Positions 1 to 64,000 of a DNA stretch of 64,000 bases are shown in pieces (the first letter of the stretch is position 1; every line of letters begins with the position of its first letter). The position numbers and the translations under genes are program-made. The stretch comes from an uncultured Flavobacteriales bacterium (GTDB lineage: Bacteria; Bacteroidota; Bacteroidia; Flavobacteriales_D; Crocinitomicaceae), in the NCBI GenBank assembly GCA_905480145.1, contig CAJQPA010000017.1, positions 1 through 64,000 on the forward strand, in the 5' to 3' direction. The notes beneath the pieces are model-generated. The model did not search any database. It was given only the letters and a program-made list of their open reading frames with translations, and was not told where the DNA came from.

Positions 1-69
1 TACAAAGGCGACTTTGAAAACCAAGAGAAATACCAACCGTTTCAATTCATAGAGTTGCAAACAAAGTAG
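1..69 (+). CDS. 3' end of an unidentified protein (partial)
   Basis: An open frame runs from the window edge to a TAG at 67-69. It encodes 22 residues ending FIELQTK. A strong hairpin terminator follows 18 bases later, which supports a real gene end. The fragment is rich in charged and aromatic residues and shows no motif I can name. The rest of the gene lies outside the window, so no function is proposed. Confidence 0.55.
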   Translation, partial: YKGDFENQEKYQPFQFIELQTK

Positions 70-86
70 TATTTAATTAATCCGAA

Positions 87-123
87 AAGAAAGCCATTGT
101 TCAAGTTGAACAATGGCTTTCTT
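87..123 (+). terminator. Hairpin terminator after the partial gene
   Basis: Two perfect 18-base arms (87-104 and 106-123) flank a single central G. The stem contains GCCATTG/CAATGGC and its 3' side ends in T-rich sequence. It sits just downstream of the stop at 69. The loop must open to a few bases in practice. Near-loopless palindromes of this kind recur as terminators in this window. Confidence 0.75.
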
Positions 124-311
124 GCTTTAGGTTATAACCTATAGAATTGTTTTAAATGTTAAGGACAACTATATTATAGCCTCTTGACAACCTGTTGTTG
201 TTGTTGTTCTATAATAAATGAGTACAACAAGATGATTAATAGAGTCAGCATTAACTATTAACTGAAGTTATGAAGGATCAAGAATGGATATATAAAGAGG
301 TGAATTAAGAC
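124..311. other. Intergenic region, no gene seen
   Basis: This stretch lies between the terminator and the 3' end of the permease gene on the minus strand. It holds a 12-base palindrome (AGGTTATAACCT, 129-140) and a short GTT repeat near 194-208. The longest ATG-started frame is about a dozen codons (from 270). I see no RNA gene and no clear terminator for the permease. Confidence 0.5.
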
Positions 312-2063
312 TTAATCGAATTTAATCGCTTTTACGGGGTCTATTCTAGTAATAACTATACTTGGTATGATTAACGCAATAACACAAACTAGAAGTGTTC
401 CTATGTTGAGTATTAGCCAATGAGAGAATGTTAATTCAATAGGCACTTGTGATAAGTAGTAGACTTCTGGGTTTAATTTAAAAACACCAAAGTATTTCTG
501 AAGTAAGCATAAACCCACGCCGATAATATTTCCCCACAGCATTCCTCGACTAATCAAAAAAGTTGCTTGGATTAAAAAGATTTTTCGAATGCTCCAATTT
601 GTTGCTCCCATTGCTTTCATCATTCCAATGAAATTTGACCGGATAAGAATCAGAACCAATAGGGCTGACCCCATATTTATGATTCCAATAAGAATCATAA
701 GTACTAAAATGATAATTACGTTTATATCTAAGAAGCCCAACCAAACAAAAATTTCGCGTTGATTATTCTTAATGCTTGTTGTTTTCAGGACCTCGTCGAA
801 CTCATTTGGAATAAAATCAATCATCCTTACTAACTCAGCATGTGTTTCATCTAGGGTTTCCCAATCGTTTAATATGACTTCAAAACCTCCGGTATAATTA
901 TGAGAGCTACCTTTTCCATCAACTTCTTCAAAGATGACTTTCTTTTCGCTCGCCTGAAGTGAGAATTTATTCCCGTCACCAGAAAGATAAGTTCGTTCGA
1001 GTTCATCAAACTCATTGTGTTTAAAATCACAAAAGCTATAGGCCGTTCCTTCAATACTGATTTTTAAATAGGCGGTATCTGGAATGGTTAAAGAATGCTC
1101 ATCCGAATCGATATTTCCAATATAATCAGAAGCAATCAATCGGAAAGTTGTATCCTTTAGCGGGCAATGCGGAAAACCCGAATAGCGATCATAGCCATCT
1201 CCCCAATCGTAGCGGATATTTCCATGTCCACCGTTAACTTTTGCTTTGATCAATAACTGACCATCTATCAAAGTGTCTGCAACTTGAATTGCAGCTTTAA
1301 TTCCCCAGTCATTTAACTCTTGAACAACACTGAGCTTACCAAGAATTATTTTTTTATCAAACTCTTCGAGCCCAGTGGAGTAGATTCCTGAGATGACAAA
1401 CTCCTTTCTAATAGGACTATTTTTTACGAAAAAAGAAATAACTGTATCGTTGACTTTAAAATTTAAAATTTCTGCAACTTTTTTTGAAATTAGAATTTGA
1501 TTTTCTGATCCTGACTTTGAGTAATCAGGGAATTTACCTTCTTCCAAATGCTGTTGAAAGAAATCAAGATTAAAGTCTTCATTAATTCCTTTAATCATTG
1601 CTCCGAGAACATTCTGATGGGTCTCTGTCGTATCTTTACCCGAAGGTAGTTTATAAGTGATGTCGTTTTTCTTCGATTGGAACAAAACCGGTTTATATCC
1701 AACAGGATAGACCGACTTAATAGAAGGGTTTGACTTTAATTCTTTTAGAAAAGATTGATCTGTATGCACAGATTCACTTTCATAGACAGAATTTTCTCCT
1801 GAACTCATAACGAAAAGATGTGCTCCGAATCCACTAATTTTTTGGCGCACTTCTTGCTGAAATCCAGTAACAACAGCTAGTGTTATCAAATTGACGATAA
1901 CGGCTAGTGATATACTAATAATTGAAATTCGAACAATAGGTTTAGAAACTTTCTTACCTTGCACAACACTTTTTAGGGTCTTCTTCGATATGAAATATTC
2001 AAATGCCAAATTTATTTTTTGCCTAAAGTACACAAAGGTTTTGTGCCTGAAAAGTATTTTCAT
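312..2063 (-). CDS. LolC/LolE-type ABC transporter permease with an extra periplasmic domain
   Basis: This is an inner-membrane permease of the FtsX/MacB fold, related to LolC/LolE, which help release lipoproteins to the outer membrane. The N-terminal FEYFISKK and the GFGAHLFV segment after the first membrane helix (about 46-68) are typical of the Bacteroidota branch. Three more hydrophobic segments lie near 446-484, 505-528 and 548-577, and the protein ends with the family-typical RIDPVKAIKF. At 583 residues it is well over 100 longer than usual. The extra length is roughly residues 255-400 in the large periplasmic loop, and part of it (KVNGGHGNIRYDWGDG) resembles a PKD/SprB-like beta-sandwich. 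The start is uncertain: ATG at 2063 overlaps the divergent gene, and GTG (2033) or TTG (2009) are alternatives. No ATPase partner is adjacent. Confidence 0.85.
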   Translation of the reverse strand: MKILFRHKTFVYFRQKINLAFEYFISKKTLKSVVQGKKVSKPIVRISIISISLAVIVNLITLAVVTGFQQEVRQKISGFGAHLFVMSSGENSVYESESVHTDQSFLKELKSNPSIKSVYPVGYKPVLFQSKKNDITYKLPSGKDTTETHQNVLGAMIKGINEDFNLDFFQQHLEEGKFPDYSKSGSENQILISKKVAEILNFKVNDTVISFFVKNSPIRKEFVISGIYSTGLEEFDKKIILGKLSVVQELNDWGIKAAIQVADTLIDGQLLIKAKVNGGHGNIRYDWGDGYDRYSGFPHCPLKDTTFRLIASDYIGNIDSDEHSLTIPDTAYLKISIEGTAYSFCDFKHNEFDELERTYLSGDGNKFSLQASEKKVIFEEVDGKGSSHNYTGGFEVILNDWETLDETHAELVRMIDFIPNEFDEVLKTTSIKNNQREIFVWLGFLDINVIIILVLMILIGIINMGSALLVLILIRSNFIGMMKAMGATNWSIRKIFLIQATFLISRGMLWGNIIGVGLCLLQKYFGVFKLNPEVYYLSQVPIELTFSHWLILNIGTLLVCVIALIIPSIVITRIDPVKAIKFD

Positions 2064-3237
2064 TTTTTTGATTTCTGCTTGTGCGAATGGTTCTCCTATT
2101 TTAGTAAGCGAAGATACCGTTCAAACTGTTTTGGCGAAAGATGATTCTATTCTCGTTGGCGCTCAAAATATAGAAGAATTAGTAGCGTTAATCGGGCAGA
2201 AAAGAGCAGGGGTTGTTGGGAATCAATCCTCAATGGTAGATGATAAGCACTTAGTAGATACTTTGTTATCCTTCGGTGTGATGATTAAGTCAGTTTTCTC
2301 TCCAGAACATGGTTTTAGAGGAAAAGCGGATGCCGGAGAACATGTGAAAAATAATGTTGATACGAGAACCGGACTGCCGATTGTTTCATTATATGGCTCA
2401 AATAAAAAACCAACTGATGAGCAGTTAAAAAATATTGAAGTGCTCATATTTGATATACAAGATGTTGGTGTTCGCTTTTACACATATATTTCAACATTGC
2501 ATTATGTAATGGAGGCAGCAGCTGAAAATGAAATAGAGGTCATCGTTTTGGATCGACCAAATCCAAATGGTCATTATGTCGATGGTCCAGTTTTAGATAT
2601 GAAATTCACATCTTTTGTTGGAATGCACCCTATTCCAATTGTACATGGAATGACAATTGGCGAATATGCCCTTATGATCAATGGGGAGAAATGGATGAAG
2701 AATGATGTTCAATGTAAATTGACTGTTCTTCCTTGTGAGAATTATACCCATAACACACCATACTCTTTGCCAATACCACCTTCTCCAAACTTAAGATCAG
2801 ACGTTTCCATTCAATTGTACCCGAGTTTATGTCTGTTAGAGGCGACAACAGTGACTATTGGAAGAGGAACAGATGGGCCGTTTGAAAGGTATGGACACCC
2901 ACAATTTCATAAAACGCAATTTTCTTTCACCCCAAAACCAGGTCCTGGCTCTAAAAATCCAAAACACAAAAACAAATTGTGCAATGGTTTCAATTTAAAT
3001 CTAGAGCAGTACAAAAGGATGAGTCAATTAGACTTAAGTTTCTTAATTAAGGCTAATGAAATGTTGAATGGAGAGTTATTTGTAGACCGCTCGAATTTTT
3101 TCAATCTTCTTGCAGGAAATGACATTCTCCTCCAACAGTTGAAGTCTGGATCGTCAGAAAAAGAAATTCGGCATAGCTGGCAAGAAGATTTGGATCGATA
3201 CAGAGAAATGCGTCAACAATATCTGTTGTACAAATAG
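1990..3237 (+). CDS. DUF1343 / NamZ-type exo-beta-N-acetylmuramidase lipoprotein
   Basis: The family (DUF1343, GH171) includes NamZ, which removes N-acetylmuramic acid from the non-reducing end of peptidoglycan fragments. The sequence shows the hallmark segments SPEHGFRG, TGLPIVSLYG, FDIQDVGVRFYTYIST and LDRPNPNG. The N-terminus is a lipoprotein signal with lipobox ISAC, so the enzyme should be anchored in the envelope. The ATG at 1990 gives a long basic n-region. A TTG at 2041 would give the compact signal MCLKSIFIFLISAC and may be the true start. The 5' end overlaps the divergent permease gene by 23-74 bases depending on the start. It probably feeds cell-wall recycling, but no recycling genes are adjacent. 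Confidence 0.87.
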   Translation: MKYSNAKFIFCLKYTKVLCLKSIFIFLISACANGSPILVSEDTVQTVLAKDDSILVGAQNIEELVALIGQKRAGVVGNQSSMVDDKHLVDTLLSFGVMIKSVFSPEHGFRGKADAGEHVKNNVDTRTGLPIVSLYGSNKKPTDEQLKNIEVLIFDIQDVGVRFYTYISTLHYVMEAAAENEIEVIVLDRPNPNGHYVDGPVLDMKFTSFVGMHPIPIVHGMTIGEYALMINGEKWMKNDVQCKLTVLPCENYTHNTPYSLPIPPSPNLRSDVSIQLYPSLCLLEATTVTIGRGTDGPFERYGHPQFHKTQFSFTPKPGPGSKNPKHKNKLCNGFNLNLEQYKRMSQLDLSFLIKANEMLNGELFVDRSNFFNLLAGNDILLQQLKSGSSEKEIRHSWQEDLDRYREMRQQYLLYK

Positions 3238-3277
3238 AATTGTCAATCTCATAAAAGATGCTGGCGGGGCTAGTGGT

Positions 3278-3751
3278 TTACACTTGAGCGTCTAAGACTT
3301 TTTGTTTCATCGTTTCCATGTATTCTAGCATTCTATTTAGAACATCAGGATTTGCAGAAGCTATTATTTTTGCAGCTAAGATTCCTGCGTTTTTTGCTCC
3401 GTCTAAAGCAACCGTAGCAACAGGAATACCTCCAGGCATTTGAAGAATAGAAAGTATACTATCCCACCCATCAATTGAATTTCTAGATTTAACCGGAACA
3501 CCAATAACCGGCAATGGAGTTAAAGATGCTGTCATTCCTGGAAGATGCGCGGCACCGCCTGCTCCTGCAATAATTACTTTCAAACCTCTCGTGTGAGCAG
3601 ACTTTGCGTATTCAAACATCAATTCTGGGGTTCTATGAGCAGAAACGATCTTTACCTCATGGGAAATATTCAACTCTTTCAATACATCAATAGCATCTTG
3701 CATTACCGGCATATCCGATGTGCTTCCCATAATAATTCCAACTTCTACCAT
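3278..3751 (-). CDS. purE: N5-carboxyaminoimidazole ribonucleotide mutase (PurE class I)
   Basis: PurE converts N5-CAIR to CAIR in de novo purine synthesis, acting after PurK. The 157-residue length is normal for the class I enzyme. Visible motifs are GSTSD near the start, SAHRTP (about 40-45) and [11 protein letters not shown], which form the substrate pocket. It follows the tryptophan dioxygenase gene by 51 bases on the same strand and may be co-transcribed with it. Its partner purK is about 36 kb away at 40272-41405. It converges with the NamZ gene, with no clear terminator in the 40-base gap. Confidence 0.96.
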
Positions 3752-3802
3752 ATTCTTTTTATTTCTTTATAAATTCTATAACAATTCGTTGATTTCAATA
3801 AA

Positions 3803-4753
3803 TTAAACTTTATCTAAAATTCTATATCCTTCAATATTATCTATTCCCCAGTTTTCTAATTCACTTGCTGACCACAATTCTGGGAAGAAAATTCTTCTTT
3901 GGTAACGTGGATGCATATATTTATGCCAATCACTTCCTCCTGTTGCCTCAGCATTTCCCTCACCGCTATCTAAATATTTTGCAGCAGCATCATAATGGTG
4001 CATAACCCAGTCAACATTTACCGTATGGTCGTAATGACGCATTGCATTGACAAGCTTTAAGTTCTCTTGATATTCTTTTGGTAGCTCTTTAAATTTTGTC
4101 CAAAGGTTGACAGTATTGTATTCCTTCATCCATTCGATGAGTTCTTTTTTATATTTCTTTTCAAAATTAAGAATCAATTGATTTTTACCACCATTTTTTC
4201 GGTCAATACCTGCAACTTGCCAATACATATTATCAAAGGCATGCTCATATGGTGTCTCTCGATCAATTGTTTTTCTAAATCGATAATCAATAAGGTTGAT
4301 CAATTCAGTTGAAGCGATTTCAATTTTACGATATTGAGCAGATTGAAACCCACTAGCTGGTGTTAAAGTATCTCTAAATTTCATGTATTGTGAAACTTCC
4401 ATTCCATCCCCCATAATATCGAAAGAAGTGGAAAGCATATTGAAATAACGACTTACTCTCATTAAGTGCATTTCGAATTTATCTGGTGTGATGTCTTCTG
4501 TAAACGATATTTGTTGCATCTCCCAAAGAATCATCTTAAAAAGGAGTTCATTGATTTGATGATAAATCAGAAAGACCATTTCATCGGGTAATTGAGTCCG
4601 CTGTGTCTGTAAACCTAGTAAGGCATCAACTTGAATGAAATCCCAATACTTCATTGGTTCTGCATGAAGAAGGCCTGACAGATGAACGTTAGGATCTTGT
4701 CCTAATGCTGTATATTTTTCATCAATCGCTTTAAGAAGTTCTTCTCTGTTCAT
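3803..4753 (-). CDS. kynA: Tryptophan 2,3-dioxygenase
   Basis: This haem enzyme opens the indole ring of L-tryptophan to N-formylkynurenine, the first step of the kynurenine pathway. The segment IYHQINELLFKMILWE contains the distal His65 and is diagnostic. Further on, MRHYDHTVNVDW, ATGGSDW and the terminal FFPELW match the family's C-terminal part. At 316 residues it is a usual length. The ATG at 4753 is preceded 23 bases upstream by a TAnnTTTG promoter box. No kynureninase or formamidase gene is in the window. A strong terminator at 4962-4989 separates it from the tyrosine-degradation operon upstream. Confidence 0.93.
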   Translation of the reverse strand: MNREELLKAIDEKYTALGQDPNVHLSGLLHAEPMKYWDFIQVDALLGLQTQRTQLPDEMVFLIYHQINELLFKMILWEMQQISFTEDITPDKFEMHLMRVSRYFNMLSTSFDIMGDGMEVSQYMKFRDTLTPASGFQSAQYRKIEIASTELINLIDYRFRKTIDRETPYEHAFDNMYWQVAGIDRKNGGKNQLILNFEKKYKKELIEWMKEYNTVNLWTKFKELPKEYQENLKLVNAMRHYDHTVNVDWVMHHYDAAAKYLDSGEGNAEATGGSDWHKYMHPRYQRRIFFPELWSASELENWGIDNIEGYRILDKV

Positions 4754-4776
4754 ATGTCTTTGTATGGTTTATAATT

Positions 4777-4784
4777 CAAAAATA
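4777..4784 (-). promoter_or_regulatory. Candidate -7 promoter box for the tryptophan dioxygenase gene
   Basis: On the minus strand this reads TATTTTTG, a full match to the Bacteroidota TAnnTTTG box. It lies about 23 bases before the ATG at 4753. I found no clear -33 TTTG at the expected distance, so this rests on one element. Confidence 0.4.
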
Positions 4785-4961
4785 ATCAATTCTTATTTAG
4801 GAGGATATGATTTTTGTAAGTTCAAGGTAATAAGTAAATCTGCAATCCCATATTTTTTTCAACTGAGAATAAGAAGTTCGATTTATTGGCAGAGATTTTC
4901 GATTCGTAAAGGTTGCTCGGCAGGTCTATTGTTAGGTCAACTTCATAGGGGTGATACAAAA

Positions 4962-4989
4962 AAAAGGCCGTTCAATTGAACGGCCTTTT
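4962..4989 (-). terminator. Terminator of the hmgA-hpd operon
   Basis: A perfect 28-base palindrome has arms AAAAGGCCGTTCAA and TTGAACGGCCTTTT. It lies 19 bases past the stop of the HPPD gene. On the minus strand it runs into a run of eight T, the expected intrinsic-terminator form. It isolates the operon from the tryptophan dioxygenase gene. Confidence 0.85.
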
Positions 4990-5008
4990 ATCCATTTATA
5001 GACGAAAT

Positions 5009-6172
5009 CTATAATGTTCCTCTAAGAGTTTGCTCTCTTTCTATTGATTCAAATAAAGCTTTAAAGTTTCCAGCTCCAAATCCTTTCGCTCCCATTCTTT
5101 GAATAATTTCAAAGAAGAATGTAGGTCTATCTTGTATAGGCTTTGTGAAAATTTGTAATAAGTAACCCTCCTCATCAGCATCGACAAGAATAGAAAGTTT
5201 CTGTAATTCTTTAATGTCTTCATGCATCATGTCCATGTGAGTTCCTAGTCGTTTAGGAATTTCATCATAATAAGCCTGTGGCGGCGCAGGAAGAAATTCT
5301 ACCCCTTTTTCTTTTAGGTAGCTAATTGTTGAAAGAATATCATCTGTTGCCATAGCAATATGCTGAACACCTTCTCCTTCATAAAAGTCAAGATATTCTT
5401 CAATTTGTGAACGTTTAGCTGCTTTCGCCGGCTCATTTATCGGAAACTTAATTCTACCATTTCCGTTACTCATGACTTTACTCATTAGCGCAGAGTATTC
5501 CGTATGAATTTGCTTGTCATCAAAAGATAAAAAGTTCACGAATCCCATTACATCTTCGTACCATTTAACCATTACATCCATTCTGTCCCAATCAACATTA
5601 CCCACCATATGGTCAATGTATTTTAGTCCTGAAGGTTCAGGGTTGTAATCCGTCTTCCATTCCTGGAAGCCTGGTAAGAAAGCACCGTTGTAGTTCTTTC
5701 TTTCAATAAACATATGAACTGTTTCTCCATAAGTATATATTCCGGCCTTTACAATTTCACCATGTTCATCTTTTTCTACCGTTGGTTCCAAGAAAACTTT
5801 CGCTCCTCTTTTTGTTGTTTCTTCAAATGACTTTCTTGCATCATCAACCCATAGGGCTACGATCTTAACGCCATCGCCATGTTTAGTAACGTGTTGATTT
5901 ATTGGAGATTTACTGTTTAAAGCAGATGTTAAGACAATTCTAATCTTATCTTGCTTCAACACATAGCTGACAGTGTCTTTAGACCCAGTTTCTAACCCCT
6001 TGTATGCACATGATTGAAATCCAAATGCTGTTTTGTAATAATGTGCTGATTGCTTTGCATTACCTACATAAAATTCAACATAATCTGTACCTAATAGGGG
6101 TAAGAAATCTTTGGCATCTTTAAATATTTTTTCTAATCCGTAATTGACTGATTTAACTTCTTTTTTACTCAT
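5009..6172 (-). CDS. hpd: 4-hydroxyphenylpyruvate dioxygenase
   Basis: HPPD converts 4-hydroxyphenylpyruvate to homogentisate in tyrosine degradation, using non-haem iron. The two-domain vicinal-oxygen-chelate layout is visible: an N-terminal domain (about 27-160) and a catalytic C-terminal domain (about 180-375). The iron triad is His188 (YIDHMVGNV), His271 (EGVQHIAMATDD) and Glu355 (FFFEIIQR). The C-terminal GAKGFGAGNFKALFESIE segment is the conserved active-site gate. At 387 residues it is full length. It begins 14 bases after the homogentisate dioxygenase gene, so the two enzymes of consecutive steps share an operon. Transcription should stop at the palindrome at 4962-4989. Confidence 0.96.
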   Translation of the reverse strand: MSKKEVKSVNYGLEKIFKDAKDFLPLLGTDYVEFYVGNAKQSAHYYKTAFGFQSCAYKGLETGSKDTVSYVLKQDKIRIVLTSALNSKSPINQHVTKHGDGVKIVALWVDDARKSFEETTKRGAKVFLEPTVEKDEHGEIVKAGIYTYGETVHMFIERKNYNGAFLPGFQEWKTDYNPEPSGLKYIDHMVGNVDWDRMDVMVKWYEDVMGFVNFLSFDDKQIHTEYSALMSKVMSNGNGRIKFPINEPAKAAKRSQIEEYLDFYEGEGVQHIAMATDDILSTISYLKEKGVEFLPAPPQAYYDEIPKRLGTHMDMMHEDIKELQKLSILVDADEEGYLLQIFTKPIQDRPTFFFEIIQRMGAKGFGAGNFKALFESIEREQTLRGTL

Positions 6173-6186
6173 AATAATTAATTTTT

Positions 6187-7347
6187 TTATTTAGTTATCC
6201 ATGACTTATAATAGTCATCTACTTCTAATTTTAATGCCTCTTCGGTTATCATCATTGGTTTAAATGGATCGATCATTACCGCTAACTCACCTGTTTCTTT
6301 CTTTCCAACACTTCGTTCAATTGCTCCCGGGTGAGGTCCATGAGGAATGCCTCCAGGGTGAAGCGTAATTTGACCTTTTTCGATATCATTTCTGCTCATG
6401 AAATCTCCGTCAACATAATATAATAATTCTTCCGAGTCAATATTACTATGGTGGTATGGAGATGGAATTGCTTTCGGATGATAATCGTACATTCTTGGTA
6501 CAAATGAACAAACAACAAAGCCAGCAGCTTCCCAAGTTTGATGAACTGGAGGTGGTTGATGTATACGACCTGTTATTGGTTCGAAATCATGAATTGAAAA
6601 AGCATAAGGGTAGTGGAATCCATCCCATCCTACAGCATCAAATGGATGATTAGAATGGGTGTATTCCCAAAGCATTCCTTGTTTTTTAGAAATCACTTTA
6701 AAAGTTCCTTTCTCATCATGAGTGACTAAATCTTTAGGTAATCTGAAATCACGTTCACAAAATGGAGAATGCTCCAGCAGTTGGCCGAAATTATTTCTGT
6801 ATCGTTTTGGAGTCACAATCGGACTAAAAGATTCAACAAATAATAATCGATTCTCTTCTGTGTCAAAATCAATCTGATAAGTGACACCTCTCGGAATTAT
6901 TAAATAATCTCCGTATTTGAAATCAATACTTCCATACATTGTATTGAGCTTACCAGATCCAATATGAACAAAGATCATTTCGTCAGCATCACTATTTCTA
7001 TAAAAATAATCTTTCGAGAATTTTTTTGGAGCAGCTAAGCCAATATGCAAATCATTGTTGGCAAAAAGTACTTTTCTACTTTCTATATAATCTTCTTCAG
7101 GTTTCACAGAAAAACCCTTGAAGCTCAATGCTTTCATGTTTTTTTCTACCGCAATTTTTGGAGAAATATCTCTTAATTGCTTAACCTCTGTAACGACAGT
7201 TGGTGGATGAATGTGATATATTAAAGATGACATTCCCACAAAACCTGCAGTTCCGAATAATTCTTCTTGATAAAGGCCACCATCTTCTTTCTCAAAAGTC
7301 GTGTGTCTTTTGGGCGGAATTTTACCCATTTGATGATATCTTGGCAT
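6187..7347 (-). CDS. hmgA: Homogentisate 1,2-dioxygenase
   Basis: This enzyme opens the ring of homogentisate to maleylacetoacetate, the step after HPPD. The start MPRYHQMGKIPPKRHTTF, the cupin core, and the C-terminal PSPYHHSNIDSEELLYY and HPGGIPHGPHPGAIE segments are diagnostic; the last two supply the iron-binding His and Glu residues. It has 386 residues, the short bacterial form. It is the first gene of the operon, with hpd 14 bases downstream. Maleylacetoacetate isomerase and fumarylacetoacetase are not in the window. A dyad at 7409-7425 upstream could be an operator. Confidence 0.95.
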   Translation of the reverse strand: MPRYHQMGKIPPKRHTTFEKEDGGLYQEELFGTAGFVGMSSLIYHIHPPTVVTEVKQLRDISPKIAVEKNMKALSFKGFSVKPEEDYIESRKVLFANNDLHIGLAAPKKFSKDYFYRNSDADEMIFVHIGSGKLNTMYGSIDFKYGDYLIIPRGVTYQIDFDTEENRLLFVESFSPIVTPKRYRNNFGQLLEHSPFCERDFRLPKDLVTHDEKGTFKVISKKQGMLWEYTHSNHPFDAVGWDGFHYPYAFSIHDFEPITGRIHQPPPVHQTWEAAGFVVCSFVPRMYDYHPKAIPSPYHHSNIDSEELLYYVDGDFMSRNDIEKGQITLHPGGIPHGPHPGAIERSVGKKETGELAVMIDPFKPMMITEEALKLEVDDYYKSWITK

Positions 7348-7408
7348 TTTAAATGTGTTTTTATAAGTAACTAAATTGTTTATCCTGGATTGAAAAATAT
7401 CACTCCGG

Positions 7409-7425
7409 ATTTCGCTTAACGAAAT
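7409..7425. promoter_or_regulatory. Inverted repeat upstream of hmgA (possible operator)
   Basis: ATTTCG and CGAAAT are separated by five bases, a perfect 6-base dyad. It lies about 60 bases before the hmgA start, in the 249-base gap to the divergent threonine dehydrogenase gene. This is the right place for a regulator that responds to aromatic amino acids, but no regulator gene is nearby. It could also be chance in AT-rich DNA. Confidence 0.25.
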
Positions 7426-7546
7426 ACATTAAATAGTCTTGTAGTCCTGTCCACATAATTATAGTAAAGGTATAGAATAAATAACAAAAAATAACGTCCT
7501 CGATCATCATTTACGTTCTTCGTTAGAATGATATTATTTTATTGTA

Positions 7547-7577
7547 TTGGATTTCTATAAAATATTAGTTCTCTTTG
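7547..7577 (+). promoter_or_regulatory. Candidate promoter for the threonine dehydrogenase gene
   Basis: TTG (7547-7549) lies 20 bases before TCTCTTTG (7570-7577), a -33/-7 arrangement. The -7 box matches TAnnTTTG at all but one fixed position. The ATG at 7597 follows 20 bases later. Confidence 0.35.
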
Positions 7578-7596
7578 CAATAGAAAAAATAGGCTT

Positions 7597-8556
7597 ATGG
7601 AAAAGGTGTTAATAATAGGAGCAGGCGGTCAAATTGGCACAGAGTTAGTTCTGGCTCTAAGGAAACTAAAAGGCAATAACAATGTTGTTGCCGGAGATCT
7701 AAGTGATAAATGTCCGGATAAATTGTCTGGAGGTCCCTATGTTAAAATGGATGTTCTGGATCGTGAAGCCGTTCGCAGTTATGTTATTGATAATGGAATA
7801 AAACAAGTCTATTTATTAGCGGCTTTATTAAGTGCAACCGCGGAAAAAAATCCAGCTTTCGCATGGAAGTTAAATATGGAGGGTCTTTTTACAATATTGG
7901 ATTTGGCTAAAGAAGGATACTTATCTAAAGTATTTTGGCCAAGTTCGATTGCAGTTTTTGGGCCAACAACACCAGTGGACAAAACACCTCAGTTGACTAT
8001 TACTGAGCCAACGACTGTTTATGGAATTTCAAAATTAGCGGGTGAGCGTTGGTGTGAGTATTATGCTAAAAACTATGGTGTAGATGTAAGAAGTATTCGT
8101 TATCCTGGACTTATTTCGCATACTAGTTTACCTGGTGGAGGAACGACAGACTATGCTGTGGATATTTTTTATAAAGCGAAAACAGGAGAAGATTTCACGT
8201 GTTTTTTGAAAAAAGACACTGCTCTTCCGATGATGTATATGGAAGATGCTATTCGCGCGACTATTGAGCTCATGGAGACAAAATCAGAAAATATAAAAAT
8301 CAGATCCTCATACAACTTGGCAGGGATTAGTTTTTCTCCAGAAGTAATAGCGAATGAAATAATGAAACTGAAGTCAGATTTTAAAATAAATTATGCGCCT
8401 GATTTTCGTCAGGCAATCGCTGATACCTGGCCAAATTCAATTGATGATACAGCGGCTAAGTTAGATTGGGGTTGGTCTGAACGTTTCAGTCTAGAAGAAT
8501 TGGTAAAAGTTATGATGGATAATGTTGACATTACACTAGTGAATTTAAATAACTGA
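7597..8556 (+). CDS. L-threonine 3-dehydrogenase, SDR/epimerase type
   Basis: This is an extended short-chain dehydrogenase with an N-terminal NAD-binding GAGGQIG (8-14) and catalytic Y142xxxK146 (VYGISKLAGE). The segments FWPSSIAVFGP, RYPGLISH and PGGGTTDYAVDIFY are characteristic of the NAD-dependent, epimerase-like L-threonine 3-dehydrogenases known from Bacteroidota and Cupriavidus. These oxidise threonine to 2-amino-3-ketobutyrate. At 319 residues it is the usual length. It is transcribed away from the homogentisate operon, so this area is rich in amino-acid catabolism. The partner lyase gene kbl is not in the window. Another sugar-nucleotide epimerase role is possible but less likely. 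Confidence 0.85.
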   Translation: MEKVLIIGAGGQIGTELVLALRKLKGNNNVVAGDLSDKCPDKLSGGPYVKMDVLDREAVRSYVIDNGIKQVYLLAALLSATAEKNPAFAWKLNMEGLFTILDLAKEGYLSKVFWPSSIAVFGPTTPVDKTPQLTITEPTTVYGISKLAGERWCEYYAKNYGVDVRSIRYPGLISHTSLPGGGTTDYAVDIFYKAKTGEDFTCFLKKDTALPMMYMEDAIRATIELMETKSENIKIRSSYNLAGISFSPEVIANEIMKLKSDFKINYAPDFRQAIADTWPNSIDDTAAKLDWGWSERFSLEELVKVMMDNVDITLVNLNN

Positions 8557-8635
8557 TAATCAGTCGTTTAATTGATTTTTGATTCAGAAATTAATCGATA
8601 AAAAACAATGATTTGCCGAAAAAAGAGGTTAAAAT

Positions 8636-8666
8636 TTTGAAGATAGTTGAACTCATTGTATATTCG
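8636..8666 (+). promoter_or_regulatory. Candidate promoter for the MORN-type repeat gene
   Basis: TTTG (8636-8639) and TATATTCG (8659-8666) are 19 bases apart, close to the Bacteroidota -33/-7 arrangement. The -7 box has C for T at one position. The leader to the ATG at 8709 would be about 40 bases. Confidence 0.4.
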
Positions 8667-8708
8667 TAAAATTACTGTTACATTCTCCATGTTTAACGCT
8701 AAAACAAT

Positions 8709-9575
8709 ATGAGCTTTTTAAAAGTATTTTTCTTGACGTCATTTGGGATATTTGCAACGTCAGTTGCATTTTGTTCTGATGACCAAGGTGGAGAGATAAA
8801 TAAATCTGACGAGAAGGGAAAGCAAGGGGTGTGGATTTACCTTGGTAAGGATAGACCAGAACTTGGTTATCCTGTAGACGGAAAAATCGAAGAAGGAACA
8901 TACAAGGACAGTCGTAAAGAAGGTGTTTGGGTAAAATACCATAAAGACGGTGTGACTCAGAAGTTAAAAGGAACTTATTCTAACAATAGACCAAACGGAA
9001 CTTATACTAAATTTCATGCGAATGGAGAAATTAAGGAAGTAGGTAACTGGGATAGAAACAAATACAAAGACAGTCTAACGCGATTCCATGAAAATGGAGT
9101 TGTTAAATATGAGGCGAATTATAATTCTACAGGAAAGGAAGAAGGTTCAGTAAAATATTATTATCCGAATGGACAGTTAGAATATGAATACATTGCAACC
9201 AATGGAATTCAAAAAGGTGCGGCGACAAGATATTACGAAAACGGAGATGTTAAGGAGAATATACTTTATGGAGAATATGGCGGAGTTTCCTCATCAGAAA
9301 CTGTGGAAATGGTTAATCCAACGGTGGTTCCTTCTGAAGTTGGTCGTTCTCAAGAAAAAGCACCATCTATTGACGTAATAAGAACCAAAGGAGCAGAATT
9401 TAAAATAAATGGATACAACAAGCTTTATAATTCAGCTGATGAAATTTGGATGGATGGAGATTTTAGAAATGGAAGCCTTTGGGATGGAAAAGTATATGAG
9501 TATGATTCCGACGGAATTTTACTAAAAGTACGGGTTTTCAAGCTTGGTGTATATCACTCTGACGGACAGTTATAA
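8709..9575 (+). CDS. Exported MORN/YwqK-like repeat protein
   Basis: The 288-residue protein starts with a signal peptide (about 1-22). Its body is made of short repeats of the type G-x-Y/W-x-x-Y/F-x-x-N/D-G, for example KEGVWVKYHKDG, PNGTYTKFHANG and YYYPNGQLEYEY. Databases often label this family 'YwqK antitoxin', but no toxin gene is adjacent and the protein is predicted to be exported, so an antitoxin role is not supported. Related repeats mediate protein or membrane contacts. A linker rich in Ser, Val and Pro (about 195-220) precedes a final repeat-like section. It is a single-gene unit, with a promoter candidate upstream and a terminator 15 bases downstream. The function is unknown. Confidence 0.75.
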   Translation: MSFLKVFFLTSFGIFATSVAFCSDDQGGEINKSDEKGKQGVWIYLGKDRPELGYPVDGKIEEGTYKDSRKEGVWVKYHKDGVTQKLKGTYSNNRPNGTYTKFHANGEIKEVGNWDRNKYKDSLTRFHENGVVKYEANYNSTGKEEGSVKYYYPNGQLEYEYIATNGIQKGAATRYYENGDVKENILYGEYGGVSSSETVEMVNPTVVPSEVGRSQEKAPSIDVIRTKGAEFKINGYNKLYNSADEIWMDGDFRNGSLWDGKVYEYDSDGILLKVRVFKLGVYHSDGQL

Positions 9576-9590
9576 TAGAATTTAATATTT

Positions 9591-9617
9591 AAAAAAGCCC
9601 TTTATGAGGGCTTTTTT
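9591..9617 (+). terminator. Terminator after the MORN-type repeat gene
   Basis: The arms AAAAAAGCCCT and AGGGCTTTTTT enclose a 5-base loop (TTATG) and are followed by more T. The hairpin lies 15 bases after the stop and directly before the deoC promoter candidate. Confidence 0.85.
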
Positions 9618-9634
9618 TATGTCTAAGAACTTCT

Positions 9635-9642
9635 TATATTTG
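9635..9642 (+). promoter_or_regulatory. Candidate -7 promoter box for the deoC operon
   Basis: TATATTTG fully matches TAnnTTTG and lies just after the preceding terminator. It predicts a leader of roughly 70 bases before the deoC ATG at 9719. No good -33 box is visible because that position falls in the terminator's T run. Confidence 0.45.
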
Positions 9643-9655
9643 TAAAACCAATTGA

Positions 9656-9684
9656 ACATCTAAGCCCAATCGGCTTTAGGATGT
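9656..9684 (+). promoter_or_regulatory. Hairpin in the deoC leader
   Basis: AAGCC (9662-9666) pairs with GGCTT (9672-9676) around the loop CAATC. ACATC (9656-9660) can extend the stem by pairing with GATGT (9680-9684). There is no T run, so it is not a terminator. It may affect translation or stability of the operon mRNA. No known riboswitch is recognised. Confidence 0.3.
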
Positions 9685-9718
9685 AAACGTGAGAAACCGC
9701 GAATTAAATTATTAACCT

Positions 9719-10645
9719 ATGAGTATAAAGAAAGGAAGAGGGAATTTAATTCTTCCAGATTTTACGCAATCTAGTTGTGTGGACAAAGTCGGGGTGGAAG
9801 AAAGAGTTGCTCGATTTCAATCAAGAAGTATTAAGAACGAAGCTAAAATGCAAGGACTAAAAATGGCCTTGAATATGATAGATCTTACGACACTTGAAGG
9901 TAAAGATACACCAGGTAAAGTGAAGCAAATGTGTTATAAAGCACAGCATCTTCATGATTTTCATCCAAATCTTCCTTCAGTAGCTGCCGTGTGTGTTTAC
10001 CCAACGATGGTTGGTGTTGCAGCAAAGGCAGTGCAAGGGTCAGGAGTTAAGGTTGCTTCCGTATCAACTGCTTTTCCAAGCGGCCAGGCACCTCTTGATG
10101 TAAAGATTAGAGACACTAAATTTGCAGTAGATGAAGGAGCTGATGAAATAGACATGGTTATCTCACGAGGTAAGTTTTTGTCAGGAGAATATAACTTTGT
10201 ATTTGACGAAATAGCAACGATAAAAGAGGCATGCGGTAAATCGAGACTAAAGGTAATTCTGGAAACAGGAGAATTAGTCACATTGGACAATGTTCGCCGT
10301 GCTAGTGATATTGCCATGTACGCAGGAGCTGATTTCATTAAAACTTCTACGGGTAAAATTCAACCTGCAGCTACGATGCAAGTGACATACACAATGCTTC
10401 AAGCGATAAGAGATTTTTATACAACAACTGGAATCCAAATAGGAATGAAACCAGCTGGCGGAATTTCTAATTCAAAATTAGCATTGCATAATCTTGTGAT
10501 GGTTAAAGAAACTTTGGGTGATCAGTGGTTGACCAATGAATGGTTTCGATTTGGAGCAAGTAGTTTAGCAAATGATGTATTGATGCAAATTATAAAAGCG
10601 GAAACGGGAGTATATCAATCACCAGATTATTTTTCAAAAGACTAA
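9719..10645 (+). CDS. deoC: Deoxyribose-phosphate aldolase, long (animal DERA-like) form
   Basis: DeoC splits 2-deoxyribose 5-phosphate into glyceraldehyde 3-phosphate and acetaldehyde in deoxynucleoside breakdown. The Schiff-base lysine is Lys208 in DFIKTSTGK, and KPAGGIS binds phosphate. MIDLTTLEGKDTP, AAVCVYPTMV and DEIDMVISRG are conserved barrel segments. At 308 residues it is longer than the roughly 220-260 of common bacterial enzymes. Its C-terminal part (KETLGDQWLTNEWFRFGASSL) resembles animal DERA as I remember it. Three bases separate it from the following aldehyde dehydrogenase gene. Such a dehydrogenase could remove the acetaldehyde product. Confidence 0.95.
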   Translation: MSIKKGRGNLILPDFTQSSCVDKVGVEERVARFQSRSIKNEAKMQGLKMALNMIDLTTLEGKDTPGKVKQMCYKAQHLHDFHPNLPSVAAVCVYPTMVGVAAKAVQGSGVKVASVSTAFPSGQAPLDVKIRDTKFAVDEGADEIDMVISRGKFLSGEYNFVFDEIATIKEACGKSRLKVILETGELVTLDNVRRASDIAMYAGADFIKTSTGKIQPAATMQVTYTMLQAIRDFYTTTGIQIGMKPAGGISNSKLALHNLVMVKETLGDQWLTNEWFRFGASSLANDVLMQIIKAETGVYQSPDYFSKD

Positions 10646-10648
10646 GTA

Positions 10649-12115
10649 ATGGCAAGGAAAGAGATAAATAAAAGTAAAGTGACATGGGATTACTCTCCAG
10701 CGATGGAAAGTTCTTCTCACATTAACTTGAAAAAGAAATACGATTTATATATAGATGGTAAATGGGTGAAACCATCTTCCGGAAAATATTTTGATACAAT
10801 TAATCCTGCAAACAAAGAAAAATTGTCTGAGGTTGCTCATGCGAATGACAAGGATGTGGATAAAGCAGTTAAAGCTGCAAGGAAATCATATAAAGGCGTT
10901 TGGTCAAAAACAACTCCTGCAGAACGTTCTAAATACATTTATCGTATTGCACGGTTGATGCAGGAAAGGGCGAGGGAGTTTGCTGTAATTGAAACACTCG
11001 ATGCTGGTAAGGTAATACGTGAATCAAGAGATGTCGATGTGCCATTAGCATGTAATCACTTTTTCTATTATGCTGGATGGGCAGATAAATTAGAGTACGC
11101 ATTTCCAAATAGAAAAGTAGAGCCATTGGGTGTTGCTGGTCAAATTACACCATGGAACTTCCCATTGTTAATGGCAGCTTGGAAGATTGCTCCAGCACTA
11201 GCAGCAGGAAACACAGTTGTTTTGAAACCAGCTGAAACAACACCATTGACCGCATTGAAACTGGCAGAGGTAATTCATGATGCAGGACTTCCTCCTGGAG
11301 TAGTGAATATATTGACAGGTTTCGGCGATACGGGTGCGGCCATTGTAGATCATGATGATGTGGATAAAATTGCATTCACAGGATCAACAGGAGTTGGAAA
11401 GATTATTCAAAATGCAATTTCAGGAACTGACAAAAAAGCCACACTAGAACTAGGTGGTAAATCAGCTAATATTATTTTGGAAGATGCTCCGTTAGATCAA
11501 GCTGTTGAAGGTATTGTAAATGGAATTTTTTTTAATCAAGGTCACGTATGTTGCGCGGGTTCGCGTTTGTTTGTTCAGGAATCAGTAGCGGAAAAGGTTA
11601 TTGAAAAGTTGAAACATCGAATCAGTTCATTGGTAATTGGTGACCCAATGGATAAGAATACAGACATAGGAGCAATTAACTCTAAGGAGCAATTAGATAC
11701 TATTGATAAATACATAAAAATTGGTCTTGCGGAAGGTGCTACAATGTATCAGCCAGATTGTGTATTACCCAAAACAGGATACTTTTGTAAACCAACATTA
11801 TTTATGGATGTTGCCCAGTCAAGTAGAATTGTTCAGGAAGAAATTTTTGGCCCTGTATTGACTATTCAGACGTTCAGAACTGTGGATGAGGCTATCCAAA
11901 AGGCGAATAATACTCCTTTTGGATTGGCAGCAGGTATCTGGACTGATAAAGGGTCAAGAATTTTTAATCTTGCATCAAAATTGAATGCAGGGGTAATTTG
12001 GGCAAATACGTATAATAAGTTTGATCCAACATCTCCATTCGGAGGTTATAAAGAAAGTGGTTATGGGCGTGAAGGTGGTCTTCATGGACTCAGTGCTTAC
12101 GTAAAATTGAAATAA
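10649..12115 (+). CDS. Aldehyde dehydrogenase, catalytic half of an ALDH16-like pair
   Basis: A complete NAD(P)-dependent aldehyde dehydrogenase of 488 residues. Visible are the oxyanion Asn in ITPWNFPLL (about 167), NAD-binding VLKPAETTPL, FTGSTGVGK, the general-base Glu in LELGGKSAN (about 266) and a catalytic Cys pair in QGHVCCAGS (about 300-302). EEIFGPVLTI and SPFGGYKESGYGREGG close the fold. It lies between deoC and a second, degenerate ALDH-like gene. Together the two ORFs total 781 residues, about the size of the two-domain ALDH16 proteins. Acetaldehyde from DeoC is the obvious candidate substrate, by inference from context. Confidence 0.92.
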   Translation: MARKEINKSKVTWDYSPAMESSSHINLKKKYDLYIDGKWVKPSSGKYFDTINPANKEKLSEVAHANDKDVDKAVKAARKSYKGVWSKTTPAERSKYIYRIARLMQERAREFAVIETLDAGKVIRESRDVDVPLACNHFFYYAGWADKLEYAFPNRKVEPLGVAGQITPWNFPLLMAAWKIAPALAAGNTVVLKPAETTPLTALKLAEVIHDAGLPPGVVNILTGFGDTGAAIVDHDDVDKIAFTGSTGVGKIIQNAISGTDKKATLELGGKSANIILEDAPLDQAVEGIVNGIFFNQGHVCCAGSRLFVQESVAEKVIEKLKHRISSLVIGDPMDKNTDIGAINSKEQLDTIDKYIKIGLAEGATMYQPDCVLPKTGYFCKPTLFMDVAQSSRIVQEEIFGPVLTIQTFRTVDEAIQKANNTPFGLAAGIWTDKGSRIFNLASKLNAGVIWANTYNKFDPTSPFGGYKESGYGREGGLHGLSAYVKLK

Positions 12116-12117
12116 TC

Positions 12118-12999
12118 ATGGAAAGATTGGAAGTTTTAAAAACATACAAAATATATATCGGAGGTAAATTTCCGAGAACTGAATCAGGAAGGTTTTATAA
12201 CCCTTTGAATTCAAAAGGTGAACAATTGGGTAATATATGTCTTTCTTCTAGAAAGGATGTAAGAAATTCAGTTGTTGCAGCTAGAAAAGCATTTGGAGGT
12301 TGGTCAGAAAGAGCAGCGAATAATAGAGGACAAATCCTATATCGAATAGCAGAAATGTTAGAAGGTAGGAAGACTCAATTTATTGAAGAGCTAATGTTTC
12401 AAGGTTCAACAAAAAAAGCAGCAGAAAACGAGGTCAATGTTTCAATTGATCGATTGATCTACTACGCTGGTTGGTCCGACAAGTATATGCAGGTATTGGG
12501 TTCTATTAATCCTGTTGCATCTTCGCATTTTAATTTTTCGATGCATGTTCCAATGGGAGTGATCGGGGTTGTTGCTGATCAAACGACTTCATTAATTGGT
12601 TTAGTATCCAATATTGCTCCAGTAATTGCTGGAGGAAACACTTGTGTTGTTTTATCTGCTGAGAATTTACCATTATGTGCCATTACTTTTGCTGAGGTTT
12701 TAAACTCTTCAGATGTCCCTGGCGGTGTAGTGAATATTTTAACTGGTTCACCAGCAGAGATGATTAAGCCTTTAACAACACATATGGATGTGAATGGAAT
12801 GGTTTATTCAGGAAATGACAGAAGTACGATCAAGAAGTTGAAAGAAAGTTCAGCATTAAACCTGAAAAGAATAATGACTTATGATGAAGACTGGATTAAG
12901 GCTGATGCTCAAAACTTATATATGCTGTCTGATTGCCAAGAAGTAAAGACTACATGGCATCCAATCGAAAACATTGGAGGTGCAACAAGTTCTTATTGA
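12118..12999 (+). CDS. Catalytically dead ALDH-like subunit (ALDH16 pseudo-domain as a separate gene)
   Basis: These 293 residues align with the N-terminal, NAD-binding half of aldehyde dehydrogenases (KIYIGGKFPRTESGRFYNP, VPMGVIGVVADQTTS, NILTGSPAEM). The reading frame is intact, but the functional residues are gone: the PWNFP Asn site reads ADQTTS, the KPAE lysine site reads LSAEN, and the protein ends before the catalytic Cys region. ALDH16 enzymes carry just such a pseudo-domain fused behind the catalytic one. Here it is a separate ORF starting two bases after the first stop, in another frame. A structural or allosteric partner role is inferred. It ends 5 bases before a large bidirectional hairpin. 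Confidence 0.8.
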   Translation: MERLEVLKTYKIYIGGKFPRTESGRFYNPLNSKGEQLGNICLSSRKDVRNSVVAARKAFGGWSERAANNRGQILYRIAEMLEGRKTQFIEELMFQGSTKKAAENEVNVSIDRLIYYAGWSDKYMQVLGSINPVASSHFNFSMHVPMGVIGVVADQTTSLIGLVSNIAPVIAGGNTCVVLSAENLPLCAITFAEVLNSSDVPGGVVNILTGSPAEMIKPLTTHMDVNGMVYSGNDRSTIKKLKESSALNLKRIMTYDEDWIKADAQNLYMLSDCQEVKTTWHPIENIGGATSSY

Positions 13000-13003
13000 T
13001 TGA

Positions 13004-13063
13004 ATATTATAACCAAAAAAAAACGTTCTGTTAAATCAGAACGTTTTTTTTTGGTTATAATAT
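13004..13063. terminator. Perfect 27-bp-arm bidirectional terminator
   Basis: Two perfect 27-base arms (13004-13030 and 13037-13063) enclose the 6-base loop TTAAAT. The core CGTTCTG/CAGAACG is flanked by nine A on one side and nine T on the other, so it works as an intrinsic terminator in both directions. The arms then continue through AACC/GGTT. It lies between the convergent ALDH-like and tonB genes. Confidence 0.9.
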
Positions 13064-13069
13064 TCTTTA

Positions 13070-13735
13070 TTAATCAAGTCTAAAGTTAATAGGTAAACGA
13101 CAATTTGTTCTTACTTTTTTTGCTTTAGCTTCTCCAGCTTTCCATTTTGGCATTTTTCTAACCAAACGTTTTGCTTCTTTATCTAAATCAGAACTAACAC
13201 CTCTTACTATTTTAATGTTTGTAATTGAACCGTCTAATTCAACAACAAAAGATAGATAAACCTTTCCTTGCTCATTCATTTCAATGGAAGTCTGAGGATA
13301 TTTTACATTAGCTGCAATCCATTTTTGCATTGCGGCAGTACCTCCTGGGAATGTTGCCTCTACGTCAGGGAAATCAATTATTTCCGCAGGCGCTACAACG
13401 ACCTCTACAGGTGCTACAACAACTGGTGGTGGAGTACTTACAACTGGTGGTGGTGGTTCTTGTGTATCAGGGACAATTTCCAATTCTTCAGCTGGCGGTG
13501 GCGGCGCATCAACAGCCGGTGGTGGTGGTGGTGGCGGTGTTTCAGGGTCTTGTGGTTCTTCCATGAAGTTTATATCAGCGATATTTTTATCACCTCTATT
13601 ATTCTTGTTTTCTGATTTCTCAGTTGTATAGGAGAACGATGCAAGAACAACACTGCCTATGAATAGCAGTCCCATCATACGGATAGGCATTCTTAGTTTC
13701 TCTATGTTAGCGTCTTCGCTTTTCTTTAATTCCAT
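13070..13735 (-). CDS. tonB: TonB-family energy transducer
   Basis: TonB proteins pass inner-membrane energy to outer-membrane receptors. The layout is classic: a short cytoplasmic start, one membrane helix (about 18-34), a Pro/Val-rich periplasmic spacer (about 65-120, with a run of seven Pro), and a TonB C-terminal domain (about 125-221) with FPGGTAAMQKWIAANVKYP, GKVYLSFVVELDGSI and the final LPINFRL. It has 221 residues, a usual size in Bacteroidota. No ExbB/ExbD or receptor gene is adjacent, so its partner is unknown. Its 3' end abuts the bidirectional terminator. Confidence 0.9.
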   Translation of the reverse strand: MELKKSEDANIEKLRMPIRMMGLLFIGSVVLASFSYTTEKSENKNNRGDKNIADINFMEEPQDPETPPPPPPPAVDAPPPPAEELEIVPDTQEPPPPVVSTPPPVVVAPVEVVVAPAEIIDFPDVEATFPGGTAAMQKWIAANVKYPQTSIEMNEQGKVYLSFVVELDGSITNIKIVRGVSSDLDKEAKRLVRKMPKWKAGEAKAKKVRTNCRLPINFRLD

Positions 13736-13795
13736 AACGAATAAATATGAATTGTAAATATATAAAATTATAGTAACAAAATGCGTACCATTAAA

Positions 13796-14173
13796 TCAAT
13801 AACACGATGAGTAGAGTAAACGGAAAGTTACTATACCTATTACTATACCAAGGATATCAAAAAGAAAATTCCATAAACTGAAAAAACCATTTGGGTTAAC
13901 CCCATAATTAATGGCTTCAGATAAGAATGCTATACAAAAGGCAAATAGGCCAACGATAACAAATGCATTCTTCTTTAATTTACCAAATTTCAATTGTTTT
14001 TTTAATGCGCACACCCATATGTGTACTATCCCCCAGTAGAGAAATAGATGCATAATAGATCGGGTAGGTATACTGCCCAAAAAGAAGTCTTGATTTTGCT
14101 GATTAGGCGAGAAAATCACCAATAATGCAACGATAAACCAAACGATTCCCAAGATTGAAACGCGTAAACTCAA
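13796..14173 (-). CDS. VanZ-like small membrane protein
   Basis: The 125-residue protein has four predicted membrane segments (about 6-22, 40-56, 70-86 and 99-122). SEAINYGVNPNGFFSLWNFLFDILGIVIG matches the C-terminal signature of VanZ-like proteins (D-x-x-x-N-x-x-G region). In enterococci VanZ gives low teicoplanin resistance; the general function is unknown. The ORF opens with TTG at 14173 and no upstream ATG is available. It follows gcvH by 15 bases and is probably co-transcribed, a pairing I recall from other Bacteroidota. Confidence 0.75.
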   Translation of the reverse strand: MSLRVSILGIVWFIVALLVIFSPNQQNQDFFLGSIPTRSIMHLFLYWGIVHIWVCALKKQLKFGKLKKNAFVIVGLFAFCIAFLSEAINYGVNPNGFFSLWNFLFDILGIVIGIVTFRLLYSSCY

Positions 14174-14188
14174 TTTAAAATGATTTTA

Positions 14189-14566
14189 CTATCCGACTAA
14201 TGCTTTGTATGCTTCAGCGTCAAGTAAATTATCCACCTCGCTTATATCGCTCATTTTAATTTTAATCATCCAACCTTTTCCATAAGCGTCAGTATTCACC
14301 GTTTCTGGCTCTGACTCCAATTCATCGTTGAATTGTATAATTTCTCCACCTAAAGGCATAAATAAATCAGAAACTGTTTTAACAGCTTCAACAGATCCAA
14401 AGATTTCTTCGTTTTCTAAAGATTCTCCTTCAGTTTCAATTTCTACGTATACAATATCACCAAGTTCTCCTTGAGCAAAATCGGTAATTCCAACTGTTGC
14501 AACATCTCCTTCGATGCTCACCCACTCGTGATCTTTAGTGTACTTTAAATTTTCTGGAATATTCAT
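14189..14566 (-). CDS. gcvH: Glycine cleavage system H protein
   Basis: GcvH carries the lipoyl arm that shuttles aminomethyl groups between the P and T proteins. The lipoylated residue is Lys63 in [11 protein letters not shown]. The start at 14566 ([15 protein letters not shown]) gives 125 residues and matches the family's normal N-terminus. The frame stays open upstream to 14647, but that extension has low complexity and overlaps the promoter box at 14590-14597. No gcvP or gcvT is in the window, as is common when H is encoded apart. It is divergent from prfB. Confidence 0.95.
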
Positions 14567-14589
14567 TCTAACATATTTAGTTTGTAGCG

Positions 14590-14597
14590 CAAATTTA
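14590..14597 (-). promoter_or_regulatory. Candidate -7 promoter box for gcvH
   Basis: On the minus strand it reads TAAATTTG, a full TAnnTTTG match about 23 bases before the gcvH ATG. It supports the start at 14566 over the longer frame. The divergent prfB carries the same TAAATTTG box. Confidence 0.5.
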
Positions 14598-14666
14598 AAA
14601 TTAATATCAAAAGAACTATTATTGTTCATGCACTTAATTCTTAACAAGGTATAAGAACTTTTTAAC

Positions 14667-14674
14667 TAAATTTG
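14667..14674 (+). promoter_or_regulatory. Candidate -7 promoter box for prfB
   Basis: TAAATTTG fully matches TAnnTTTG. Only six bases separate it from the prfB ATG at 14681, so the mRNA would be leaderless or nearly so. It also overlaps a TTG at 14672, which is therefore unlikely to be the start. Confidence 0.4.
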
Positions 14675-14680
14675 TTCAAC

Positions 14681-15766
14681 ATGATAAATCTAGATAACCT
14701 TAGAGAATCTCGTAAGCGTATCGATGCCATTGGAGTCTATTTGAAAATAGATGAAAAGCGAATAGAACTTCAGGAAAAAGAGCTTAAAACGCAGGACCCC
14801 GAATTTTGGAACGACTCCAAAAGAGCAGAACAGCAAATGAAGACAATCCGTGGCTTAAAATTTTGGATAGATGCATTCGATAAGTTGGATAATGCATATG
14901 CTGACATTGAAGTGCTGTATGAATTTGCGAAAGAAGGAGAGGGAGAAGAAGATGAGGTAGATTCACAATTTAGAGCCTTAGAAGATGAGGTAGAAGAACT
15001 TGAGTTGAAGAACATGTTATCTGGTAAAGAAGATAGTTTAGATGCCGTTCTTCAGATTACTGCAGGCGCTGGAGGGACAGAGAGTTGTGACTGGGCCTCA
15101 ATGCTGATGCGCATGTATACGATGTGGGGCCAAAAAAATGGATTCAAAATAAAGGAATTAAATTTTCAAAATGGAGATGTTGCTGGAATAAAAACAGTAA
15201 CCATTCAATTTTCTGGAGACTTTGCTTTTGGATATTTGAAAGGTGAGAATGGGGTGCATCGTTTGGTCAGAATTTCACCTTTCGATTCGAATGCAAAACG
15301 GCACACTTCTTTTGCTTCAGTCTATGTATACCCATTGGTTGATGATACTATTGAAATAAAGGTCAACCCTGCAGATGTTACATGGGAAACATTTCGCTCT
15401 GGCGGTGCAGGTGGACAAAATGTCAACAAAGTTGAAACAGCAGTTCGATTAAGACATGCACCTTCGGGAATTATTGTAGAGAATTCAGAATCAAGATCGC
15501 AATTAGGAAACAAAGAAAAAGCAATGCAGCTACTTAAGTCACAGTTGTACGAATTAGAATATAGAGCTAGAATGGAAGCTCGTGATGAAATAGAAGCGAA
15601 TAAAAAGAAGATCGAATGGGGTTCTCAAATTAGAAATTACGTTATGCATCCATATAAGCTAGTGAAGGATGTAAGAACGGGTGTTGAAACAGGAAATGTC
15701 GATGCTGTTATGGACGGTGATCTCAATAAATTTTTGAAAGCTTATTTAATGACTTACGGAAATTAA
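14681..15766 (+). CDS. prfB: Peptide chain release factor 2
   Basis: RF2 ends translation at UAA and UGA. The tripeptide anticodon SPF is in [15 protein letters not shown] (about 200), and the GGQ motif that triggers peptide release is at 244-246 in [11 protein letters not shown]. Many bacterial prfB genes need a +1 frameshift at an early UGA; this one reads straight through from [12 protein letters not shown], with [10 protein letters not shown] at the usual frameshift position. The chosen ATG is at 14681; a TTG three codons earlier lies inside the promoter box. The arsC-like gene follows after 7 bases. Confidence 0.95.
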
Positions 15767-15773
15767 TCAATCA

Positions 15774-16115
15774 ATGAAAGTATACCACAACCCAAGATGT
15801 TCCAAAAGTAGATGCGCTATATCTTATTTAGAAGAGCAAAATCAAACGTTTGAAGTAGTAGAATATCTCAAAGAGCCTTTGAATGAATCAGAAATTAAAG
15901 AGCTTTTAAAGAAATTAGGGTTGAAAGCGGAAGACTTAATTCGAAAGGGTGAGCCTGCTTTTAAGGAGCATTTCAAAGGGAAGCAATTGACCGAAGATGA
16001 GTGGGTTAAGGCAATGGTAAAGTTTCCTAAACTAATTGAGCGGCCCATTGTTGTCAAAGGAGACAAAGCAATTGTTGCACGCCCATTAGAAAACATTAAT
16101 CTTTTATGGGCTTAA
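15774..16115 (+). CDS. ArsC/Spx-family glutaredoxin-like protein
   Basis: The 113-residue thioredoxin-fold protein belongs to the ArsC family. The active-site Cys9 is in HNPRCSKSRCAISYLEE, and the family's FPKLIERPIVV segment with cis-Pro is present. Members include glutaredoxin-coupled arsenate reductases and YffB-like proteins of unknown substrate. No other ars genes (arsR, arsB) are nearby, so a general thiol role is as likely as arsenate reduction. It is 7 bases after prfB and probably shares its transcript. Confidence 0.85.
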   Translation: MKVYHNPRCSKSRCAISYLEEQNQTFEVVEYLKEPLNESEIKELLKKLGLKAEDLIRKGEPAFKEHFKGKQLTEDEWVKAMVKFPKLIERPIVVKGDKAIVARPLENINLLWA

Positions 16116-16153
16116 AAATCACATTAATTAGACTACACCTTTAATAAAAAGGT

Positions 16154-16161
16154 TATATTTG
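16154..16161 (+). promoter_or_regulatory. Candidate -7 promoter box for the 16190 gene
   Basis: TATATTTG fully matches TAnnTTTG and continues with C, as in strong Bacteroidota promoters. The ATG at 16190 follows 28 bases later. A weak TTAG (16128-16131) lies 22 bases upstream of the box. Confidence 0.5.
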
Positions 16162-16189
16162 CAGTCGCTAAAATTATGGCGGCAATACG

Positions 16190-16570
16190 ATGAAATTAGA
16201 AAAAATCTATCTTAAACCTAATTCTGAATTCTCTAAGTACATGGCTGAGTGGGCTGTAAAAATGGGAGTTGAAGTCATTGACCATGAGTTCAAAATAGGA
16301 GATCAAATCGCGGATGGTTTGCTACTTATTAATGAGAATCAGGATATTGATAGGGAAACAGACATTGTAAATACTTTTTTCGATGACAAGCATTTACCTA
16401 GTCAAAAAATTGATGTGAATGGTACTTTGCAAGTAGCAGTATCAAATTTTGAAATGTGGTTCAGAAATTTCAAATGTAAGAATGTTATCGTTTTAGGTTC
16501 AGATGAATTAGTCAAAAATGATAATTTGGATCGTTTTTTCAACAAACTTTTAGATAAAGTTAAAGCATAG
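16190..16570 (+). CDS. Conserved hypothetical protein, about 126 residues
   Basis: I do not recognise a named family. The protein is soluble, with no signal peptide or membrane helix. Alternating hydrophobic strands and helices (GLLLINEN, KNVIVLGSDEL) and a C-terminal amphipathic helix (NDNLDRFFNKLLDKVKA) suggest a small alpha/beta fold. The segment TFFDDKHLPSQKIDVNGTLQ is rich in polar conserved-looking residues. It stands alone with its own promoter box between the prfB unit and an outer-membrane protein gene, so context gives no function. Confidence 0.7.
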   Translation: MKLEKIYLKPNSEFSKYMAEWAVKMGVEVIDHEFKIGDQIADGLLLINENQDIDRETDIVNTFFDDKHLPSQKIDVNGTLQVAVSNFEMWFRNFKCKNVIVLGSDELVKNDNLDRFFNKLLDKVKA

Positions 16571-16801
16571 GCATAGAATCATCTTTACCATTGGTAAAAA
16601 CTTCATCTATAGGTTCCCATAACTCAATTCTATTTTCGTTCTATTTTGCCAATAAAGAAATTGGCTGTAGATTAGAGTACTATAAAAATCAATATGTTTC
16701 TGTTAAGAAATTCAAAACAATTAGTGTACCGTCTTTTTAATCTGATTAATAGAGGCTAGAATATTGTCGATGTTTTTCGTTTTAAGAAACAATATTCTTG
16801 A

Positions 16802-16809
16802 TAGATTTG
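16802..16809 (+). promoter_or_regulatory. Candidate -7 promoter box for the beta-barrel gene
   Basis: TAGATTTG fully matches TAnnTTTG, with C next, 18 bases before the ATG at 16827. The remainder of the 16571-16801 gap shows no gene, RNA or terminator that I can support. Confidence 0.45.
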
Positions 16810-16826
16810 CGTTCTCAGTTTAAAAT

Positions 16827-17642
16827 ATGAAAATAGTTCAATTATTTCTCTACGTTTTTCTTTCGACCTCTTCGTTCGGGCAATTTCACACAGCTCTTTC
16901 TAGATCTGAACTAGGAGTGATGATTGGCGGTACATCCTACATAGGTGAATTGAATCCTTATGCTCCATATAAAGGTGTTAATCTCGCTGGAGGTATTCTT
17001 TATAGGTATAATGTTCATTCTAGAATGAGCGTTCGTTTAAATTTTCTTTACGGAAATCTTGAAGGAGATGATGCGAATTCTAAAATCGCAATAAATAAGG
17101 AAAGAAACCTAAATTTTAAGACTGATATTTTTGAATTTGCAGGTGGCGTAGAATTTAATTATTTCCCCTTTCAATTAGGTCATAAAAAATACAAAGGAAC
17201 GATGTATGTTTTAGCGGAGGTAGGTGTTTTTAAAATGAATCCAAAAACAATTTATAACGATAGCGAAATAGAGCTGCAGCCCCTTGGGACGGAAGGTCAA
17301 GGTACAAGTTTGAATAGTAAAAAGAGTTATCGCTTAACCCAATTGACTGTTCCAATTGGTGTAGGGGCGAAGATTTCAATGGGGAAGAGGGCAAGTCTTA
17401 ATTTCGAGATTGGGCTGCGTAAAACATTTACAGATTACATCGATGATGTAAGTTCTAGTATTTATGTCGATCCTGCAGCATTGGCTCTTGAAAATGGTTC
17501 ACTTGCGGCAACTTTATCAAACCGGTCAGGCAGACTATACGGGCAACGCGGAGATTCAGCAAACAAAGATTGGTATATGTTCGGAGGAATGATGTTAACG
17601 GTAAGTTTGGGAGATCCTAAGAAATGTGCTTTTCGGAACTAA
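16827..17642 (+). CDS. Outer-membrane beta-barrel protein, DUF6089-like
   Basis: The 271-residue protein has a signal peptide ending near SFGQ (about 19). It then shows alternating aromatic strands typical of an eight-strand barrel. SELGVMIGGTSYIGELNP and GGILYRYNVHSRMSVRLNFLYG resemble the DUF6089 outer-membrane family common in Bacteroidota. The C-terminus (MFGGMMLTVSLGDPKKCAFRN) is barrel-like with a short tail. The function is unknown; relatives are described only as surface proteins. It converges with the dus gene and overlaps it by 4 bases. Confidence 0.75.
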   Translation: MKIVQLFLYVFLSTSSFGQFHTALSRSELGVMIGGTSYIGELNPYAPYKGVNLAGGILYRYNVHSRMSVRLNFLYGNLEGDDANSKIAINKERNLNFKTDIFEFAGGVEFNYFPFQLGHKKYKGTMYVLAEVGVFKMNPKTIYNDSEIELQPLGTEGQGTSLNSKKSYRLTQLTVPIGVGAKISMGKRASLNFEIGLRKTFTDYIDDVSSSIYVDPAALALENGSLAATLSNRSGRLYGQRGDSANKDWYMFGGMMLTVSLGDPKKCAFRN

Positions 17643-18583
17643 TATTCATACATTAATAATCGCACAGCCTCTTCATAGGCGTTAATTGATTTTGCTTTCT
17701 TAATTTTTTTAATCAGTTTTTGATGCTCTTCAAAAGAAGACCCAAAATATTCCCAATAGGAATGCATTTTCATTAATATATGCTTCGGTCCCGAAAGTGC
17801 GTTTTCAAATTCATTAAATAATGTATCGTGAAATTTTCCAAATATTTCCATTCTATCCTCAGGGTATGCTCCAGAGTTGTCTTTAATCATTGAAGGAAGA
17901 AATGGGTCAGCAATAAGTCCTCTTCCGATCATCCAATGATCAATTTGAGGGAATCGTTGTGACATCTCTCGAAAACCTTGCACTGAAGTTATATCGCCGT
18001 TATAATATATTTTTTGTTTAGAAGTGTCTAGGCACTTCTGAAAAGACGCTAAGTCAATGCCACCTTTATATAATTGCTTTCCTATTCTAGCATGTATTGC
18101 AACATTTTTTATGGGATATTTTTCTAAAACAGGAAATACATCAAGAATTTCTGTACTTGTTTCATAACCCATTCTCATCTTCATAGAAACAACAATGTCT
18201 GTTTCTGAATGAACACGATCTAGGATGTGATCTATTTTTTCAGAATCTTTGATTAAGCCAGAACCCATTCCTCGATTTGTAACCATCGGATAGGGGCAGC
18301 CTAGGTTCCAATTCAATTCTTTGTAACCCAATTCCTGAACATATTTCACGACGAATAAAAACTCATCCGCACTGCATGTCATAATTTGTGGAATAACCGT
18401 GAGGGTGTCGTTATTCTTTAGCTGCAAATCTCTTTGGTATGCAGGTTTAATTACAAATTTCCCATTCAACCTTATATATGGAGCATAAAATGTATCAATT
18501 CCACCAAAAAATTTTTGAAATGCATTTCTAAAACGATAATCAGTAAAACCTTGTAGAGGAGAGGATAGAAGTGTGATTGACAT
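17639..18583 (-). CDS. dus: tRNA-dihydrouridine synthase
   Basis: Dus flavoenzymes reduce uridine to dihydrouridine in tRNA. The start (LLSSPLQGFTDYRFRNAF) lines the FMN site. Cys96 in NWNLGCPYPM is the catalytic residue. VSMKMRMGYE, HARIGKQLYKGG, YYNGDI and IGRGLIADP are the usual conserved barrel segments. At 314 residues it is most like the DusC-type group, but the subtype cannot be assigned with confidence. It runs alone on the minus strand, just downstream of the isomerase terminator. Confidence 0.92.
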   Translation of the reverse strand: MSITLLSSPLQGFTDYRFRNAFQKFFGGIDTFYAPYIRLNGKFVIKPAYQRDLQLKNNDTLTVIPQIMTCSADEFLFVVKYVQELGYKELNWNLGCPYPMVTNRGMGSGLIKDSEKIDHILDRVHSETDIVVSMKMRMGYETSTEILDVFPVLEKYPIKNVAIHARIGKQLYKGGIDLASFQKCLDTSKQKIYYNGDITSVQGFREMSQRFPQIDHWMIGRGLIADPFLPSMIKDNSGAYPEDRMEIFGKFHDTLFNEFENALSGPKHILMKMHSYWEYFGSSFEEHQKLIKKIKKAKSINAYEEAVRLLMYEY

Positions 18584-18666
18584 GGTTTAGAGATTCTTGT
18601 TATTCCTATTTAAAGGTCCTTCATCGAATTGATGATAGAATAGTTCTAATTTCAAAAAGAGCAAAA

Positions 18667-18695
18667 AAAAGTCATTCAATTATTGAATGACTTTT
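18667..18695 (-). terminator. Terminator of the peptidyl-prolyl isomerase gene
   Basis: The arms AAAAGTCATTCAA and TTGAATGACTTTT enclose a 3-base loop. On the minus strand the stem leads into a run of eight T. It lies 11 bases past the stop at 18707. Confidence 0.85.
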
Positions 18696-18706
18696 AAGAT
18701 TACTTC

Positions 18707-19864
18707 TTAATGATTGTGACCTTCATGTCCATCGCCTTCATGATGTTCATGTCCATCGTCTTCCCCAGCAACAGGTAACGCCAGATTTATCATTTCTATA
18801 TCAAATACTAAATCTGAATATGGAGGTATTGCTCCTGGTCTTCCTTGTGCTCCGTATGCTGCAAAATAAGGTATAATTAATTTTGCTTTTCCGCCCTTTC
18901 CAATCAGTCCAATTCCTTCTGTAAATCCAGGGATCATTCTTTGCTCAATATATTTGAAAGCCATTGGTTGGTTTCTGTCATAAGAAGAGTCAAACTTTTC
19001 TCCAGAAACTCTAAATGTTCCTTTGTAATGAACTTCTAATGGAGAGCCTTTGACGGGCTTTGTTTCTTCACCTTCGTTTTCAATAATATAAACCAACCCA
19101 GATTCAGATTGCTTTGCCGTTGGAAAATCCTTTTTCACTTCATTGAACATGAATACTTTGTAGTCATCAGGCGACATTGCAGCGATTTTTTCCATTTCTT
19201 TTTTCGCTTCTACTTCAGTTTTTTTCTTCTCGTTATAGACCGCCGCAAATTGTTCCGTAGTATTCCATTTTTTCGCTGTACGTCCCTTACGGATAATCTT
19301 CATTGAAATCAAGACATCATCTTGCTCAATCAGATTCACGATGTCTAAGCCAGAAATTACATGCCCAAATACAGTGTGTTTGCCATCTAACCAGGGAGTG
19401 GCTTTGTGAGTAATGAAAAATTGACTTCCGTTTGTGTTTGGTCCAGAATTAGCCATTGAAAGAATTCCTGGTCCAGTGTGTTTTAAAGTTTCATCAATCT
19501 CATCATAGAAGCGATGTTTTGGTCCTCCGGATCCATTTCCTTGAGGGTCTCCACCTTGAATCATGAAATCTTTTATTACTCGGTGAAACTTCAATCCGTC
19601 ATATAAAGGTTCTGTATATTCTATCGAGTCTTCAACTGTAAATTTACCCTCAGCTAAACCAATGAAATTTGCAACAGTCATAGGTGTTTTTTCATATTCT
19701 AATTGAATTAGAATAACTCCTTTTGAAGTTGTCATTTCAGCGTACATCCCTTTTTCTAATTTAGGTTTTTTAGCTTTCTTCGTTTTTTTGTCTTTCCCTT
19801 CAATGCTTGCAAAACTTCCTGTTGCAATAAATAAAGCGAATAATGTTACAAGTATTTTATTCAT
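18707..19864 (-). CDS. Exported double peptidyl-prolyl isomerase (cyclophilin plus FKBP, His-rich tail)
   Basis: The protein joins two unrelated proline isomerase domains behind a signal peptide (1-19). The cyclophilin part (about 40-195) shows FHRVIKDFMIQGGDPQGNG, MANSGPNTNGSQFFIT and LDGKHTVFG. After a helical linker, the FKBP part (about 255-365) shows VHYKGTF, FDSSYDRNQP, IPGFTEGI and AAYGAQGRPGAIPP. The last residues (DDGHEHHEGDGHEGHNH) carry seven His, a likely metal-binding tail like that of SlyD. It probably assists folding in the periplasm. A TAnnTTTG box lies 20 bases upstream and a terminator follows, so it is a one-gene unit. Confidence 0.93.
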   Translation of the reverse strand: MNKILVTLFALFIATGSFASIEGKDKKTKKAKKPKLEKGMYAEMTTSKGVILIQLEYEKTPMTVANFIGLAEGKFTVEDSIEYTEPLYDGLKFHRVIKDFMIQGGDPQGNGSGGPKHRFYDEIDETLKHTGPGILSMANSGPNTNGSQFFITHKATPWLDGKHTVFGHVISGLDIVNLIEQDDVLISMKIIRKGRTAKKWNTTEQFAAVYNEKKKTEVEAKKEMEKIAAMSPDDYKVFMFNEVKKDFPTAKQSESGLVYIIENEGEETKPVKGSPLEVHYKGTFRVSGEKFDSSYDRNQPMAFKYIEQRMIPGFTEGIGLIGKGGKAKLIIPYFAAYGAQGRPGAIPPYSDLVFDIEMINLALPVAGEDDGHEHHEGDGHEGHNH

Positions 19865-19883
19865 AATTATTTTTTTTCGAATT

Positions 19884-19891
19884 CAAATGTA
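19884..19891 (-). promoter_or_regulatory. Candidate -7 promoter box for the isomerase gene
   Basis: On the minus strand it reads TACATTTG, a full TAnnTTTG match, 19 bases before the ATG at 19864. No -33 partner is obvious. Confidence 0.45.
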
Positions 19892-19958
19892 TTGATTTTA
19901 GTTGAGTCTCCATAATCAAAGTTCTTGCCGAATGTTAATTTTAGTGAAGTTCTTCTAA

Positions 19959-20837
19959 TTAATTTCTTTTATCTGTTCCCCAAAACATTTTATTTCTAAT
20001 GGTGTCAAGGAAATTATTCTCCTCGAATTTAATTACGTTGATCATGTAATCTGCTTTGCGCACAATTACCTCTTCATTTTGTTTAATAGTTAATGATCTC
20101 CCATCTAAACTCATAAGATATGTTCTATTTCTTCCCTCAATTTCTAACTTAATTGGCATGTGATCAGGAACTACCATTGGTCTAACATTTAAATTGTGCG
20201 GAGCAATTGGTGTTAGAATGTGTACTTGACATCCTGGCGTAACAATTGGACCACCACAACTCAAATTATATGCTGTAGAACCGGAAGGGGTAGAAACAAT
20301 TAAGCCATCGGCCCAATAAGAATTTAAATACTTCTCCTCCAGTGAAGCATGCACAGTAATCATCGATGCTGAGTCTTTTTTCTGCAGCGTGACTTCGTTA
20401 AATGCAATATTGTCATCACCAAAAATATTTCGATCAGTTTCAACTCTAATTAGAGATCTTTTTTGATGCACAAACTCTTTTTTCTGAACCAACTCCATAG
20501 CTGACTCAATGTGTTCCTTTGAGATGTTAGCGAGAAACCCTAGCCGCCCAGAGTTTATTCCGAGCACAGGAACCTCTGAACTGCGCACAAATTTCACATT
20601 TTGAATAAACGTTCCATCGCCCCCAATGCTTAAACTTAAGTCTATTCCTGATTCAAAATCCTTATGGCTTGAAAACGTGTCACAAGTATCAGAGATGCCA
20701 ATTTTTTTAATGAGTTTTTCTTTTAAAGAGTCATGAAAAATTGGATTCCATCCAAATTCTTTGAAAATTTTCAATAATTCAGAATAATACTGAGCGTTTT
20801 CTTTGTTTACCTTTCTACCAAAAATTGCTACATTCAT
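19959..20837 (-). CDS. nadK: NAD kinase
   Basis: NadK phosphorylates NAD to NADP. LSIGGDGTFIQ is the GGDGT nucleotide motif, NSGRLGFLANI follows it, and STPSGSTAYNLSCGGPIV is the second conserved site. At 292 residues it is the standard length. Four bases separate it from the upstream CBS-domain gene, so they form an operon. The divergent pdxJ completes a gene group that is common in Bacteroidota. Confidence 0.96.
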   Translation of the reverse strand: MNVAIFGRKVNKENAQYYSELLKIFKEFGWNPIFHDSLKEKLIKKIGISDTCDTFSSHKDFESGIDLSLSIGGDGTFIQNVKFVRSSEVPVLGINSGRLGFLANISKEHIESAMELVQKKEFVHQKRSLIRVETDRNIFGDDNIAFNEVTLQKKDSASMITVHASLEEKYLNSYWADGLIVSTPSGSTAYNLSCGGPIVTPGCQVHILTPIAPHNLNVRPMVVPDHMPIKLEIEGRNRTYLMSLDGRSLTIKQNEEVIVRKADYMINVIKFEENNFLDTIRNKMFWGTDKRN

Positions 20838-20840
20838 CTA

Positions 20841-21503
20841 TTATAAGTTCAAATAATTCATTAAAGCATCGTATCTGAATTTCATGTCATTGAGGTTTCC
20901 ACTTTTTTGAAAGGATGCCTTAATGGTATAGTCATATCTTTCAAAAGTACGGATTATTCTGTCGAGCTCTATTTTATTGATTTTCAATGTGACTTCAATG
21001 TTAGTAGAGTCGGGAGAGGACATGATGTATGAACTTAATATTTTAGCATCATTACTTTCTACAATTTGTCCAATTTGGGCCAAAGAATAATCGATGGCTG
21101 CCATTTCTATGACAAGTATACCGCCATTTTCTCTGATGCTACCCGTTTTAGCTATTAGTGACATTAAATGCTGTACATTTGAACATCCCAAATACTTTTC
21201 GTCCTTATCTAGTACAGTTATTACTGTCAGATTTAGTTCAGAAATTCTAGATAAGACTTGATAAATATGATCTTGTCTCAAAACAGAAGGTCGCGGCAGG
21301 TGCTGAAAGAGTTCATCCAGAGTCTTATGCAATTCAAGCTGATCCAGAATATCATTTTCCGAAACCATCCCTACATAATTCCCATCTTTTAATACAGGTA
21401 AGTGAGATACTTTGAATTCATCCATCCAATTCAAAGCTTTTTCCGCAGTATCAGAATGCTTTAATGGTGGTATTTCGTCGTTTATTAAGTCTATTGCTAT
21501 CAT
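20841..21503 (-). CDS. CBS-domain protein
   Basis: The 220-residue cytosolic protein has two CBS modules in the first 130 residues (DEFKVSHLPVLKDGNYVGMVSENDIL and ELNLTVITVLDKDEKYLGCSN), which usually bind adenine nucleotides. The C-terminal part (about 135-220: ILVIEMAAIDYSLAQIGQIV, SSPDSTNIEVTLKI) looks like an ACT-type fold. This suggests a small nucleotide or metabolite sensor. It is directly upstream of nadK in one operon, so a link to NAD(P) or ATP status is an attractive but untested idea. Confidence 0.82.
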   Translation of the reverse strand: MIAIDLINDEIPPLKHSDTAEKALNWMDEFKVSHLPVLKDGNYVGMVSENDILDQLELHKTLDELFQHLPRPSVLRQDHIYQVLSRISELNLTVITVLDKDEKYLGCSNVQHLMSLIAKTGSIRENGGILVIEMAAIDYSLAQIGQIVESNDAKILSSYIMSSPDSTNIEVTLKINKIELDRIIRTFERYDYTIKASFQKSGNLNDMKFRYDALMNYLNL

Positions 21504-21540
21504 TGAGTTGCTAATGTAGTTATAATCCTGTGTAAGTTTT

Positions 21541-21548
21541 TACTTTTG
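21541..21548 (+). promoter_or_regulatory. Candidate -7 promoter box for pdxJ
   Basis: TACTTTTG fully matches TAnnTTTG, 22 bases before the ATG at 21571. No clear -33 element is seen. Confidence 0.45.
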
Positions 21549-21570
21549 TATAGACAAAAACTGTACCCAT

Positions 21571-22287
21571 ATGACATTGTTAAGTGTAAACGTAAATAAA
21601 ATTGCAACGTTGCGTAATGCAAGAGGTGAAGATTCTCCAAACGTTGTTCAAGTTGCTATGGATTGTGAACGATTCGGCGCAGATGGCATTACTGTTCATC
21701 CAAGACCTGACGAAAGACATATTACCAGAAAAGATGTCTATGACTTGTCGGAAGTAGTGACAACAGAGTTTAATATTGAAGGATATCCTAATGAACGTTT
21801 CTTAAAGTTGGTGTCTGATGTTGTTCCTGCTCAAGCTACTTTGGTTCCAGACCCTCCAGGTGTTCTGACATCAAATGCAGGTTGGAACACAAAAAAAAAT
21901 CAAGGTATGTTGACAGAATTGTCACAAGAATTGAAATTAAAAGGTATTCGTTCCTCAGTTTTTGTGGATACTAATTTGGAAAATATTGAGTACGCGGCAA
22001 AATGTGGTATAGATCGTATTGAATTGTATACAGGGCCTTATGCCAATGGTTTTAAGATTAATCCGGAAGAAGCAATCGAAGACTATATTGATGCTGCTAA
22101 GCTGGCGGTGGAATTAGGCTTAGGATTAAATGCAGGACATGATTTAGATTTAAACAACCTTCGTTTCTTCAAGGAAAAAATAATTGGTTTGCAAGAAGTG
22201 TCTATAGGACACGCATTAATTTCGGATGCTTTGTATCTTGGTTTAGAAAACACCATTCAGATGTACAAGAAGTTACTTAATGAATAA
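21571..22287 (+). CDS. pdxJ: Pyridoxine 5'-phosphate synthase
   Basis: PdxJ condenses 1-deoxyxylulose 5-phosphate with 3-amino-2-oxopropyl phosphate to form pyridoxine 5'-phosphate, the last ring-forming step of vitamin B6 synthesis. Diagnostic segments are [60 protein letters not shown] and [12 protein letters not shown]. At 238 residues it is full length. It is divergent from the CBS-nadK operon, and its 3' end overlaps the convergent dnaG by 11 bases. Confidence 0.97.
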
Positions 22288-24286
22288 TAATTCTTCCGAG
22301 CTTGTCCGAAATAATAATTTTGACCTGCTCCAAAGAAACTTGCTCGGATAGAAGGTCCATCAATGCTTCATTCGACATTGCTGCTTCCTTTTCTATTAGT
22401 TCTTTTTGAATCTCTCTTATTCTTTTTTCAACTTTAGCCAGTTTAAATGAATAAATCGACCCCATACAAGCAAGATGAATTTTATCTTTTTCAGTATTGG
22501 TAAAGATTTTATGCTTAGTGATCCAATGATGACTAATTTCATGCAGATTCATTTCGATTTCCGTAATAAAACGAACAATTTCTTGGTCCGGAAGTCTTTT
22601 AAAATAACTTGTCTTAAGAAATTTATTTTCCGCTAGAGAATCGCTGATGAGCGCGTGAAGTTTATTACAAACTGCGTTACTAAAGGTTAATTCATCTATT
22701 GATAGTTCATGACAGATCAATTCGGTAACGCTCGTTTCAATTTTTATCTTTTCACCCTTCTCGTTAAGTTGGTCTATATGGACGACATTAGGCCCGTACA
22801 GCACAAGTATTCTCATTAAATCTAGTTCTGTAGCTTCATCTTGATTGTCAATTATTGGAGCTGGAGATTGATCTCTGTATTCTAAAGGAATTAAATCTTC
22901 TTCTGATGGACCCTCTTGATTTGAAGATGAATAAGCAGGAGTCGTTGTGAAGGTTGATCGAGGTTTCTTCCCGGCCTCATTCGAACGAAGTTTAATTAGT
23001 TCATTGGAAAGAATTTGCTCGTTAATCTCAAACCGAGTTGCAATAGATTGCATGTAAACATTTCTTGTAATTTGATCTGGAATAAGAGAAACAGAATGTA
23101 TTATTTCTTTAATCAGTCCTGCTCGCTTGATGGGATCATTGTCGCTACCCTCAAGTAAAACTCCAGCTTTAAAAGAGATAAAATCTTGCGTACTTTTTTT
23201 GATGTACTCCTCTAATTCAGAAGTGCTTACGGATTTGGAGTATGAATCAGGATCTTCACCTTCAGGGAAAATCACGACTTTTACATTCATTCCTTCTTTT
23301 AGAATTAGATCAATACCCCTAAAAGACGCCTTTATCCCGGCTGCATCACCATCATATAGGATAGTAATATTTTTAGTGTACCGCTTGACAAGTCGAATTT
23401 GTTCTTTGGTCAAAGATGTTCCTGATGAAGAAACAACATTTTGAATCCCCGCTTGATACATGCTAATAACATCTGTATATCCTTCGCAAAGAAAGCAATT
23501 GTCGTATTTAATGATGTCGCCTTTCGAGAAATGAAGTCCATAAAGAATTTCACTTTTATTGTAAATTATACTTTCAGGAGAGTTGAAGTATTTCGCAATC
23601 CTTTTCTCTGTGAATAGTGTTCTTCCTCCAAATCCCAAGACTCTTCCAGATACACTATGAATAGGGAACATGACACGACCTCTAAAGAAATCGAAACTCC
23701 TTCCATCTTTTACCTTCGATAAGCCAACTTTTTCTTGAAATTCAAGTTTATACCCCTTGTCAAGGCCAGCTTTCGTGAAATCATCTGATTTATTAATAGA
23801 ATAACCAAGCTGGAATTTGTCAATAATTTCAGGTCGGTAACCACGTTCAACAAAATAGGAGAGAGCTATTTTCTTTCCTTCATCTGTATTGTGAAGATTA
23901 TTTTTGAAGTGCGTTTGAGCAAACTCGTTAATGATATGAAGACTTTCTCTTTCAGAAATAGCAGCTAATTCTTCAGCTGTCGCTGGACGGTCTTCTGGTA
24001 TTGCTATTGCGTATTTGTCGGCTAGCCATTTAAGTGCTTCAGGATAGGAATAGTGCTCCTTTTCCATAAGAAATGAAACAACAGTTCCACCTTTGCCAGT
24101 TGAAAAGCATTTAAAAATTTGTTTCGCTGGAGAAACTACAAATGAGGCTGTTTTTTCATCCGTAAAGGGACTTAAACCCTTCAGGTTTGATCCTGCTCGT
24201 TTTAAATTGACAAACTCACCAATTACCTCCTCAATTCTGGAAGCTTGCATGATATCATCAACGATATGTGGAGGAATCATTGACAT
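22277..24286 (-). CDS. dnaG: DNA primase lacking canonical zinc ligands
   Basis: DnaG makes RNA primers for replication. The order is an N-terminal CHC2-type domain (about 1-95), the TOPRIM catalytic core ([15 protein letters not shown], then [14 protein letters not shown]) and a C-terminal helicase-binding part, 669 residues in all. In the N-terminal domain the usual CPFH/CFGC zinc ligands read SPFT (39-42) and CFST (60-63), so three of four are missing. I recall similar loss in other flavobacterial primases, so it is probably a lineage feature. The ATG overlaps the stop of the upstream lipoprotein gene (TAATG), so the two are translationally coupled. Confidence 0.95.
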
Positions 24287-24747
24287 TATTCACCTGAAGT
24301 ACCAAAATCTTTATCCGAAGAAACTCCGTCAATTGTATAGGTCGTCCAAATTCCAACGGCCTTGTCGTTTTTGTATTGACCAATGTAATGAATGTTTCCA
24401 TTTGGATATTTCACCATTGTAGGCCCGGCTTTTTTACCATGATCAAAAGTAGTCATTGAGAGTTCATTTCCTTCATAAGAAAAATGCAGCCATACACCAT
24501 CTCTTAGCTTGTTGACATCTTGTTTTCCTTGGAACTTAATTCTCTTCTTTTCTCCAGGATAATACTCAATATACAAATTGTCAATTATCTCTGTTTCTCC
24601 TTTTTCAGAAAGGTCTACAGGTGCATTTTCTTTAATGCTTGAGTTTCTTTCAGTTGCGGGTATTTCCTTTTTGTTTTTCGTGCTTTCTGCTTCACTACAC
24701 GATTGTAAAATCACAAATAGTATTGCAAATATGAATAAATATCTCAT
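24286..24747 (-). CDS. Small lipoprotein with MORN-like repeats
   Basis: The 153-residue protein starts with a lipoprotein signal ending LQSCSEAE (Cys at about 17). After a polar linker come two to three repeats of the toxin-antitoxin/YwqK-like MORN type (RDGVWLHFSYEGNEL, YPNGNIHYIGQYKNDKAVGIW). It should be anchored in the envelope, possibly facing out. It lies between the polyprenyl synthase gene (1-base gap) and dnaG (1-base overlap) in a tight operon. The function is unknown. The repeats resemble those of the exported protein at 8709-9575. Confidence 0.75.
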   Translation of the reverse strand: MRYLFIFAILFVILQSCSEAESTKNKKEIPATERNSSIKENAPVDLSEKGETEIIDNLYIEYYPGEKKRIKFQGKQDVNKLRDGVWLHFSYEGNELSMTTFDHGKKAGPTMVKYPNGNIHYIGQYKNDKAVGIWTTYTIDGVSSDKDFGTSGE

Positions 24748-24748
24748 G

Positions 24749-25717
24749 TTATTTTAGTCTGTTGGTTGTATACTCAACAAGGCCAAGAACTGACTTTTTA
24801 GCATCAGATTCTGGAACATCCTTGATTATTTCAATCGCTTTGTCGCGGTATTCTAACATTTTTTTATGAGCATAATCGATTCCTCCATTCTCAATGACAA
24901 GTTGTATAGCTCTTTTTACCTTCTTAGGGTTCTCATTGTGGTTTTTCACGATGTTCATTAATTCTTTTCTAACTTCTGGTGTTCCAGTTGAAAGAACATG
25001 AATTAAGGGTAAAGTCATTTTTCTTTCTCGAATATCTAGCCCCGTTGGTTTACCAATATTCCCAGGTTCTCCATAATCGAAAATATCATCTTTAATTTGA
25101 AACGCGATTCCAATAGTTTCTCCAAAACTCCGCATCTTTAAAGTCATATCACTTCTATCAACACTCAACGCACCTATTTCACAACACGTTGCGATCAAAG
25201 ATGCAGTCTTCTTTCCAATTATTTCAAAGTAAACAGTTTCGTCAATATCTAATTTTCTAGCTTTCTCAATTTGAAGTAACTCGCCTTCAGACATTTCTCT
25301 GACTGCCCTCGCTACAACTTCCAACATTGCAGTATTATTATTTTCAATGGATAAAAGAAGCACTTTTGATAACATATAATCACCAACTAAAACGGCAATT
25401 TTATTCTTCCATAGCGCATTGACCGAGAAAAAACCCCGTCTCTCATTGGCATCATCAACAACATCGTCATGAACTAAAGAAGCGGTGTGTAACAATTCTA
25501 CCAGTGTTGCAGCATCGTATGATTTATCGTTAATGTCGCCTAACATTTTAGATGTTAGAAAAATAAACATGGGCCGCATCTGCTTTCCCTTTCTTCGAAT
25601 AATGTAATGCGTAATTTTATTAAGCATAGGAACTTTAGAATTCATGCTCTTTCTAAAGCGAACTTCGAACTCATCCATTTCCACCTCAATTGGCGTCATT
25701 ATTTCTTTTACAGTCAT
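24749..25717 (-). CDS. Long-chain polyprenyl diphosphate synthase
   Basis: This trans-prenyltransferase builds the isoprenoid tail of menaquinone, or a similar chain. The first Asp-rich motif is HDDVVDD (about 85-90), and the second is IKDDIFDYG. GKQMRPMFIFLTSKML and the KKTASLIATCCEIGAL segment also match. At about 322 residues it belongs with IspB/HepS-like enzymes; chain length cannot be read from the sequence. The ATG at 25717 is preferred over the adjacent GTG. A TAnnTTTG box ends only 8 bases upstream. It heads an operon with the lipoprotein and dnaG. Confidence 0.92.
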   Translation of the reverse strand: MTVKEIMTPIEVEMDEFEVRFRKSMNSKVPMLNKITHYIIRRKGKQMRPMFIFLTSKMLGDINDKSYDAATLVELLHTASLVHDDVVDDANERRGFFSVNALWKNKIAVLVGDYMLSKVLLLSIENNNTAMLEVVARAVREMSEGELLQIEKARKLDIDETVYFEIIGKKTASLIATCCEIGALSVDRSDMTLKMRSFGETIGIAFQIKDDIFDYGEPGNIGKPTGLDIRERKMTLPLIHVLSTGTPEVRKELMNIVKNHNENPKKVKRAIQLVIENGGIDYAHKKMLEYRDKAIEIIKDVPESDAKKSVLGLVEYTTNRLK

Positions 25718-25725
25718 CACTTCAA

Positions 25726-25733
25726 CAAAGATA
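25726..25733 (-). promoter_or_regulatory. Candidate -7 promoter box for the polyprenyl synthase operon
   Basis: On the minus strand it reads TATCTTTG, a full TAnnTTTG match. It ends 8 bases before the ATG, which would leave a leader of only a few bases. Confidence 0.4.
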
Positions 25734-25819
25734 AAAGATTGATTGTTCCGAGCTCTATCTTATCCCATATTTATGAGTTAGAAATATACAAGTGAAAGTT
25801 ATTGTGAAAAAGTATACGC

Positions 25820-26896
25820 TTAGCTTTTCATGGCTCTATCCGATTTAAGAATAGCGTCATTTTTATTTGCGAGTTGGCCACAGGCTGCATCAATGTCTTT
25901 ACCTCTGCTACGTCGAACATGAACAATGATGTTTCTATCTTCTAAATATTTGGCAAAAGCATCCGTTTTGGCTTTGGTCGTTTGTTGAAATATTCCATCA
26001 TCAATAGGATTGTATTCGATGATATTTATTTTACAAGGAACACATTTAGCAAAAGCTGCCAGTTCTTGAGCGTCCTCTAGTGAGTCATTGAAATCCTTAA
26101 ATATGATGTATTCAAAGGTAACACGGGTTCCTGTTTTTGCATGGAAATAAACCAAAGCTTCTCGAAGTGCGTCAATATTATTGGAATCATTAATCTCCAT
26201 GATCTCACTTCGTTTTCTGTCATTTGCGGCATGAAGAGAAAGTGCTAAATTGAATTTGACTTCGTCATCGCCTAATTTTTTAATCATTTTGGCAATGCCC
26301 GCTGTAGAAACGGTGATTCTTTTAGGAGAAATTCCAAGTCCATCTTCAGAAGTAATTCGGTCAATTGAGCGCAGCATATTGTTATAATTGAGTAACGGCT
26401 CGCCCATTCCCATGTATACAATGTTGGATAAATTTGTTTTGTAACGATTTACCGCCTGGTCTCTTAAATAAACAACTTGATCAACAATCTCCCCAGCGGA
26501 AAGATTTCGCATCAGTTTAAGTTTTCCGGTAGCACAGAATTTACACGCTAAACTACAACCAATTTGAGAAGAAATACAAGCTGTGGTTCTTGATGAGGTC
26601 GGAATTAGTACTCCTTCAATAACTTTGTTTTCATCTACACTAAACGCACATTTTATTGTCTTGTCAGAACTAATTTGCTGGTCTTTCAGTTCAATATGAT
26701 CAATGTAGAAATGAGCATCTATTTTCTCGCGAAGAGAAATAGACAAATTTGTCATATCCTCGAAAGTATGTGCATCTTTTTGCCATAACCATTCATAAAT
26801 CTGAGTGCCACGAAAAGGCTTTTCTCCCATTTCTGAAAGAGCTTTTTTAATCTCCTTCAAGGAAAGATTACGAATATTGATTTTGTCTTGCTTCAT
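25820..26896 (-). CDS. rlmN: 23S rRNA (A2503-C2) methyltransferase
   Basis: RlmN is a radical-SAM enzyme that methylates A2503 of 23S rRNA, and A37 of some tRNAs. The iron-sulfur Cys are C114, C118 and C121 in IGCSLACKFCATG. The C-terminal resolving Cys is in RGKDIDAACGQLA (about 339), and YMGMGEPLLNY and VSTAGI are also typical. At 358 residues it is the usual size. It follows batE by 25 bases on the same strand but has its own TAnnTTTG box in that gap. Confidence 0.96.
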   Translation of the reverse strand: MKQDKINIRNLSLKEIKKALSEMGEKPFRGTQIYEWLWQKDAHTFEDMTNLSISLREKIDAHFYIDHIELKDQQISSDKTIKCAFSVDENKVIEGVLIPTSSRTTACISSQIGCSLACKFCATGKLKLMRNLSAGEIVDQVVYLRDQAVNRYKTNLSNIVYMGMGEPLLNYNNMLRSIDRITSEDGLGISPKRITVSTAGIAKMIKKLGDDEVKFNLALSLHAANDRKRSEIMEINDSNNIDALREALVYFHAKTGTRVTFEYIIFKDFNDSLEDAQELAAFAKCVPCKINIIEYNPIDDGIFQQTTKAKTDAFAKYLEDRNIIVHVRRSRGKDIDAACGQLANKNDAILKSDRAMKS

Positions 26897-26905
26897 TGCT
26901 TACCG

Positions 26906-26913
26906 CAAAGATA
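26906..26913 (-). promoter_or_regulatory. Candidate -7 promoter box for rlmN
   Basis: On the minus strand it reads TATCTTTG followed by C. It is 9 bases from the rlmN ATG, so the leader would be very short. It gives rlmN a start independent of the Bat operon. Confidence 0.4.
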
Positions 26914-26921
26914 GGGAATTA

Positions 26922-27647
26922 TCAAAGAAAAGACATTTGATCTGCCGCAAAAGAAAGTAATTCACCTTCTTCCGTTTCAATTCTTATAATAGAATCTTCC
27001 GGTGATGAATCGATAAGCTCTAGTAATGAGCCTTCGCCAATTGTCTTTTGTTTATCAATACTCGTCACAGATTTTTCGGTTATGATCGCATAATTATTCG
27101 CAGTTCTGTGTTTTTTTGTTGAATATCCAGAGAAAATTGACAAAATAAAAAGAAGAAAACTCATGACCCCTATTATACCCAGGAGTCTTTTCGAAGAGCG
27201 GTTATTGGATCTATTAAAGAGCGTCATCATGACCGCAATAATAATTGAGCATAGAATTGCCATGATTGCCCAAGATGTGCTTGAGAAACTATAAAGAGTG
27301 GATTGCATTCCATTTAATCTATATTCCCAAACAAAGTTTGGGTCAATTTCATAGTGACACTCTTCAATCATAAGTTTTGTCTGAACGTCATTTGGTGTGG
27401 ACATGAGAACCCTTTCAAATGCCCATATAGCTTCTCCCCATTTTTCATTTTTCATTTTGGCCATTCCCAAATTGTATAAAGCTCCTGTATTATTAGGCTC
27501 ATACTGGATGATGGAGTCAAATTTTGCAGCTGACTTTTTGAATTCTTTTTTATTGAAAAGAACAACGCCATCTTCAAATGTTTGTCCCGAATAAGCTGAA
27601 AACAGCATTCCCATAAATAAACTGAATAGTATTTTTTTAATCATCAT
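26922..27647 (-). CDS. batE: BatE: TPR and membrane protein of the Bat operon
   Basis: The 241-residue protein has a signal peptide (1-21) and two TPR repeats (about 24-95, with YNLGMAKMKNEKWGEAIWAFERVL). Two membrane helices follow (about 125-145 and 157-175), then a small C-terminal SH3-like domain (about 185-241). This matches BatE of Bacteroidota aerotolerance (Bat) operons, whose exact function is not known. Its start overlaps the batD stop by 4 bases (ATGA). It is the last gene of the operon. Confidence 0.82.
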   Translation of the reverse strand: MMIKKILFSLFMGMLFSAYSGQTFEDGVVLFNKKEFKKSAAKFDSIIQYEPNNTGALYNLGMAKMKNEKWGEAIWAFERVLMSTPNDVQTKLMIEECHYEIDPNFVWEYRLNGMQSTLYSFSSTSWAIMAILCSIIIAVMMTLFNRSNNRSSKRLLGIIGVMSFLLFILSIFSGYSTKKHRTANNYAIITEKSVTSIDKQKTIGEGSLLELIDSSPEDSIIRIETEEGELLSFAADQMSFL

Positions 27648-29341
27648 TTCAATTTTTTAACCAGATGATTTAGTTCTTCTATTATTTCATTTTTGGAATG
27701 ATTATCCGCACCAAAGCCATAGCGAAACTCATCACACTTTTCAAAAATTGACTTCACCTTTTGCAAATTTGAAGGCTGAATTTGTAATGAAATATTTTTT
27801 ATCAGTACTTGTTTGGATAAGTTATCGCTAGGGTTGATTCCAAGCTTTAGTGCTAATGCAATTTTTAATGATTCTTCCACGTTCGAAAAGAATAAATTAG
27901 AATTGTTTGAGTTTTTCTCAATTTCAAGTTCTGCTAGTAATAAAGACAGTTGCTTTTGATTATTCCTTGTTGCAGTTTTCAACATTACTTTCTCCACGGA
28001 ATCTTCTTTTCTTTTCAAAATAAAGAGAAAAATCAATGCTAAAAATAAGGGGGCACTTACTCCTAACCAAAAAGATCCGCTTCCAAAAAAGGAATTACTT
28101 TGATTGTATACTCTCGATTGTCTTAAATAATCTTGCTCTTCCGGCTCAATGTTATTAGGTTCTTGTTCTTCGACTGTATTAACATAATTCTGATCTGCTT
28201 TAATACTGAGCTCTGTCGAAGTTGTTGCAATTGAAATGTATTTTTCTTTTTTTGGATCAAAAAATGCTACAATAGTTGGCGGTAGAGTTGTTTTCCCAGC
28301 TTTATTAACTTGGATGTTGTACTTGTAATTTATTTTTCCCTCTGTACCCTTGGAATTAAAGATGTATTCTTCTTCAATTTCAGGATCGCCATAAACAATA
28401 AATCCTTTTGGTAATTTTGGTTTTGGTTCAATAATGTTATGCAAATTTCCCGACCCAATGATGCTGATGAACATTTTGAATACATCCCCCTGCTTCAATG
28501 CATCCCCCTCAACTTTTCGCTCGATTGTAAAGTGACCGACACCACCAATAAATTCGATTGGCGGATCTTCAGGTAATGGCTTTACTTCAACGAGGGCGTT
28601 ATTTGACTTAAACTGATACCCTTTATAATTTTGATTTAACTTCATTGAATAAGACTCAATCTTGAACTTACCTATGACGTCCGGAAAAATTATATTCTTA
28701 TCATATTCAAATGAGAATAATTTATAGTTTTTAAAAAACTCTTCTTCCACAACTATTCTCTTTGAGTTCCCTAGCTTTGACCTGTCTATAGTTCCAGGCA
28801 AGTTGTAAGTCCTGTATCCTTCGAGGTGGGTGGGCTCAAAATGAGAATAGATTTTAGCTGAAATGATGATTGGTTCTCCTTCATAAATTACTTTTTTATT
28901 CGTTTGAATTATTCCAAAAGCAGGTTCTTTTAATTGTTCATCTGTAACAAAAAGATTAGTCATCTCCGTTTTTTCACCTATTTCAACTTTTACAGTGTTG
29001 GATTGAATTGTTTTATTGCCTTTCTTTACAAAAGCAGGACCGATTGTATATTTTCCCTTAGCTCCAATAGCACCCGTTTGAGAAACGTAATAATATGTAA
29101 TTACTTTTCCCGAATTTACATCCATTTCTTGTTCCATTCCACTCATGACATCATAGCCTTGAACAAATGAACTTGGGAGGTTATCTATTTCTACATTACC
29201 TTGAACATTAGATTTAATCGTAATTGTAATAATTTCACCGACATCTGCGGATACAGGGTCAATGGACAGTGATACCTCTGGGTCTTGGCAATAAGCAATT
29301 ATTGACAACAAAAGGAAAGAGAAGAGCAAAAATGTTTTCAT
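27644..29341 (-). CDS. batD: BatD: large exported beta-sandwich membrane protein
   Basis: Starting at ATG 29341 the protein has 565 residues with a signal peptide ending near IIAYCQ. The frame opens 17 codons earlier, but those overlap the batC end and lack signal character. Repeated beta-sandwich domains fill most of the periplasmic part (VSLSIDPVSADVGEIITITI, EPAFGIIQTNKKVIYEGEPI, HFTIERKVEGDALKQGDVF). One membrane helix (about 430-448, WLGVSAPLFLALIFLFILK) is followed by a cytoplasmic tail. BatD is thought to form a periplasmic complex with BatA-C. One base separates it from batC. Confidence 0.87.
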   Translation of the reverse strand: MKTFLLFSFLLLSIIAYCQDPEVSLSIDPVSADVGEIITITIKSNVQGNVEIDNLPSSFVQGYDVMSGMEQEMDVNSGKVITYYYVSQTGAIGAKGKYTIGPAFVKKGNKTIQSNTVKVEIGEKTEMTNLFVTDEQLKEPAFGIIQTNKKVIYEGEPIIISAKIYSHFEPTHLEGYRTYNLPGTIDRSKLGNSKRIVVEEEFFKNYKLFSFEYDKNIIFPDVIGKFKIESYSMKLNQNYKGYQFKSNNALVEVKPLPEDPPIEFIGGVGHFTIERKVEGDALKQGDVFKMFISIIGSGNLHNIIEPKPKLPKGFIVYGDPEIEEEYIFNSKGTEGKINYKYNIQVNKAGKTTLPPTIVAFFDPKKEKYISIATTSTELSIKADQNYVNTVEEQEPNNIEPEEQDYLRQSRVYNQSNSFFGSGSFWLGVSAPLFLALIFLFILKRKEDSVEKVMLKTATRNNQKQLSLLLAELEIEKNSNNSNLFFSNVEESLKIALALKLGINPSDNLSKQVLIKNISLQIQPSNLQKVKSIFEKCDEFRYGFGADNHSKNEIIEELNHLVKKLK

Positions 29342-29342
29342 A

Positions 29343-30053
29343 TTACCAGTCTTTTCCAGATTTAGAAGTATTACCTCCGCCTTTTGAACCACTTGCTTTT
29401 CGCTTCGTTTCTGCTTCTTCCTTCATTAATTTGTCAAGAAGTCTTTCTACAGTTTTGTTCGGAAGTTTACTCTTGTTTTCTCCATTTTGTTTCTCTTGAG
29501 AGTTATTCGAATCATCGTTTTTATTGTCATCCGACTTTTTTTGCTCTTGCTTTTGGTCACTTTTATTCTCGTCTTGTTTATTCTGATTTTTGTTCTGGTT
29601 TGAATTATTTTTTTGTTGCTTTTTCTGATTACTTAGCTGCCTAATGGCTTCAGATAAATTGTATCGGGTCTGCTCATCATTTGGGTTTTGCCGGAGAGAT
29701 TCTTTGTATGATTCAATGGCACTTCCATAATCTTTTTTCTTCATTTGAGAATTTCCTAGATTATGGTATGCATCTGCTTTCTGTCCAACTGATTTTTTAT
29801 TTGAGGCACCTTGCTTGTATATTTCTGAAGCTTTTTCAAACTCTCTAGCCTTGTAGGCAGATTGTGCCATTTCATCAGAAAAGTCAATGCTATCTGGGGC
29901 AATTTTTTGAGTTGATTGATAATGTTTAAAAGCATCCCCAAATTCTTTGTTCTCGTAAGCACTTCTGGCGGCAGAAAGAGAGTCGCGCCAGTTTTGCCCA
30001 AAAGAAAAAGTCAGGCTTAGAATAAAAAATATAGAAAGTAAACTTCTTATCAT
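29343..30053 (-). CDS. batC: BatC: periplasmic TPR protein
   Basis: The 236-residue protein has a signal peptide (about 1-19), then at least three TPR units (about 24-130, including ADAYHNLGNSQMKKKDYGSAIESYKESLRQNPND). A long Lys/Asn/Gln-rich disordered stretch follows (about 140-195), then a conserved short helix (KTVERLLDKLMKEEAETKRK). This is the usual BatC layout; the C-terminal helix probably docks on partners. It overlaps the batB stop by 4 bases. Confidence 0.85.
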   Translation of the reverse strand: MIRSLLSIFFILSLTFSFGQNWRDSLSAARSAYENKEFGDAFKHYQSTQKIAPDSIDFSDEMAQSAYKAREFEKASEIYKQGASNKKSVGQKADAYHNLGNSQMKKKDYGSAIESYKESLRQNPNDEQTRYNLSEAIRQLSNQKKQQKNNSNQNKNQNKQDENKSDQKQEQKKSDDNKNDDSNNSQEKQNGENKSKLPNKTVERLLDKLMKEEAETKRKASGSKGGGNTSKSGKDW

Positions 30054-31204
30054 TCTTTCACTAATTTATCAAGGTGTCTTACGAACTGTTTAGACCATAT
30101 CATATAAGCCAGCCAGAACAATAACGAAACGATAAGTGGAATCTGAAATCGTTCTTCTTTAACTTCAAATTCTAAATTATCAATTTTCGTTCTTTTCATC
30201 TTATTAATTTGTGTTAATAATTCTGAAAGATTTGGAAATTCATTTGAGCTGATTGTTGATTTACCCCCACCTTTTTTGGCTAAACTTCTAATGAGACTAG
30301 GGTCCATTCGTGAAATAATGGGTTTACCGACAGCGTTTGTTTTGTATCCCAATTCTGGGCGGTAAGGGTTTTTCGGAATTAACCCACCTTTTTTGGTGCC
30401 TATGCCCATTACAGATAATTGAATTTTGGATTCTCTAATTATTTTAAGAATTTCGTCAGGATTTGTTTCATGATTTTCTCCATCAGTTACCAAAATAATT
30501 CCTTTGGTCGTCTTTTCTTTAGAGAACATGCCATTCGAGACCTCCAATGCTTCAGTTATGTTTGTTCCTTGACTTGTAATCATTGCTGTTTCAATATCTT
30601 GGATAAATAGCTTTGCTGCTGAATAGTCAGTTGTCAAAGGAAGTTGGACAAATGCACTATTTGCAAAAAGTGAAATCCCTATTTTTTCTCCATGTAAATT
30701 GTTTATGAGTTGAATCAAAGCTCGTTTAGAAATGTCTAATCGTGAATTTTCTTTCGAGATATCCATCGTGTTCATTGAGTTTGAAATATCTAAACTAACG
30801 ACTAACTCTAATGATTCTGATGTGCCAGAAACTTTCTTTTTTCCGTAAATAGGTTGCGTTAGAGCTATAACAAGAAAGACAAATGCGTTTCTGAAAAAGA
30901 AATATTTCAAGAAGTTACTCATCGTGGAGACTGGGCGTAAAATAGATTGAGTTACACGGCTATTTGTTCCTTGAATTTGATAGTTATGTTTATAAGTGCG
31001 ATAAAAATAAAGACCGATGATTGGAACTAAAATAGCTAATAAACCAAATGCCTCTGGAAATTTATATATAATAGAATCGATGCCATATTTTTTATTTCCA
31101 AGTGATCCTACAAAAAATAGATAAAGAGCCCAAAAGAGCAATTCCCATAATAGTGTGATTGCGATGATCCAATTGAGGCGATATAAAAATTTATTCCTAG
31201 TCAT
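30050..31204 (-). CDS. batB: BatB: membrane-anchored VWA-domain protein
   Basis: The 384-residue protein has two N-terminal membrane helices (about 10-32 and 49-68), a third near 105-117, and a von Willebrand A domain (about 130-320). The metal-ion (MIDAS) motif is DISNSM, with TSQGT and VTDGENHE downstream. A final membrane helix (about 353-371) follows. BatA and BatB are paralogous VWA proteins thought to meet in the membrane. It overlaps batA by 8 bases. In batB the region before the VWA domain is longer than in batA. Confidence 0.9.
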   Translation of the reverse strand: MTRNKFLYRLNWIIAITLLWELLFWALYLFFVGSLGNKKYGIDSIIYKFPEAFGLLAILVPIIGLYFYRTYKHNYQIQGTNSRVTQSILRPVSTMSNFLKYFFFRNAFVFLVIALTQPIYGKKKVSGTSESLELVVSLDISNSMNTMDISKENSRLDISKRALIQLINNLHGEKIGISLFANSAFVQLPLTTDYSAAKLFIQDIETAMITSQGTNITEALEVSNGMFSKEKTTKGIILVTDGENHETNPDEILKIIRESKIQLSVMGIGTKKGGLIPKNPYRPELGYKTNAVGKPIISRMDPSLIRSLAKKGGGKSTISSNEFPNLSELLTQINKMKRTKIDNLEFEVKEERFQIPLIVSLLFWLAYMIWSKQFVRHLDKLVKE

Positions 31205-32228
31205 TAAATCTAAAAACGAGATAGTTTGTGGGCCATATTAAAATCAAAAGAAGGAAGGCCCAGTTCAAAAAAGCCTGAGGGTTACTTGGAGGGTCAGATT
31301 TAAAATGTTGGTCTTCCATTTTCCTTTTTTCGAGTTTTTCAATTTCTTTATAAATGTCTTGTAGGCTTTTTGTATCAGTTGCTCGAAAATATTTACCGTT
31401 AGTTGTTTGCGCAATTTTCATTAAAGTCACTTCGTCAATTTCAACAACCATATTTTGGTATTGAACTCCGAATGGTGTTATTACTGGAGAAGGAGCAGTT
31501 CCGTTTCTTCCAACTCCGATTGTATAAACACGAATATTTTTTGCTTTTGCAAGCTCTGCCGCCTGTACAGGGTCAATATCCCCAGAATTATTACTTCCAT
31601 CCGTTAAAAGAATAATGACTTTTGATGCAATACTGTCATTCCTTAACCTGGTTACTGCGGTTCCAAGTCCTGTTCCTATTGCAGTTCCGCCTTCGATCCT
31701 ATCTCCATTAATGTTATCAATTTGCTCTTTGAGTATTGCATAGTCTAGTGTAGCGGGACATGCCGTGTATGCTTCTCCAGCATATACCACTAAACCTATT
31801 CGATCTCCTTTTCTTCCATCAACAAACTCTTTAGCAACTCTTTTGGAGGCTTCCAAGCGATTAGGCTCAAAGTCTCTAGCCATCATAGACATAGATACAT
31901 CCATTGCTAATATGATGTCAATCCCATTTTTATAATCATTGTTAAAATCATCGTATTGATTCCAATGAAAAGGTTTTGCCAATGCTATTATTAGCAATAC
32001 GGCAACAAGACCGTAGGTTGTAAATATAATTCGGCGCAATAAGTTTACGCCTTTAGACTCTATATTTGTTTGGTCACTTTCAGTTCGGGAGTATTTAACA
32101 TCTCCTTTTCTGTTTTGCTCAATAAAATAAATGGCCAAAAGAATTGGTGGGATGACCAAAAGTAGCCATAACCAATTTGGAGCGAAGTATTCATACTCCC
32201 AAAAACGTATGTTCCAATTATTCAACAT
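31197..32228 (-). CDS. batA: BatA: membrane-anchored VWA-domain protein
   Basis: The 343-residue protein has two N-terminal membrane helices (about 15-33 and 65-83), a VWA domain (about 95-290) with MIDAS motif DVSMSM, EGGTAIGTGL and LLTDGSNNSGD, and a C-terminal membrane helix (about 322-340). The ATG at 32228 is preferred; a TTG two codons earlier is possible. It overlaps the upstream gene. BatA family proteins occur with MoxR ATPases, which may insert or remodel metal-dependent complexes. Confidence 0.9.
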   Translation of the reverse strand: MLNNWNIRFWEYEYFAPNWLWLLLVIPPILLAIYFIEQNRKGDVKYSRTESDQTNIESKGVNLLRRIIFTTYGLVAVLLIIALAKPFHWNQYDDFNNDYKNGIDIILAMDVSMSMMARDFEPNRLEASKRVAKEFVDGRKGDRIGLVVYAGEAYTACPATLDYAILKEQIDNINGDRIEGGTAIGTGLGTAVTRLRNDSIASKVIILLTDGSNNSGDIDPVQAAELAKAKNIRVYTIGVGRNGTAPSPVITPFGVQYQNMVVEIDEVTLMKIAQTTNGKYFRATDTKSLQDIYKEIEKLEKRKMEDQHFKSDPPSNPQAFLNWAFLLLILIWPTNYLVFRFND

Positions 32229-33177
32229 TATCAAATTCTAATGGGCTAGTTTCAACGACTATTTGTTTTGCTAAAGTTGAAATCCGCAATATTTCAATCA
32301 GTTCTGGTTTCGATTTCGCAAACTTAACCATGTCTGACTGAGAAAGAATCCTGGCGACAACGTCAACAGTTTCCTTGTTCAGTCCTTTTTCTGTAAGAAG
32401 AATTTTAGTTTGGTAACTTGTTTTATCCAATAATGATATGCTATATCTGCTTGTCAGATATGATCTTAGAATATATGATAATTCAACAAAGTGTCTTTTT
32501 AATTCGTCTTTTTCCCAGAGCTTAGATGAATCCAAAGAGTTGATAGCCAAAATGGTTCTGTCTTTTAATGATGGTGGTTTTATCTCATCTTCGCGATCAT
32601 TTTCTTTGCTGTTCCTAATAAAACGTGTGATTGCCAATGCAAGAATTAGTATAACTAAAACAACCCACCAATATGAAGTAAAAAAATCGATTACGGTAAA
32701 AGGCAGAATTGGAAGCTCTGTGAAATTTTCTCTAATGTCATATAGATCTACACTGTCAATAGGAGTGCTTAAGTGAGTTGCAATCGCAATATTCTCAAAA
32801 TAAAAAGTTGAATCATTAATAATGATTTGAGGTCCAGGAAGCACGTATAGACCACTATCCCAAGCTGTAATCACATATTCACCAACCCATTTTTTTTGTC
32901 CATTGATGAAGAGATTTGTGTCCCTAAAGTCTGAAACGATTTCGAAATCAATCCCATCTTTGGATAAATCTCCAGATTCCGTAATTGATCTAGCTTTTAT
33001 CGTTTCAGAATTTTCTGTAAAAAGAATAGTATCAGAAGGCATAGCATCTACAATGTAATTTATTGTCACAGGCTGTCCTATACTAATTTGTGATTGCGAT
33101 ACTCTTTGCTTTAGCACTTGGCCATTAACTTCAGAAGAGATCAGAAGGATAAAGAGATATATTACAAATCGTATCAT
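32218..33177 (-). CDS. Bat-operon protein with signal peptide and one membrane helix
   Basis: The 319-residue protein sits between the DUF58 gene and batA, a position usually filled by an uncharacterised protein in Bacteroidota. It has a signal peptide (1-20) and a periplasmic beta-sandwich (about 21-150) whose opening VSQSQISIGQPVTINYIVDA recalls BatD repeats. One membrane helix (168-187) and a helical cytosolic part (about 200-319) follow. It could be a small BatD-like paralogue. It overlaps both neighbours (4 bases with DUF58, 11 with batA), so coupled translation is likely. Confidence 0.72.
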   Translation of the reverse strand: MIRFVIYLFILLISSEVNGQVLKQRVSQSQISIGQPVTINYIVDAMPSDTILFTENSETIKARSITESGDLSKDGIDFEIVSDFRDTNLFINGQKKWVGEYVITAWDSGLYVLPGPQIIINDSTFYFENIAIATHLSTPIDSVDLYDIRENFTELPILPFTVIDFFTSYWWVVLVILILALAITRFIRNSKENDREDEIKPPSLKDRTILAINSLDSSKLWEKDELKRHFVELSYILRSYLTSRYSISLLDKTSYQTKILLTEKGLNKETVDVVARILSQSDMVKFAKSKPELIEILRISTLAKQIVVETSPLEFDNVE

Positions 33178-34040
33178 CTATTCTTAAATAATTTAACCAA
33201 TGGTTTGATGAAGTCTTTATCCGTGGCTATAGATGTGTAATCAATGCCAGATTTTTTAAATTCTTTATCGAGATCTTTTTCAAATTTCTGAAAGTTATTG
33301 GTGTGGATATCTTTGGCCTTTTGACTGTTCGTATTCACCCATGTTGTTGCACCTGTTTCAGCATTAAATAATTGGACAACCCCTATGTCAGGAAGATGAA
33401 TTTCGGCCTCATCAACTAACCTAAGGGCTACCATGTCATGTTTTTTTCGAGAAACTTTTAAGCCCTCCATGAAGTCGTTATTGTCTATGAAATCTGATAT
33501 TACGAATGCTATACTTCTTTTCTTCTGTGTGTTTCGAAAGAATTTTAGCCCTTCATTCAAGTTAGTTCCTTTGCTTTCAGGAATAATTTCAATTAACTCC
33601 CGCAGAATAATTAGAGAGTGTTTCTTTCCTTTTCCCGGAGCAATGTATTTTTCAACTTTATCTGAAATGAAAATTGCACCAACTTTATCATTGTTGCTGA
33701 TTGCAGAAAAGGATAAAACAGCCGCTAATTCTAAAGCTAAATCTTTTTTTGTTTTCGAGTTCCAGCCAAAATTTTCAGACCCAGAAACATCGATAATTAG
33801 CATTACTGTTAATTCTCGTTCTTCGTCAAAAACTTTTACATGTGGCTTATTAAACCTGGCTGTGACGTTCCAATCGATCGTTCTTACTTCGTCTCCAAAG
33901 TGATAATCACGAACTTCACTAAAGGCCATTCCTCGGCCCTTGAAGGCAGAGTGATATTCACCAGAAAAAATATGCTTGGTGAGACCTTTGGTTTTTATTT
34001 CCAAAAGACGAATTTTTTTTAAAAGTTCTTTAGTGTCCAT
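33174..34040 (-). CDS. DUF58 protein of the MoxR/Bat operon
   Basis: The 288-residue soluble protein shows the DUF58 core: FKGRGMAFSEVRDYHFGDEVRTIDWNVTAR, followed by VFDEERELTVMLIIDVSGSENFG, a VWA-like site with DxSGS. DUF58 proteins almost always accompany MoxR ATPases and VWA proteins and may act as their adaptors. It begins 5 bases after moxR and overlaps the next gene by 4 bases. Confidence 0.9.
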   Translation of the reverse strand: MDTKELLKKIRLLEIKTKGLTKHIFSGEYHSAFKGRGMAFSEVRDYHFGDEVRTIDWNVTARFNKPHVKVFDEERELTVMLIIDVSGSENFGWNSKTKKDLALELAAVLSFSAISNNDKVGAIFISDKVEKYIAPGKGKKHSLIILRELIEIIPESKGTNLNEGLKFFRNTQKKRSIAFVISDFIDNNDFMEGLKVSRKKHDMVALRLVDEAEIHLPDIGVVQLFNAETGATTWVNTNSQKAKDIHTNNFQKFEKDLDKEFKKSGIDYTSIATDKDFIKPLVKLFKNR

Positions 34041-34045
34041 TTATT

Positions 34046-35056
34046 TTATGGGACTTCTACTTTGGCAATAATTTTATTGACAATATCTGTCGCCGTTAAA
34101 TTCTCAGCTTCGGCTTCATATGTTAATCCCATTCTGTGACGCATTACGTCAGGTGCAATTTCTCTAATGTCTTCAGGGATTACGAATGCACGCCCTTGCA
34201 GAAAAGCGAAAGCTTTAGAGGCTAAAGCTAGGTTAATACTCGCTCTTGGAGAGCATCCAACACTGATCATTGGTTCTAAAAAACCAAGTCCGCATTTTTC
34301 AGGCTCTCGAGTTGCATAAACAATGTCAACGATATACTGTTCAATTTTTTCATCTAAATAAACTTCTTTGACAAGTCCTCGAAGTCGTTCAATGTCATCC
34401 GCCGAAACAACTTCTCCGGCTCGGGAAATTCCCTCTTTACGCACATTCGAACGGATAATTTGGCGTTCTTCTTCTTTTGTAGGGTAACCCAAAAACACTT
34501 TCAGCATAAATCGATCAACCTGTGCTTCCGGCAAAGGATATGTTCCCTCTTGTTCTATTGGGTTTTGCGTTGCTAAAACCAGAAATGGGCTTGGTAATTT
34601 AAATGTCTCATCCCCAATGGTGATTTGCCTTTCTTGCATAGCTTCAAGTAAAGCACTTTGAACTTTTGCAGGAGCTCTATTAATTTCATCTGCCAAAACG
34701 AAATTCGAAAAAATTGGTCCTTTCTTAACAGAAAAACTTTCTGATTTTTGGCTGTAGATTAATGTTCCCGTTACATCTGCAGGGAGCAAGTCGGGTGTAA
34801 ATTGTATTCTGCTGAAATCAACATTAATAGCATCGGCTAAAGTCTTAATAGCTAGGGTTTTTGCCAATCCAGGTACTCCCTCAAGAAGAACGTGCCCATC
34901 TGCGAGTAACGCGATTAATAAACGGTCAATCATATAGGTTTGTCCAACAATAACTTTTCCAACTTCGCCTCGAAGTAAGGATACTGTCGGCATTTCTAAT
35001 TTTATCTTTTCGCCGACAATTCTCAGCGCCTCTGCAGGGTTTATATTTTCTTCCAT
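34046..35056 (-). CDS. moxR: MoxR-type AAA+ ATPase
   Basis: This is the first gene of the Bat operon. The 336-residue AAA+ protein shows Walker A GVPGLAKT, Walker B VLADEINRAPAKVQSALLEAMQER, sensor segments ATQNPIEQEGTYPLPEAQVDRF, and the C-terminal lid with SVGCSPRASINLALASKAFA. MoxR ATPases act as chaperones for VWA-containing complexes, here presumably BatA/BatB. The upstream region has a near-match CATTTTTG (35083-35090, minus strand) rather than a perfect -7 box. Confidence 0.95.
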   Translation of the reverse strand: MEENINPAEALRIVGEKIKLEMPTVSLLRGEVGKVIVGQTYMIDRLLIALLADGHVLLEGVPGLAKTLAIKTLADAINVDFSRIQFTPDLLPADVTGTLIYSQKSESFSVKKGPIFSNFVLADEINRAPAKVQSALLEAMQERQITIGDETFKLPSPFLVLATQNPIEQEGTYPLPEAQVDRFMLKVFLGYPTKEEERQIIRSNVRKEGISRAGEVVSADDIERLRGLVKEVYLDEKIEQYIVDIVYATREPEKCGLGFLEPMISVGCSPRASINLALASKAFAFLQGRAFVIPEDIREIAPDVMRHRMGLTYEAEAENLTATDIVNKIIAKVEVP

Positions 35057-35156
35057 AGTCTATTCAGTAGAACTTACAAAAATGAAAAGATATGTGCTTT
35101 AGACCTTGATTTTGCTGTTAATTAATGTTAACATTGTTAGAGAAAACCTGACTATT

Positions 35157-35519
35157 ATGGAGATTAGAGAATGTTTGGAATGTCAAATGAAACTATCGGG
35201 GCGAAAAGATCAAAAGTTTTGTTCGGATCAATGTCGAAACACGTTTAACAATCGTCAAAATGAAGATGCCAACAAATACGTTCGAAGAATAAATAATATA
35301 CTCAGGAAAAATAGAAGAATTTTAGCTCAACTTAATCCAGATGGAAAGAAAACAGTTGATGGAATCAGGCTGGCAGAAGAAGGGTTTAATTTCCATTATT
35401 ACACCAATATCTATACGACTAAAACAGGATCGATGTATTATTTCTGCTATGAACAAGGTTATTTAAAGGTAGATTCTGACAAATATATGCTCGTACAAAA
35501 GCAAGACTACGTTAAGTAA
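35157..35519 (+). CDS. Small zinc-ribbon protein of unknown function
   Basis: The ATG at 35157 gives 120 residues; the frame extends upstream but without recognisable protein. The N-terminus has a zinc-ribbon CLECQMKLSGRKDQKFCSDQC (C-x2-C and C-x3-C). A basic helical stretch (NKYVRRINNILRKNRRILAQLNPDG) and a Tyr/Phe-rich region (FNFHYYTNIYTTKTGSMYYF) follow. I remember close relatives in many flavobacteria, all uncharacterised. The basic helix and zinc ribbon suggest nucleic-acid binding, as inference only. Its 3' end is one base from the convergent PTPS-family gene. Confidence 0.8.
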   Translation: MEIRECLECQMKLSGRKDQKFCSDQCRNTFNNRQNEDANKYVRRINNILRKNRRILAQLNPDGKKTVDGIRLAEEGFNFHYYTNIYTTKTGSMYYFCYEQGYLKVDSDKYMLVQKQDYVK

Positions 35520-35520
35520 A

Positions 35521-35925
35521 TTAGTGTCCAGTATAAATTACTTTGTTTTTTCTAGTCTCCTCAATTCGTACTTCAATGCCTAATTCTTGAGATACGTTTT
35601 CACGTAGAATATTCCAGATAACAACAGCAATATTTTCAGTTGTTGGATTAATCCCTTTAAATTCTGGGCAGTCTAAATTTAAGTTGCGATGATCAAATCG
35701 CTCAATTACTTTGTCTTTAATTACATTTTTTAAATATCTAAGGTCTATGACAAATCCAGTTTCAGGATTGATTTCCCCTTCGATCCAAACTTCAAGAACA
35801 TAATTATGCCCATGAAAATTAGGGTTACTGCATTTTCCGAAAACTTCAAAATTCTTTTCATCACTCCATTCAGGTTTGAACAGTCTGTGAGCTGAGTTAA
35901 AAGTTTCCCGTCTTCCTACTTTCAT
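35521..35925 (-). CDS. 6-pyruvoyl-tetrahydropterin synthase / QueD family enzyme
   Basis: The 134-residue enzyme has the zinc His set H13 (FNSAHRL), H38 and H40 (HGH) and catalytic Cys32 in GKCSNPNFHGHNY. The C-x5-HGH spacing is the one I associate with the PTPS-II (biopterin-type) group, while QueD enzymes usually show C-x3-HGH. NPTTENIAVVIWNIL and a late Glu (RIEETRKNKV) complete the site. It could serve tetrahydrobiopterin or queuosine synthesis; no que genes are nearby to decide. Its ATG overlaps the stop of the large sensor gene (TAATG). Confidence 0.87.
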   Translation of the reverse strand: MKVGRRETFNSAHRLFKPEWSDEKNFEVFGKCSNPNFHGHNYVLEVWIEGEINPETGFVIDLRYLKNVIKDKVIERFDHRNLNLDCPEFKGINPTTENIAVVIWNILRENVSQELGIEVRIEETRKNKVIYTGH

Positions 35926-38900
35926 TATTGCGTATTATTTATTTTTCGTTTTACAGAAACTACCGTAACATCATCGGTTTGGTCAGCTTTACCAACCCAT
36001 TGTTCAAATGTTTCTGAAATTAAACTTTGTTGACTTGACAAAGGTAATTGAATGTTTTCTTCAAAGAGCTCTAAAAGACGTCGAAATGAGAATTTTTTAT
36101 CGCGAGCACCCCCAAATTGATCTTGGAATCCATCGGTAAATAAGATTAAATTAATGTCAGATTTGAAGGAAGTAAAATGTGTGTTGTAACTAACGAATTC
36201 TTCGCGAACATCGCCTGCGTGTTTATTGTCTCCCTTAAACATGGTGAAGTCACCACCTTCATAGATCAAAAATCTTGATCCAGCGCAGGCGTAAGCCATT
36301 TCATTCTTTTTGTCATGAAACACACAAATTGTTAACTCCATTGCATCATTCACTTGATTTTTACCTTCACCTCTAGGAAGGTGTTTTTGCAATTGAGTGT
36401 CTAAACGATTTAAGATTTGGCCAGGATCAATAATTCTGTTTTCGAGTACTGCACTGTTCAGTAGGTTGAAGCCCAACAAGGTCATAAATGATCCGGGAAC
36501 ACCATGTCCGGTGCAATCTCCAAGAACTAAAACAGTGTTGTCACCCACTTTTTCCATCCAGTAAAAATCACCTGATACGATGTCTTTTGGGCGAGAAAAA
36601 ATAAAATGCTCGTCAAAAAAATCTTTAAATTGAGATTCAATTGGCAATAAATTATTTTGAATTCTTCGAGCATAATTTATACTAGATGTAATCGAATTAC
36701 TTTGATTTTGAATTAATTGTTGCTGTATTCTTTCCGCTGTAATATCTCGTGCCAACGCAATGAATCCATCCACTTTAGATTTAGAGCCGGGGATAAAAAT
36801 GGTTGTGATAGACTGTCCTACCCAGATTTTATCACCATTCTTTTTTAGAATAGGAAATTCTTTGTAGGACGTTAATTTCTTCATTAAGAAATGATTTCGA
36901 TAAAAGTTTAAGATATCTAATCTGAATTCGGGGTCAACTATTTTTATCGAATTGGTGTTTAATAAATCTTCCTTTGTATATCCTAACTTAGCGAAAGTAA
37001 CATCGTTGATGAATTTGAAATCTCCTTTATTATCACACTTGTAAATGAAGTCTTCGGCATGTTGAACAAGAAGTTCATAGGTGTTTTCAAGCGCCATTTT
37101 CTCAGAGACGTCTTGCCCTGAAATGATTTTGACATTTTTACTGAATTCTAGAAAAGCCCACTCTATCCATCTTATATGTTGGTCACTGCCAATCATTGGA
37201 ACCAAATATTTTCCGCCATCGTTAAATTCACGAGTAATATCTTGATCCTTAAAGACACTGTCATATGGTACGAAATCATTTAAGACTTTTATGTTTTGAT
37301 CAAGAATGAAGTCATGGGAGATATTGACAAATGACTCTAAGTTTTCACTGGCGTAAGTAACGTCTCCATTGCGGTCAAAAGCAATAACAGGTATGTTCCC
37401 TTTATTTATTATTGCTGAAACAAAAATTAATTTTTCTAATGAGTCATACCTCAGGTAGCTATAGAATATCATCAAAAAGCATGCTATTGAGATAATGAGA
37501 AGAAAATAATACTTAGGAAATACAGGATTTTGAATAATTATTATGAACAGGCAGCTCAAGAAAACTAGGGCAATTGCAAATATGGCTGTATCTTTTATTT
37601 TAGAAAGTATGTAGGGTGCCATACTAGAAATGAGAATTATAGCTATGATATTAAATGGGTGCAGAGAAGACATGTATAATTCCCATAAATAGTCACCGAT
37701 TAATACGAACAACCCAATTTTTAAAATTGAGCCGAACAGATAAACTTTATTTTTCGCTTTTACTGTAAGCGCGATTAAATAGAGAGAAAAAAGAATGAAA
37801 ACTGTTATCAGAGTCGCGCCGAGATGAAAGTTGAGACTTGGGTCTGTTAACGGCGCTAATGTTTGTGCTACGGCGGTTGAAACAGACGTGAAAAGCAGAA
37901 TTGCCGGTGCTAAGCTTAAGTGAACATCAATGTCTTTCGTGTCTATTAATCCTCCAGAATTAATTTTCTTGTAATTCTTTAATAGAAATAAATTGAATAA
38001 GAATATTGAACCAATTACTGCAATAATAAACCACAATGATTTCCAAATAGGAGAATTCACAGTAATTATTTCAGAAGATATTTCGCCAAAATTTTCTCCG
38101 TCATAGGATGCTCTTGCCTCTATAAATTGTTTACCGTCACTAAGACCATCTGTTTTTATTGACTCAACTCCAGGTCTAATAAGAATCCATTCATTTTTAT
38201 TAATTCTATAAGAGTAATAAATAGAACTAATTTTCGCATTATTTGTTTTGAATTGAATGCTTTTTACGTCACCCTTATCAATGCTAGAAGGGTTAGAATA
38301 AACCAACAGCATTTCTGGTTTACTCGGTACTGGGAGTTCTTCAAGAATTGAAGTGTTAATTTGGAACAAGCCTTCAACAGTGCCTAAAAATATTTTATTC
38401 CCAATTTTATATTGTGAGCGCATGTGGGTTTCATAACCCAAAAAATTAGAGTTTTCATCATAGGTTGTTTTGGCTATAATACTTCCCGAGTTATTTACTT
38501 TGAAAATAGTTAAACCTTTATTCGTTCCAAGAATAAGGTTGCCCGAATTATCAGCAATTAAAGTATAAAATAATGTAGAGTTGAATAGATTCTTATCATT
38601 AAGAATAACAGTTTTCTTTTCTTTTGTAAATCCTACGATTCCATTGTCTAAGGTGAACCAATTAGTTCCAAAAACATCTTTAGTTGATAGGCCGGAATAT
38701 GATCCAAGCTCACCCGTATTAAAATGAACTTTTTCAAGAATCTCTGTAGATCTATCTAATACATAGATACCATTGTTAGATCCAAAATAAATTAGTTTAC
38801 CATCTTCACTGCTTTGACTGGTGTAAATGTATCTAGGCATTCTTCCTCCTTTGACAACTGGTGTAGTTAAAACATTTGTTTCCGGATCGTATGCTTGTAG

Positions 38901-40196
38901 TCCTTTTCCAGAGATGCTAAGCCATAACGTTCCATAAACACTTGAAACAAATGTTAATTGTTGATTTTTCAACTGATGTTTTGATATTGAAATGGAGTTG
39001 ACTGTATCCATTCTCAATAATCCGTTATCGGTTGCTAAATAAATATTTCCGTCATGATGGGTTATACCTTTTACTCCAAAATTGTATTCTTTGAATTCTT
39101 GAGAATTTACTTTCTTTTCAATGTATGTTTTATTGTTAGAGGTACTCAATAAAACCTTATTTGAAAGGGAATGAATGAATTTAATATTATTCCTACTGAA
39201 TATTGGTGCAAGTTCAATTTTTGTAAACGCCTCTTTTGATATTTTATAAATCCCTTTTGTGTCAGATGGAACCCAATAATCACCGTTTAAATCAGAAAAC
39301 AAAATGGAACCTGACTCAATCGGTTCTGAGTAGTTGTTCGGAAAGGAATACCATTGACCTAAATCCAGATAATATATTTGGCCGTCACGGGTTAATAAAG
39401 ATGATTTTTGAAATGTAGCGTTGTAAGAGTATGAGATAATTTCATCTGCTCTTCCTGAAAAGAATGAGAGTGATTTTCTTTTGATCAGTGCCGCATCTTT
39501 ATTCTTTATATTAATTTGAAGACATTCTAAGCCATCTTTTCTAAAAAGAGAAAGAGTGTCATTGTTGAAGCTCCCGTACCTGAAATCTTTCGAGATAATG
39601 GACTTATCGGCGAACCAATTTTTTATCAGATTGCCTCGCCCATTTTTTAATTCAATACCCCCAATGTTTGTAAGGATAATAACAGCGTCATTTGCGCGAA
39701 TAGTTTGGTAAACCTTTAATCGTTTTTCATTTATGGTGAAGGCTGTTTTTGCAGCTTTGTTATTGCTCTTCGCTACTATTTTGTTACTGCCAACAAAATA
39801 TGTCCACTCATTGCATTTATAGATGGCAACTGCCTCTCCAAACAAAAAGCTTCTAAGGTCAAACTGTTTAAGGTTTTTACTTTTTAAAGAATAATGAAAA
39901 AAGCCAGAATACCTCGACGAAAAATAAATTTCATCTTCTACTATTTCTAGGTGGGTGAAATGGTGATTTCTGTTATCGTCGAAAGGAATTTCGTTGAACT
40001 CATTACCATCGTAATTTACCAAATCTCCTCCGTCAGTCCCAACCCAAATTAGTCCATTATCCCCTTGGGCGACACAATTAACATGCGCCATGTTCAAGCC
40101 ACTTTTATGGTTGAAGTTTTTAAATGTTAGTAGTTGGGCGCTTGAATACAAGCAACTTGCGATAAGTATATAAGAGAAGATGAAAAACTGTCTCAA
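35925..40196 (-). CDS. Giant sensor: beta-propeller, membrane, PAS and SpoIIE phosphatase domains
   Basis: The 1423-residue protein has a signal peptide and two-component-regulator-type propeller blades (about 25-630; LIWVGTDGGDLVNYDG, IYLATDNGLLRM, LILGTNKGLTIF). A Y_Y_Y-like domain (about 640-710) and a membrane helix (about 716-738) follow, then a multi-helix membrane region (about 760-930). Next come two PAS units (about 937-1040 and 1045-1170; DFIYKCDNKGDFKFIND) and a C-terminal PP2C/SpoIIE domain (about 1195-1420; LVLGDCTGHGVPGSFMTLLGF). It likely senses an extracellular or envelope signal and dephosphorylates an anti-anti-sigma-type partner. The start is a TTG at 40196; no suitable ATG exists. 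It is translationally coupled to the PTPS-family gene. Confidence 0.87.
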   Translation of the reverse strand: MRQFFIFSYILIASCLYSSAQLLTFKNFNHKSGLNMAHVNCVAQGDNGLIWVGTDGGDLVNYDGNEFNEIPFDDNRNHHFTHLEIVEDEIYFSSRYSGFFHYSLKSKNLKQFDLRSFLFGEAVAIYKCNEWTYFVGSNKIVAKSNNKAAKTAFTINEKRLKVYQTIRANDAVIILTNIGGIELKNGRGNLIKNWFADKSIISKDFRYGSFNNDTLSLFRKDGLECLQINIKNKDAALIKRKSLSFFSGRADEIISYSYNATFQKSSLLTRDGQIYYLDLGQWYSFPNNYSEPIESGSILFSDLNGDYWVPSDTKGIYKISKEAFTKIELAPIFSRNNIKFIHSLSNKVLLSTSNNKTYIEKKVNSQEFKEYNFGVKGITHHDGNIYLATDNGLLRMDTVNSISISKHQLKNQQLTFVSSVYGTLWLSISGKGLQAYDPETNVLTTPVVKGGRMPRYIYTSQSSEDGKLIYFGSNNGIYVLDRSTEILEKVHFNTGELGSYSGLSTKDVFGTNWFTLDNGIVGFTKEKKTVILNDKNLFNSTLFYTLIADNSGNLILGTNKGLTIFKVNNSGSIIAKTTYDENSNFLGYETHMRSQYKIGNKIFLGTVEGLFQINTSILEELPVPSKPEMLLVYSNPSSIDKGDVKSIQFKTNNAKISSIYYSYRINKNEWILIRPGVESIKTDGLSDGKQFIEARASYDGENFGEISSEIITVNSPIWKSLWFIIAVIGSIFLFNLFLLKNYKKINSGGLIDTKDIDVHLSLAPAILLFTSVSTAVAQTLAPLTDPSLNFHLGATLITVFILFSLYLIALTVKAKNKVYLFGSILKIGLFVLIGDYLWELYMSSLHPFNIIAIILISSMAPYILSKIKDTAIFAIALVFLSCLFIIIIQNPVFPKYYFLLIISIACFLMIFYSYLRYDSLEKLIFVSAIINKGNIPVIAFDRNGDVTYASENLESFVNISHDFILDQNIKVLNDFVPYDSVFKDQDITREFNDGGKYLVPMIGSDQHIRWIEWAFLEFSKNVKIISGQDVSEKMALENTYELLVQHAEDFIYKCDNKGDFKFINDVTFAKLGYTKEDLLNTNSIKIVDPEFRLDILNFYRNHFLMKKLTSYKEFPILKKNGDKIWVGQSITTIFIPGSKSKVDGFIALARDITAERIQQQLIQNQSNSITSSINYARRIQNNLLPIESQFKDFFDEHFIFSRPKDIVSGDFYWMEKVGDNTVLVLGDCTGHGVPGSFMTLLGFNLLNSAVLENRIIDPGQILNRLDTQLQKHLPRGEGKNQVNDAMELTICVFHDKKNEMAYACAGSRFLIYEGGDFTMFKGDNKHAGDVREEFVSYNTHFTSFKSDINLILFTDGFQDQFGGARDKKFSFRRLLELFEENIQLPLSSQQSLISETFEQWVGKADQTDDVTVVSVKRKINNTQ

Positions 40197-40200
40197 ATGA

Positions 40201-40220
40201 AAAATGGTTTTAATAAACCA
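40201..40220 (-). terminator. Weak hairpin between purK and the sensor gene
   Basis: On the minus strand TGGTTT-ATTA-AAACCA is followed by TTTTT. The stem is only six pairs, so it is a weak terminator candidate for purK. It is also close enough to the sensor start to affect its translation. Confidence 0.3.
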
Positions 40221-40271
40221 ATTTACTAAAAATCTTTAAGAGAGCCTTTAAATGAAAGCAAAAGAATTCAT

Positions 40272-41405
40272 TTAACTAATGACTTTTATCAATTCTTTTA
40301 CTGAAGATGCAGATTTTTTTGCTTCTTCTAGAGAAGAGTTAGTGACCGTGATATGACCCATTTTTCGATTGGGTTTTGTTTGAGTTTTACCATATAGATG
40401 AACGTAAACACAAGGTAGAGAAATTGTCTTTTCTAGACCATGATAAATGGCTTTTCCGAAATGGTTTTCAGCCCCCAATAAGTTTATCATTGCACCATAT
40501 CTTATCATTTCAGTTGATCCAAGTGGTAAGTTGAGTATCGATCTTAAATGTTGCTCAAATTGAGAAGTAGCATTACATTCAATTGTGTGATGTCCACTAT
40601 TATGAGGTCTTGGTGCTATTTCATTGATTAAGAGGTCTCCATTCTCCAATAAGAAAAATTCAACAGCCAATATCCCAATCATATCTAATTTTTCGATAAC
40701 ATTTATGGCTAATTTAACAGCCCTTTGCTCAATCTCATCCGTGACATTAGCAGGAGAGAATAGGAACTCAACTAAATTTACTTCATTAAATTGACATTCA
40801 ACTGTTTGATATGCCTCTGTTTCGCCATTTTCATTTCGTGCAACAATGACTGATAGTTCCTTGGTAAATGGGACTAATTCTTCTATTATAGAGGCTCCCT
40901 TGAAAAGCGAATTTAAATCTGCTTTAGATTTAACGACTTGAACTCCTTGACCATCATAACCACCTGTTCGTATTTTCTGAACAAAGGGAAGTTTAGCTTC
41001 CAAATTGTCAATATTTTCTGTAAAACTAAATTCAGAAGTAGGAAGATCATTTTTTTTGTAAAACTCTTTTTGAATTCCTTTATCCTTAATTATTTCTAAA
41101 ACTCTCGCTTGAGGATAGACTTTTACTCCTTGTTTTTCTAATTGATATAAAGCGTCGATATTAACATTTTCAATCTCAACGGTTAAAACATCCAGTGATG
41201 CTCCAAATTTCATCACATCATCAAAGTTTGTGATATCCCCCAATGTAAAAGACGTTGCGCTTGATGCGCTCGGCGCGTCTGCATCATTTTCCATGATGTG
41301 AACATCTATATTGTAATTGATCGCTGCTTGAATAAACATTCGTCCTAATTGACCACCACCTAAAATACCAAGACGGTGATCTTTGCCGATAAGATTCTTT
41401 TTCAT
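40272..41405 (-). CDS. purK: N5-carboxyaminoimidazole ribonucleotide synthase
   Basis: PurK carboxylates AIR with bicarbonate and ATP, just before PurE. It is an ATP-grasp enzyme: LGILGGGQLGRM at the start, VQKIRTGGYDGQGVQVV for the ATP lid, EFFLLENGDLLINEIAPRPHNSGHHTIE for the metal site. The start at 41405 (MKKNLIGKDHRLG) gives 377 residues. The open frame reaches 41522 but overlaps the divergent promoter and gene, so the longer form is rejected. A TAnnTTTG box ends four bases from this ATG. It is divergent from the HPRT-Adk gene, another purine enzyme. Confidence 0.95.
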   Translation of the reverse strand: MKKNLIGKDHRLGILGGGQLGRMFIQAAINYNIDVHIMENDADAPSASSATSFTLGDITNFDDVMKFGASLDVLTVEIENVNIDALYQLEKQGVKVYPQARVLEIIKDKGIQKEFYKKNDLPTSEFSFTENIDNLEAKLPFVQKIRTGGYDGQGVQVVKSKADLNSLFKGASIIEELVPFTKELSVIVARNENGETEAYQTVECQFNEVNLVEFLFSPANVTDEIEQRAVKLAINVIEKLDMIGILAVEFFLLENGDLLINEIAPRPHNSGHHTIECNATSQFEQHLRSILNLPLGSTEMIRYGAMINLLGAENHFGKAIYHGLEKTISLPCVYVHLYGKTQTKPNRKMGHITVTNSSLEEAKKSASSVKELIKVIS

Positions 41406-41409
41406 AGTA

Positions 41410-41417
41410 CAAAGATA
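41410..41417 (-). promoter_or_regulatory. Candidate -7 promoter box for purK
   Basis: On the minus strand it reads TATCTTTG, a full match. Only four bases lie between it and the ATG at 41405, which would make the transcript leaderless. Confidence 0.4.
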
Positions 41418-41456
41418 ATTTAGATTTATTCTTTCTGGCGGATTCTGTTCGATAAA

Positions 41457-41489
41457 TTGACATGAATTGTATATTAAATAGTATTTTTG
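41457..41489 (+). promoter_or_regulatory. Candidate promoter for the HPRT-Adk gene
   Basis: TATTTTTG (41482-41489) is a full -7 match. TTGACA (41457-41462) lies 19 bases upstream, in the -33 position. The ATG at 41514 follows 24 bases later. This is one of the few sites in the window with both elements. Confidence 0.5.
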
Positions 41490-41513
41490 ATGTTCTAATC
41501 GTGAAGAGAAAAA

Positions 41514-42662
41514 ATGATTCAAGTTTTAGATAAAAAATTCGAGGTGTTTATCACCAAGGAAGAATTAAGTAGAGAAGTAGCTTCGTTGGGTCAAATACTC
41601 AATGAAGATTACAAGGGAGAGGAAGTGATTTTTATAGCTGTCTTAAACGGATCTTTTATGTTCGCATCTGATTTAATGAAAGAAATTGATCTTATATCTG
41701 AAATTTCTTTCATTAAAATGAGCTCTTATCAAGGGACTGAATCGACGGGTCGCGTTGATGAATTAATAGGGTTGAAAAATGATCTGAAAGATAAACATGT
41801 CGTAATCATCGAGGATATTATTGATTCAGGAATTACAATTGATAAAATCAATTCTTTGCTTCAGATGGAATCTCCAAAATCAATAAAGACCTGCACATTA
41901 TTATATAAACCAGAGGCTTTTAAAGGGCAACATAAACCTCATTATATTGGTTTTTCTATTCCAAATGCATTTGTAGTTGGTTATGGACTGGATTATGATG
42001 AAAAAGGAAGAAATCTTGATGCCATTTATCAAATCAAAGAAGAAAATAAAACCGGTTTTCAACTAAATATGAATAATAACACTGATCAAATGTTAAATAT
42101 AGTTTTATTCGGTCCTCCAGGTGCTGGTAAGGGAACGCAATCAACAAAATTGATGGAGCAATATGGACTAGTTCATTTATCAACTGGAGATATTTTTAGA
42201 GCAAATATTAAAGGTGAAACTGAGCTAGGTATATTAGCTAAAAGTTATATTGACAAAGGGCAACTCGTTCCGGATGAAGTGACGATTGACTTGTTGAAAT
42301 CAGAAGTGTTAAAATATGAGAATCCTAAAGGATTTATTTTTGACGGATTTCCAAGGACTAACAAGCAGGCCGATGCTTTAGATGCCTTCTTGAAAGAAAT
42401 TGGAACAGGAATTTCACAAATGATTTCCTTGGATGTTGAAGAAGAAGAGTTAAAGACTAGATTGGCCAATAGAGCCAAAGATAGCGGAAGAATTGATGAT
42501 GCTGATCCCGAAGTGATTCAGAAAAGAATAAATGTTTACAGAAGTGAAACGGCTCCTGTAAAAGAGTATTATGCAGATCAAAATAAATGGATGAAGATCA
42601 ATGGGTTGGGAACTGTAGAAGAAATTACTTCTCGCTTGTTTGAGGCTGTAGCATCTTTATAA
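41514..42662 (+). CDS. adk: Fusion of hypoxanthine phosphoribosyltransferase and adenylate kinase
   Basis: One 382-residue frame joins two purine enzymes. Residues 1-178 are an HPRT-type phosphoribosyltransferase: VLNGSFMFASDLM, the PRPP motif VVIIEDIIDSGITI (about 96-109) and FVVGYGLDYDEKGRNL. After a linker (about 179-192), residues 193-382 are a full adenylate kinase: Walker A GPPGAGKGTQ (200-209), HLSTGDIFRANI, FDGFPRTNKQADAL and the short lid NRAKDSGRIDD. HPRT makes IMP/GMP from free bases; Adk balances AMP, ADP and ATP. An internal ATG at 42069 could in principle yield free Adk. The partner purK is divergent. Confidence 0.94.
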   Translation: MIQVLDKKFEVFITKEELSREVASLGQILNEDYKGEEVIFIAVLNGSFMFASDLMKEIDLISEISFIKMSSYQGTESTGRVDELIGLKNDLKDKHVVIIEDIIDSGITIDKINSLLQMESPKSIKTCTLLYKPEAFKGQHKPHYIGFSIPNAFVVGYGLDYDEKGRNLDAIYQIKEENKTGFQLNMNNNTDQMLNIVLFGPPGAGKGTQSTKLMEQYGLVHLSTGDIFRANIKGETELGILAKSYIDKGQLVPDEVTIDLLKSEVLKYENPKGFIFDGFPRTNKQADALDAFLKEIGTGISQMISLDVEEEELKTRLANRAKDSGRIDDADPEVIQKRINVYRSETAPVKEYYADQNKWMKINGLGTVEEITSRLFEAVASL

Positions 42663-42692
42663 TCCAAAACACACTTAGAGTAATTTTTAGCC

Positions 42693-43688
42693 ATGGCTTC
42701 TCATAACTTCGTTGATTACGTAAAAATTAATTGCACCTCTGGAAACGGAGGGGGGGGGTCTGCACATTTCCGAAGAGAAAAGTATATTCCTAAAGGCGGG
42801 CCTGATGGAGGAGACGGAGGACGTGGGGGACATGTTATACTTCGTGGCGAAAAACAATTGTGGACATTATTACATCTGAAATTTAAGAAACACATCAAAG
42901 CTGGTCATGGAGTTCATGGTGCAGGTGCATTGAAAACAGGAGCAATGGGACGGGATGAGTACATTGATGTGCCATTGGGAACTATTGTGCGTGATATTGA
43001 AACCAATGAAATTCTCTTTGAGATCACAGAGCATGGAGAAGAAAAGATTATTCAAAGAGGTGGTCGAGGTGGTCAGGGAAATAATAATTTTAAATCATCA
43101 ACCAATCAGACTCCTCGATTTGCTCAGCCGGGAGAGGATGGTAAAGAAGGATGGAAAATTCTAGAATTAAAAGTTCTTGCTGATGTAGGATTAGTTGGAT
43201 TTCCAAATGCCGGGAAGAGTACATTACTTTCAGTTGTTTCTGCAGCTAAACCTGAAATAGGAGACTATCCTTTTACGACGATTAAACCCAATTTAGGAAT
43301 TGTAAAATATCGAGGATTTAAATCATATATAATGGCTGATATTCCAGGTATTATTGAAGATGCTCACAAAGGAAAAGGTTTAGGTCTGAGATTTTTAAGG
43401 CACATTGAACGAAATTCACTTTTGTTATTTATGATTCCAGCGGATAGCGAAGATATCAAAAAGGAATTCACAGTTTTAACGAGAGAATTACAGTTGTATA
43501 ATCCTGAGTTAATGCACAAGGATAAAATTCTGGCTATTTCAAAATCAGACATGTTGGATGACGAATTGATTGAAGAAATGAAATTAGAATTGCCAGATGG
43601 AATTAAAACTGTCTTTATTTCTTCAGTTTCTCAACAAGGAATTACTGAGCTGAACGATTTAGTGTGGAATACGCTGAACGATGATTGA
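42693..43688 (+). CDS. obg: GTPase Obg
   Basis: Obg is an essential ribosome-associated GTPase. The Gly-rich Obg domain (1-158) contains [28 protein letters not shown] and [12 protein letters not shown]. The G domain shows G1 GFPNAGKST (169-177), G2 around DYPFTT, G3 [16 protein letters not shown] and G4-like SKSD. At 331 residues it lacks the extra C-terminal domain of Bacillus Obg, as is normal in Bacteroidota. A run of nine G (42750-42758) encodes part of the Gly stretch. It lies 30 bases after the fusion gene and overlaps the PAP2 gene by 8. Confidence 0.96.
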
Positions 43689-44268
43689 ATTTTTTGAGGC
43701 ACTTGATAAGGATATAATTCTTGCTGTTAACGGCTGGAATACGCCATTCTTAGATAAGTTAATGTGGATAATTTCAGGGAAATTCACCTGGCTGCCATTC
43801 TACCTTTTGTTAATTTATTTATTGTGGCAGAAAACAAATACACGTGAGGCCATTCTTTTTTTATTTTCTGCTATACTTGTTGTGGCCATAGTTGATCTTT
43901 CATCGGTTCATTTGTTTAAGAATGTATTTGAAAGATATAGGCCTTCGCATAATTTGGGACTCACAAACATTCTCCATTTTCATCAATACGATAACGGTGA
44001 TTTTTATAAAGGAGGGACTTTTGGGTTTGTTTCTTCACACGCGGCCAATTTTTTTGGTTTATGTACCTTCGCATTTCTGGTTATGAAACCATTTTATCCA
44101 AGAATATTACCTTATTTATTATTTGTTTGTACTTCAATTGGTTATAGCCGAGTTTACCTTGGTGTACATTATTTGAGCGATGTTCTATGTGGTGCTCTTT
44201 TGGGAGTGTTATGGGCAATTTTCGTATATAGTTTTATATATTTAAAACTGAATAAAAATAAATCATGA
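43681..44268 (+). CDS. PAP2-family membrane phosphatase
   Basis: The 195-residue membrane protein has five to six helices and the three PAP2 motifs: K-x6-RP in [12 protein letters not shown]-x-x-x-H in [11 protein letters not shown], and R-x5-H in [13 protein letters not shown]. Such enzymes remove a phosphate from lipid phosphates. In this position undecaprenyl-diphosphate recycling for cell-wall synthesis is likely, but phospholipid substrates cannot be excluded. It overlaps obg and the fluoride-channel gene, so the three form one unit. Confidence 0.88.
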
Positions 44269-44627
44269 CCTATTTATATGTTTTCTTGGGTGGTGGGTTA
44301 GGAACTTTGATGCGGTACCTAGTCTCTAAGATGTCTGTAAATTATTTCGAAGGAAGCTTTCCCTTGGGAACATTTATTTCAAATGTTTTGGCTTGTATGA
44401 TTTTAGCTTTATTAGTAGTTTCTTTCAGTCAGAAAGAAACTGATTTGAATTGGGCTCACCCACTTTTAATCGTAGGTTTCTGTGGCGGCTTTAGTACGTT
44501 TAGCACCTTCAGTAACGAAACATTTGAATTGATAAATAACGGTAATTTATTAATTGCAATATTCAATATTGTATTTTCGATTGCAGTAGGAGTTGGACTA
44601 ATATTTTTTATTAGAACCAGTGTTTAG
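44265..44627 (+). CDS. crcB: Fluoride channel FluC/CrcB
   Basis: The 120-residue protein has four membrane helices. GGGLGTLMRYLVS, GTFISNVLACMI and VGFCGGFSTFSTFSNE are the family signatures, including the Phe-box and Asn that line the fluoride path. The third segment is GFSTFSTF instead of the common G-x-TTFSTF. Fluc works as an antiparallel dimer that lets toxic fluoride leave the cell. I see no fluoride riboswitch; it is translated from a start overlapping the PAP2 stop by 4 bases. Its 3' end overlaps the convergent acyltransferase by 4 bases. Confidence 0.92.
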   Translation: MTYLYVFLGGGLGTLMRYLVSKMSVNYFEGSFPLGTFISNVLACMILALLVVSFSQKETDLNWAHPLLIVGFCGGFSTFSTFSNETFELINNGNLLIAIFNIVFSIAVGVGLIFFIRTSV

Positions 44628-45949
44628 TGGAAATCCTTCCCTAAGAATTCATTCAGATTGCTCATCAACTCTTCTCGTTGAGAAAATATTGGTTTTAAAT
44701 CCAGCTTATTCGCTTTCCCTTTTGCTGTATATGTTTTATAAGTTCTTACCCAGCGATATGCAGCAACTCCGAAAAAGCCAATCGTAAAGAAATATACAAC
44801 AAAATACCAGCCATTAATGTCAACTATGTTGTAAATTATTGTGAGGAGAATAATATTAAATATTGCAATGAACCACTCACCAATAAATAATTTTACAGAC
44901 CCCCAAAAAACTTTTCTTTTCATAGTTTTCTTAACTATTTTATTGGTCTGTACATATGGGATTCCACAGTGAATTATTCCAATTAAGGCAAATGGAAATA
45001 ATGCGATTAAAGTTATCACCTCTTTAATTCTTGATCCGCTTTCATTTGATTTTTTCCAAAAAATAATATCTTCATGGACACCTGTTTTTTCAGAATTGGC
45101 TTTATACTGTTCAATATTATTTTTAATGAATTCAATTTTAGAGGTGTCGCGTTCCGAAGAGTTCAACCATTGAGCTAGGCGCTGAGAGTATTTCCACCGC
45201 GCTTTTAACGGAATAGTTTTATCAGAGCACAAGGGATGCATTCCTTTTCGAGTTAATGACATAATGTTTTCATGAACAGGAGCAAGTTCAGGATTTCGAT
45301 TGTCTGTAATTTGAGCTCGCATCAACAATTCGAGTTCCAAAGTTACAATGGCAATAACTTTGTTTGGGTTGGCTTCAAATTCTTTTTGGTAGTCATTCAG
45401 ACAAATTTTATCAGAATATGAAATAACTAGTTCACTTTGAAGCCTGTTTGGGTCAGTATAATTGCAGCCTACGGCAGCAATATAAACTTTCTTTGTCCAG
45501 TTTGAGTTTTCCAAGGCTGTGAATCCAATTCTGGCGGCTCCTTTTTTTATTGGTTTCAATCGCCGAATAAACACATCATCTGTAAATCCTTCTCCAAATA
45601 TTAATAAGTTCTGTTTTTTTGCTAGCAAATTTGCGCACTCCTCAAAGACTTGTTCATTCTTTTCATTGTTTCCTTTTCCATCTTGTTTTCTATAGATTGG
45701 CATCATTTGCGCCGCCCAAAATAATGGTTTTGTATATTTAGAGAATACGTCAGATCTTACCATGAAATGCACAGATGCTCTAGAAAAACCTGCAACAACC
45801 AGTGGGTCCATAAAGGCAGAGGCATGATTACTCACGTAAATAGTACTTCCCAAAACTTTTTTTGGGCTATTTATCATTAGTCGTTTAGAATAGAAAATCC
45901 TTAAACCTTGAAATAAAAGGACTTTCATCAGTATATAGACAATTCTCAT
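44624..45949 (-). CDS. PlsC-type acyltransferase with C-terminal membrane helices
   Basis: The 441-residue protein has the PlsC acyltransferase HxxxxD motif in NHASAFMD (H42, D47), followed by LLIFGEGFTDD (the EGF-like second motif) and GAARIGFTALE. The first 230 residues are the catalytic part. The C-terminal third has about four membrane helices (about 318-335, 360-382 and 385-410). It probably transfers acyl groups to lysophosphatidic acid or another glycerolipid. It lies 18 bases after the PorP/SprF gene on the same strand. A direct role with the surface protein is not evident. Confidence 0.87.
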   Translation of the reverse strand: MRIVYILMKVLLFQGLRIFYSKRLMINSPKKVLGSTIYVSNHASAFMDPLVVAGFSRASVHFMVRSDVFSKYTKPLFWAAQMMPIYRKQDGKGNNEKNEQVFEECANLLAKKQNLLIFGEGFTDDVFIRRLKPIKKGAARIGFTALENSNWTKKVYIAAVGCNYTDPNRLQSELVISYSDKICLNDYQKEFEANPNKVIAIVTLELELLMRAQITDNRNPELAPVHENIMSLTRKGMHPLCSDKTIPLKARWKYSQRLAQWLNSSERDTSKIEFIKNNIEQYKANSEKTGVHEDIIFWKKSNESGSRIKEVITLIALFPFALIGIIHCGIPYVQTNKIVKKTMKRKVFWGSVKLFIGEWFIAIFNIILLTIIYNIVDINGWYFVVYFFTIGFFGVAAYRWVRTYKTYTAKGKANKLDLKPIFSQREELMSNLNEFLGKDFH

Positions 45950-45967
45950 AGAGCGATAGGAAAAGTT

Positions 45968-46984
45968 TTATTTGGAACTGTTTTTTTCACTTTCTTTTAT
46001 TTCTTTTTTGATTTTACGGTTATTCCCAATATAGATTCCTAGTTGGACTTCATGGGTTCCGTTTTGAGACGTTCTAATGGCTCCGCTTGAAATCTCATAG
46101 CCATAGGAGATATAAAAGTTCTTAATAATGTTAGCACCCGCCTGAAGTATAAAAGCATTACTTGTTCTGTATTGCATTCCAACCCAAAGGGCATTGTGAT
46201 ATAAAACACGAAGCCCAATGTCAAAAGAAGGTGGTGAATACTGAGCAAATTTACCAACAACTCCGGGTTCAATTTGAAAATCTTCGTTGGCATCGAATTT
46301 ATACTTAGCAACTAGAAAATAATGACGGTTGAATTCGCTATTTGTTGCCACATCATTAAAAACAACGTCATTTTGAAGTGCTTGATAAACGGAAAGACCA
46401 CCAAAAAATCGTTCGTTGTAGAATACTAGACCAGCATTCACATCAAAAATGTTTTGAGCTGCTGATGCACCAAGAAATTCAGAATAAAGGGCGTCGTCTG
46501 CGTCATAAAGTACAACACGGTCTGTATTGATTCGAAAGTTACTCCATCCCAACCCGAGACCTCCACCAAAGTTTATCTCTTTAGAAAAGGGCATGTGAAA
46601 TGAGTAAGAACCGTGAATGGATGTTTTTGCAAAAGGGCCAATTACATCGTTGATTATTTTCCCACCCACTATATGTTTGATTGCACCGGTTGTATTCGTT
46701 GGGTTTGAAAATAGTGCCTCATCTTTAACATTGAATTCTGAGAGAACACTTTTACTTCCTGTCTTAATTTGGCTTGAACCTGCCAATAACATTGTTTTAG
46801 GTCCTCCATTATAACCTGCCCACTGAGTTCTGGAAGTTGCTTCGAACTGCATAACTCCCGCCAAACCTCCAGCAGCCGGATTAACTAGAAATGGATTGTT
46901 AATAGTGTTTATAAATTGAGATTCCTGCTGTGTCCAACTGAAATGACTCGCGGTAAAAGAAAGGATAAAGATTAAATACTTCAT
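45968..46984 (-). CDS. PorP/SprF-family outer-membrane protein (type IX secretion)
   Basis: The 338-residue protein has a signal peptide ending at SWTQ (about 19). QESQFINTINNPFLVNPAAGG is the strongly conserved start of PorP/SprF proteins. The body is a beta-barrel with aromatic strands (GTHEVQLGIYIGNNRK near the end). In gliding bacteria SprF is needed for export of SprB, which has a type B C-terminal signal. The gene directly follows that of a type B substrate (20 bases), so it is probably its dedicated secretion or anchoring partner. Confidence 0.92.
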   Translation of the reverse strand: MKYLIFILSFTASHFSWTQQESQFINTINNPFLVNPAAGGLAGVMQFEATSRTQWAGYNGGPKTMLLAGSSQIKTGSKSVLSEFNVKDEALFSNPTNTTGAIKHIVGGKIINDVIGPFAKTSIHGSYSFHMPFSKEINFGGGLGLGWSNFRINTDRVVLYDADDALYSEFLGASAAQNIFDVNAGLVFYNERFFGGLSVYQALQNDVVFNDVATNSEFNRHYFLVAKYKFDANEDFQIEPGVVGKFAQYSPPSFDIGLRVLYHNALWVGMQYRTSNAFILQAGANIIKNFYISYGYEISSGAIRTSQNGTHEVQLGIYIGNNRKIKKEIKESEKNSSK

Positions 46985-47004
46985 ATGATTATCGTAATTG
47001 CAAA

Positions 47005-50000
47005 TTAGTGAATGATACTTATATCACCCTTAAATTCAGTGTTATCAGAATCGTTTAAAATTATTTTATAGAAATAGGTTCCCATAGGTAATTTATTTCC
47101 ATCTCGAGTTCCATCCCATGGAAGTTCGTACCCTATTGATTCATATACTATAGATCCCCATCTATTAAAAATTATCACATGAATGTCTTGATGAATCTTC
47201 TCAAGGTTATTGATGATAAACAAATCATTTTTCCCATCAAAATTTGGAGTGATTACTGTGGGGAAAACATACTCATCTCCATCACAAAGTGTTGAAATAA
47301 CGACTAAAGTGTCCGATACATCGGGGCAGTTTGGTGTTGATATTGTATAAATTATAATATTATTTCCAAAGTTAAATCCTGAAGCGTTTGTTGTCTCAGA
47401 GAATGGACTGTCGAATAGAATATTATTTCCAAGATCTTCCCAAAAGACATTTTGCTCTGCACTTGGAGTACCTGCAGAAATAGATAATATAGCATCTGAT
47501 GAATTACAAACTGTGGTGTCTAACGTGTTAATTGTATCAGCTATACTTGAATAGACGAACATTGTGTCAACGGCTGCGCCGCAAGCATTATTGCTAACTG
47601 ACCATGTAAATTCATGCCATCCATTGGAAGAGATACTTGCAGTAGTCAAATTTGAAGTTGGATCGTCAATTATGTTACCTGTATTTGAATTCCAAACACC
47701 TGTTCCATTAATCGGCTCGCCAGTAATTAGGTCTATTATTTCATTGTTGCATGAGAACATAGTATCTATAGGAATATTTGTCCCAATTGGCGCTGCGTTT
47801 ACAATTATCACAACGCTGTCAGCTATAGTGCCACAGGAAGCTGAACTGACTGTCCAAGCAAATACATTTTCACCAGTACCTATACCATTGGCACCTGTAG
47901 TATTTGAAAATTCATTGTTGAAATTTCCTTGACCAGAAATAACTGTCCAGATTCCTGATCCACTTGTTATAGCATCAGCAGTCAGAATTGCGGATGTTGC
48001 ATCACAAACTTTAATTGTGTCTTCAGTAATACTTGCTGAAGAAGGGAAATCTAATATTTCAATAGAGAAAGAACAAGATTGAGTGTTTCCTGATGAATCA
48101 GAGACTTCATATTGGAGTATACTTGTTCCAATAGGGAATATGTCCCCAGAACTTAAGCCAGTATTGTCAGTTTGAGAAATAGAGCTTGCGCAGTTGTCAG
48201 CAAATGTTGGTTCCGAGAAAATAACCAACGGATCACAAGTACTAACATTACTTGGGCAGGTTATTGTGGGATTGACATTTTCAATTACTGATAAATCGAA
48301 AAGACATGTTTCTGTATTTCCACCTGCATCAGTCACAAGGATTGTAACAGGAGTTAATCCAGGGTTAACAATTGTTCCTGCGGCGGGTGTTTGTGATATT
48401 GTGAAATCAGGACAATTATCTAACACCAATGTTAAACCACCATAATTTGGAAGGATAAATTCACAACTTGAACCGTTATCAACAGGAAGTACTGTTGGAC
48501 ATGTTACTGTTGGTGCTGAGTTGTCAATAGGATTTATTGTAGTAATGCATGTACCTAAATTTCCTTGTTCGTCAATCAATGTAATTAATATAGGTGAAAT
48601 CCCCGTTGCAGTTGAACTGGCAGCAGGGTTTTGTGTTATGGCCATATCACCAAAAACGGAACAATTATCTGTTCCAGTTACTGAGCCTGTAACATCAGGC
48701 ACAACATATTGACAGCTAGAATTCACTGCAATATCCATATCAGTTGGACATGAAGCAACTGGACTGGTCGTATCACTAACAAGTACAGAAAATTGACAAT
48801 CTACCGTATTTCCTGCTTCATCTTCAGCGGTAATTGTAACTAAAGTTGTAGCGCTAATTGTATTTCCTGCGGCAGGGCTTTGAGAAAATGCAATGTTGCC
48901 AGAGGTTGAGCAATTATCATTGGCAGTTATTAAAGAGGTGTAATCTATAAGTTCGGCATCGCAATTATTGGAAGCAATTACAGTTTGGTTTGGAGCACAA
49001 ACAGTTATAATTGGTGCCTCTTGATCTACTATTTCAATGTCAAAAGAACAGAAAGCTGTGTTAGCAGCTTCATCTTCAACAGTAATTGTTATTTGCTGAG
49101 TACCCAATGGAATAAGAGTTCCTGGTGCGGGGGTTTGAGAATAGATTAGAGAGCCTGTGAGAGAGCAATTGTCAGCTCCTGTTGCCAACCCAGACAAATC
49201 TATTAAATTATAATCACAAGCTAGCGTTGTTCCCAATGTTTGAGCTGTTGGACACGTAATTGTTGGGTTAATATTATCGTTGGCTAATAAGGAGAATGAG
49301 CATGTCGAAAAATTTCCAGATGGGTCCGTTGATGTTAAGAATACTGTTGTCGACGCTCCAATAACTTGACCTGCTGGCGGCGCTTGTATTGTTATGGGTG
49401 CACCAAATAAAAAGCAGTTGTCAGTAGTTGAAGAAAGGGGTACATAATCACCAACAATACCTTCGCAATCCATGTTCATTGTTATCGATTGTACTCCAGG
49501 ACAAGTAATAGTTGGAGAAATGGTATCAGTAAAAGTTTGAGTAAAGGAACACTCACTTTGGTTTCCACCAAGATCAGTAGCAGTTAGTGTTATTAGTGGT
49601 GTATCATTAATATTGAATGAAGTTCCAGCTGCAGGAGATTGGGTAACAGAGACAATTCCAGGGCAAGCATCATTAGCCAAAGCAAGTCCGGTGTAATCAA
49701 TTAATTGCGCTGAGCAACTTGCGTCAACATAATTATCGACCATCAAAGGACAAATGATAGTTGGATCTGAACCGTCTATTCCGGTAAGTACAATGTTATC
49801 AATCGCAAAAGGGGAAAGTGTGTTAATAGTGGTGTTGTATGTAAATCTAAAGCCAAGTAAAAATGAAGTGCCAGCCAAAGAAATAGGCAGTGCTTCTGTT
49901 GTTGTACTCCAGGTCGACGTTCCAGAAATCGGTGAGCCATATTCGGTCCATGTGACTCCGTTATCTATAGAATAAATTAATTCTCCAATATCATCTATAG

Positions 50001-50349
50001 CCTCATTTTTATAGTCAAAAGTTAAGCTCAAACCTCCAAGACATCCAGAATTTATAGGGCGATAGACGATAGACGTTAAATTACCAGCCGAACTATTTGA
50101 ATAAGAGTAGGACTCATTACCTGTAGCACCGCATCCTGCAGAACCATTGGAAATGTAGAAAGCACTTGTCCCTACTTCTGAGGTTCCGTTTCCGGAGCAG
50201 TCGTCTAAAACCCAAAAGTTTGGTGCTAAATCTCCAGCAAAAGCCCATGTTCCAGGACCTGCTTCTAAATTGTCTGATAAAATGATTATTTGTCCTTGAA
50301 CGGTGCAAAGTGCAAAGAAAAATAGGATCGTCGATAAAGTCTTTTTCAT
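47005..50349 (-). CDS. Secreted HYR-repeat surface protein with type B T9SS sorting domain
   Basis: The 1114-residue protein has a signal peptide (1-20). An N-terminal lectin/MAM-like domain follows (about 21-195; LEAGPGTWAFAGDLAPNFW). Seven HYR-type modules of about 80 residues (about 196-760) each open like PTITCP and contain a Cys-rich DNC and a GN-x-x-x-C-x-F end. A Ser/Thr-rich region with further beta domains precedes a type B CTD (about 1025-1114; FPTVITPNFDGKNDLF, FNRWGSIVYES, GTYFYKI). It should be exported by T9SS and attached to the surface, perhaps as an adhesin. A promoter box lies at 50387-50394. PorP/SprF follows. Confidence 0.9.
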   Translation of the reverse strand: MKKTLSTILFFFALCTVQGQIIILSDNLEAGPGTWAFAGDLAPNFWVLDDCSGNGTSEVGTSAFYISNGSAGCGATGNESYSYSNSSAGNLTSIVYRPINSGCLGGLSLTFDYKNEAIDDIGELIYSIDNGVTWTEYGSPISGTSTWSTTTEALPISLAGTSFLLGFRFTYNTTINTLSPFAIDNIVLTGIDGSDPTIICPLMVDNYVDASCSAQLIDYTGLALANDACPGIVSVTQSPAAGTSFNINDTPLITLTATDLGGNQSECSFTQTFTDTISPTITCPGVQSITMNMDCEGIVGDYVPLSSTTDNCFLFGAPITIQAPPAGQVIGASTTVFLTSTDPSGNFSTCSFSLLANDNINPTITCPTAQTLGTTLACDYNLIDLSGLATGADNCSLTGSLIYSQTPAPGTLIPLGTQQITITVEDEAANTAFCSFDIEIVDQEAPIITVCAPNQTVIASNNCDAELIDYTSLITANDNCSTSGNIAFSQSPAAGNTISATTLVTITAEDEAGNTVDCQFSVLVSDTTSPVASCPTDMDIAVNSSCQYVVPDVTGSVTGTDNCSVFGDMAITQNPAASSTATGISPILITLIDEQGNLGTCITTINPIDNSAPTVTCPTVLPVDNGSSCEFILPNYGGLTLVLDNCPDFTISQTPAAGTIVNPGLTPVTILVTDAGGNTETCLFDLSVIENVNPTITCPSNVSTCDPLVIFSEPTFADNCASSISQTDNTGLSSGDIFPIGTSILQYEVSDSSGNTQSCSFSIEILDFPSSASITEDTIKVCDATSAILTADAITSGSGIWTVISGQGNFNNEFSNTTGANGIGTGENVFAWTVSSASCGTIADSVVIIVNAAPIGTNIPIDTMFSCNNEIIDLITGEPINGTGVWNSNTGNIIDDPTSNLTTASISSNGWHEFTWSVSNNACGAAVDTMFVYSSIADTINTLDTTVCNSSDAILSISAGTPSAEQNVFWEDLGNNILFDSPFSETTNASGFNFGNNIIIYTISTPNCPDVSDTLVVISTLCDGDEYVFPTVITPNFDGKNDLFIINNLEKIHQDIHVIIFNRWGSIVYESIGYELPWDGTRDGNKLPMGTYFYKIILNDSDNTEFKGDISIIH

Positions 50350-50386
50350 GTATTACTGGTTGTTTTCGAACATTGAGTTCATGAAA

Positions 50387-50394
50387 CAAATATA
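50387..50394 (-). promoter_or_regulatory. Candidate -7 promoter box for the HYR-repeat gene
   Basis: On the minus strand it reads TATATTTG, a full match, 37 bases before the ATG at 50349. The rest of the gap to ddl (50395-50582) holds no gene that I can support. Confidence 0.45.
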
Positions 50395-50582
50395 GTTTAA
50401 AGAATTGTGAATGAAAAGGAACAATTTGTCATTCAAATCAATTTCTAAGAATGAAAATCTAGGGACCTATGCCGCTCTGCTTATCTGCTAAATTAATGAA
50501 CACTGAAATTGCTGAAAACTTTTTTTTAAGTTGTAAAATAACGCAAGAGTAAATATTAAATTCGGCGTAATAAATTTTGATT

Positions 50583-51551
50583 ATGAAAAACGTAGCGATA
50601 ATTTGTGGAGGCTTTTCTTCAGAGTTCGATATTTCGGTTAAGAGTGGAACTAATATTCAGGAAAACTTTCCGGATGGTTACAAGGCTTATCTAGTTTTTA
50701 TCCGAAAAACAGGCTGGTCTATTTTATTAAATGGTATCGAAGAGCAATTTGACCAAAGTTCTATGCGTTTTTTTAATAAAGAAACTGAAATCAGTATCGA
50801 CTTTTCAATAATCTATACGCACGGAGATCCAGGAGAAAATGGAAAGTTACAAGCATATCTAGAAATGATAGATGCACCATACGTGAATTCCGGGCCTTTA
50901 GCGTCTCAATTATCTTTTGATAAGTGGTATTGCAATCAGTTTTTAAAAGGTTTTGGTTACAATGTTGCACCTTCAATTTATCTTGATGATCGAGATAATG
51001 TTCCTTTTTCCATTGGTATTGTTGAAAAACTAGGTCTTCCAATTTTTATTAAACCTTGTGATTCAGGTTCAAGTTATGGGATTTCTAAAGTGTCCATTGA
51101 GAAGAATATTTCCCATGCAATACAGGAAGCTTTTGACGAGGGAGAAACTGTCATTCTTGAAGGTTTTTTAGATGGCACAGAAGTCACTTGTGGAGTTTAT
51201 AAATCAAAGAATGGAGTTGAGTCACTTCCAATTACGGAAATTGTTTCCGAAAATGATTTCTTTGATTTTGAGGCAAAATATAAAGGTTTATCGCAAGAGA
51301 TCACCCCAGCAAGAATAGACGATGTCATGACGAAGGAAGTTCAAAGAATTTCCAAAGAAATCTACTCATTAATGAATTTAAGATCGATTGCTCGAATTGA
51401 TTTTATGCTCGTTAAAGGTGTTCCTTATATTATTGAGGTAAACACGACCCCAGGCTTTTCAAACGAAAGCATTGTTCCTAAAATGATTAAGTCTGCTGGG
51501 CTTACAATAAAAGAGTTTTGGGGTCAGATTCTTCAGGCAGAATTAAAATAG
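50583..51551 (+). CDS. ddl: D-alanine--D-alanine ligase
   Basis: Ddl joins two D-Ala for peptidoglycan precursors. The ATP-grasp segments are visible: an N-terminal VAIICGGFSSEFDISVKSG, LPIFIKPCDSGSSYGISKV, EGFLDGTEVTCGVY and the metal/ATP site RIDFMLVKGVPYIIEVNTTPGFS. The ATG at 50583 is preferred over a TTG two codons upstream and gives 322 residues. It converges with the D,D-carboxypeptidase gene dacB, three bases away at the 3' ends. No murC or other mur gene is adjacent. Confidence 0.95.
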   Translation: MKNVAIICGGFSSEFDISVKSGTNIQENFPDGYKAYLVFIRKTGWSILLNGIEEQFDQSSMRFFNKETEISIDFSIIYTHGDPGENGKLQAYLEMIDAPYVNSGPLASQLSFDKWYCNQFLKGFGYNVAPSIYLDDRDNVPFSIGIVEKLGLPIFIKPCDSGSSYGISKVSIEKNISHAIQEAFDEGETVILEGFLDGTEVTCGVYKSKNGVESLPITEIVSENDFFDFEAKYKGLSQEITPARIDDVMTKEVQRISKEIYSLMNLRSIARIDFMLVKGVPYIIEVNTTPGFSNESIVPKMIKSAGLTIKEFWGQILQAELK

Positions 51552-51554
51552 GGT

Positions 51555-53009
51555 TTATAGCAAAGCGATTTTATTTAAAAACAGCCCCATTTTTCGTTTT
51601 AAAGCACTCGTGCTGCCTAAGTGATTGTTCACAATAATTGCAAAGGCAAATTTTTTCCCTGATGAAGAGTGGACATACCCAGAATAACTTTTTATCCCGC
51701 TCATTGTTCCACTTTTCGCAAAGATTCTTCCTTGACCGCTTTGTCCTTTGCATAATGATTTCAATGTTCCACTTTCACCTGCAATAGGAAGTGTACTAAA
51801 AAAAAAATCGGCATTTTTTGATTTATTCATCCAATAAAGAAGCTTTGTATAGTTTTCAGCAGAAATAGCATTCGTTCTAGATAAACCACTGCCATCTTTT
51901 ACTTTCAATCCTTGGAAACCTTTTTCTTTAGACCATTTTTGATGGATTAATTTAAGACCACCTTCAATACTTCCATAATTTAGTTTCTGATGAGAGATTA
52001 AATAGAGCATATGCTCAGCATATAAATTAATACTCTTGTGATTGGTTATTCTCAGAATGTCAATGAGTCTTTCGCCTTTATGAGTGTGAATCAAAGACAT
52101 TTTGGAGTAATCATTTTTGTAATCATTCTTGTTGATAGTTCTTAGAGATTTATGTCCTTTGGTTACCTCAATTGATTTTTCGTTAATAGCGGTCAGCAAT
52201 TCTTGTGAAAATTGCAACTCAGGATCAGGAAGACTTCCTTTGACAATGAAATCAGAATTCGAAATAGGCAAAGTGCCTGTAACAAAACGATCCATAGAAT
52301 AAGGTGCTCCATAGATATATGAATTATCACCTCTTTTTTGAGAAGAAAGAACGTAGTTTTTAATTTCTAGCCCTTCAACTTCTGGCTCTATCTTAGTAAT
52401 TATCGAAGTTTCTCCGACTTTGCTTGATGTTTTAAAATGCAATTCAATTAAATTGTCATGGATTGTAAGTCCCGATGCTCCTGCTCCATAGTAGTTTCCT
52501 AAATCACTCCAAGACCACCCGTCAGGAGCTCCATTGTAATCAAACTCGGAGGCATCACCAATTACAGCTCCGTTAATTTTCTTGATTCCTATTTCGTGTA
52601 TTGCATTGACCCAATCTTCAAAAATTGGTTTTTCTTTAGGGAAATATTTACTGCCAAAAGAAGGATCTCCGCCACCTCGAATCCATATATTACCATGTAA
52701 TATGCCGTTAGAGTCAATTTCACCATCATAGTACATTCTAGTTTTAGCTCTGAAATCATCTCCTAGAATTTCAAGCGCTGTAGCTGATGAGAAGAGTTTA
52801 GCGGTTGATGCCGTTGCTAATCTCAGTTCAGGGTTTTTTGACGATATTGAAATATTGGTTTCTAAATCAATCACATTGACACTAATAGATGCATGTGTTA
52901 GATTAGGATCATTGATAAATTTGTCAAGTTCATTTTGGATGTTAATTTGACCGAAATTCAAATTAACAACACAGAATATAAATAGTATGCAGAGACTTAG
53001 TATCTTCAT
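51555..53009 (-). CDS. dacB: D-alanyl-D-alanine carboxypeptidase/endopeptidase (PBP4 class)
   Basis: PBP4-type enzymes trim or open peptidoglycan crosslinks in the periplasm. A signal peptide ends near NLNFGQ (about 21). The serine site is STAK (S68, K71). The second motif lies in KDGSGLSRTNAIS, and the third is KSGTMSG. A large insert between the first and second motifs (about 95-290), typical of PBP4, is present. At 484 residues it is full length. It faces ddl tail to tail. Confidence 0.94.
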   Translation of the reverse strand: MKILSLCILFIFCVVNLNFGQINIQNELDKFINDPNLTHASISVNVIDLETNISISSKNPELRLATASTAKLFSSATALEILGDDFRAKTRMYYDGEIDSNGILHGNIWIRGGGDPSFGSKYFPKEKPIFEDWVNAIHEIGIKKINGAVIGDASEFDYNGAPDGWSWSDLGNYYGAGASGLTIHDNLIELHFKTSSKVGETSIITKIEPEVEGLEIKNYVLSSQKRGDNSYIYGAPYSMDRFVTGTLPISNSDFIVKGSLPDPELQFSQELLTAINEKSIEVTKGHKSLRTINKNDYKNDYSKMSLIHTHKGERLIDILRITNHKSINLYAEHMLYLISHQKLNYGSIEGGLKLIHQKWSKEKGFQGLKVKDGSGLSRTNAISAENYTKLLYWMNKSKNADFFFSTLPIAGESGTLKSLCKGQSGQGRIFAKSGTMSGIKSYSGYVHSSSGKKFAFAIIVNNHLGSTSALKRKMGLFLNKIALL

Positions 53010-53092
53010 CGAAACATTTTTGATAAAATTCGATAAGATTCTTCAATGAATGTGCCAAACGAAAAAAACTTTTAAACAAAAAAGTATTACAA

Positions 53093-54307
53093 TTGAATAA
53101 GGAAACTTTAGTCTTAGGTAGAAAAATTCGTGTTTTAAGAATTATCAATCGATTCAATATTGGTGGTCCCACTTATAACGCGACATTTTTAACGGCGTTT
53201 TTGGATGATCGATTTGAAACGAAACTAGTCGGTGGATTGCCAGATATTGGCGAGGCCGATTCATTGTATATTTTAGAAAAATATAACGTAAAGCCAGAAT
53301 TGATCAAAGAAATGGTTCGCCTTCCAAATATCAAAAGTGATAGAGAGGCGTTTAAAAAATTAAAATCGATAATAGAAGAATTTAAACCAGACATTGTTCA
53401 CACACATGCATCCAAGGCAGGTGCGCTGGGCAGAAGGGCAGCACAGTCTTGTAATGTTCCAATTATAGTCCATACATTTCATGGGCATGTATTTCACTCT
53501 TATTTTGGAAGAGTTAAGACCTCAATTTTTAAAATGATAGAAAAACGTCTCGCCATAAAATCAGATGCTATTGTTGCAATTTCTAATCTGCAAAAGAAGG
53601 AAATAACAGAAATTCATAAAATTTGCTCGAAAGAAAAAGCGGTGGTTATACCTCTTGGTTTTGACTTGCTACCATTCAAAGAAAAAAAGGTTTCAATGAG
53701 ACGCGAAGAACGTCAGAAGCTTAATCTGCATAATGATGATGTTGCCATTGCAATTGTTGGCCGTTTAGCACCGATAAAAAACCATTCCTATTTCTTAGAT
53801 ATTGCAGAAATGGTTTTGGCAAAATCGGATACTTCTATTAAATTTTTCATTGTTGGTGATGGTCCTGAGAAAGAGAACATCGAAGTCCGGGTAAAGAAAA
53901 TTAACGAAAAACACAACAATTCTATCATTTTAACGTCTTGGATAACGGATGTGGCAACTTTTAATTCAGCCGTGGATGTGATGTGTTTGACATCTTTAAA
54001 TGAAGGAACACCTGTTAGTTTAATTGAAGCTCAAGCTTCTGGAATACCGGTTGTAACAACAGATGTAGGCGGTGTAAAAGATATTGTTCTGGAGGGAGAT
54101 ACGGGGTTTGTTGTACCTCTCGAAAACAAAGAAATGTTTGCAAATCGAGTGCTAGAAATAGCAAATAATGAAAATAAACGTGAAAAAATGTCACAAAACG
54201 GATGGAACCACGTAGAAGAAAAATTCCATTATGGTACTTTGGTTAAAAACACGACCAATTTGTATTTGGAATTATTAGAAAAAAAGAAAGATGAAATTGA
54301 GTTTTAG
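53093..54307 (+). CDS. GT4-family glycosyltransferase, first gene of an exopolysaccharide group
   Basis: The 404-residue GT-B enzyme opens with RVLRIINRFNIGGPTYN. VHTHASKAGALGRRAAQ and HTFHGHVF follow in the acceptor half, and IVGRLAPIKNH and TSLNEGTPVSLIEAQASGIPVVTTDVGG (the E-x7-E donor site) in the donor half. It probably adds a sugar to a lipid-linked repeat unit. The only in-frame start near the natural N-terminus is TTG at 53093. It overlaps the Wza-like gene by 17 bases. Sugar specificity cannot be read. Confidence 0.9.
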   Translation: MNKETLVLGRKIRVLRIINRFNIGGPTYNATFLTAFLDDRFETKLVGGLPDIGEADSLYILEKYNVKPELIKEMVRLPNIKSDREAFKKLKSIIEEFKPDIVHTHASKAGALGRRAAQSCNVPIIVHTFHGHVFHSYFGRVKTSIFKMIEKRLAIKSDAIVAISNLQKKEITEIHKICSKEKAVVIPLGFDLLPFKEKKVSMRREERQKLNLHNDDVAIAIVGRLAPIKNHSYFLDIAEMVLAKSDTSIKFFIVGDGPEKENIEVRVKKINEKHNNSIILTSWITDVATFNSAVDVMCLTSLNEGTPVSLIEAQASGIPVVTTDVGGVKDIVLEGDTGFVVPLENKEMFANRVLEIANNENKREKMSQNGWNHVEEKFHYGTLVKNTTNLYLELLEKKKDEIEF

Positions 54308-55055
54308 TAAATATTTAGTATTTTTTTTCGCTTTAGGGTTTGTTTTACAAAGTTGTGGAATAAACACAAACTTGATGTTTAAACAACCAAAGGGTGAAAG
54401 AAATACACAAGACATTCCAATGGAGCCGATTGAGGCTTCCAAAATTTATCCAGATGATAAAATATCATTTTCTCTCTCAACAAACAATGGAGCCAAATTA
54501 GTAGAAGGAATAGCTGGGGTTAACAAAGGCGGTGGAGCTGGAAAATTGTCTTATTTAGTTCGTGCAAATGGTTTTGTGGAATTACCTGTTTTGGGTAAAG
54601 TGGAAGTCGCAGGCTTAACCATCGAAGAGTGTGAAGATAAATTGGTTGATTTATTTTCAGTTCAATATAAAGAGCCCTTTGTTCAAGTGACTATAACAAA
54701 TCATAGGATCATTGTTTTTCCTGGGAATGGGTCTAGTGCTAAAGTGCTTCAATTAAACAACCCGAATACAACGCTAATGGAGTCAATTGCAATGGCCGGA
54801 GGAATTTCGGGTAGGGGAAAAGCAAATACCGTTAAACTTATGAGGGTCGTTGATGGTAAACGCGAAATCTACATTATGGACTTATCAACTATTGAAGGCT
54901 TGAAGTATGCAGATATGCTGGTTCAAGCCAATGATTATATTTATATTGAACCAACTGCGGAAATTGCAAGTGGTATTATTCGTGAACTTGCCCCTATCGT
55001 TTCTTTAATATCAACGGCACTTTTTCTTTTTTCTACAATTAATTTATTGAAATAG
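54291..55055 (+). CDS. wza: Wza-like polysaccharide export lipoprotein
   Basis: The 254-residue protein has a lipoprotein signal with lipobox LQSC (Cys22). The polysaccharide-export domain follows (IYPDDKISFSLSTNNG, SYLVRANGFVELPVLGKVEVAGLTIEECEDKL), then an SLBB-like stretch (ITNHRIIVFPGNG, NTTLMESIAMAGGISG). A C-terminal hydrophobic helix (about 233-252) could cross the outer membrane as in Wza. It forms the export channel with the Wzc-like protein encoded next. It ends one base before that gene. Confidence 0.92.
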   Translation: MKLSFSKYLVFFFALGFVLQSCGINTNLMFKQPKGERNTQDIPMEPIEASKIYPDDKISFSLSTNNGAKLVEGIAGVNKGGGAGKLSYLVRANGFVELPVLGKVEVAGLTIEECEDKLVDLFSVQYKEPFVQVTITNHRIIVFPGNGSSAKVLQLNNPNTTLMESIAMAGGISGRGKANTVKLMRVVDGKREIYIMDLSTIEGLKYADMLVQANDYIYIEPTAEIASGIIRELAPIVSLISTALFLFSTINLLK

Positions 55056-55056
55056 T

Positions 55057-57441
55057 TTGAGTAACAATAGTTTCATAGTCAACAAAACATTTGACCCATT
55101 AATTTTAAGGACAATTCTTAAGAGATATTGGTGGTGGCCTCTAGTTTTCATTATTACGCTAGGTGCGTTAGCCTATACATATTTGAGATATACAAAACCA
55201 GTTTACGAATCTTCGTTAGTTCTGCAATTGTCAAATAAAGACGACGCGAGAGTTATACTTGATATGCAAAATTTAAATTCTAGAGGAGACCAGTTGTCTG
55301 GGATTATTGAATTATTGCGTTCTGAGTTAATTTTTTCTCAGGCCGTTGAAAAAATGGCATTGAATGTCAGTTTGTATTCACGAGGAGAGTTTCTTACCGA
55401 AGAGAGATATGGTTCAGGAGGTTTTTATATTCAACCTTATGAATTATATGATTCAACATTAGTGAATCAGGAAATACTAATAAAAAAATCGGGTGAGAAT
55501 GTAAAATTATCATACACTAAAAATGGTCAAAAAAAGCAGATAGAAGGACCGCTCAATAATCATTTAAAAAACAATGATTTTGATATTGTTGTAAAGTCTT
55601 TATCCCAAGAAATTTTTGATGAGTCTTCTAGTTCTAATGAGTTGTTTTTCATTTTCAACTCGGTGCAATCAATCTCCGACAAATTAAGAGGCGGATTGAC
55701 CATTGAACCTTTGGATGTGCATGCGAATACAATTTCAATTTCTTACAAAGGTCATAGTCCAGTTTTGTGTAGAGACGTCGTTGCCTCACTGTCAAATTCA
55801 TATATGAGTTTCGAGAAGAATAATAAGAGTAGAAGCTCAGAAAATGTCATGGATTTCATTGATGTGCAATTAGATTCACTTTCAGCTGAATTGAATTCTT
55901 CAAGGGACAGTCTCATTTATTTTCAAAGAACGGAAGACCTGCCTTCACCAGAATCGTCTAAACAACTTGAACTTAGCAAGTTGAATAAGTATCAAGAGCG
56001 CTTATTTATAAATGAACAGGAATTAACTTTCCTAATGGGGATAGAACAAAAATTAAAGAATTCGCCCAATCGCCTAGAGGTATATAAAATTCTTCCTGAG
56101 ATGTTTGGAAAGAGTTATGATGCCTCCTTGTCAGGCTATATCAATGAATTACACGGATTACTGGAAAGAAAGGAAGATTTATTGTATCGGGTAACTGAAA
56201 AAAATTCAGAGGTTCGTTTGTTGGATCAAAAAATTGAATCCAAAATATCAACGATTCAAAGAAGTATTACAGCCATTGAAAATCGGATGAAGGCCAATAG
56301 AAGTGTTATAATAAATGAACTTTCCAAACATCAAAGCACCATTTATGAGCTACCTGAGAAGCTGATGGAATATGGACGTTTAAAGAAAATTGAGAATTTA
56401 AATAATAAATATTTTACCCTTTTAACAGAAAAAAAGGTGATGTATGGAATTTCTGATGCGGGATACGCTTCATCAATCAGAGTTTTAAGTTCCGCTAAAG
56501 TACCAACTATTCCGATTGAACCAGGGAAATCAATTATTTATGGCTCTTTCATTTTCTTTGGTTTCATAATTGGATTAGGCGTTTTGGCGTTAAAATACCT
56601 AAGATTTAATGAAATCAACCTTGTTGAAGATTTGGAAAATTTATTACCATTACGAGCTTCAATGCTTGGCGGTGTTCCTCAACTTAAATATAGTCTAGAG
56701 TATTCAAGATTAGTTGTTTCGGATGCTCCAAAAGCCTTAATGGCGGAGTCTATGAGGAAGATTAGGACCAATTTAAGTTATATCCATCCAAACTACAAAA
56801 CGCTTGCAATAACTTCTTCTATTTCCGGAGAGGGAAAAACATTTATCGCACTGAATTTAGCTGGGATTATAGCAATGTCAGGGAAAAAAACAATTCTACT
56901 TGATTTAGATTTACGAAAACCAAAAATACATTTAGGCTTAGACGCAGATAATTCTAAAGGTATGAGTTCTATGATTGTTGGTCATTATTCTATGGAAGAG
57001 TGCATTAAATCAACGGAATTGGATAATTTAGATTTCATTACGGCTGGAGCAGTTCCTCCAAACCCTTCCGAGCTATTGTTGAGCAATCGCTTTAAGGAGA
57101 TAATTGAAAAATTAAAGAATGAATACGATGTAATTGTAATGGACAACCCACCCGTTGGTTTAGTATCAGATGGTGTTAAAGCTATGACAGATTCTGATAT
57201 TCCAATTTATGTATTTAAGTCTCATTATTCTAAGCGAAACTTCACCAACATAGTTAAAGAACTTTTTGAAATGCAAAAACTTAAAAGTTTGAATGTCATA
57301 TTGAATGGAGTTCAAAGAAGTAAAAGTGCAGGTAATATGTACGGTTATGGCTATGGTTATGGCTATATGGAGGAAGAAGATGATAAGTTTAAAAAAGAAG
57401 CAAAAGAGAATAAGTGGTACCGTAAATTGTTCAAGAAATAA
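55057..57441 (+). CDS. wzc: Wzc-like chain-length regulator and BY-kinase
   Basis: The 794-residue protein joins a Wzz-type periplasmic domain (membrane helices about 24-44 and 490-512, with long coiled coils between) to a bacterial tyrosine kinase. The kinase shows Walker A SSISGEGKTF (about 588), Walker A' ILLDLDLRKP (about 613) and Walker B VIVMDNPPVG (about 692). The C-terminus has an unusually regular Tyr cluster (MYGYGYGYGYM, about 762-772), the expected autophosphorylation site. The start is TTG at 55057, one base after the wza stop; no ATG fits. It should control polymer length and export. Confidence 0.94.
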   Translation: MSNNSFIVNKTFDPLILRTILKRYWWWPLVFIITLGALAYTYLRYTKPVYESSLVLQLSNKDDARVILDMQNLNSRGDQLSGIIELLRSELIFSQAVEKMALNVSLYSRGEFLTEERYGSGGFYIQPYELYDSTLVNQEILIKKSGENVKLSYTKNGQKKQIEGPLNNHLKNNDFDIVVKSLSQEIFDESSSSNELFFIFNSVQSISDKLRGGLTIEPLDVHANTISISYKGHSPVLCRDVVASLSNSYMSFEKNNKSRSSENVMDFIDVQLDSLSAELNSSRDSLIYFQRTEDLPSPESSKQLELSKLNKYQERLFINEQELTFLMGIEQKLKNSPNRLEVYKILPEMFGKSYDASLSGYINELHGLLERKEDLLYRVTEKNSEVRLLDQKIESKISTIQRSITAIENRMKANRSVIINELSKHQSTIYELPEKLMEYGRLKKIENLNNKYFTLLTEKKVMYGISDAGYASSIRVLSSAKVPTIPIEPGKSIIYGSFIFFGFIIGLGVLALKYLRFNEINLVEDLENLLPLRASMLGGVPQLKYSLEYSRLVVSDAPKALMAESMRKIRTNLSYIHPNYKTLAITSSISGEGKTFIALNLAGIIAMSGKKTILLDLDLRKPKIHLGLDADNSKGMSSMIVGHYSMEECIKSTELDNLDFITAGAVPPNPSELLLSNRFKEIIEKLKNEYDVIVMDNPPVGLVSDGVKAMTDSDIPIYVFKSHYSKRNFTNIVKELFEMQKLKSLNVILNGVQRSKSAGNMYGYGYGYGYMEEEDDKFKKEAKENKWYRKLFKK

Positions 57442-57569
57442 CATTTGCATATATCTTCTTTCACCTCCTAGAGAATATTAAGCTCGTAACTTAAGCAAAT
57501 TGTATTAAAATCCTTAATCGATTATATCGTCCGAAATTAATTAATTTAGAAAATCGTTGAAGAATTTTG

Positions 57570-57577
57570 TAAGTTTG
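57570..57577 (+). promoter_or_regulatory. Candidate -7 promoter box for the WecA/MraY-like gene
   Basis: TAAGTTTG followed by C is a full TAnnTTTG match. TTTAG near 57545 lies about 20 bases upstream in the -33 position. The TTG start at 57595 follows 17 bases later, so this gene may start transcription apart from wzc. Confidence 0.4.
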
Positions 57578-57594
57578 CATCTTGTATTTAATTA

Positions 57595-58683
57595 TTGAAC
57601 GTGCTATTTAAATTACTACAACTGTCAGGCTTCATAGCCGGAGGTGCAATTTGCGCTTATGCTATCAATGTTTTACTACTGAGATTTTCAAGATCTTTAG
57701 GTATTCGTAATAAAAACAATGTTGTCGTTCGATGGAGTAACGAATCGAAACCATCTCTTGGAGGGGTTAGTTTTTTTGTTGTCTTTATATTCTCTGCCTT
57801 TGCCTACTCGATCATTTTTAGGGATGCACCCAATATATTTCAGAACATAGAATACATCGGCTTGTTTTTATCAGGTTCATTAGCTTTTGCTATGGGACTG
57901 GCAGACGATGCATATGACACCCGACCTTTAATTAAATTGCTTGTCCAAATATTTTGCGGAGTAGTTTTTGTTTGGACAGATACATTGATAGATTTCTTCC
58001 ATGTTTGGTCTTTTGATGCGATACTCACCATTCTTTGGGTTGTAATAATTATGAATTCACTAAACATGTTAGACAACATGGATGGAATAACCGGAATAAC
58101 TACGTTTTGGATTATTCTTTCTTGTATCTTCTCAGGCTGGATTTTACTTCCGTTTAACATCAATATATGGATACTAATTTTAGCGGCTATCTTGGGTTCA
58201 GTTATTGGCTTTTTAATAATGAATAAACCTCCTTCAAAGCTATTTATGGGGGATGCTGGCTCACAATTTATAGGATTGTTTATCTCATTTGTAAGTATTA
58301 AGTTTTTATGGAATATTGGATCCATTCATCCAGGTACTATTCATCCATCTTGGCTTGGTGCATGCGTCGTACTCGTTGCTTTTACACCTGCTGCGGTAGA
58401 TACTTTAACTGTCGTAATTAACAGATTAAAAAAAGGTCAGTCTCCTATGGTAGGAGGAAAAGATCATACCACACACCATTTGGTTTACGCGGGACTTAGT
58501 GAGAAAAAAGTTTGGTTTGTTTTCCTAATAATAGGACTTATTTCAACTTTGTTTACTCTAGCAATGGTCAATTTGATTTCTTTAGAGTCATATTTGCCGA
58601 TTGCTTTTTTTATTTTTTACCCTATTTTAATATTCTGGGCACTCTACAAAAACACAATAAAGTATCCTGCTCCGAATTTATAA
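57595..58683 (+). CDS. WecA/MraY-type phosphoglycosyltransferase
   Basis: This integral membrane enzyme moves a sugar phosphate from a UDP-sugar to undecaprenyl phosphate, which starts polysaccharide repeat units. About ten membrane helices are visible. The catalytic segments are KPSLGGVSFF, GLADDAYDTRPL (DD motif), NSLNMLDNMDGITG and PPSKLFMGDAGSQF, and the late HTTHHL matches the polyprenol-phosphate GlcNAc-1-P type. Starts are TTG 57595 or GTG 57601; no ATG is suitable. It lies 153 bases after wzc and likely initiates the same exopolysaccharide. Confidence 0.9.
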   Translation: MNVLFKLLQLSGFIAGGAICAYAINVLLLRFSRSLGIRNKNNVVVRWSNESKPSLGGVSFFVVFIFSAFAYSIIFRDAPNIFQNIEYIGLFLSGSLAFAMGLADDAYDTRPLIKLLVQIFCGVVFVWTDTLIDFFHVWSFDAILTILWVVIIMNSLNMLDNMDGITGITTFWIILSCIFSGWILLPFNINIWILILAAILGSVIGFLIMNKPPSKLFMGDAGSQFIGLFISFVSIKFLWNIGSIHPGTIHPSWLGACVVLVAFTPAAVDTLTVVINRLKKGQSPMVGGKDHTTHHLVYAGLSEKKVWFVFLIIGLISTLFTLAMVNLISLESYLPIAFFIFYPILIFWALYKNTIKYPAPNL

Positions 58684-58712
58684 TAACTTGAGCATTTTCG
58701 TATTTTCGTGCA

Positions 58713-59615
58713 ATGCAGTTCAAAACAATTATTTATGTTCATTTATCCATTTTACTTTATTTAAGTTTTTCTTCCTGCACTCATAACTCGGAGCAATTGA
58801 TAAGTGAGAGAAAACCAATTCAAAGCTCTTTGTTAGAAAATAAGAAGATGTCTTTGCCTCCATCAGTTACTTTTTGCGGCAAGACAGTTTCCTTGGATAA
58901 TTTTGATGTTAGAGAGCGATTGGATAAAGAATTGATTGTAAATACATATAGGCATAGTGCAACGATTCAATATTTAAAACGCGCAAATCGATTTTTCTCT
59001 GCTATTGAGAAACAATTGCTTGAAAATGGTATTCCTGAAGATATGAAATATTTATGTGTCGCTGAGAGTGGATTGACACAGGCTACAAGTCGCTCTGGAG
59101 CAAAAGGCTTTTGGCAATTTATGCCGTCAACAGCGAAGGAATTTGGCTTGACCATAAATGAAGAAGTTGATGAGCGAATGAATATCGAAAATAGCACAGA
59201 TGCCGCATGTGCCTATTTGAAAAATGCGCATGCTAAATTTGATGATTGGTTTTTAACGGCTGCTGCATATAATCGAGGTCAGGGGGGTATCGAACGAGAT
59301 ATCGAAAATCAACACGTAAACAATTATTTTGATTTACATTTAACGGAAGAAACTAGTCGGTACGTGTTTCGAATTCTGGCATTGAAAATTGTAATGGAGA
59401 ATCCAAGTAATTTTGGTTTTTCATTGGAAAAGTCTGAACTCTATAAGCCGATTGAAACAAGGACGATTCTAATTACTGAATCAATACCGAATTTGGCCAT
59501 TTGGGCTATAGAACACGGAACGACTTATAGAATTGTAAAGTTACTTAATCCATGGGTTCTCAGAAATAAATTGACGATAAAATCAAAGCAATATAAACTA
59601 CTCTTACCTGTATAA
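58713..59615 (+). CDS. Lytic transglycosylase lipoprotein (SLT family)
   Basis: The 300-residue protein has a lipoprotein signal (FSSC, Cys22) and an SLT domain (about 95-235). The catalytic Glu is in YLCVAESGLTQ, followed by SRSGAKGFWQFMPSTAKEFGL and ACAYLKNAHAKF...WFLTAAAYNRGQGG. It cleaves glycan strands to anhydro-muropeptides, like MltD, but has no clear LysM repeats; the C-terminal 60 residues end KQYKLLLPV. The stop overlaps the uvrA start by one base, so it is coupled to uvrA although the functions differ. Confidence 0.93.
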   Translation: MQFKTIIYVHLSILLYLSFSSCTHNSEQLISERKPIQSSLLENKKMSLPPSVTFCGKTVSLDNFDVRERLDKELIVNTYRHSATIQYLKRANRFFSAIEKQLLENGIPEDMKYLCVAESGLTQATSRSGAKGFWQFMPSTAKEFGLTINEEVDERMNIENSTDAACAYLKNAHAKFDDWFLTAAAYNRGQGGIERDIENQHVNNYFDLHLTEETSRYVFRILALKIVMENPSNFGFSLEKSELYKPIETRTILITESIPNLAIWAIEHGTTYRIVKLLNPWVLRNKLTIKSKQYKLLLPV

Positions 59616-62422
59616 TGGCAAAAAAAAAATACATAGAAGTTTATGGCGCGAGAGTTCATAACTTAAAAAATGTTGACCTTAAAATCCCGAGAAATGAATT
59701 GGTTGTTTTCACGGGATTAAGTGGAAGTGGGAAGTCTTCTTTGGCGTTTGACACCATTTTTGCGGAAGGACAAAGAAGATATATTGAAACTTTTTCCGCT
59801 TACGCGAGACAATTTCTTGGAGGTCTTGAAAGACCAGATGTTGATAAGATTGATGGGTTGAGTCCTGTTATTTCAATTGAACAAAAAACGGTATCTCGAT
59901 CTCCGAGATCAACGGTTGGAACAATCACTGAGATATACGACTTTATGAGATTGCTGTTCGCAAGAGTGGGGACTGCTTATTCATATAATACAGATGAGGC
60001 GATGGTCAAATACTCTGATGAGCAGATTGTTGATCTTATTCTTGAAAACTATCAAGGTAAAAAGGTAATTGTACTTTCTCCAAAAATTAAAGGACGTAAA
60101 GGTCATTATAGAGAATTGTTTGAACAGATTCTTAAAATGGGATTCACAAAAGTTCGAATTGATGGAGAGCTAACCGACATTGTGAAAGGCCTAAAAACGG
60201 ATCGATATAAAATTCATGACATTGAAATTGTAATTGATAGACTTACAATCTCCAAGAAGGATAGAAAAAGAATCTACGATGATGTAGTAGAGGCAATGAA
60301 ACATGGAGATAAATCCTTGATGATTATGGATTTTGATTCAAATGAAGTTCGACACTTTAGTCGTTCTTTGATGTGTCCTTCAACTGGAATTAGTTATCCT
60401 GAGCCTGAACCAAATTTATTTTCTTTTAATTCACCTTACGGGTCTTGTAAGACATGCAATGGATTAGGTGAAGTGTCAGAAGTTGACATGGATAAAATTG
60501 TTCCAGACGCATCCAAATCGATAAAAAAAGGTGGGTTAGCTCCTCTCGGAGAATATAAGAGAAAGTGGATTTTTGACCAAATAGATTCTTACTTGACAGA
60601 ACAAAAATTTAGTTTAAATACAGCAATTAAAGATTTACCTGAAGAGGTGCTAAATGTTGTGCTGAATGGGAATGAAGGCGTTGAAAGGTCCAGGAAAAGC
60701 AAAGAATTTGTTTTTGAAGGAGTAATTCCATTTATTTCAAGACATTCTGAAGACAGTTCAGCTGCTATTCAAAGATGGGCACAAAGTTTTATGAATAAAA
60801 ATGTTTGTCCAACTTGTAAAGGAACGAGGATTAAAAAAGAAGCTCATTTCTTTAAAATTAATGGAAAAAACATAGGGGAATTAGCTCAAATGGATATCTC
60901 TGAGTTAGCCATATGGTTTGAGTCAGTTGGAGAAACATTTTCAGCGAAAGAGAAAATCATTGCAGTTGAAATCCTTAAAGAAATAAATGCCCGTCTTGGG
61001 TTTATCGTTGAGGTAGGATTGACTTATTTGTCAATTCATCGATCAGCTAAGACACTGTCCGGTGGTGAGGCACAACGTATTCGTTTGGCAACGCAAATTG
61101 GAAGTGAATTAATGAACGTTCTCTATATTTTAGATGAGCCATCAATTGGTTTGCATCAAAGGGATAATACACGTCTAATTAATTCTCTAAAAAGATTAAG
61201 AGATACAGGTAATTCTGTAATCGTAGTAGAGCATGACAAAGAAATGATTGAAGCTGCAGATTTTGTAGTTGATCTTGGGCCTGGGGCAGGTGAAAATGGG
61301 GGAGAAATAGTTAATGCTTCTCCAATTGGAAAATTACAAAATAAAGATTCTTTAACGAACCAATATTTGACAGGTGTTCGTAAAATAGAAGTTCCTAAAA
61401 CTCGAAGAAAAGGAAATGGTAAAAAATTAATTTTAAAAGGTGCCACAGGACGGAATTTACAAAATGTTAACTTGACCATTCCATTGGGAACTATGACTTG
61501 TGTAACGGGAGTTTCTGGAAGTGGAAAATCATCTTTAATTAATCAAACTCTTTATCCAATTCTGCTGAAAGAAATTTATCAAGGAGTAAAAAAACCACTG
61601 CCGTATAAGTCTATTTCAGGGATAGAGAATCTGGATAAAGTGATTGAAATAGATCAAAGTCCAATTGGAAGAACACCTCGTTCTAATCCTGCAACCTATA
61701 CCAAGTTGTTTGATGAAATCAGAAGTATTTTTGCCAATTTACCAGAATCTCAAATTCGAGGGTACAAACCAGGAAGATTTTCATTTAATGTTGTCGGAGG
61801 AAGATGTGAGACATGCAAAGGGGGAGGGATGAAAGTTGTAGAAATGAACTTCTTGCCCGATGTACTAGTAGAATGTGAAACCTGCAATGGAAAGCGCTAC
61901 AATAGGGAGACTTTAGAAGTTCGCTATAAAGGTAAATCGATCAGTGATGTTTTAGAAATGAACATTAGTGCTGCTGCTCCATTTTTTGAAAATATACCTA
62001 AAGTTCAAAGAATATTATCAACGTTGGTTTCTGTTGGATTGGGATATGTTAAACTAGGTCAGCCATCCACAACATTGTCGGGAGGAGAAGCACAGCGTAT
62101 CAAGTTATCTGCTGAGCTATCAAAGAAGGGAACTGGTAATACCATGTATATTTTGGATGAGCCTTCAACAGGGCTCCATTTTGAGGATATCAAAATGCTT
62201 TTGGAGGTTCTTAAGCGCTTGGTGGAGGGTGGTAATACTGTTTTGGTAATAGAGCATAATTTGGACATTGTAAAAGTGGCAGACCACGTCGTTGATATAG
62301 GTCCTGATGGAGGTAAGTTTGGTGGAGAAATCGCTTGTGCTGGATCACCTGAACAAATCGTTAAGAAATATCAAAAAACTTCCTTTACTGCGAAATATTT
62401 GAAAGCCGAATTAGATCAATAG
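59615..62422 (+). CDS. uvrA: Excinuclease ABC subunit A
   Basis: UvrA finds bulky DNA damage for nucleotide excision repair. Both ATPase units are complete: Walker A GLSGSGKSSLAF (about 34) and GVSGSGKSSLIN (about 630), signatures LSGGEAQRIRLA and LSGGEAQRIKLS, and two YILDEPS Walker B motifs. The C-terminal zinc module is intact (RCETCKGGG, ECETCNGKR). In the first zinc module one Cys of the opening pair is Thr (MCPSTGISYPEPEP), while CKTCNGLG is intact. At 935 residues it is full length. A terminator follows 10 bases after the stop. Confidence 0.97.
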   Translation: MAKKKYIEVYGARVHNLKNVDLKIPRNELVVFTGLSGSGKSSLAFDTIFAEGQRRYIETFSAYARQFLGGLERPDVDKIDGLSPVISIEQKTVSRSPRSTVGTITEIYDFMRLLFARVGTAYSYNTDEAMVKYSDEQIVDLILENYQGKKVIVLSPKIKGRKGHYRELFEQILKMGFTKVRIDGELTDIVKGLKTDRYKIHDIEIVIDRLTISKKDRKRIYDDVVEAMKHGDKSLMIMDFDSNEVRHFSRSLMCPSTGISYPEPEPNLFSFNSPYGSCKTCNGLGEVSEVDMDKIVPDASKSIKKGGLAPLGEYKRKWIFDQIDSYLTEQKFSLNTAIKDLPEEVLNVVLNGNEGVERSRKSKEFVFEGVIPFISRHSEDSSAAIQRWAQSFMNKNVCPTCKGTRIKKEAHFFKINGKNIGELAQMDISELAIWFESVGETFSAKEKIIAVEILKEINARLGFIVEVGLTYLSIHRSAKTLSGGEAQRIRLATQIGSELMNVLYILDEPSIGLHQRDNTRLINSLKRLRDTGNSVIVVEHDKEMIEAADFVVDLGPGAGENGGEIVNASPIGKLQNKDSLTNQYLTGVRKIEVPKTRRKGNGKKLILKGATGRNLQNVNLTIPLGTMTCVTGVSGSGKSSLINQTLYPILLKEIYQGVKKPLPYKSISGIENLDKVIEIDQSPIGRTPRSNPATYTKLFDEIRSIFANLPESQIRGYKPGRFSFNVVGGRCETCKGGGMKVVEMNFLPDVLVECETCNGKRYNRETLEVRYKGKSISDVLEMNISAAAPFFENIPKVQRILSTLVSVGLGYVKLGQPSTTLSGGEAQRIKLSAELSKKGTGNTMYILDEPSTGLHFEDIKMLLEVLKRLVEGGNTVLVIEHNLDIVKVADHVVDIGPDGGKFGGEIACAGSPEQIVKKYQKTSFTAKYLKAELDQ

Positions 62423-62431
62423 TATTTTCGT

Positions 62432-62462
62432 AAAAAAGGTGACCATTATAGTCACCTTTTTT
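62432..62462. terminator. Bidirectional terminator between uvrA and the Spy-like gene
   Basis: The arms AAAAAAGGTGAC and GTCACCTTTTTT enclose the 7-base loop CATTATA. A/T runs on both sides let it serve uvrA and the convergent gene at 62483. Confidence 0.88.
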
Positions 62463-62482
62463 AATTATAGCTGGTGCATAAG

Positions 62483-63106
62483 TTATTTTTTAGGTTTTTT
62501 ATCGGCTTTTAATATCTCTAATTGCTCTTTAGTTAGAATCCTCTTTATCTTTTCTTTCTTTTGCTTGCGAACTTTTTTTATAGCTCCTTTTTTTGCCTCT
62601 TCAGAAAGAACGACGTTGTCTTTAATTTTATTCGTTTCTATGATAGACTGAAGATTGATTTTTTTCACCTCAACTTTTTGGCTTGAATTCAACGAAACTT
62701 TCTCGTCTAATTTGGCAGACATTTTATCAGCCTTTTCAGCCGGAGACATTTTCTTTTTTTCTCCTTTTTTGTCTTTTTTCAAAGTTTTAATTTTTTCCAG
62801 CTGCTCTTTTGAAAGAATACTAGCTAACTTTTCTTTTTTTCTTTTTTGAGCTGCTTGAATTAATTTTTTCTGTTCTTCTTTTGAGAGTGAAGTGTTTGAT
62901 TTTAATTCCCGAACTTCAGTAAAATAATCAGCACTCATAGCACTTACTTGTGAAGCTTGACTTGCAGATAGGTCTAGTTGTTCGGTTAATCGTTTTGTTG
63001 TTTTTTCGGACTTTTGCTCTACCGACATTTTAGGTTTGCTTTGGGCAAATACCAATGTGTTTCCAATTAACACTAATCCAAAGGCTACTACTTTTAAATT
63101 TTTCAT
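62483..63106 (-). CDS. Exported tandem Spy/CpxP-like, Lys-rich protein
   Basis: The 207-residue protein has a signal peptide ending VFAQ (22). Two similar helical units follow: about 28-113 (EQKSEKTTKRLTEQLDLSAS ... LASILSKEQLEKIKTLKKDKK) and about 121-205 (AEKADKMSAKLDEKVSLNSS ... IKRILTKEQLEILKADKK). Each has the order helix, 'LSxxQ', helix, 'ILxKEQLE' seen in Spy/CpxP-type and DUF4890-like periplasmic proteins. It is very basic. A periplasmic chaperone or envelope-stress sensor role is suggested by the fold only. It is a single gene with the bidirectional terminator at its end. Confidence 0.8.
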   Translation of the reverse strand: MKNLKVVAFGLVLIGNTLVFAQSKPKMSVEQKSEKTTKRLTEQLDLSASQASQVSAMSADYFTEVRELKSNTSLSKEEQKKLIQAAQKRKKEKLASILSKEQLEKIKTLKKDKKGEKKKMSPAEKADKMSAKLDEKVSLNSSQKVEVKKINLQSIIETNKIKDNVVLSEEAKKGAIKKVRKQKKEKIKRILTKEQLEILKADKKPKK

Positions 63107-63234
63107 TTTGTTTGTTTTACAGTTCCACTCTTTGACCTTCAGCGATGAGAAAGGTTTAATTCGAATGATTTTTTTAATGAAAAATGCGTAATGTGATTAA
63201 TGGAAAAACTAGTATACAGAAGATCTAAAAGAGA

Positions 63235-63939
63235 TTAATTTTTAATATTATTAATTATTTCCCGTGCAATTTCTTCGTCTGTCCGCAGTAATTTTTCTCT
63301 GAACAATGAACTCTCATAACCTGAGAAATGTGCTTTAGTTGCTGAGAAATGAACAGAGTTTGGTGTTATTTCTTGTAGAATTGATTTGATATTCTCAGCT
63401 TTAACACCACCGCCAATCATTATTTGAATTCGTTTGTTGGCATAATCAATCATTTCAGAGAGTATACCTTTCCCTAAAACAACATTTTTGGCTTGACCAG
63501 AAGTAAGAATACGCTCAAATTTCAATTCTATCAATTGATTCATTGCCTTTTTCCAATCTTTTGTTTCATCAATGGCTCTGTGGAAAGTGATGGTCAATCC
63601 TTCACCTGCTTTAATCATTCTTTTTAAAGCTCTTATGTCTAGCTCATTGTTTTTGAGTAATGCTCCAATGACAACACCATCAACTTTCTGTTCTTTGCAC
63701 CAAGAAATAGATTCACACATCATTTGAATTTCTATTTCCGAGTACACAAAATCTCCGGGCCTGCATCGAATTAAAACGTGATTTTCGATGTTATTCAGTG
63801 AATTAACACTTTTGATTAATCCCATCGGAGGTGTTGTACCGCCTTGTTCCAAATTGACACACAACTCAACGCGTTTTGCACCTATTTCATTCGCGACAAT
63901 TGCCGATTCTATGCTGTTTGCGCAGATTTCTATTTCCAT
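63235..63939 (-). CDS. cutC: CutC family protein
   Basis: The 234-residue TIM-barrel protein shows ICANSIESAIVANEIGAKRVELCVNLEQGGTTP, VLIRCRPGDFVYSE, DGVVIGAL, TFHRAIDE, RILTSGQ and MIGGGVKAENI, all CutC signatures. CutC was named for copper tolerance in E. coli, but its biochemical role remains unclear. The start overlaps the end of an upstream gene by 10 bases, so they share an operon. No copper genes are nearby. Confidence 0.93.
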   Translation of the reverse strand: MEIEICANSIESAIVANEIGAKRVELCVNLEQGGTTPPMGLIKSVNSLNNIENHVLIRCRPGDFVYSEIEIQMMCESISWCKEQKVDGVVIGALLKNNELDIRALKRMIKAGEGLTITFHRAIDETKDWKKAMNQLIELKFERILTSGQAKNVVLGKGILSEMIDYANKRIQIMIGGGVKAENIKSILQEITPNSVHFSATKAHFSGYESSLFREKLLRTDEEIAREIINNIKN

Positions 63940-64000
63940 TCGAATCTAATTTCATCAATAAATATCCATGGGTCATGACCACCTCCTGGTTTGCCATCTT
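63930..64000 (-). CDS. 3' end of an unidentified protein upstream of cutC (partial)
   Basis: The minus-strand frame enters from the window edge and stops at TAG (63932-63930), giving DGKPGGGHDPWIFIDEIRFEWK. This tail, with Trp and a DE-x-RF strand, looks like the end of an extracellular beta-sandwich, as in glycoside hydrolases or carbohydrate-binding proteins, but that is only an impression. Its stop lies inside the cutC start. Confidence 0.55.
   Translation of the reverse strand, partial: DGKPGGGHDPWIFIDEIRFEWK

Follow-up and report, generated by a model that had tools for sequence, protein, structure and literature searches.

The position of the promoter box of purK raises the question of whether some genes of the Bacteroidota are transcribed into mRNAs with practically no leader. 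In the 64,000-nucleotide stretch of DNA analysed here (the window), purK lies on the reverse strand (40272-41405) and encodes a 5-(carboxyamino)imidazole ribonucleotide synthase of 377 residues (TIGR01161, above the curated cut-off), 68-70% identical to PurK of three MAG records, two labelled Crocinitomicaceae and one Flavobacteriales. Over the compared stretch the purK starts of these three records equal those of the relatives G016, G024 and G022, which are placed in the same genus; Crocinitomicaceae belongs as a family to the Flavobacteriales, in the Bacteroidota. Its -7 promoter box, TATCTTTG, is found at 41410-41417 and only the four bases TACT separate it from the ATG (41403-41405), the predicted 5' end of the mRNA, so that the fourth base after the box is a T and the fifth is the A of the start codon. 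On the other side purK is divergent from a fused hypoxanthine phosphoribosyltransferase-adenylate kinase gene (41514-42662), whose own box lies 24 bases before its ATG. The initial annotation had described four full TAnnTTTG boxes, ending 4, 6, 9 and 8 bases before the ATG of purK, prfB, rlmN and a polyprenyl synthase gene respectively, and a direct reading of the sequence finds all of them at these places.

The forward-strand gene prfB (14681-15766) encodes release factor 2 (361 residues, TIGR00020 above the curated cut-off) in a single open frame without the programmed frameshift. Its box TAAATTTG (14667-14674, forward strand) ends six bases before the ATG at 14681 and directly 5' of it lies TTTTTAAC (14659-14666, forward strand), which is conserved together with the box in the genus. 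The other two genes are neighbours on the reverse strand, 99 bases apart. The gene rlmN (25820-26896; dual-specificity RNA methyltransferase, 358 residues, TIGR00048 above the curated cut-off) has TATCTTTG at 26906-26913, nine bases before the ATG at 26896, and the polyprenyl (isoprenyl diphosphate) synthase gene (24749-25720) has TATCTTTG at 25726-25733, eight bases from the ATG at 25717. The product of the latter matches 16 NCBIfam isoprenyl-diphosphate synthase models (best E-value 4e-65), none of them above its curated cut-off; the assignment is clear at the level of the family. Adjoining the ATG of this gene (25715-25717) there is an in-frame GTG (25718-25720), five bases after the box, which is the probable start codon. 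All four boxes fit TAHHTTTG, the refined form of the -7 consensus of the Bacteroidota primary sigma factor.

In Flavobacterium johnsoniae many transcripts are reported to start 4-5 nt after the TAnnTTTG -7 box (PMC6847099), and in Flavobacterium psychrophilum the box is placed at -12 to -5 relative to the start point (PMC9723704). Given this published spacing, an mRNA with the box 4-5 bases before its start codon is predicted to begin at the AUG or one base before it. The mRNA of purK, and that of the polyprenyl synthase gene if it starts at the GTG, should be strictly leaderless, while the predicted leader should be 0-2 bases for prfB and about 3-5 bases for rlmN, or about 4-5 at its spacing of nine in the window.

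Counted genome-wide against shuffled sequence, the distances between box and ATG are far above chance at 4-5 bases in two genomes. The sample of the own genome comprised the window and 60 further stretches (1,201,561 of 2,441,114 bases, 63 contigs), and that of the congener G015 1.20 Mb. Open frames of at least 90 codons were taken by a simple longest-frame rule, and the distance was measured from TAHHTTTG to the first ATG in the 968 of 990 own frames and 907 of 930 G015 frames that had an ATG start, at least 80 codons and 100 bases upstream. The chance level is the mean of 50 dinucleotide shuffles, about 0.6 boxes per position. A box at 4-5 bases was found in 33 of the 968 own upstream regions (shuffle mean 1.22) and in 37 of the 907 of G015 (1.20). 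At distances 0-3 there were 8 boxes in the own genome against 2.38 in the shuffles, and likewise 8 against about 2.4 in G015; at 6-13 there were 11 against 4.64 and 19 against 4.48, respectively. In the own genome distances 8-9 gave 3 against 1.04, and distances 14-30 gave 107 against 9.32.

The distribution is thus bimodal in both genomes, a thinly populated valley at 6-13 separating the sharp peak at 4-5 from a broad one that begins at 14. Base by base, the own genome has 18 boxes at 4 and 15 at 5, followed by 4, 1, 1, 2, 1, 0, 1 and 1 at 6-13 and a broad rise from 14, and G015 has 29 at 4 and 8 at 5, followed by 4, 2, 3, 2, 1, 4, 1 and 2. The share of the shuffle-subtracted box excess within 60 bases of the start that falls at 4-5 is about 17% in the own genome and 23% in G015; roughly one sixth to one quarter of the consensus promoters near a gene in the genus would then belong to the leaderless class. 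The spacing of purK falls on the peak and that of prfB on its shoulder. The box of rlmN, as well as that of the polyprenyl synthase gene if counted to its ATG, is in the valley, and the support for these two comes from conservation and not from the count; counted to the GTG, the polyprenyl synthase box also lies on the peak. In the whole own genome the pattern TAHHTTTGN{4,5}ATG has 131 matches, its reverse has 49, and the 10-11 spacing, which is in the same codon phase, has 83. Such a count without gene context is weaker evidence than the former one, because the 8-9 spacing also exceeds its reversed control (111 against 66).

The four genes keep a box near the start in most of the genus loci examined, in a set of 25 genomes including the own one. 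For purK, TAnnTTTR was found in 22 of 22 loci, 21 of them with TATCTTTG and one with TATCTTTA, at a spacing of 4 in 16 loci, 5 in five and 6 in one; G009, with no match, and G006 and G014, with fragments only, were left out. In prfB, TAnnTTTG is present in 18 of 21 loci (spacing 6 in 16 and 7 in two), four of the 18 having a G inside the box; of the remaining three loci two have TAnnTTTA at 4 and one has no box, and no whole locus came from G003, G005, G008 and G009. The rlmN box occurs in 21 of 22 counted loci at spacings of 4-15, 13 of the 21 at 7-9. In one rlmN locus (L132) the match starts only at residue 28, with the preceding residues on another contig, and that of G001 (L139), with an in-frame stop and no box near the start taken, was not counted.

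The polyprenyl synthase gene has TATATTTG or TATCTTTG 5-9 bases before the chosen ATG in 24 of 24 loci. Another ATG directly precedes the chosen one in 12 of these. The distance from the box to the first in-frame start codon is 4-6 bases in 17 loci, four of them with GTG, and 2 (three loci), 7 (three) or 8 (one) in the other seven. The polyprenyl synthase of the window probably starts at its GTG, to judge from this spacing. Furthermore, all 24 counted loci of dnaX, a class member that is not in the window, have the box at a spacing of 4-6 from the ATG, and a 25th (L305) has it at 6. The motif TTAT[CTA]AACA, which resembles a DnaA box, occurs no more than 60 bases upstream of dnaX in 20 of the 24 genus loci (L276-L299, narrow pattern). 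The sequence upstream of the boxes is much less constant: in purK the fraction of the majority base is 0.48 in the 11-40 bases before the box against 0.99 for the fixed box positions, and across the examined genes the former ranges from 0.41 to 0.56. Since the fractions for the box preselect loci with a box, the locus counts are the fair measure.

The class as a whole is mostly kept as well. Among 349 reciprocal best pairs between the own genome and G015, 318 were used and 31 dropped (no matching ATG or no room upstream), with the class widened here to boxes 3-6 bases from the start. In 21 pairs at least one partner is leaderless by its box; 10 of these have an exact box in both partners, nine differ by one mismatch, one by two and one by three. 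As background, a box within one mismatch at the same place was seen in 15 of 224 pairs without boxes and in two of 37 leadered pairs. The mean change of spacing was 0.3 base in the 10 leaderless pairs against 3.2 in the 37 leadered ones. The genes kept in the class include purK, dnaX, recF, sufS, rimO and menA; dnaB, mnmA and dusB are members in the own genome and were left out of the comparison. In one pair the own gene, located in L184, has instead an exact box at 28 bases while its G015 partner is leaderless by its box, and a real switch between the leaderless and the leadered state is possible there.

Outside the genus the picture is mixed, the arrangement of purK and rlmN being lost or changed in several other families. 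The purK box lies at 4-6 in five of eight loci from other families of the order (L078, L081, L083, L084, L085) and not in L079, L080 and L082. It is at 4 in a Flavobacteriia MAG (L027). Of five Flavobacteriaceae-labelled records, three have exact boxes 10-14 bases away (L042, L045, L046) and in two (L047, L055) the box was not found, as in a Capnocytophaga record (L043); the Bacteroidales-labelled L030, L035 and L036 have no near purK box. Among seven rlmN loci of other families the box is at 4-5 in L141 and L142 and TAATTTTA is at 4 in L143, the remaining four having no near box or no usable start. For dnaX the box was found at 6 in L300 and L302, at 10 in L301 and L304, and not in L303.

The bases that follow the box give a further indication of where transcription would start. 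In the two genomes together, 59 of 70 class members carry a pyrimidine as the fourth base after the box. The corresponding proportion is 137 of 253 for leadered promoters (Fisher 3.4e-6) and 381 of 756 for boxes lying within genes (2.7e-8). Split by distance, 37 of the 47 genes at 4 bases and 22 of the 23 at 5 bases have C or T there, so the pyrimidine keeps its register relative to the box, not relative to the ATG. In the distance-4 genes this pyrimidine directly precedes the A of the AUG. In those at distance 5 the fifth base is a purine, for a one-base leader, in 13 of 23, and in the other 10 a pyrimidine is followed by the A of the AUG. The in-register pyrimidine points to a focused start point. 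In the window it is present for purK and rlmN and absent for prfB and the polyprenyl synthase gene; among the genus loci it was found in 16 of 22 for purK, 12 of 20 for prfB, 21 of 21 for rlmN, 16 of 24 for polyprenyl synthase and 21 of 24 for dnaX. In 13 of the 21 rlmN loci a purine stands beside it, which at the usual spacings corresponds to leaders of about 3-5 bases. The leaders of 0-5 bases predicted by the initial annotation are supported by the box positions, the published spacing, the genome-wide peak at 4-5, the conservation in the genus and, for the class as a whole, this pyrimidine.

No clear step from pyrimidine to purine marks the inferred start of the leadered promoters. A -33 element (TTG or TTTG) was not enriched 10-31 bases before the class boxes (n=70), and was faint at 19-20 bases before the leadered ones (n=241). 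The element is described as much less evident in F. johnsoniae too (PMC6847099), so its absence does not exclude that the class belongs to the primary-sigma promoters. Two other base preferences were set aside as evidence: A is missing at -6 in the class as a consequence of the box itself, and its lower frequency at -3 (22 of 70 class members against 134 of 253 leadered promoters, p=0.0018) is partly forced by the preferences after the box.

The genes of the class stand first in their transcription units. Of the 33 members in the own sample, 20 have a divergent neighbour, 10 a distant same-strand gene and three a close one; the corresponding numbers for 32 members in G015 are 16, 14 and two. 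Among genes without a box, 306 of 714 in the own genome and 285 of 688 in G015 have a close same-strand neighbour. As for function, 40 own candidates were listed, the criterion being an in-frame ATG, GTG or TTG among the first 30 codons of an open frame with a box 4-5 bases in front of it (purK is missing from it, its open frame extending further upstream), and 39 were scanned with profiles at a threshold of 1e-30 (1e-40 for one batch), the 40th being the polyprenyl synthase gene. A family match was obtained for 20 of the 40. The label of housekeeping genes given to the four in the initial annotation suits them and many of the nameable members, with the other 20 candidates having no family name. 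RNA- or ribosome-modifying enzymes account for five of the 40 (MnmA, RimO and DusB above their curated cut-offs, QueE and TrmH as best matches below theirs) and for one of 30 leadered genes scanned, which were the first 33 of a shuffled list of 105 minus three in the window; these numbers are too few to claim a functional bias toward RNA or ribosome modification. Possible leaderless starts other than ATG, four bases after a box, were also seen: TTG for a dihydropteroate synthase gene (L014, 8844-9719) and a DarB-like ketosynthase gene (L182, 220-1377, where the TTG adjoins an ATG), and GTG for two unnamed genes (L001, 1546-2589, and L237, 7176-7832).

The four genes of the window belong with a discrete class having the box 4-5 bases before the start codon and mostly kept in orthologues. 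We consider it highly probable that the boxes are the -7 elements of ordinary Bacteroidota primary-sigma promoters and that RNA polymerase starts on the start codon or within a few bases of it. In this mechanism the primary sigma factor would set the start point 4-5 bases after the box; with the start point on the start codon the mRNA would be leaderless, and the ribosome may take the 5'-terminal AUG or GUG without any upstream contact, by analogy with leaderless initiation elsewhere, where the ribosome binds to a 5'-terminal start codon (summarised in PMC10783764). For the 16S tail, a pattern requiring CCTCC matched in 16 of the 60 genomes of the order and not in the own genome, the other 44 being uninformative; a pattern taken from other bacteria matched none of the 60.

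Several other readings of the boxes have to be weighed against this one. Single boxes are common in AT-rich DNA, 71 on both strands of the window and 756 inside the sampled genes of the two genomes, and chance matches could be suspected; however, 33 and 37 boxes stand against 1.2 expected, in a sharp two-base peak in each of the two genomes, and box and spacing are conserved genus-wide. The shuffle count and the conservation refute the chance reading, to which we attach a next to negligible probability. The promoters could also be real and the true start codons lie further downstream, giving ordinary leaders. Indeed, purK has an in-frame ATG 66 bases downstream and the genome-wide count used the first ATG of each frame. 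Against this, 21 of the 22 genus loci of purK match from residue 1 on, and the later ATG falls inside the matched region, where it encodes the M of GGGQLGRM in the window protein. Furthermore, no second in-frame ATG occurs within 100 bases in the window prfB, the dnaX product starts with M-S/G-D/E-F in nearly all genus loci, and a peak two bases wide is hard to produce from wrong start codons. Later starts are thus very improbable.

A different objection is that the near promoters are real and most transcription comes from a second promoter upstream, with the leaderless form being minor. Read-through is possible between rlmN and the polyprenyl synthase gene, lying 99 bases apart on the same strand, and secondary promoters without the consensus would be missed by the box search; on the other hand, 20 of the 33 own members face a divergent neighbour and only three follow a close same-strand gene, and we regard this alternative as unlikely. 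Slightly less so, but still doubtful, is the reading that the adjacency of box and start codon reflects compact intergenic spaces with no selection on leader length. Streamlining is plausible, with those same 20 members in divergent intergenic regions, yet compaction alone should also fill the distances 6-13, which are sparse in both genomes while 4-5 are full, and the pyrimidine kept at a fixed distance from the box indicates a focused start point. The preferred reading remains that of ordinary primary-sigma promoters whose start point would fall on or beside the start codon.

The valley at 6-13 suggests that 2-9 bases is a disfavoured leader length, to which rlmN and prfB would be conserved exceptions. 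We tentatively propose, as a possibility on which we would not yet rely, that part of the Bacteroidota including this genus has two classes of initiation, namely a stable leaderless set with a selected, focused start and a leadered set with leaders of at least about 9 bases, lengths of 2-9 being avoided. As to where in the phylum the class occurs, box-N4,5-ATG was compared with box-N10,11-ATG, in the same codon phase, in 148 genomes of 33 families, as only a pointer, for these counts are of patterns without gene context. An excess of the former at p<0.001, uncorrected for the number of tests, was found in 24 of the 148 genomes. Family f32 gave 337 against 72 (8 of 8 genomes at p<0.001), f19 63 against 14, f9 148 against 55, the own family f1 294 against 142 (2 of 2), f13 872 against 540 (5 of 5) and f16 2083 against 1468 (3 of 14); f24 (1369 against 1347), f31 (1373 against 1208) and f25 (530 against 462) had none in 61 genomes. 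In f31 (18 genomes) and f24 (13 genomes) box-N8,9-ATG was more frequent than box-N4,5-ATG (1936 against 1373 and 1581 against 1369, respectively), the reverse of the own family and perhaps a different preferred leader length.

The prfB gene has peculiarities of its own. All 21 genus loci are without the programmed frameshift, the match beginning at residue 1 with no stop (L106 is cut at the far end), and prfB of L108 and L112 also matches from residue 1; a TATCTTTGAC- or TACCTTTGAC-type site immediately precedes the start of the match in seven loci from other families (L107, L109-L111, L113-L115). A loose form of TTTTTAAC precedes the prfB box in 18 of the 21 genus loci, and in many of these promoters an element like GTTCTnAACA lies about 12 bases before TTTTTAAC (14635-14674 in the window). 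The full TTTTTAACTANNTTTG occurs once in the own genome. The conserved element of the prfB promoter might serve as a control point in place of the lost frameshift.

The ribosomes of the Bacteroidota make little use of Shine-Dalgarno sequences, and the leaderless mRNAs of the phylum have been passed over as rarities. A sharply defined class, predictable from DNA and retained in orthologues, is a natural test set for leader-free initiation by these ribosomes and for whether leaders of 2-9 bases are disfavoured. The position of the box also corrects start codons, as for the probable GTG of the polyprenyl synthase gene. If the proposal of two classes holds, the leaderless state might itself be regulated, for example allowing translation of these genes while leadered initiation is limited, by analogy with leaderless initiation elsewhere.

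Mycobacteria have a large class of leaderless transcripts, including GUG starts, in another phylum and with another promoter than here. In the Bacteroidota leaderless mRNA is itself known and reported to be rare: 5.5% of the mapped mRNAs of F. psychrophilum are given as leaderless (PMC9723704), and 3.7% of the 5' UTRs of Bacteroides thetaiotaomicron as shorter than 10 nt (PMC7366714). For F. johnsoniae leaders are reported as longer than 10 nt in 87% of the predicted transcripts with a probable promoter (PMC6847099), and the leaderless class is thus a minority there. The open-access papers searched yielded no recognised report of a conserved leaderless class in the Bacteroidota, and both the share of the class among consensus promoters (about 17-23%) and its conservation look unreported in them.

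A promoter box near the start codon was likewise read as evidence of leaderless genes, termed TA-led, in a survey of 2011 (PMC3160421), whose reference was a TATAAT-like -10 box instead of TAnnTTTG. Leaderless genes were also predicted from the distance between box and ATG, and compared among species, in the Epsilonproteobacteria (PMC3847290), where C. jejuni and H. pylori are reported to share only three of 23, with virtually no conservation within Helicobacter and agreement between near relatives such as C. jejuni and C. coli. In contrast to that fast turnover, 19 of 21 pairs here keep an exact or one-mismatch box at 3-6 bases, in a comparison whose species divergence is unmatched to that of PMC3847290. 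Nearest to the present case are F. psychrophilum, F. johnsoniae and B. thetaiotaomicron, in the same phylum, with the same TAnnTTTG box and a start a few bases after it. Compared with what is reported for these species, the genus studied here has a discrete class, conserved in orthologues and amounting to 17% and 23% of the box excess in its two genomes, percentages that refer to predicted boxes and are not strictly comparable with those from mapped starts.
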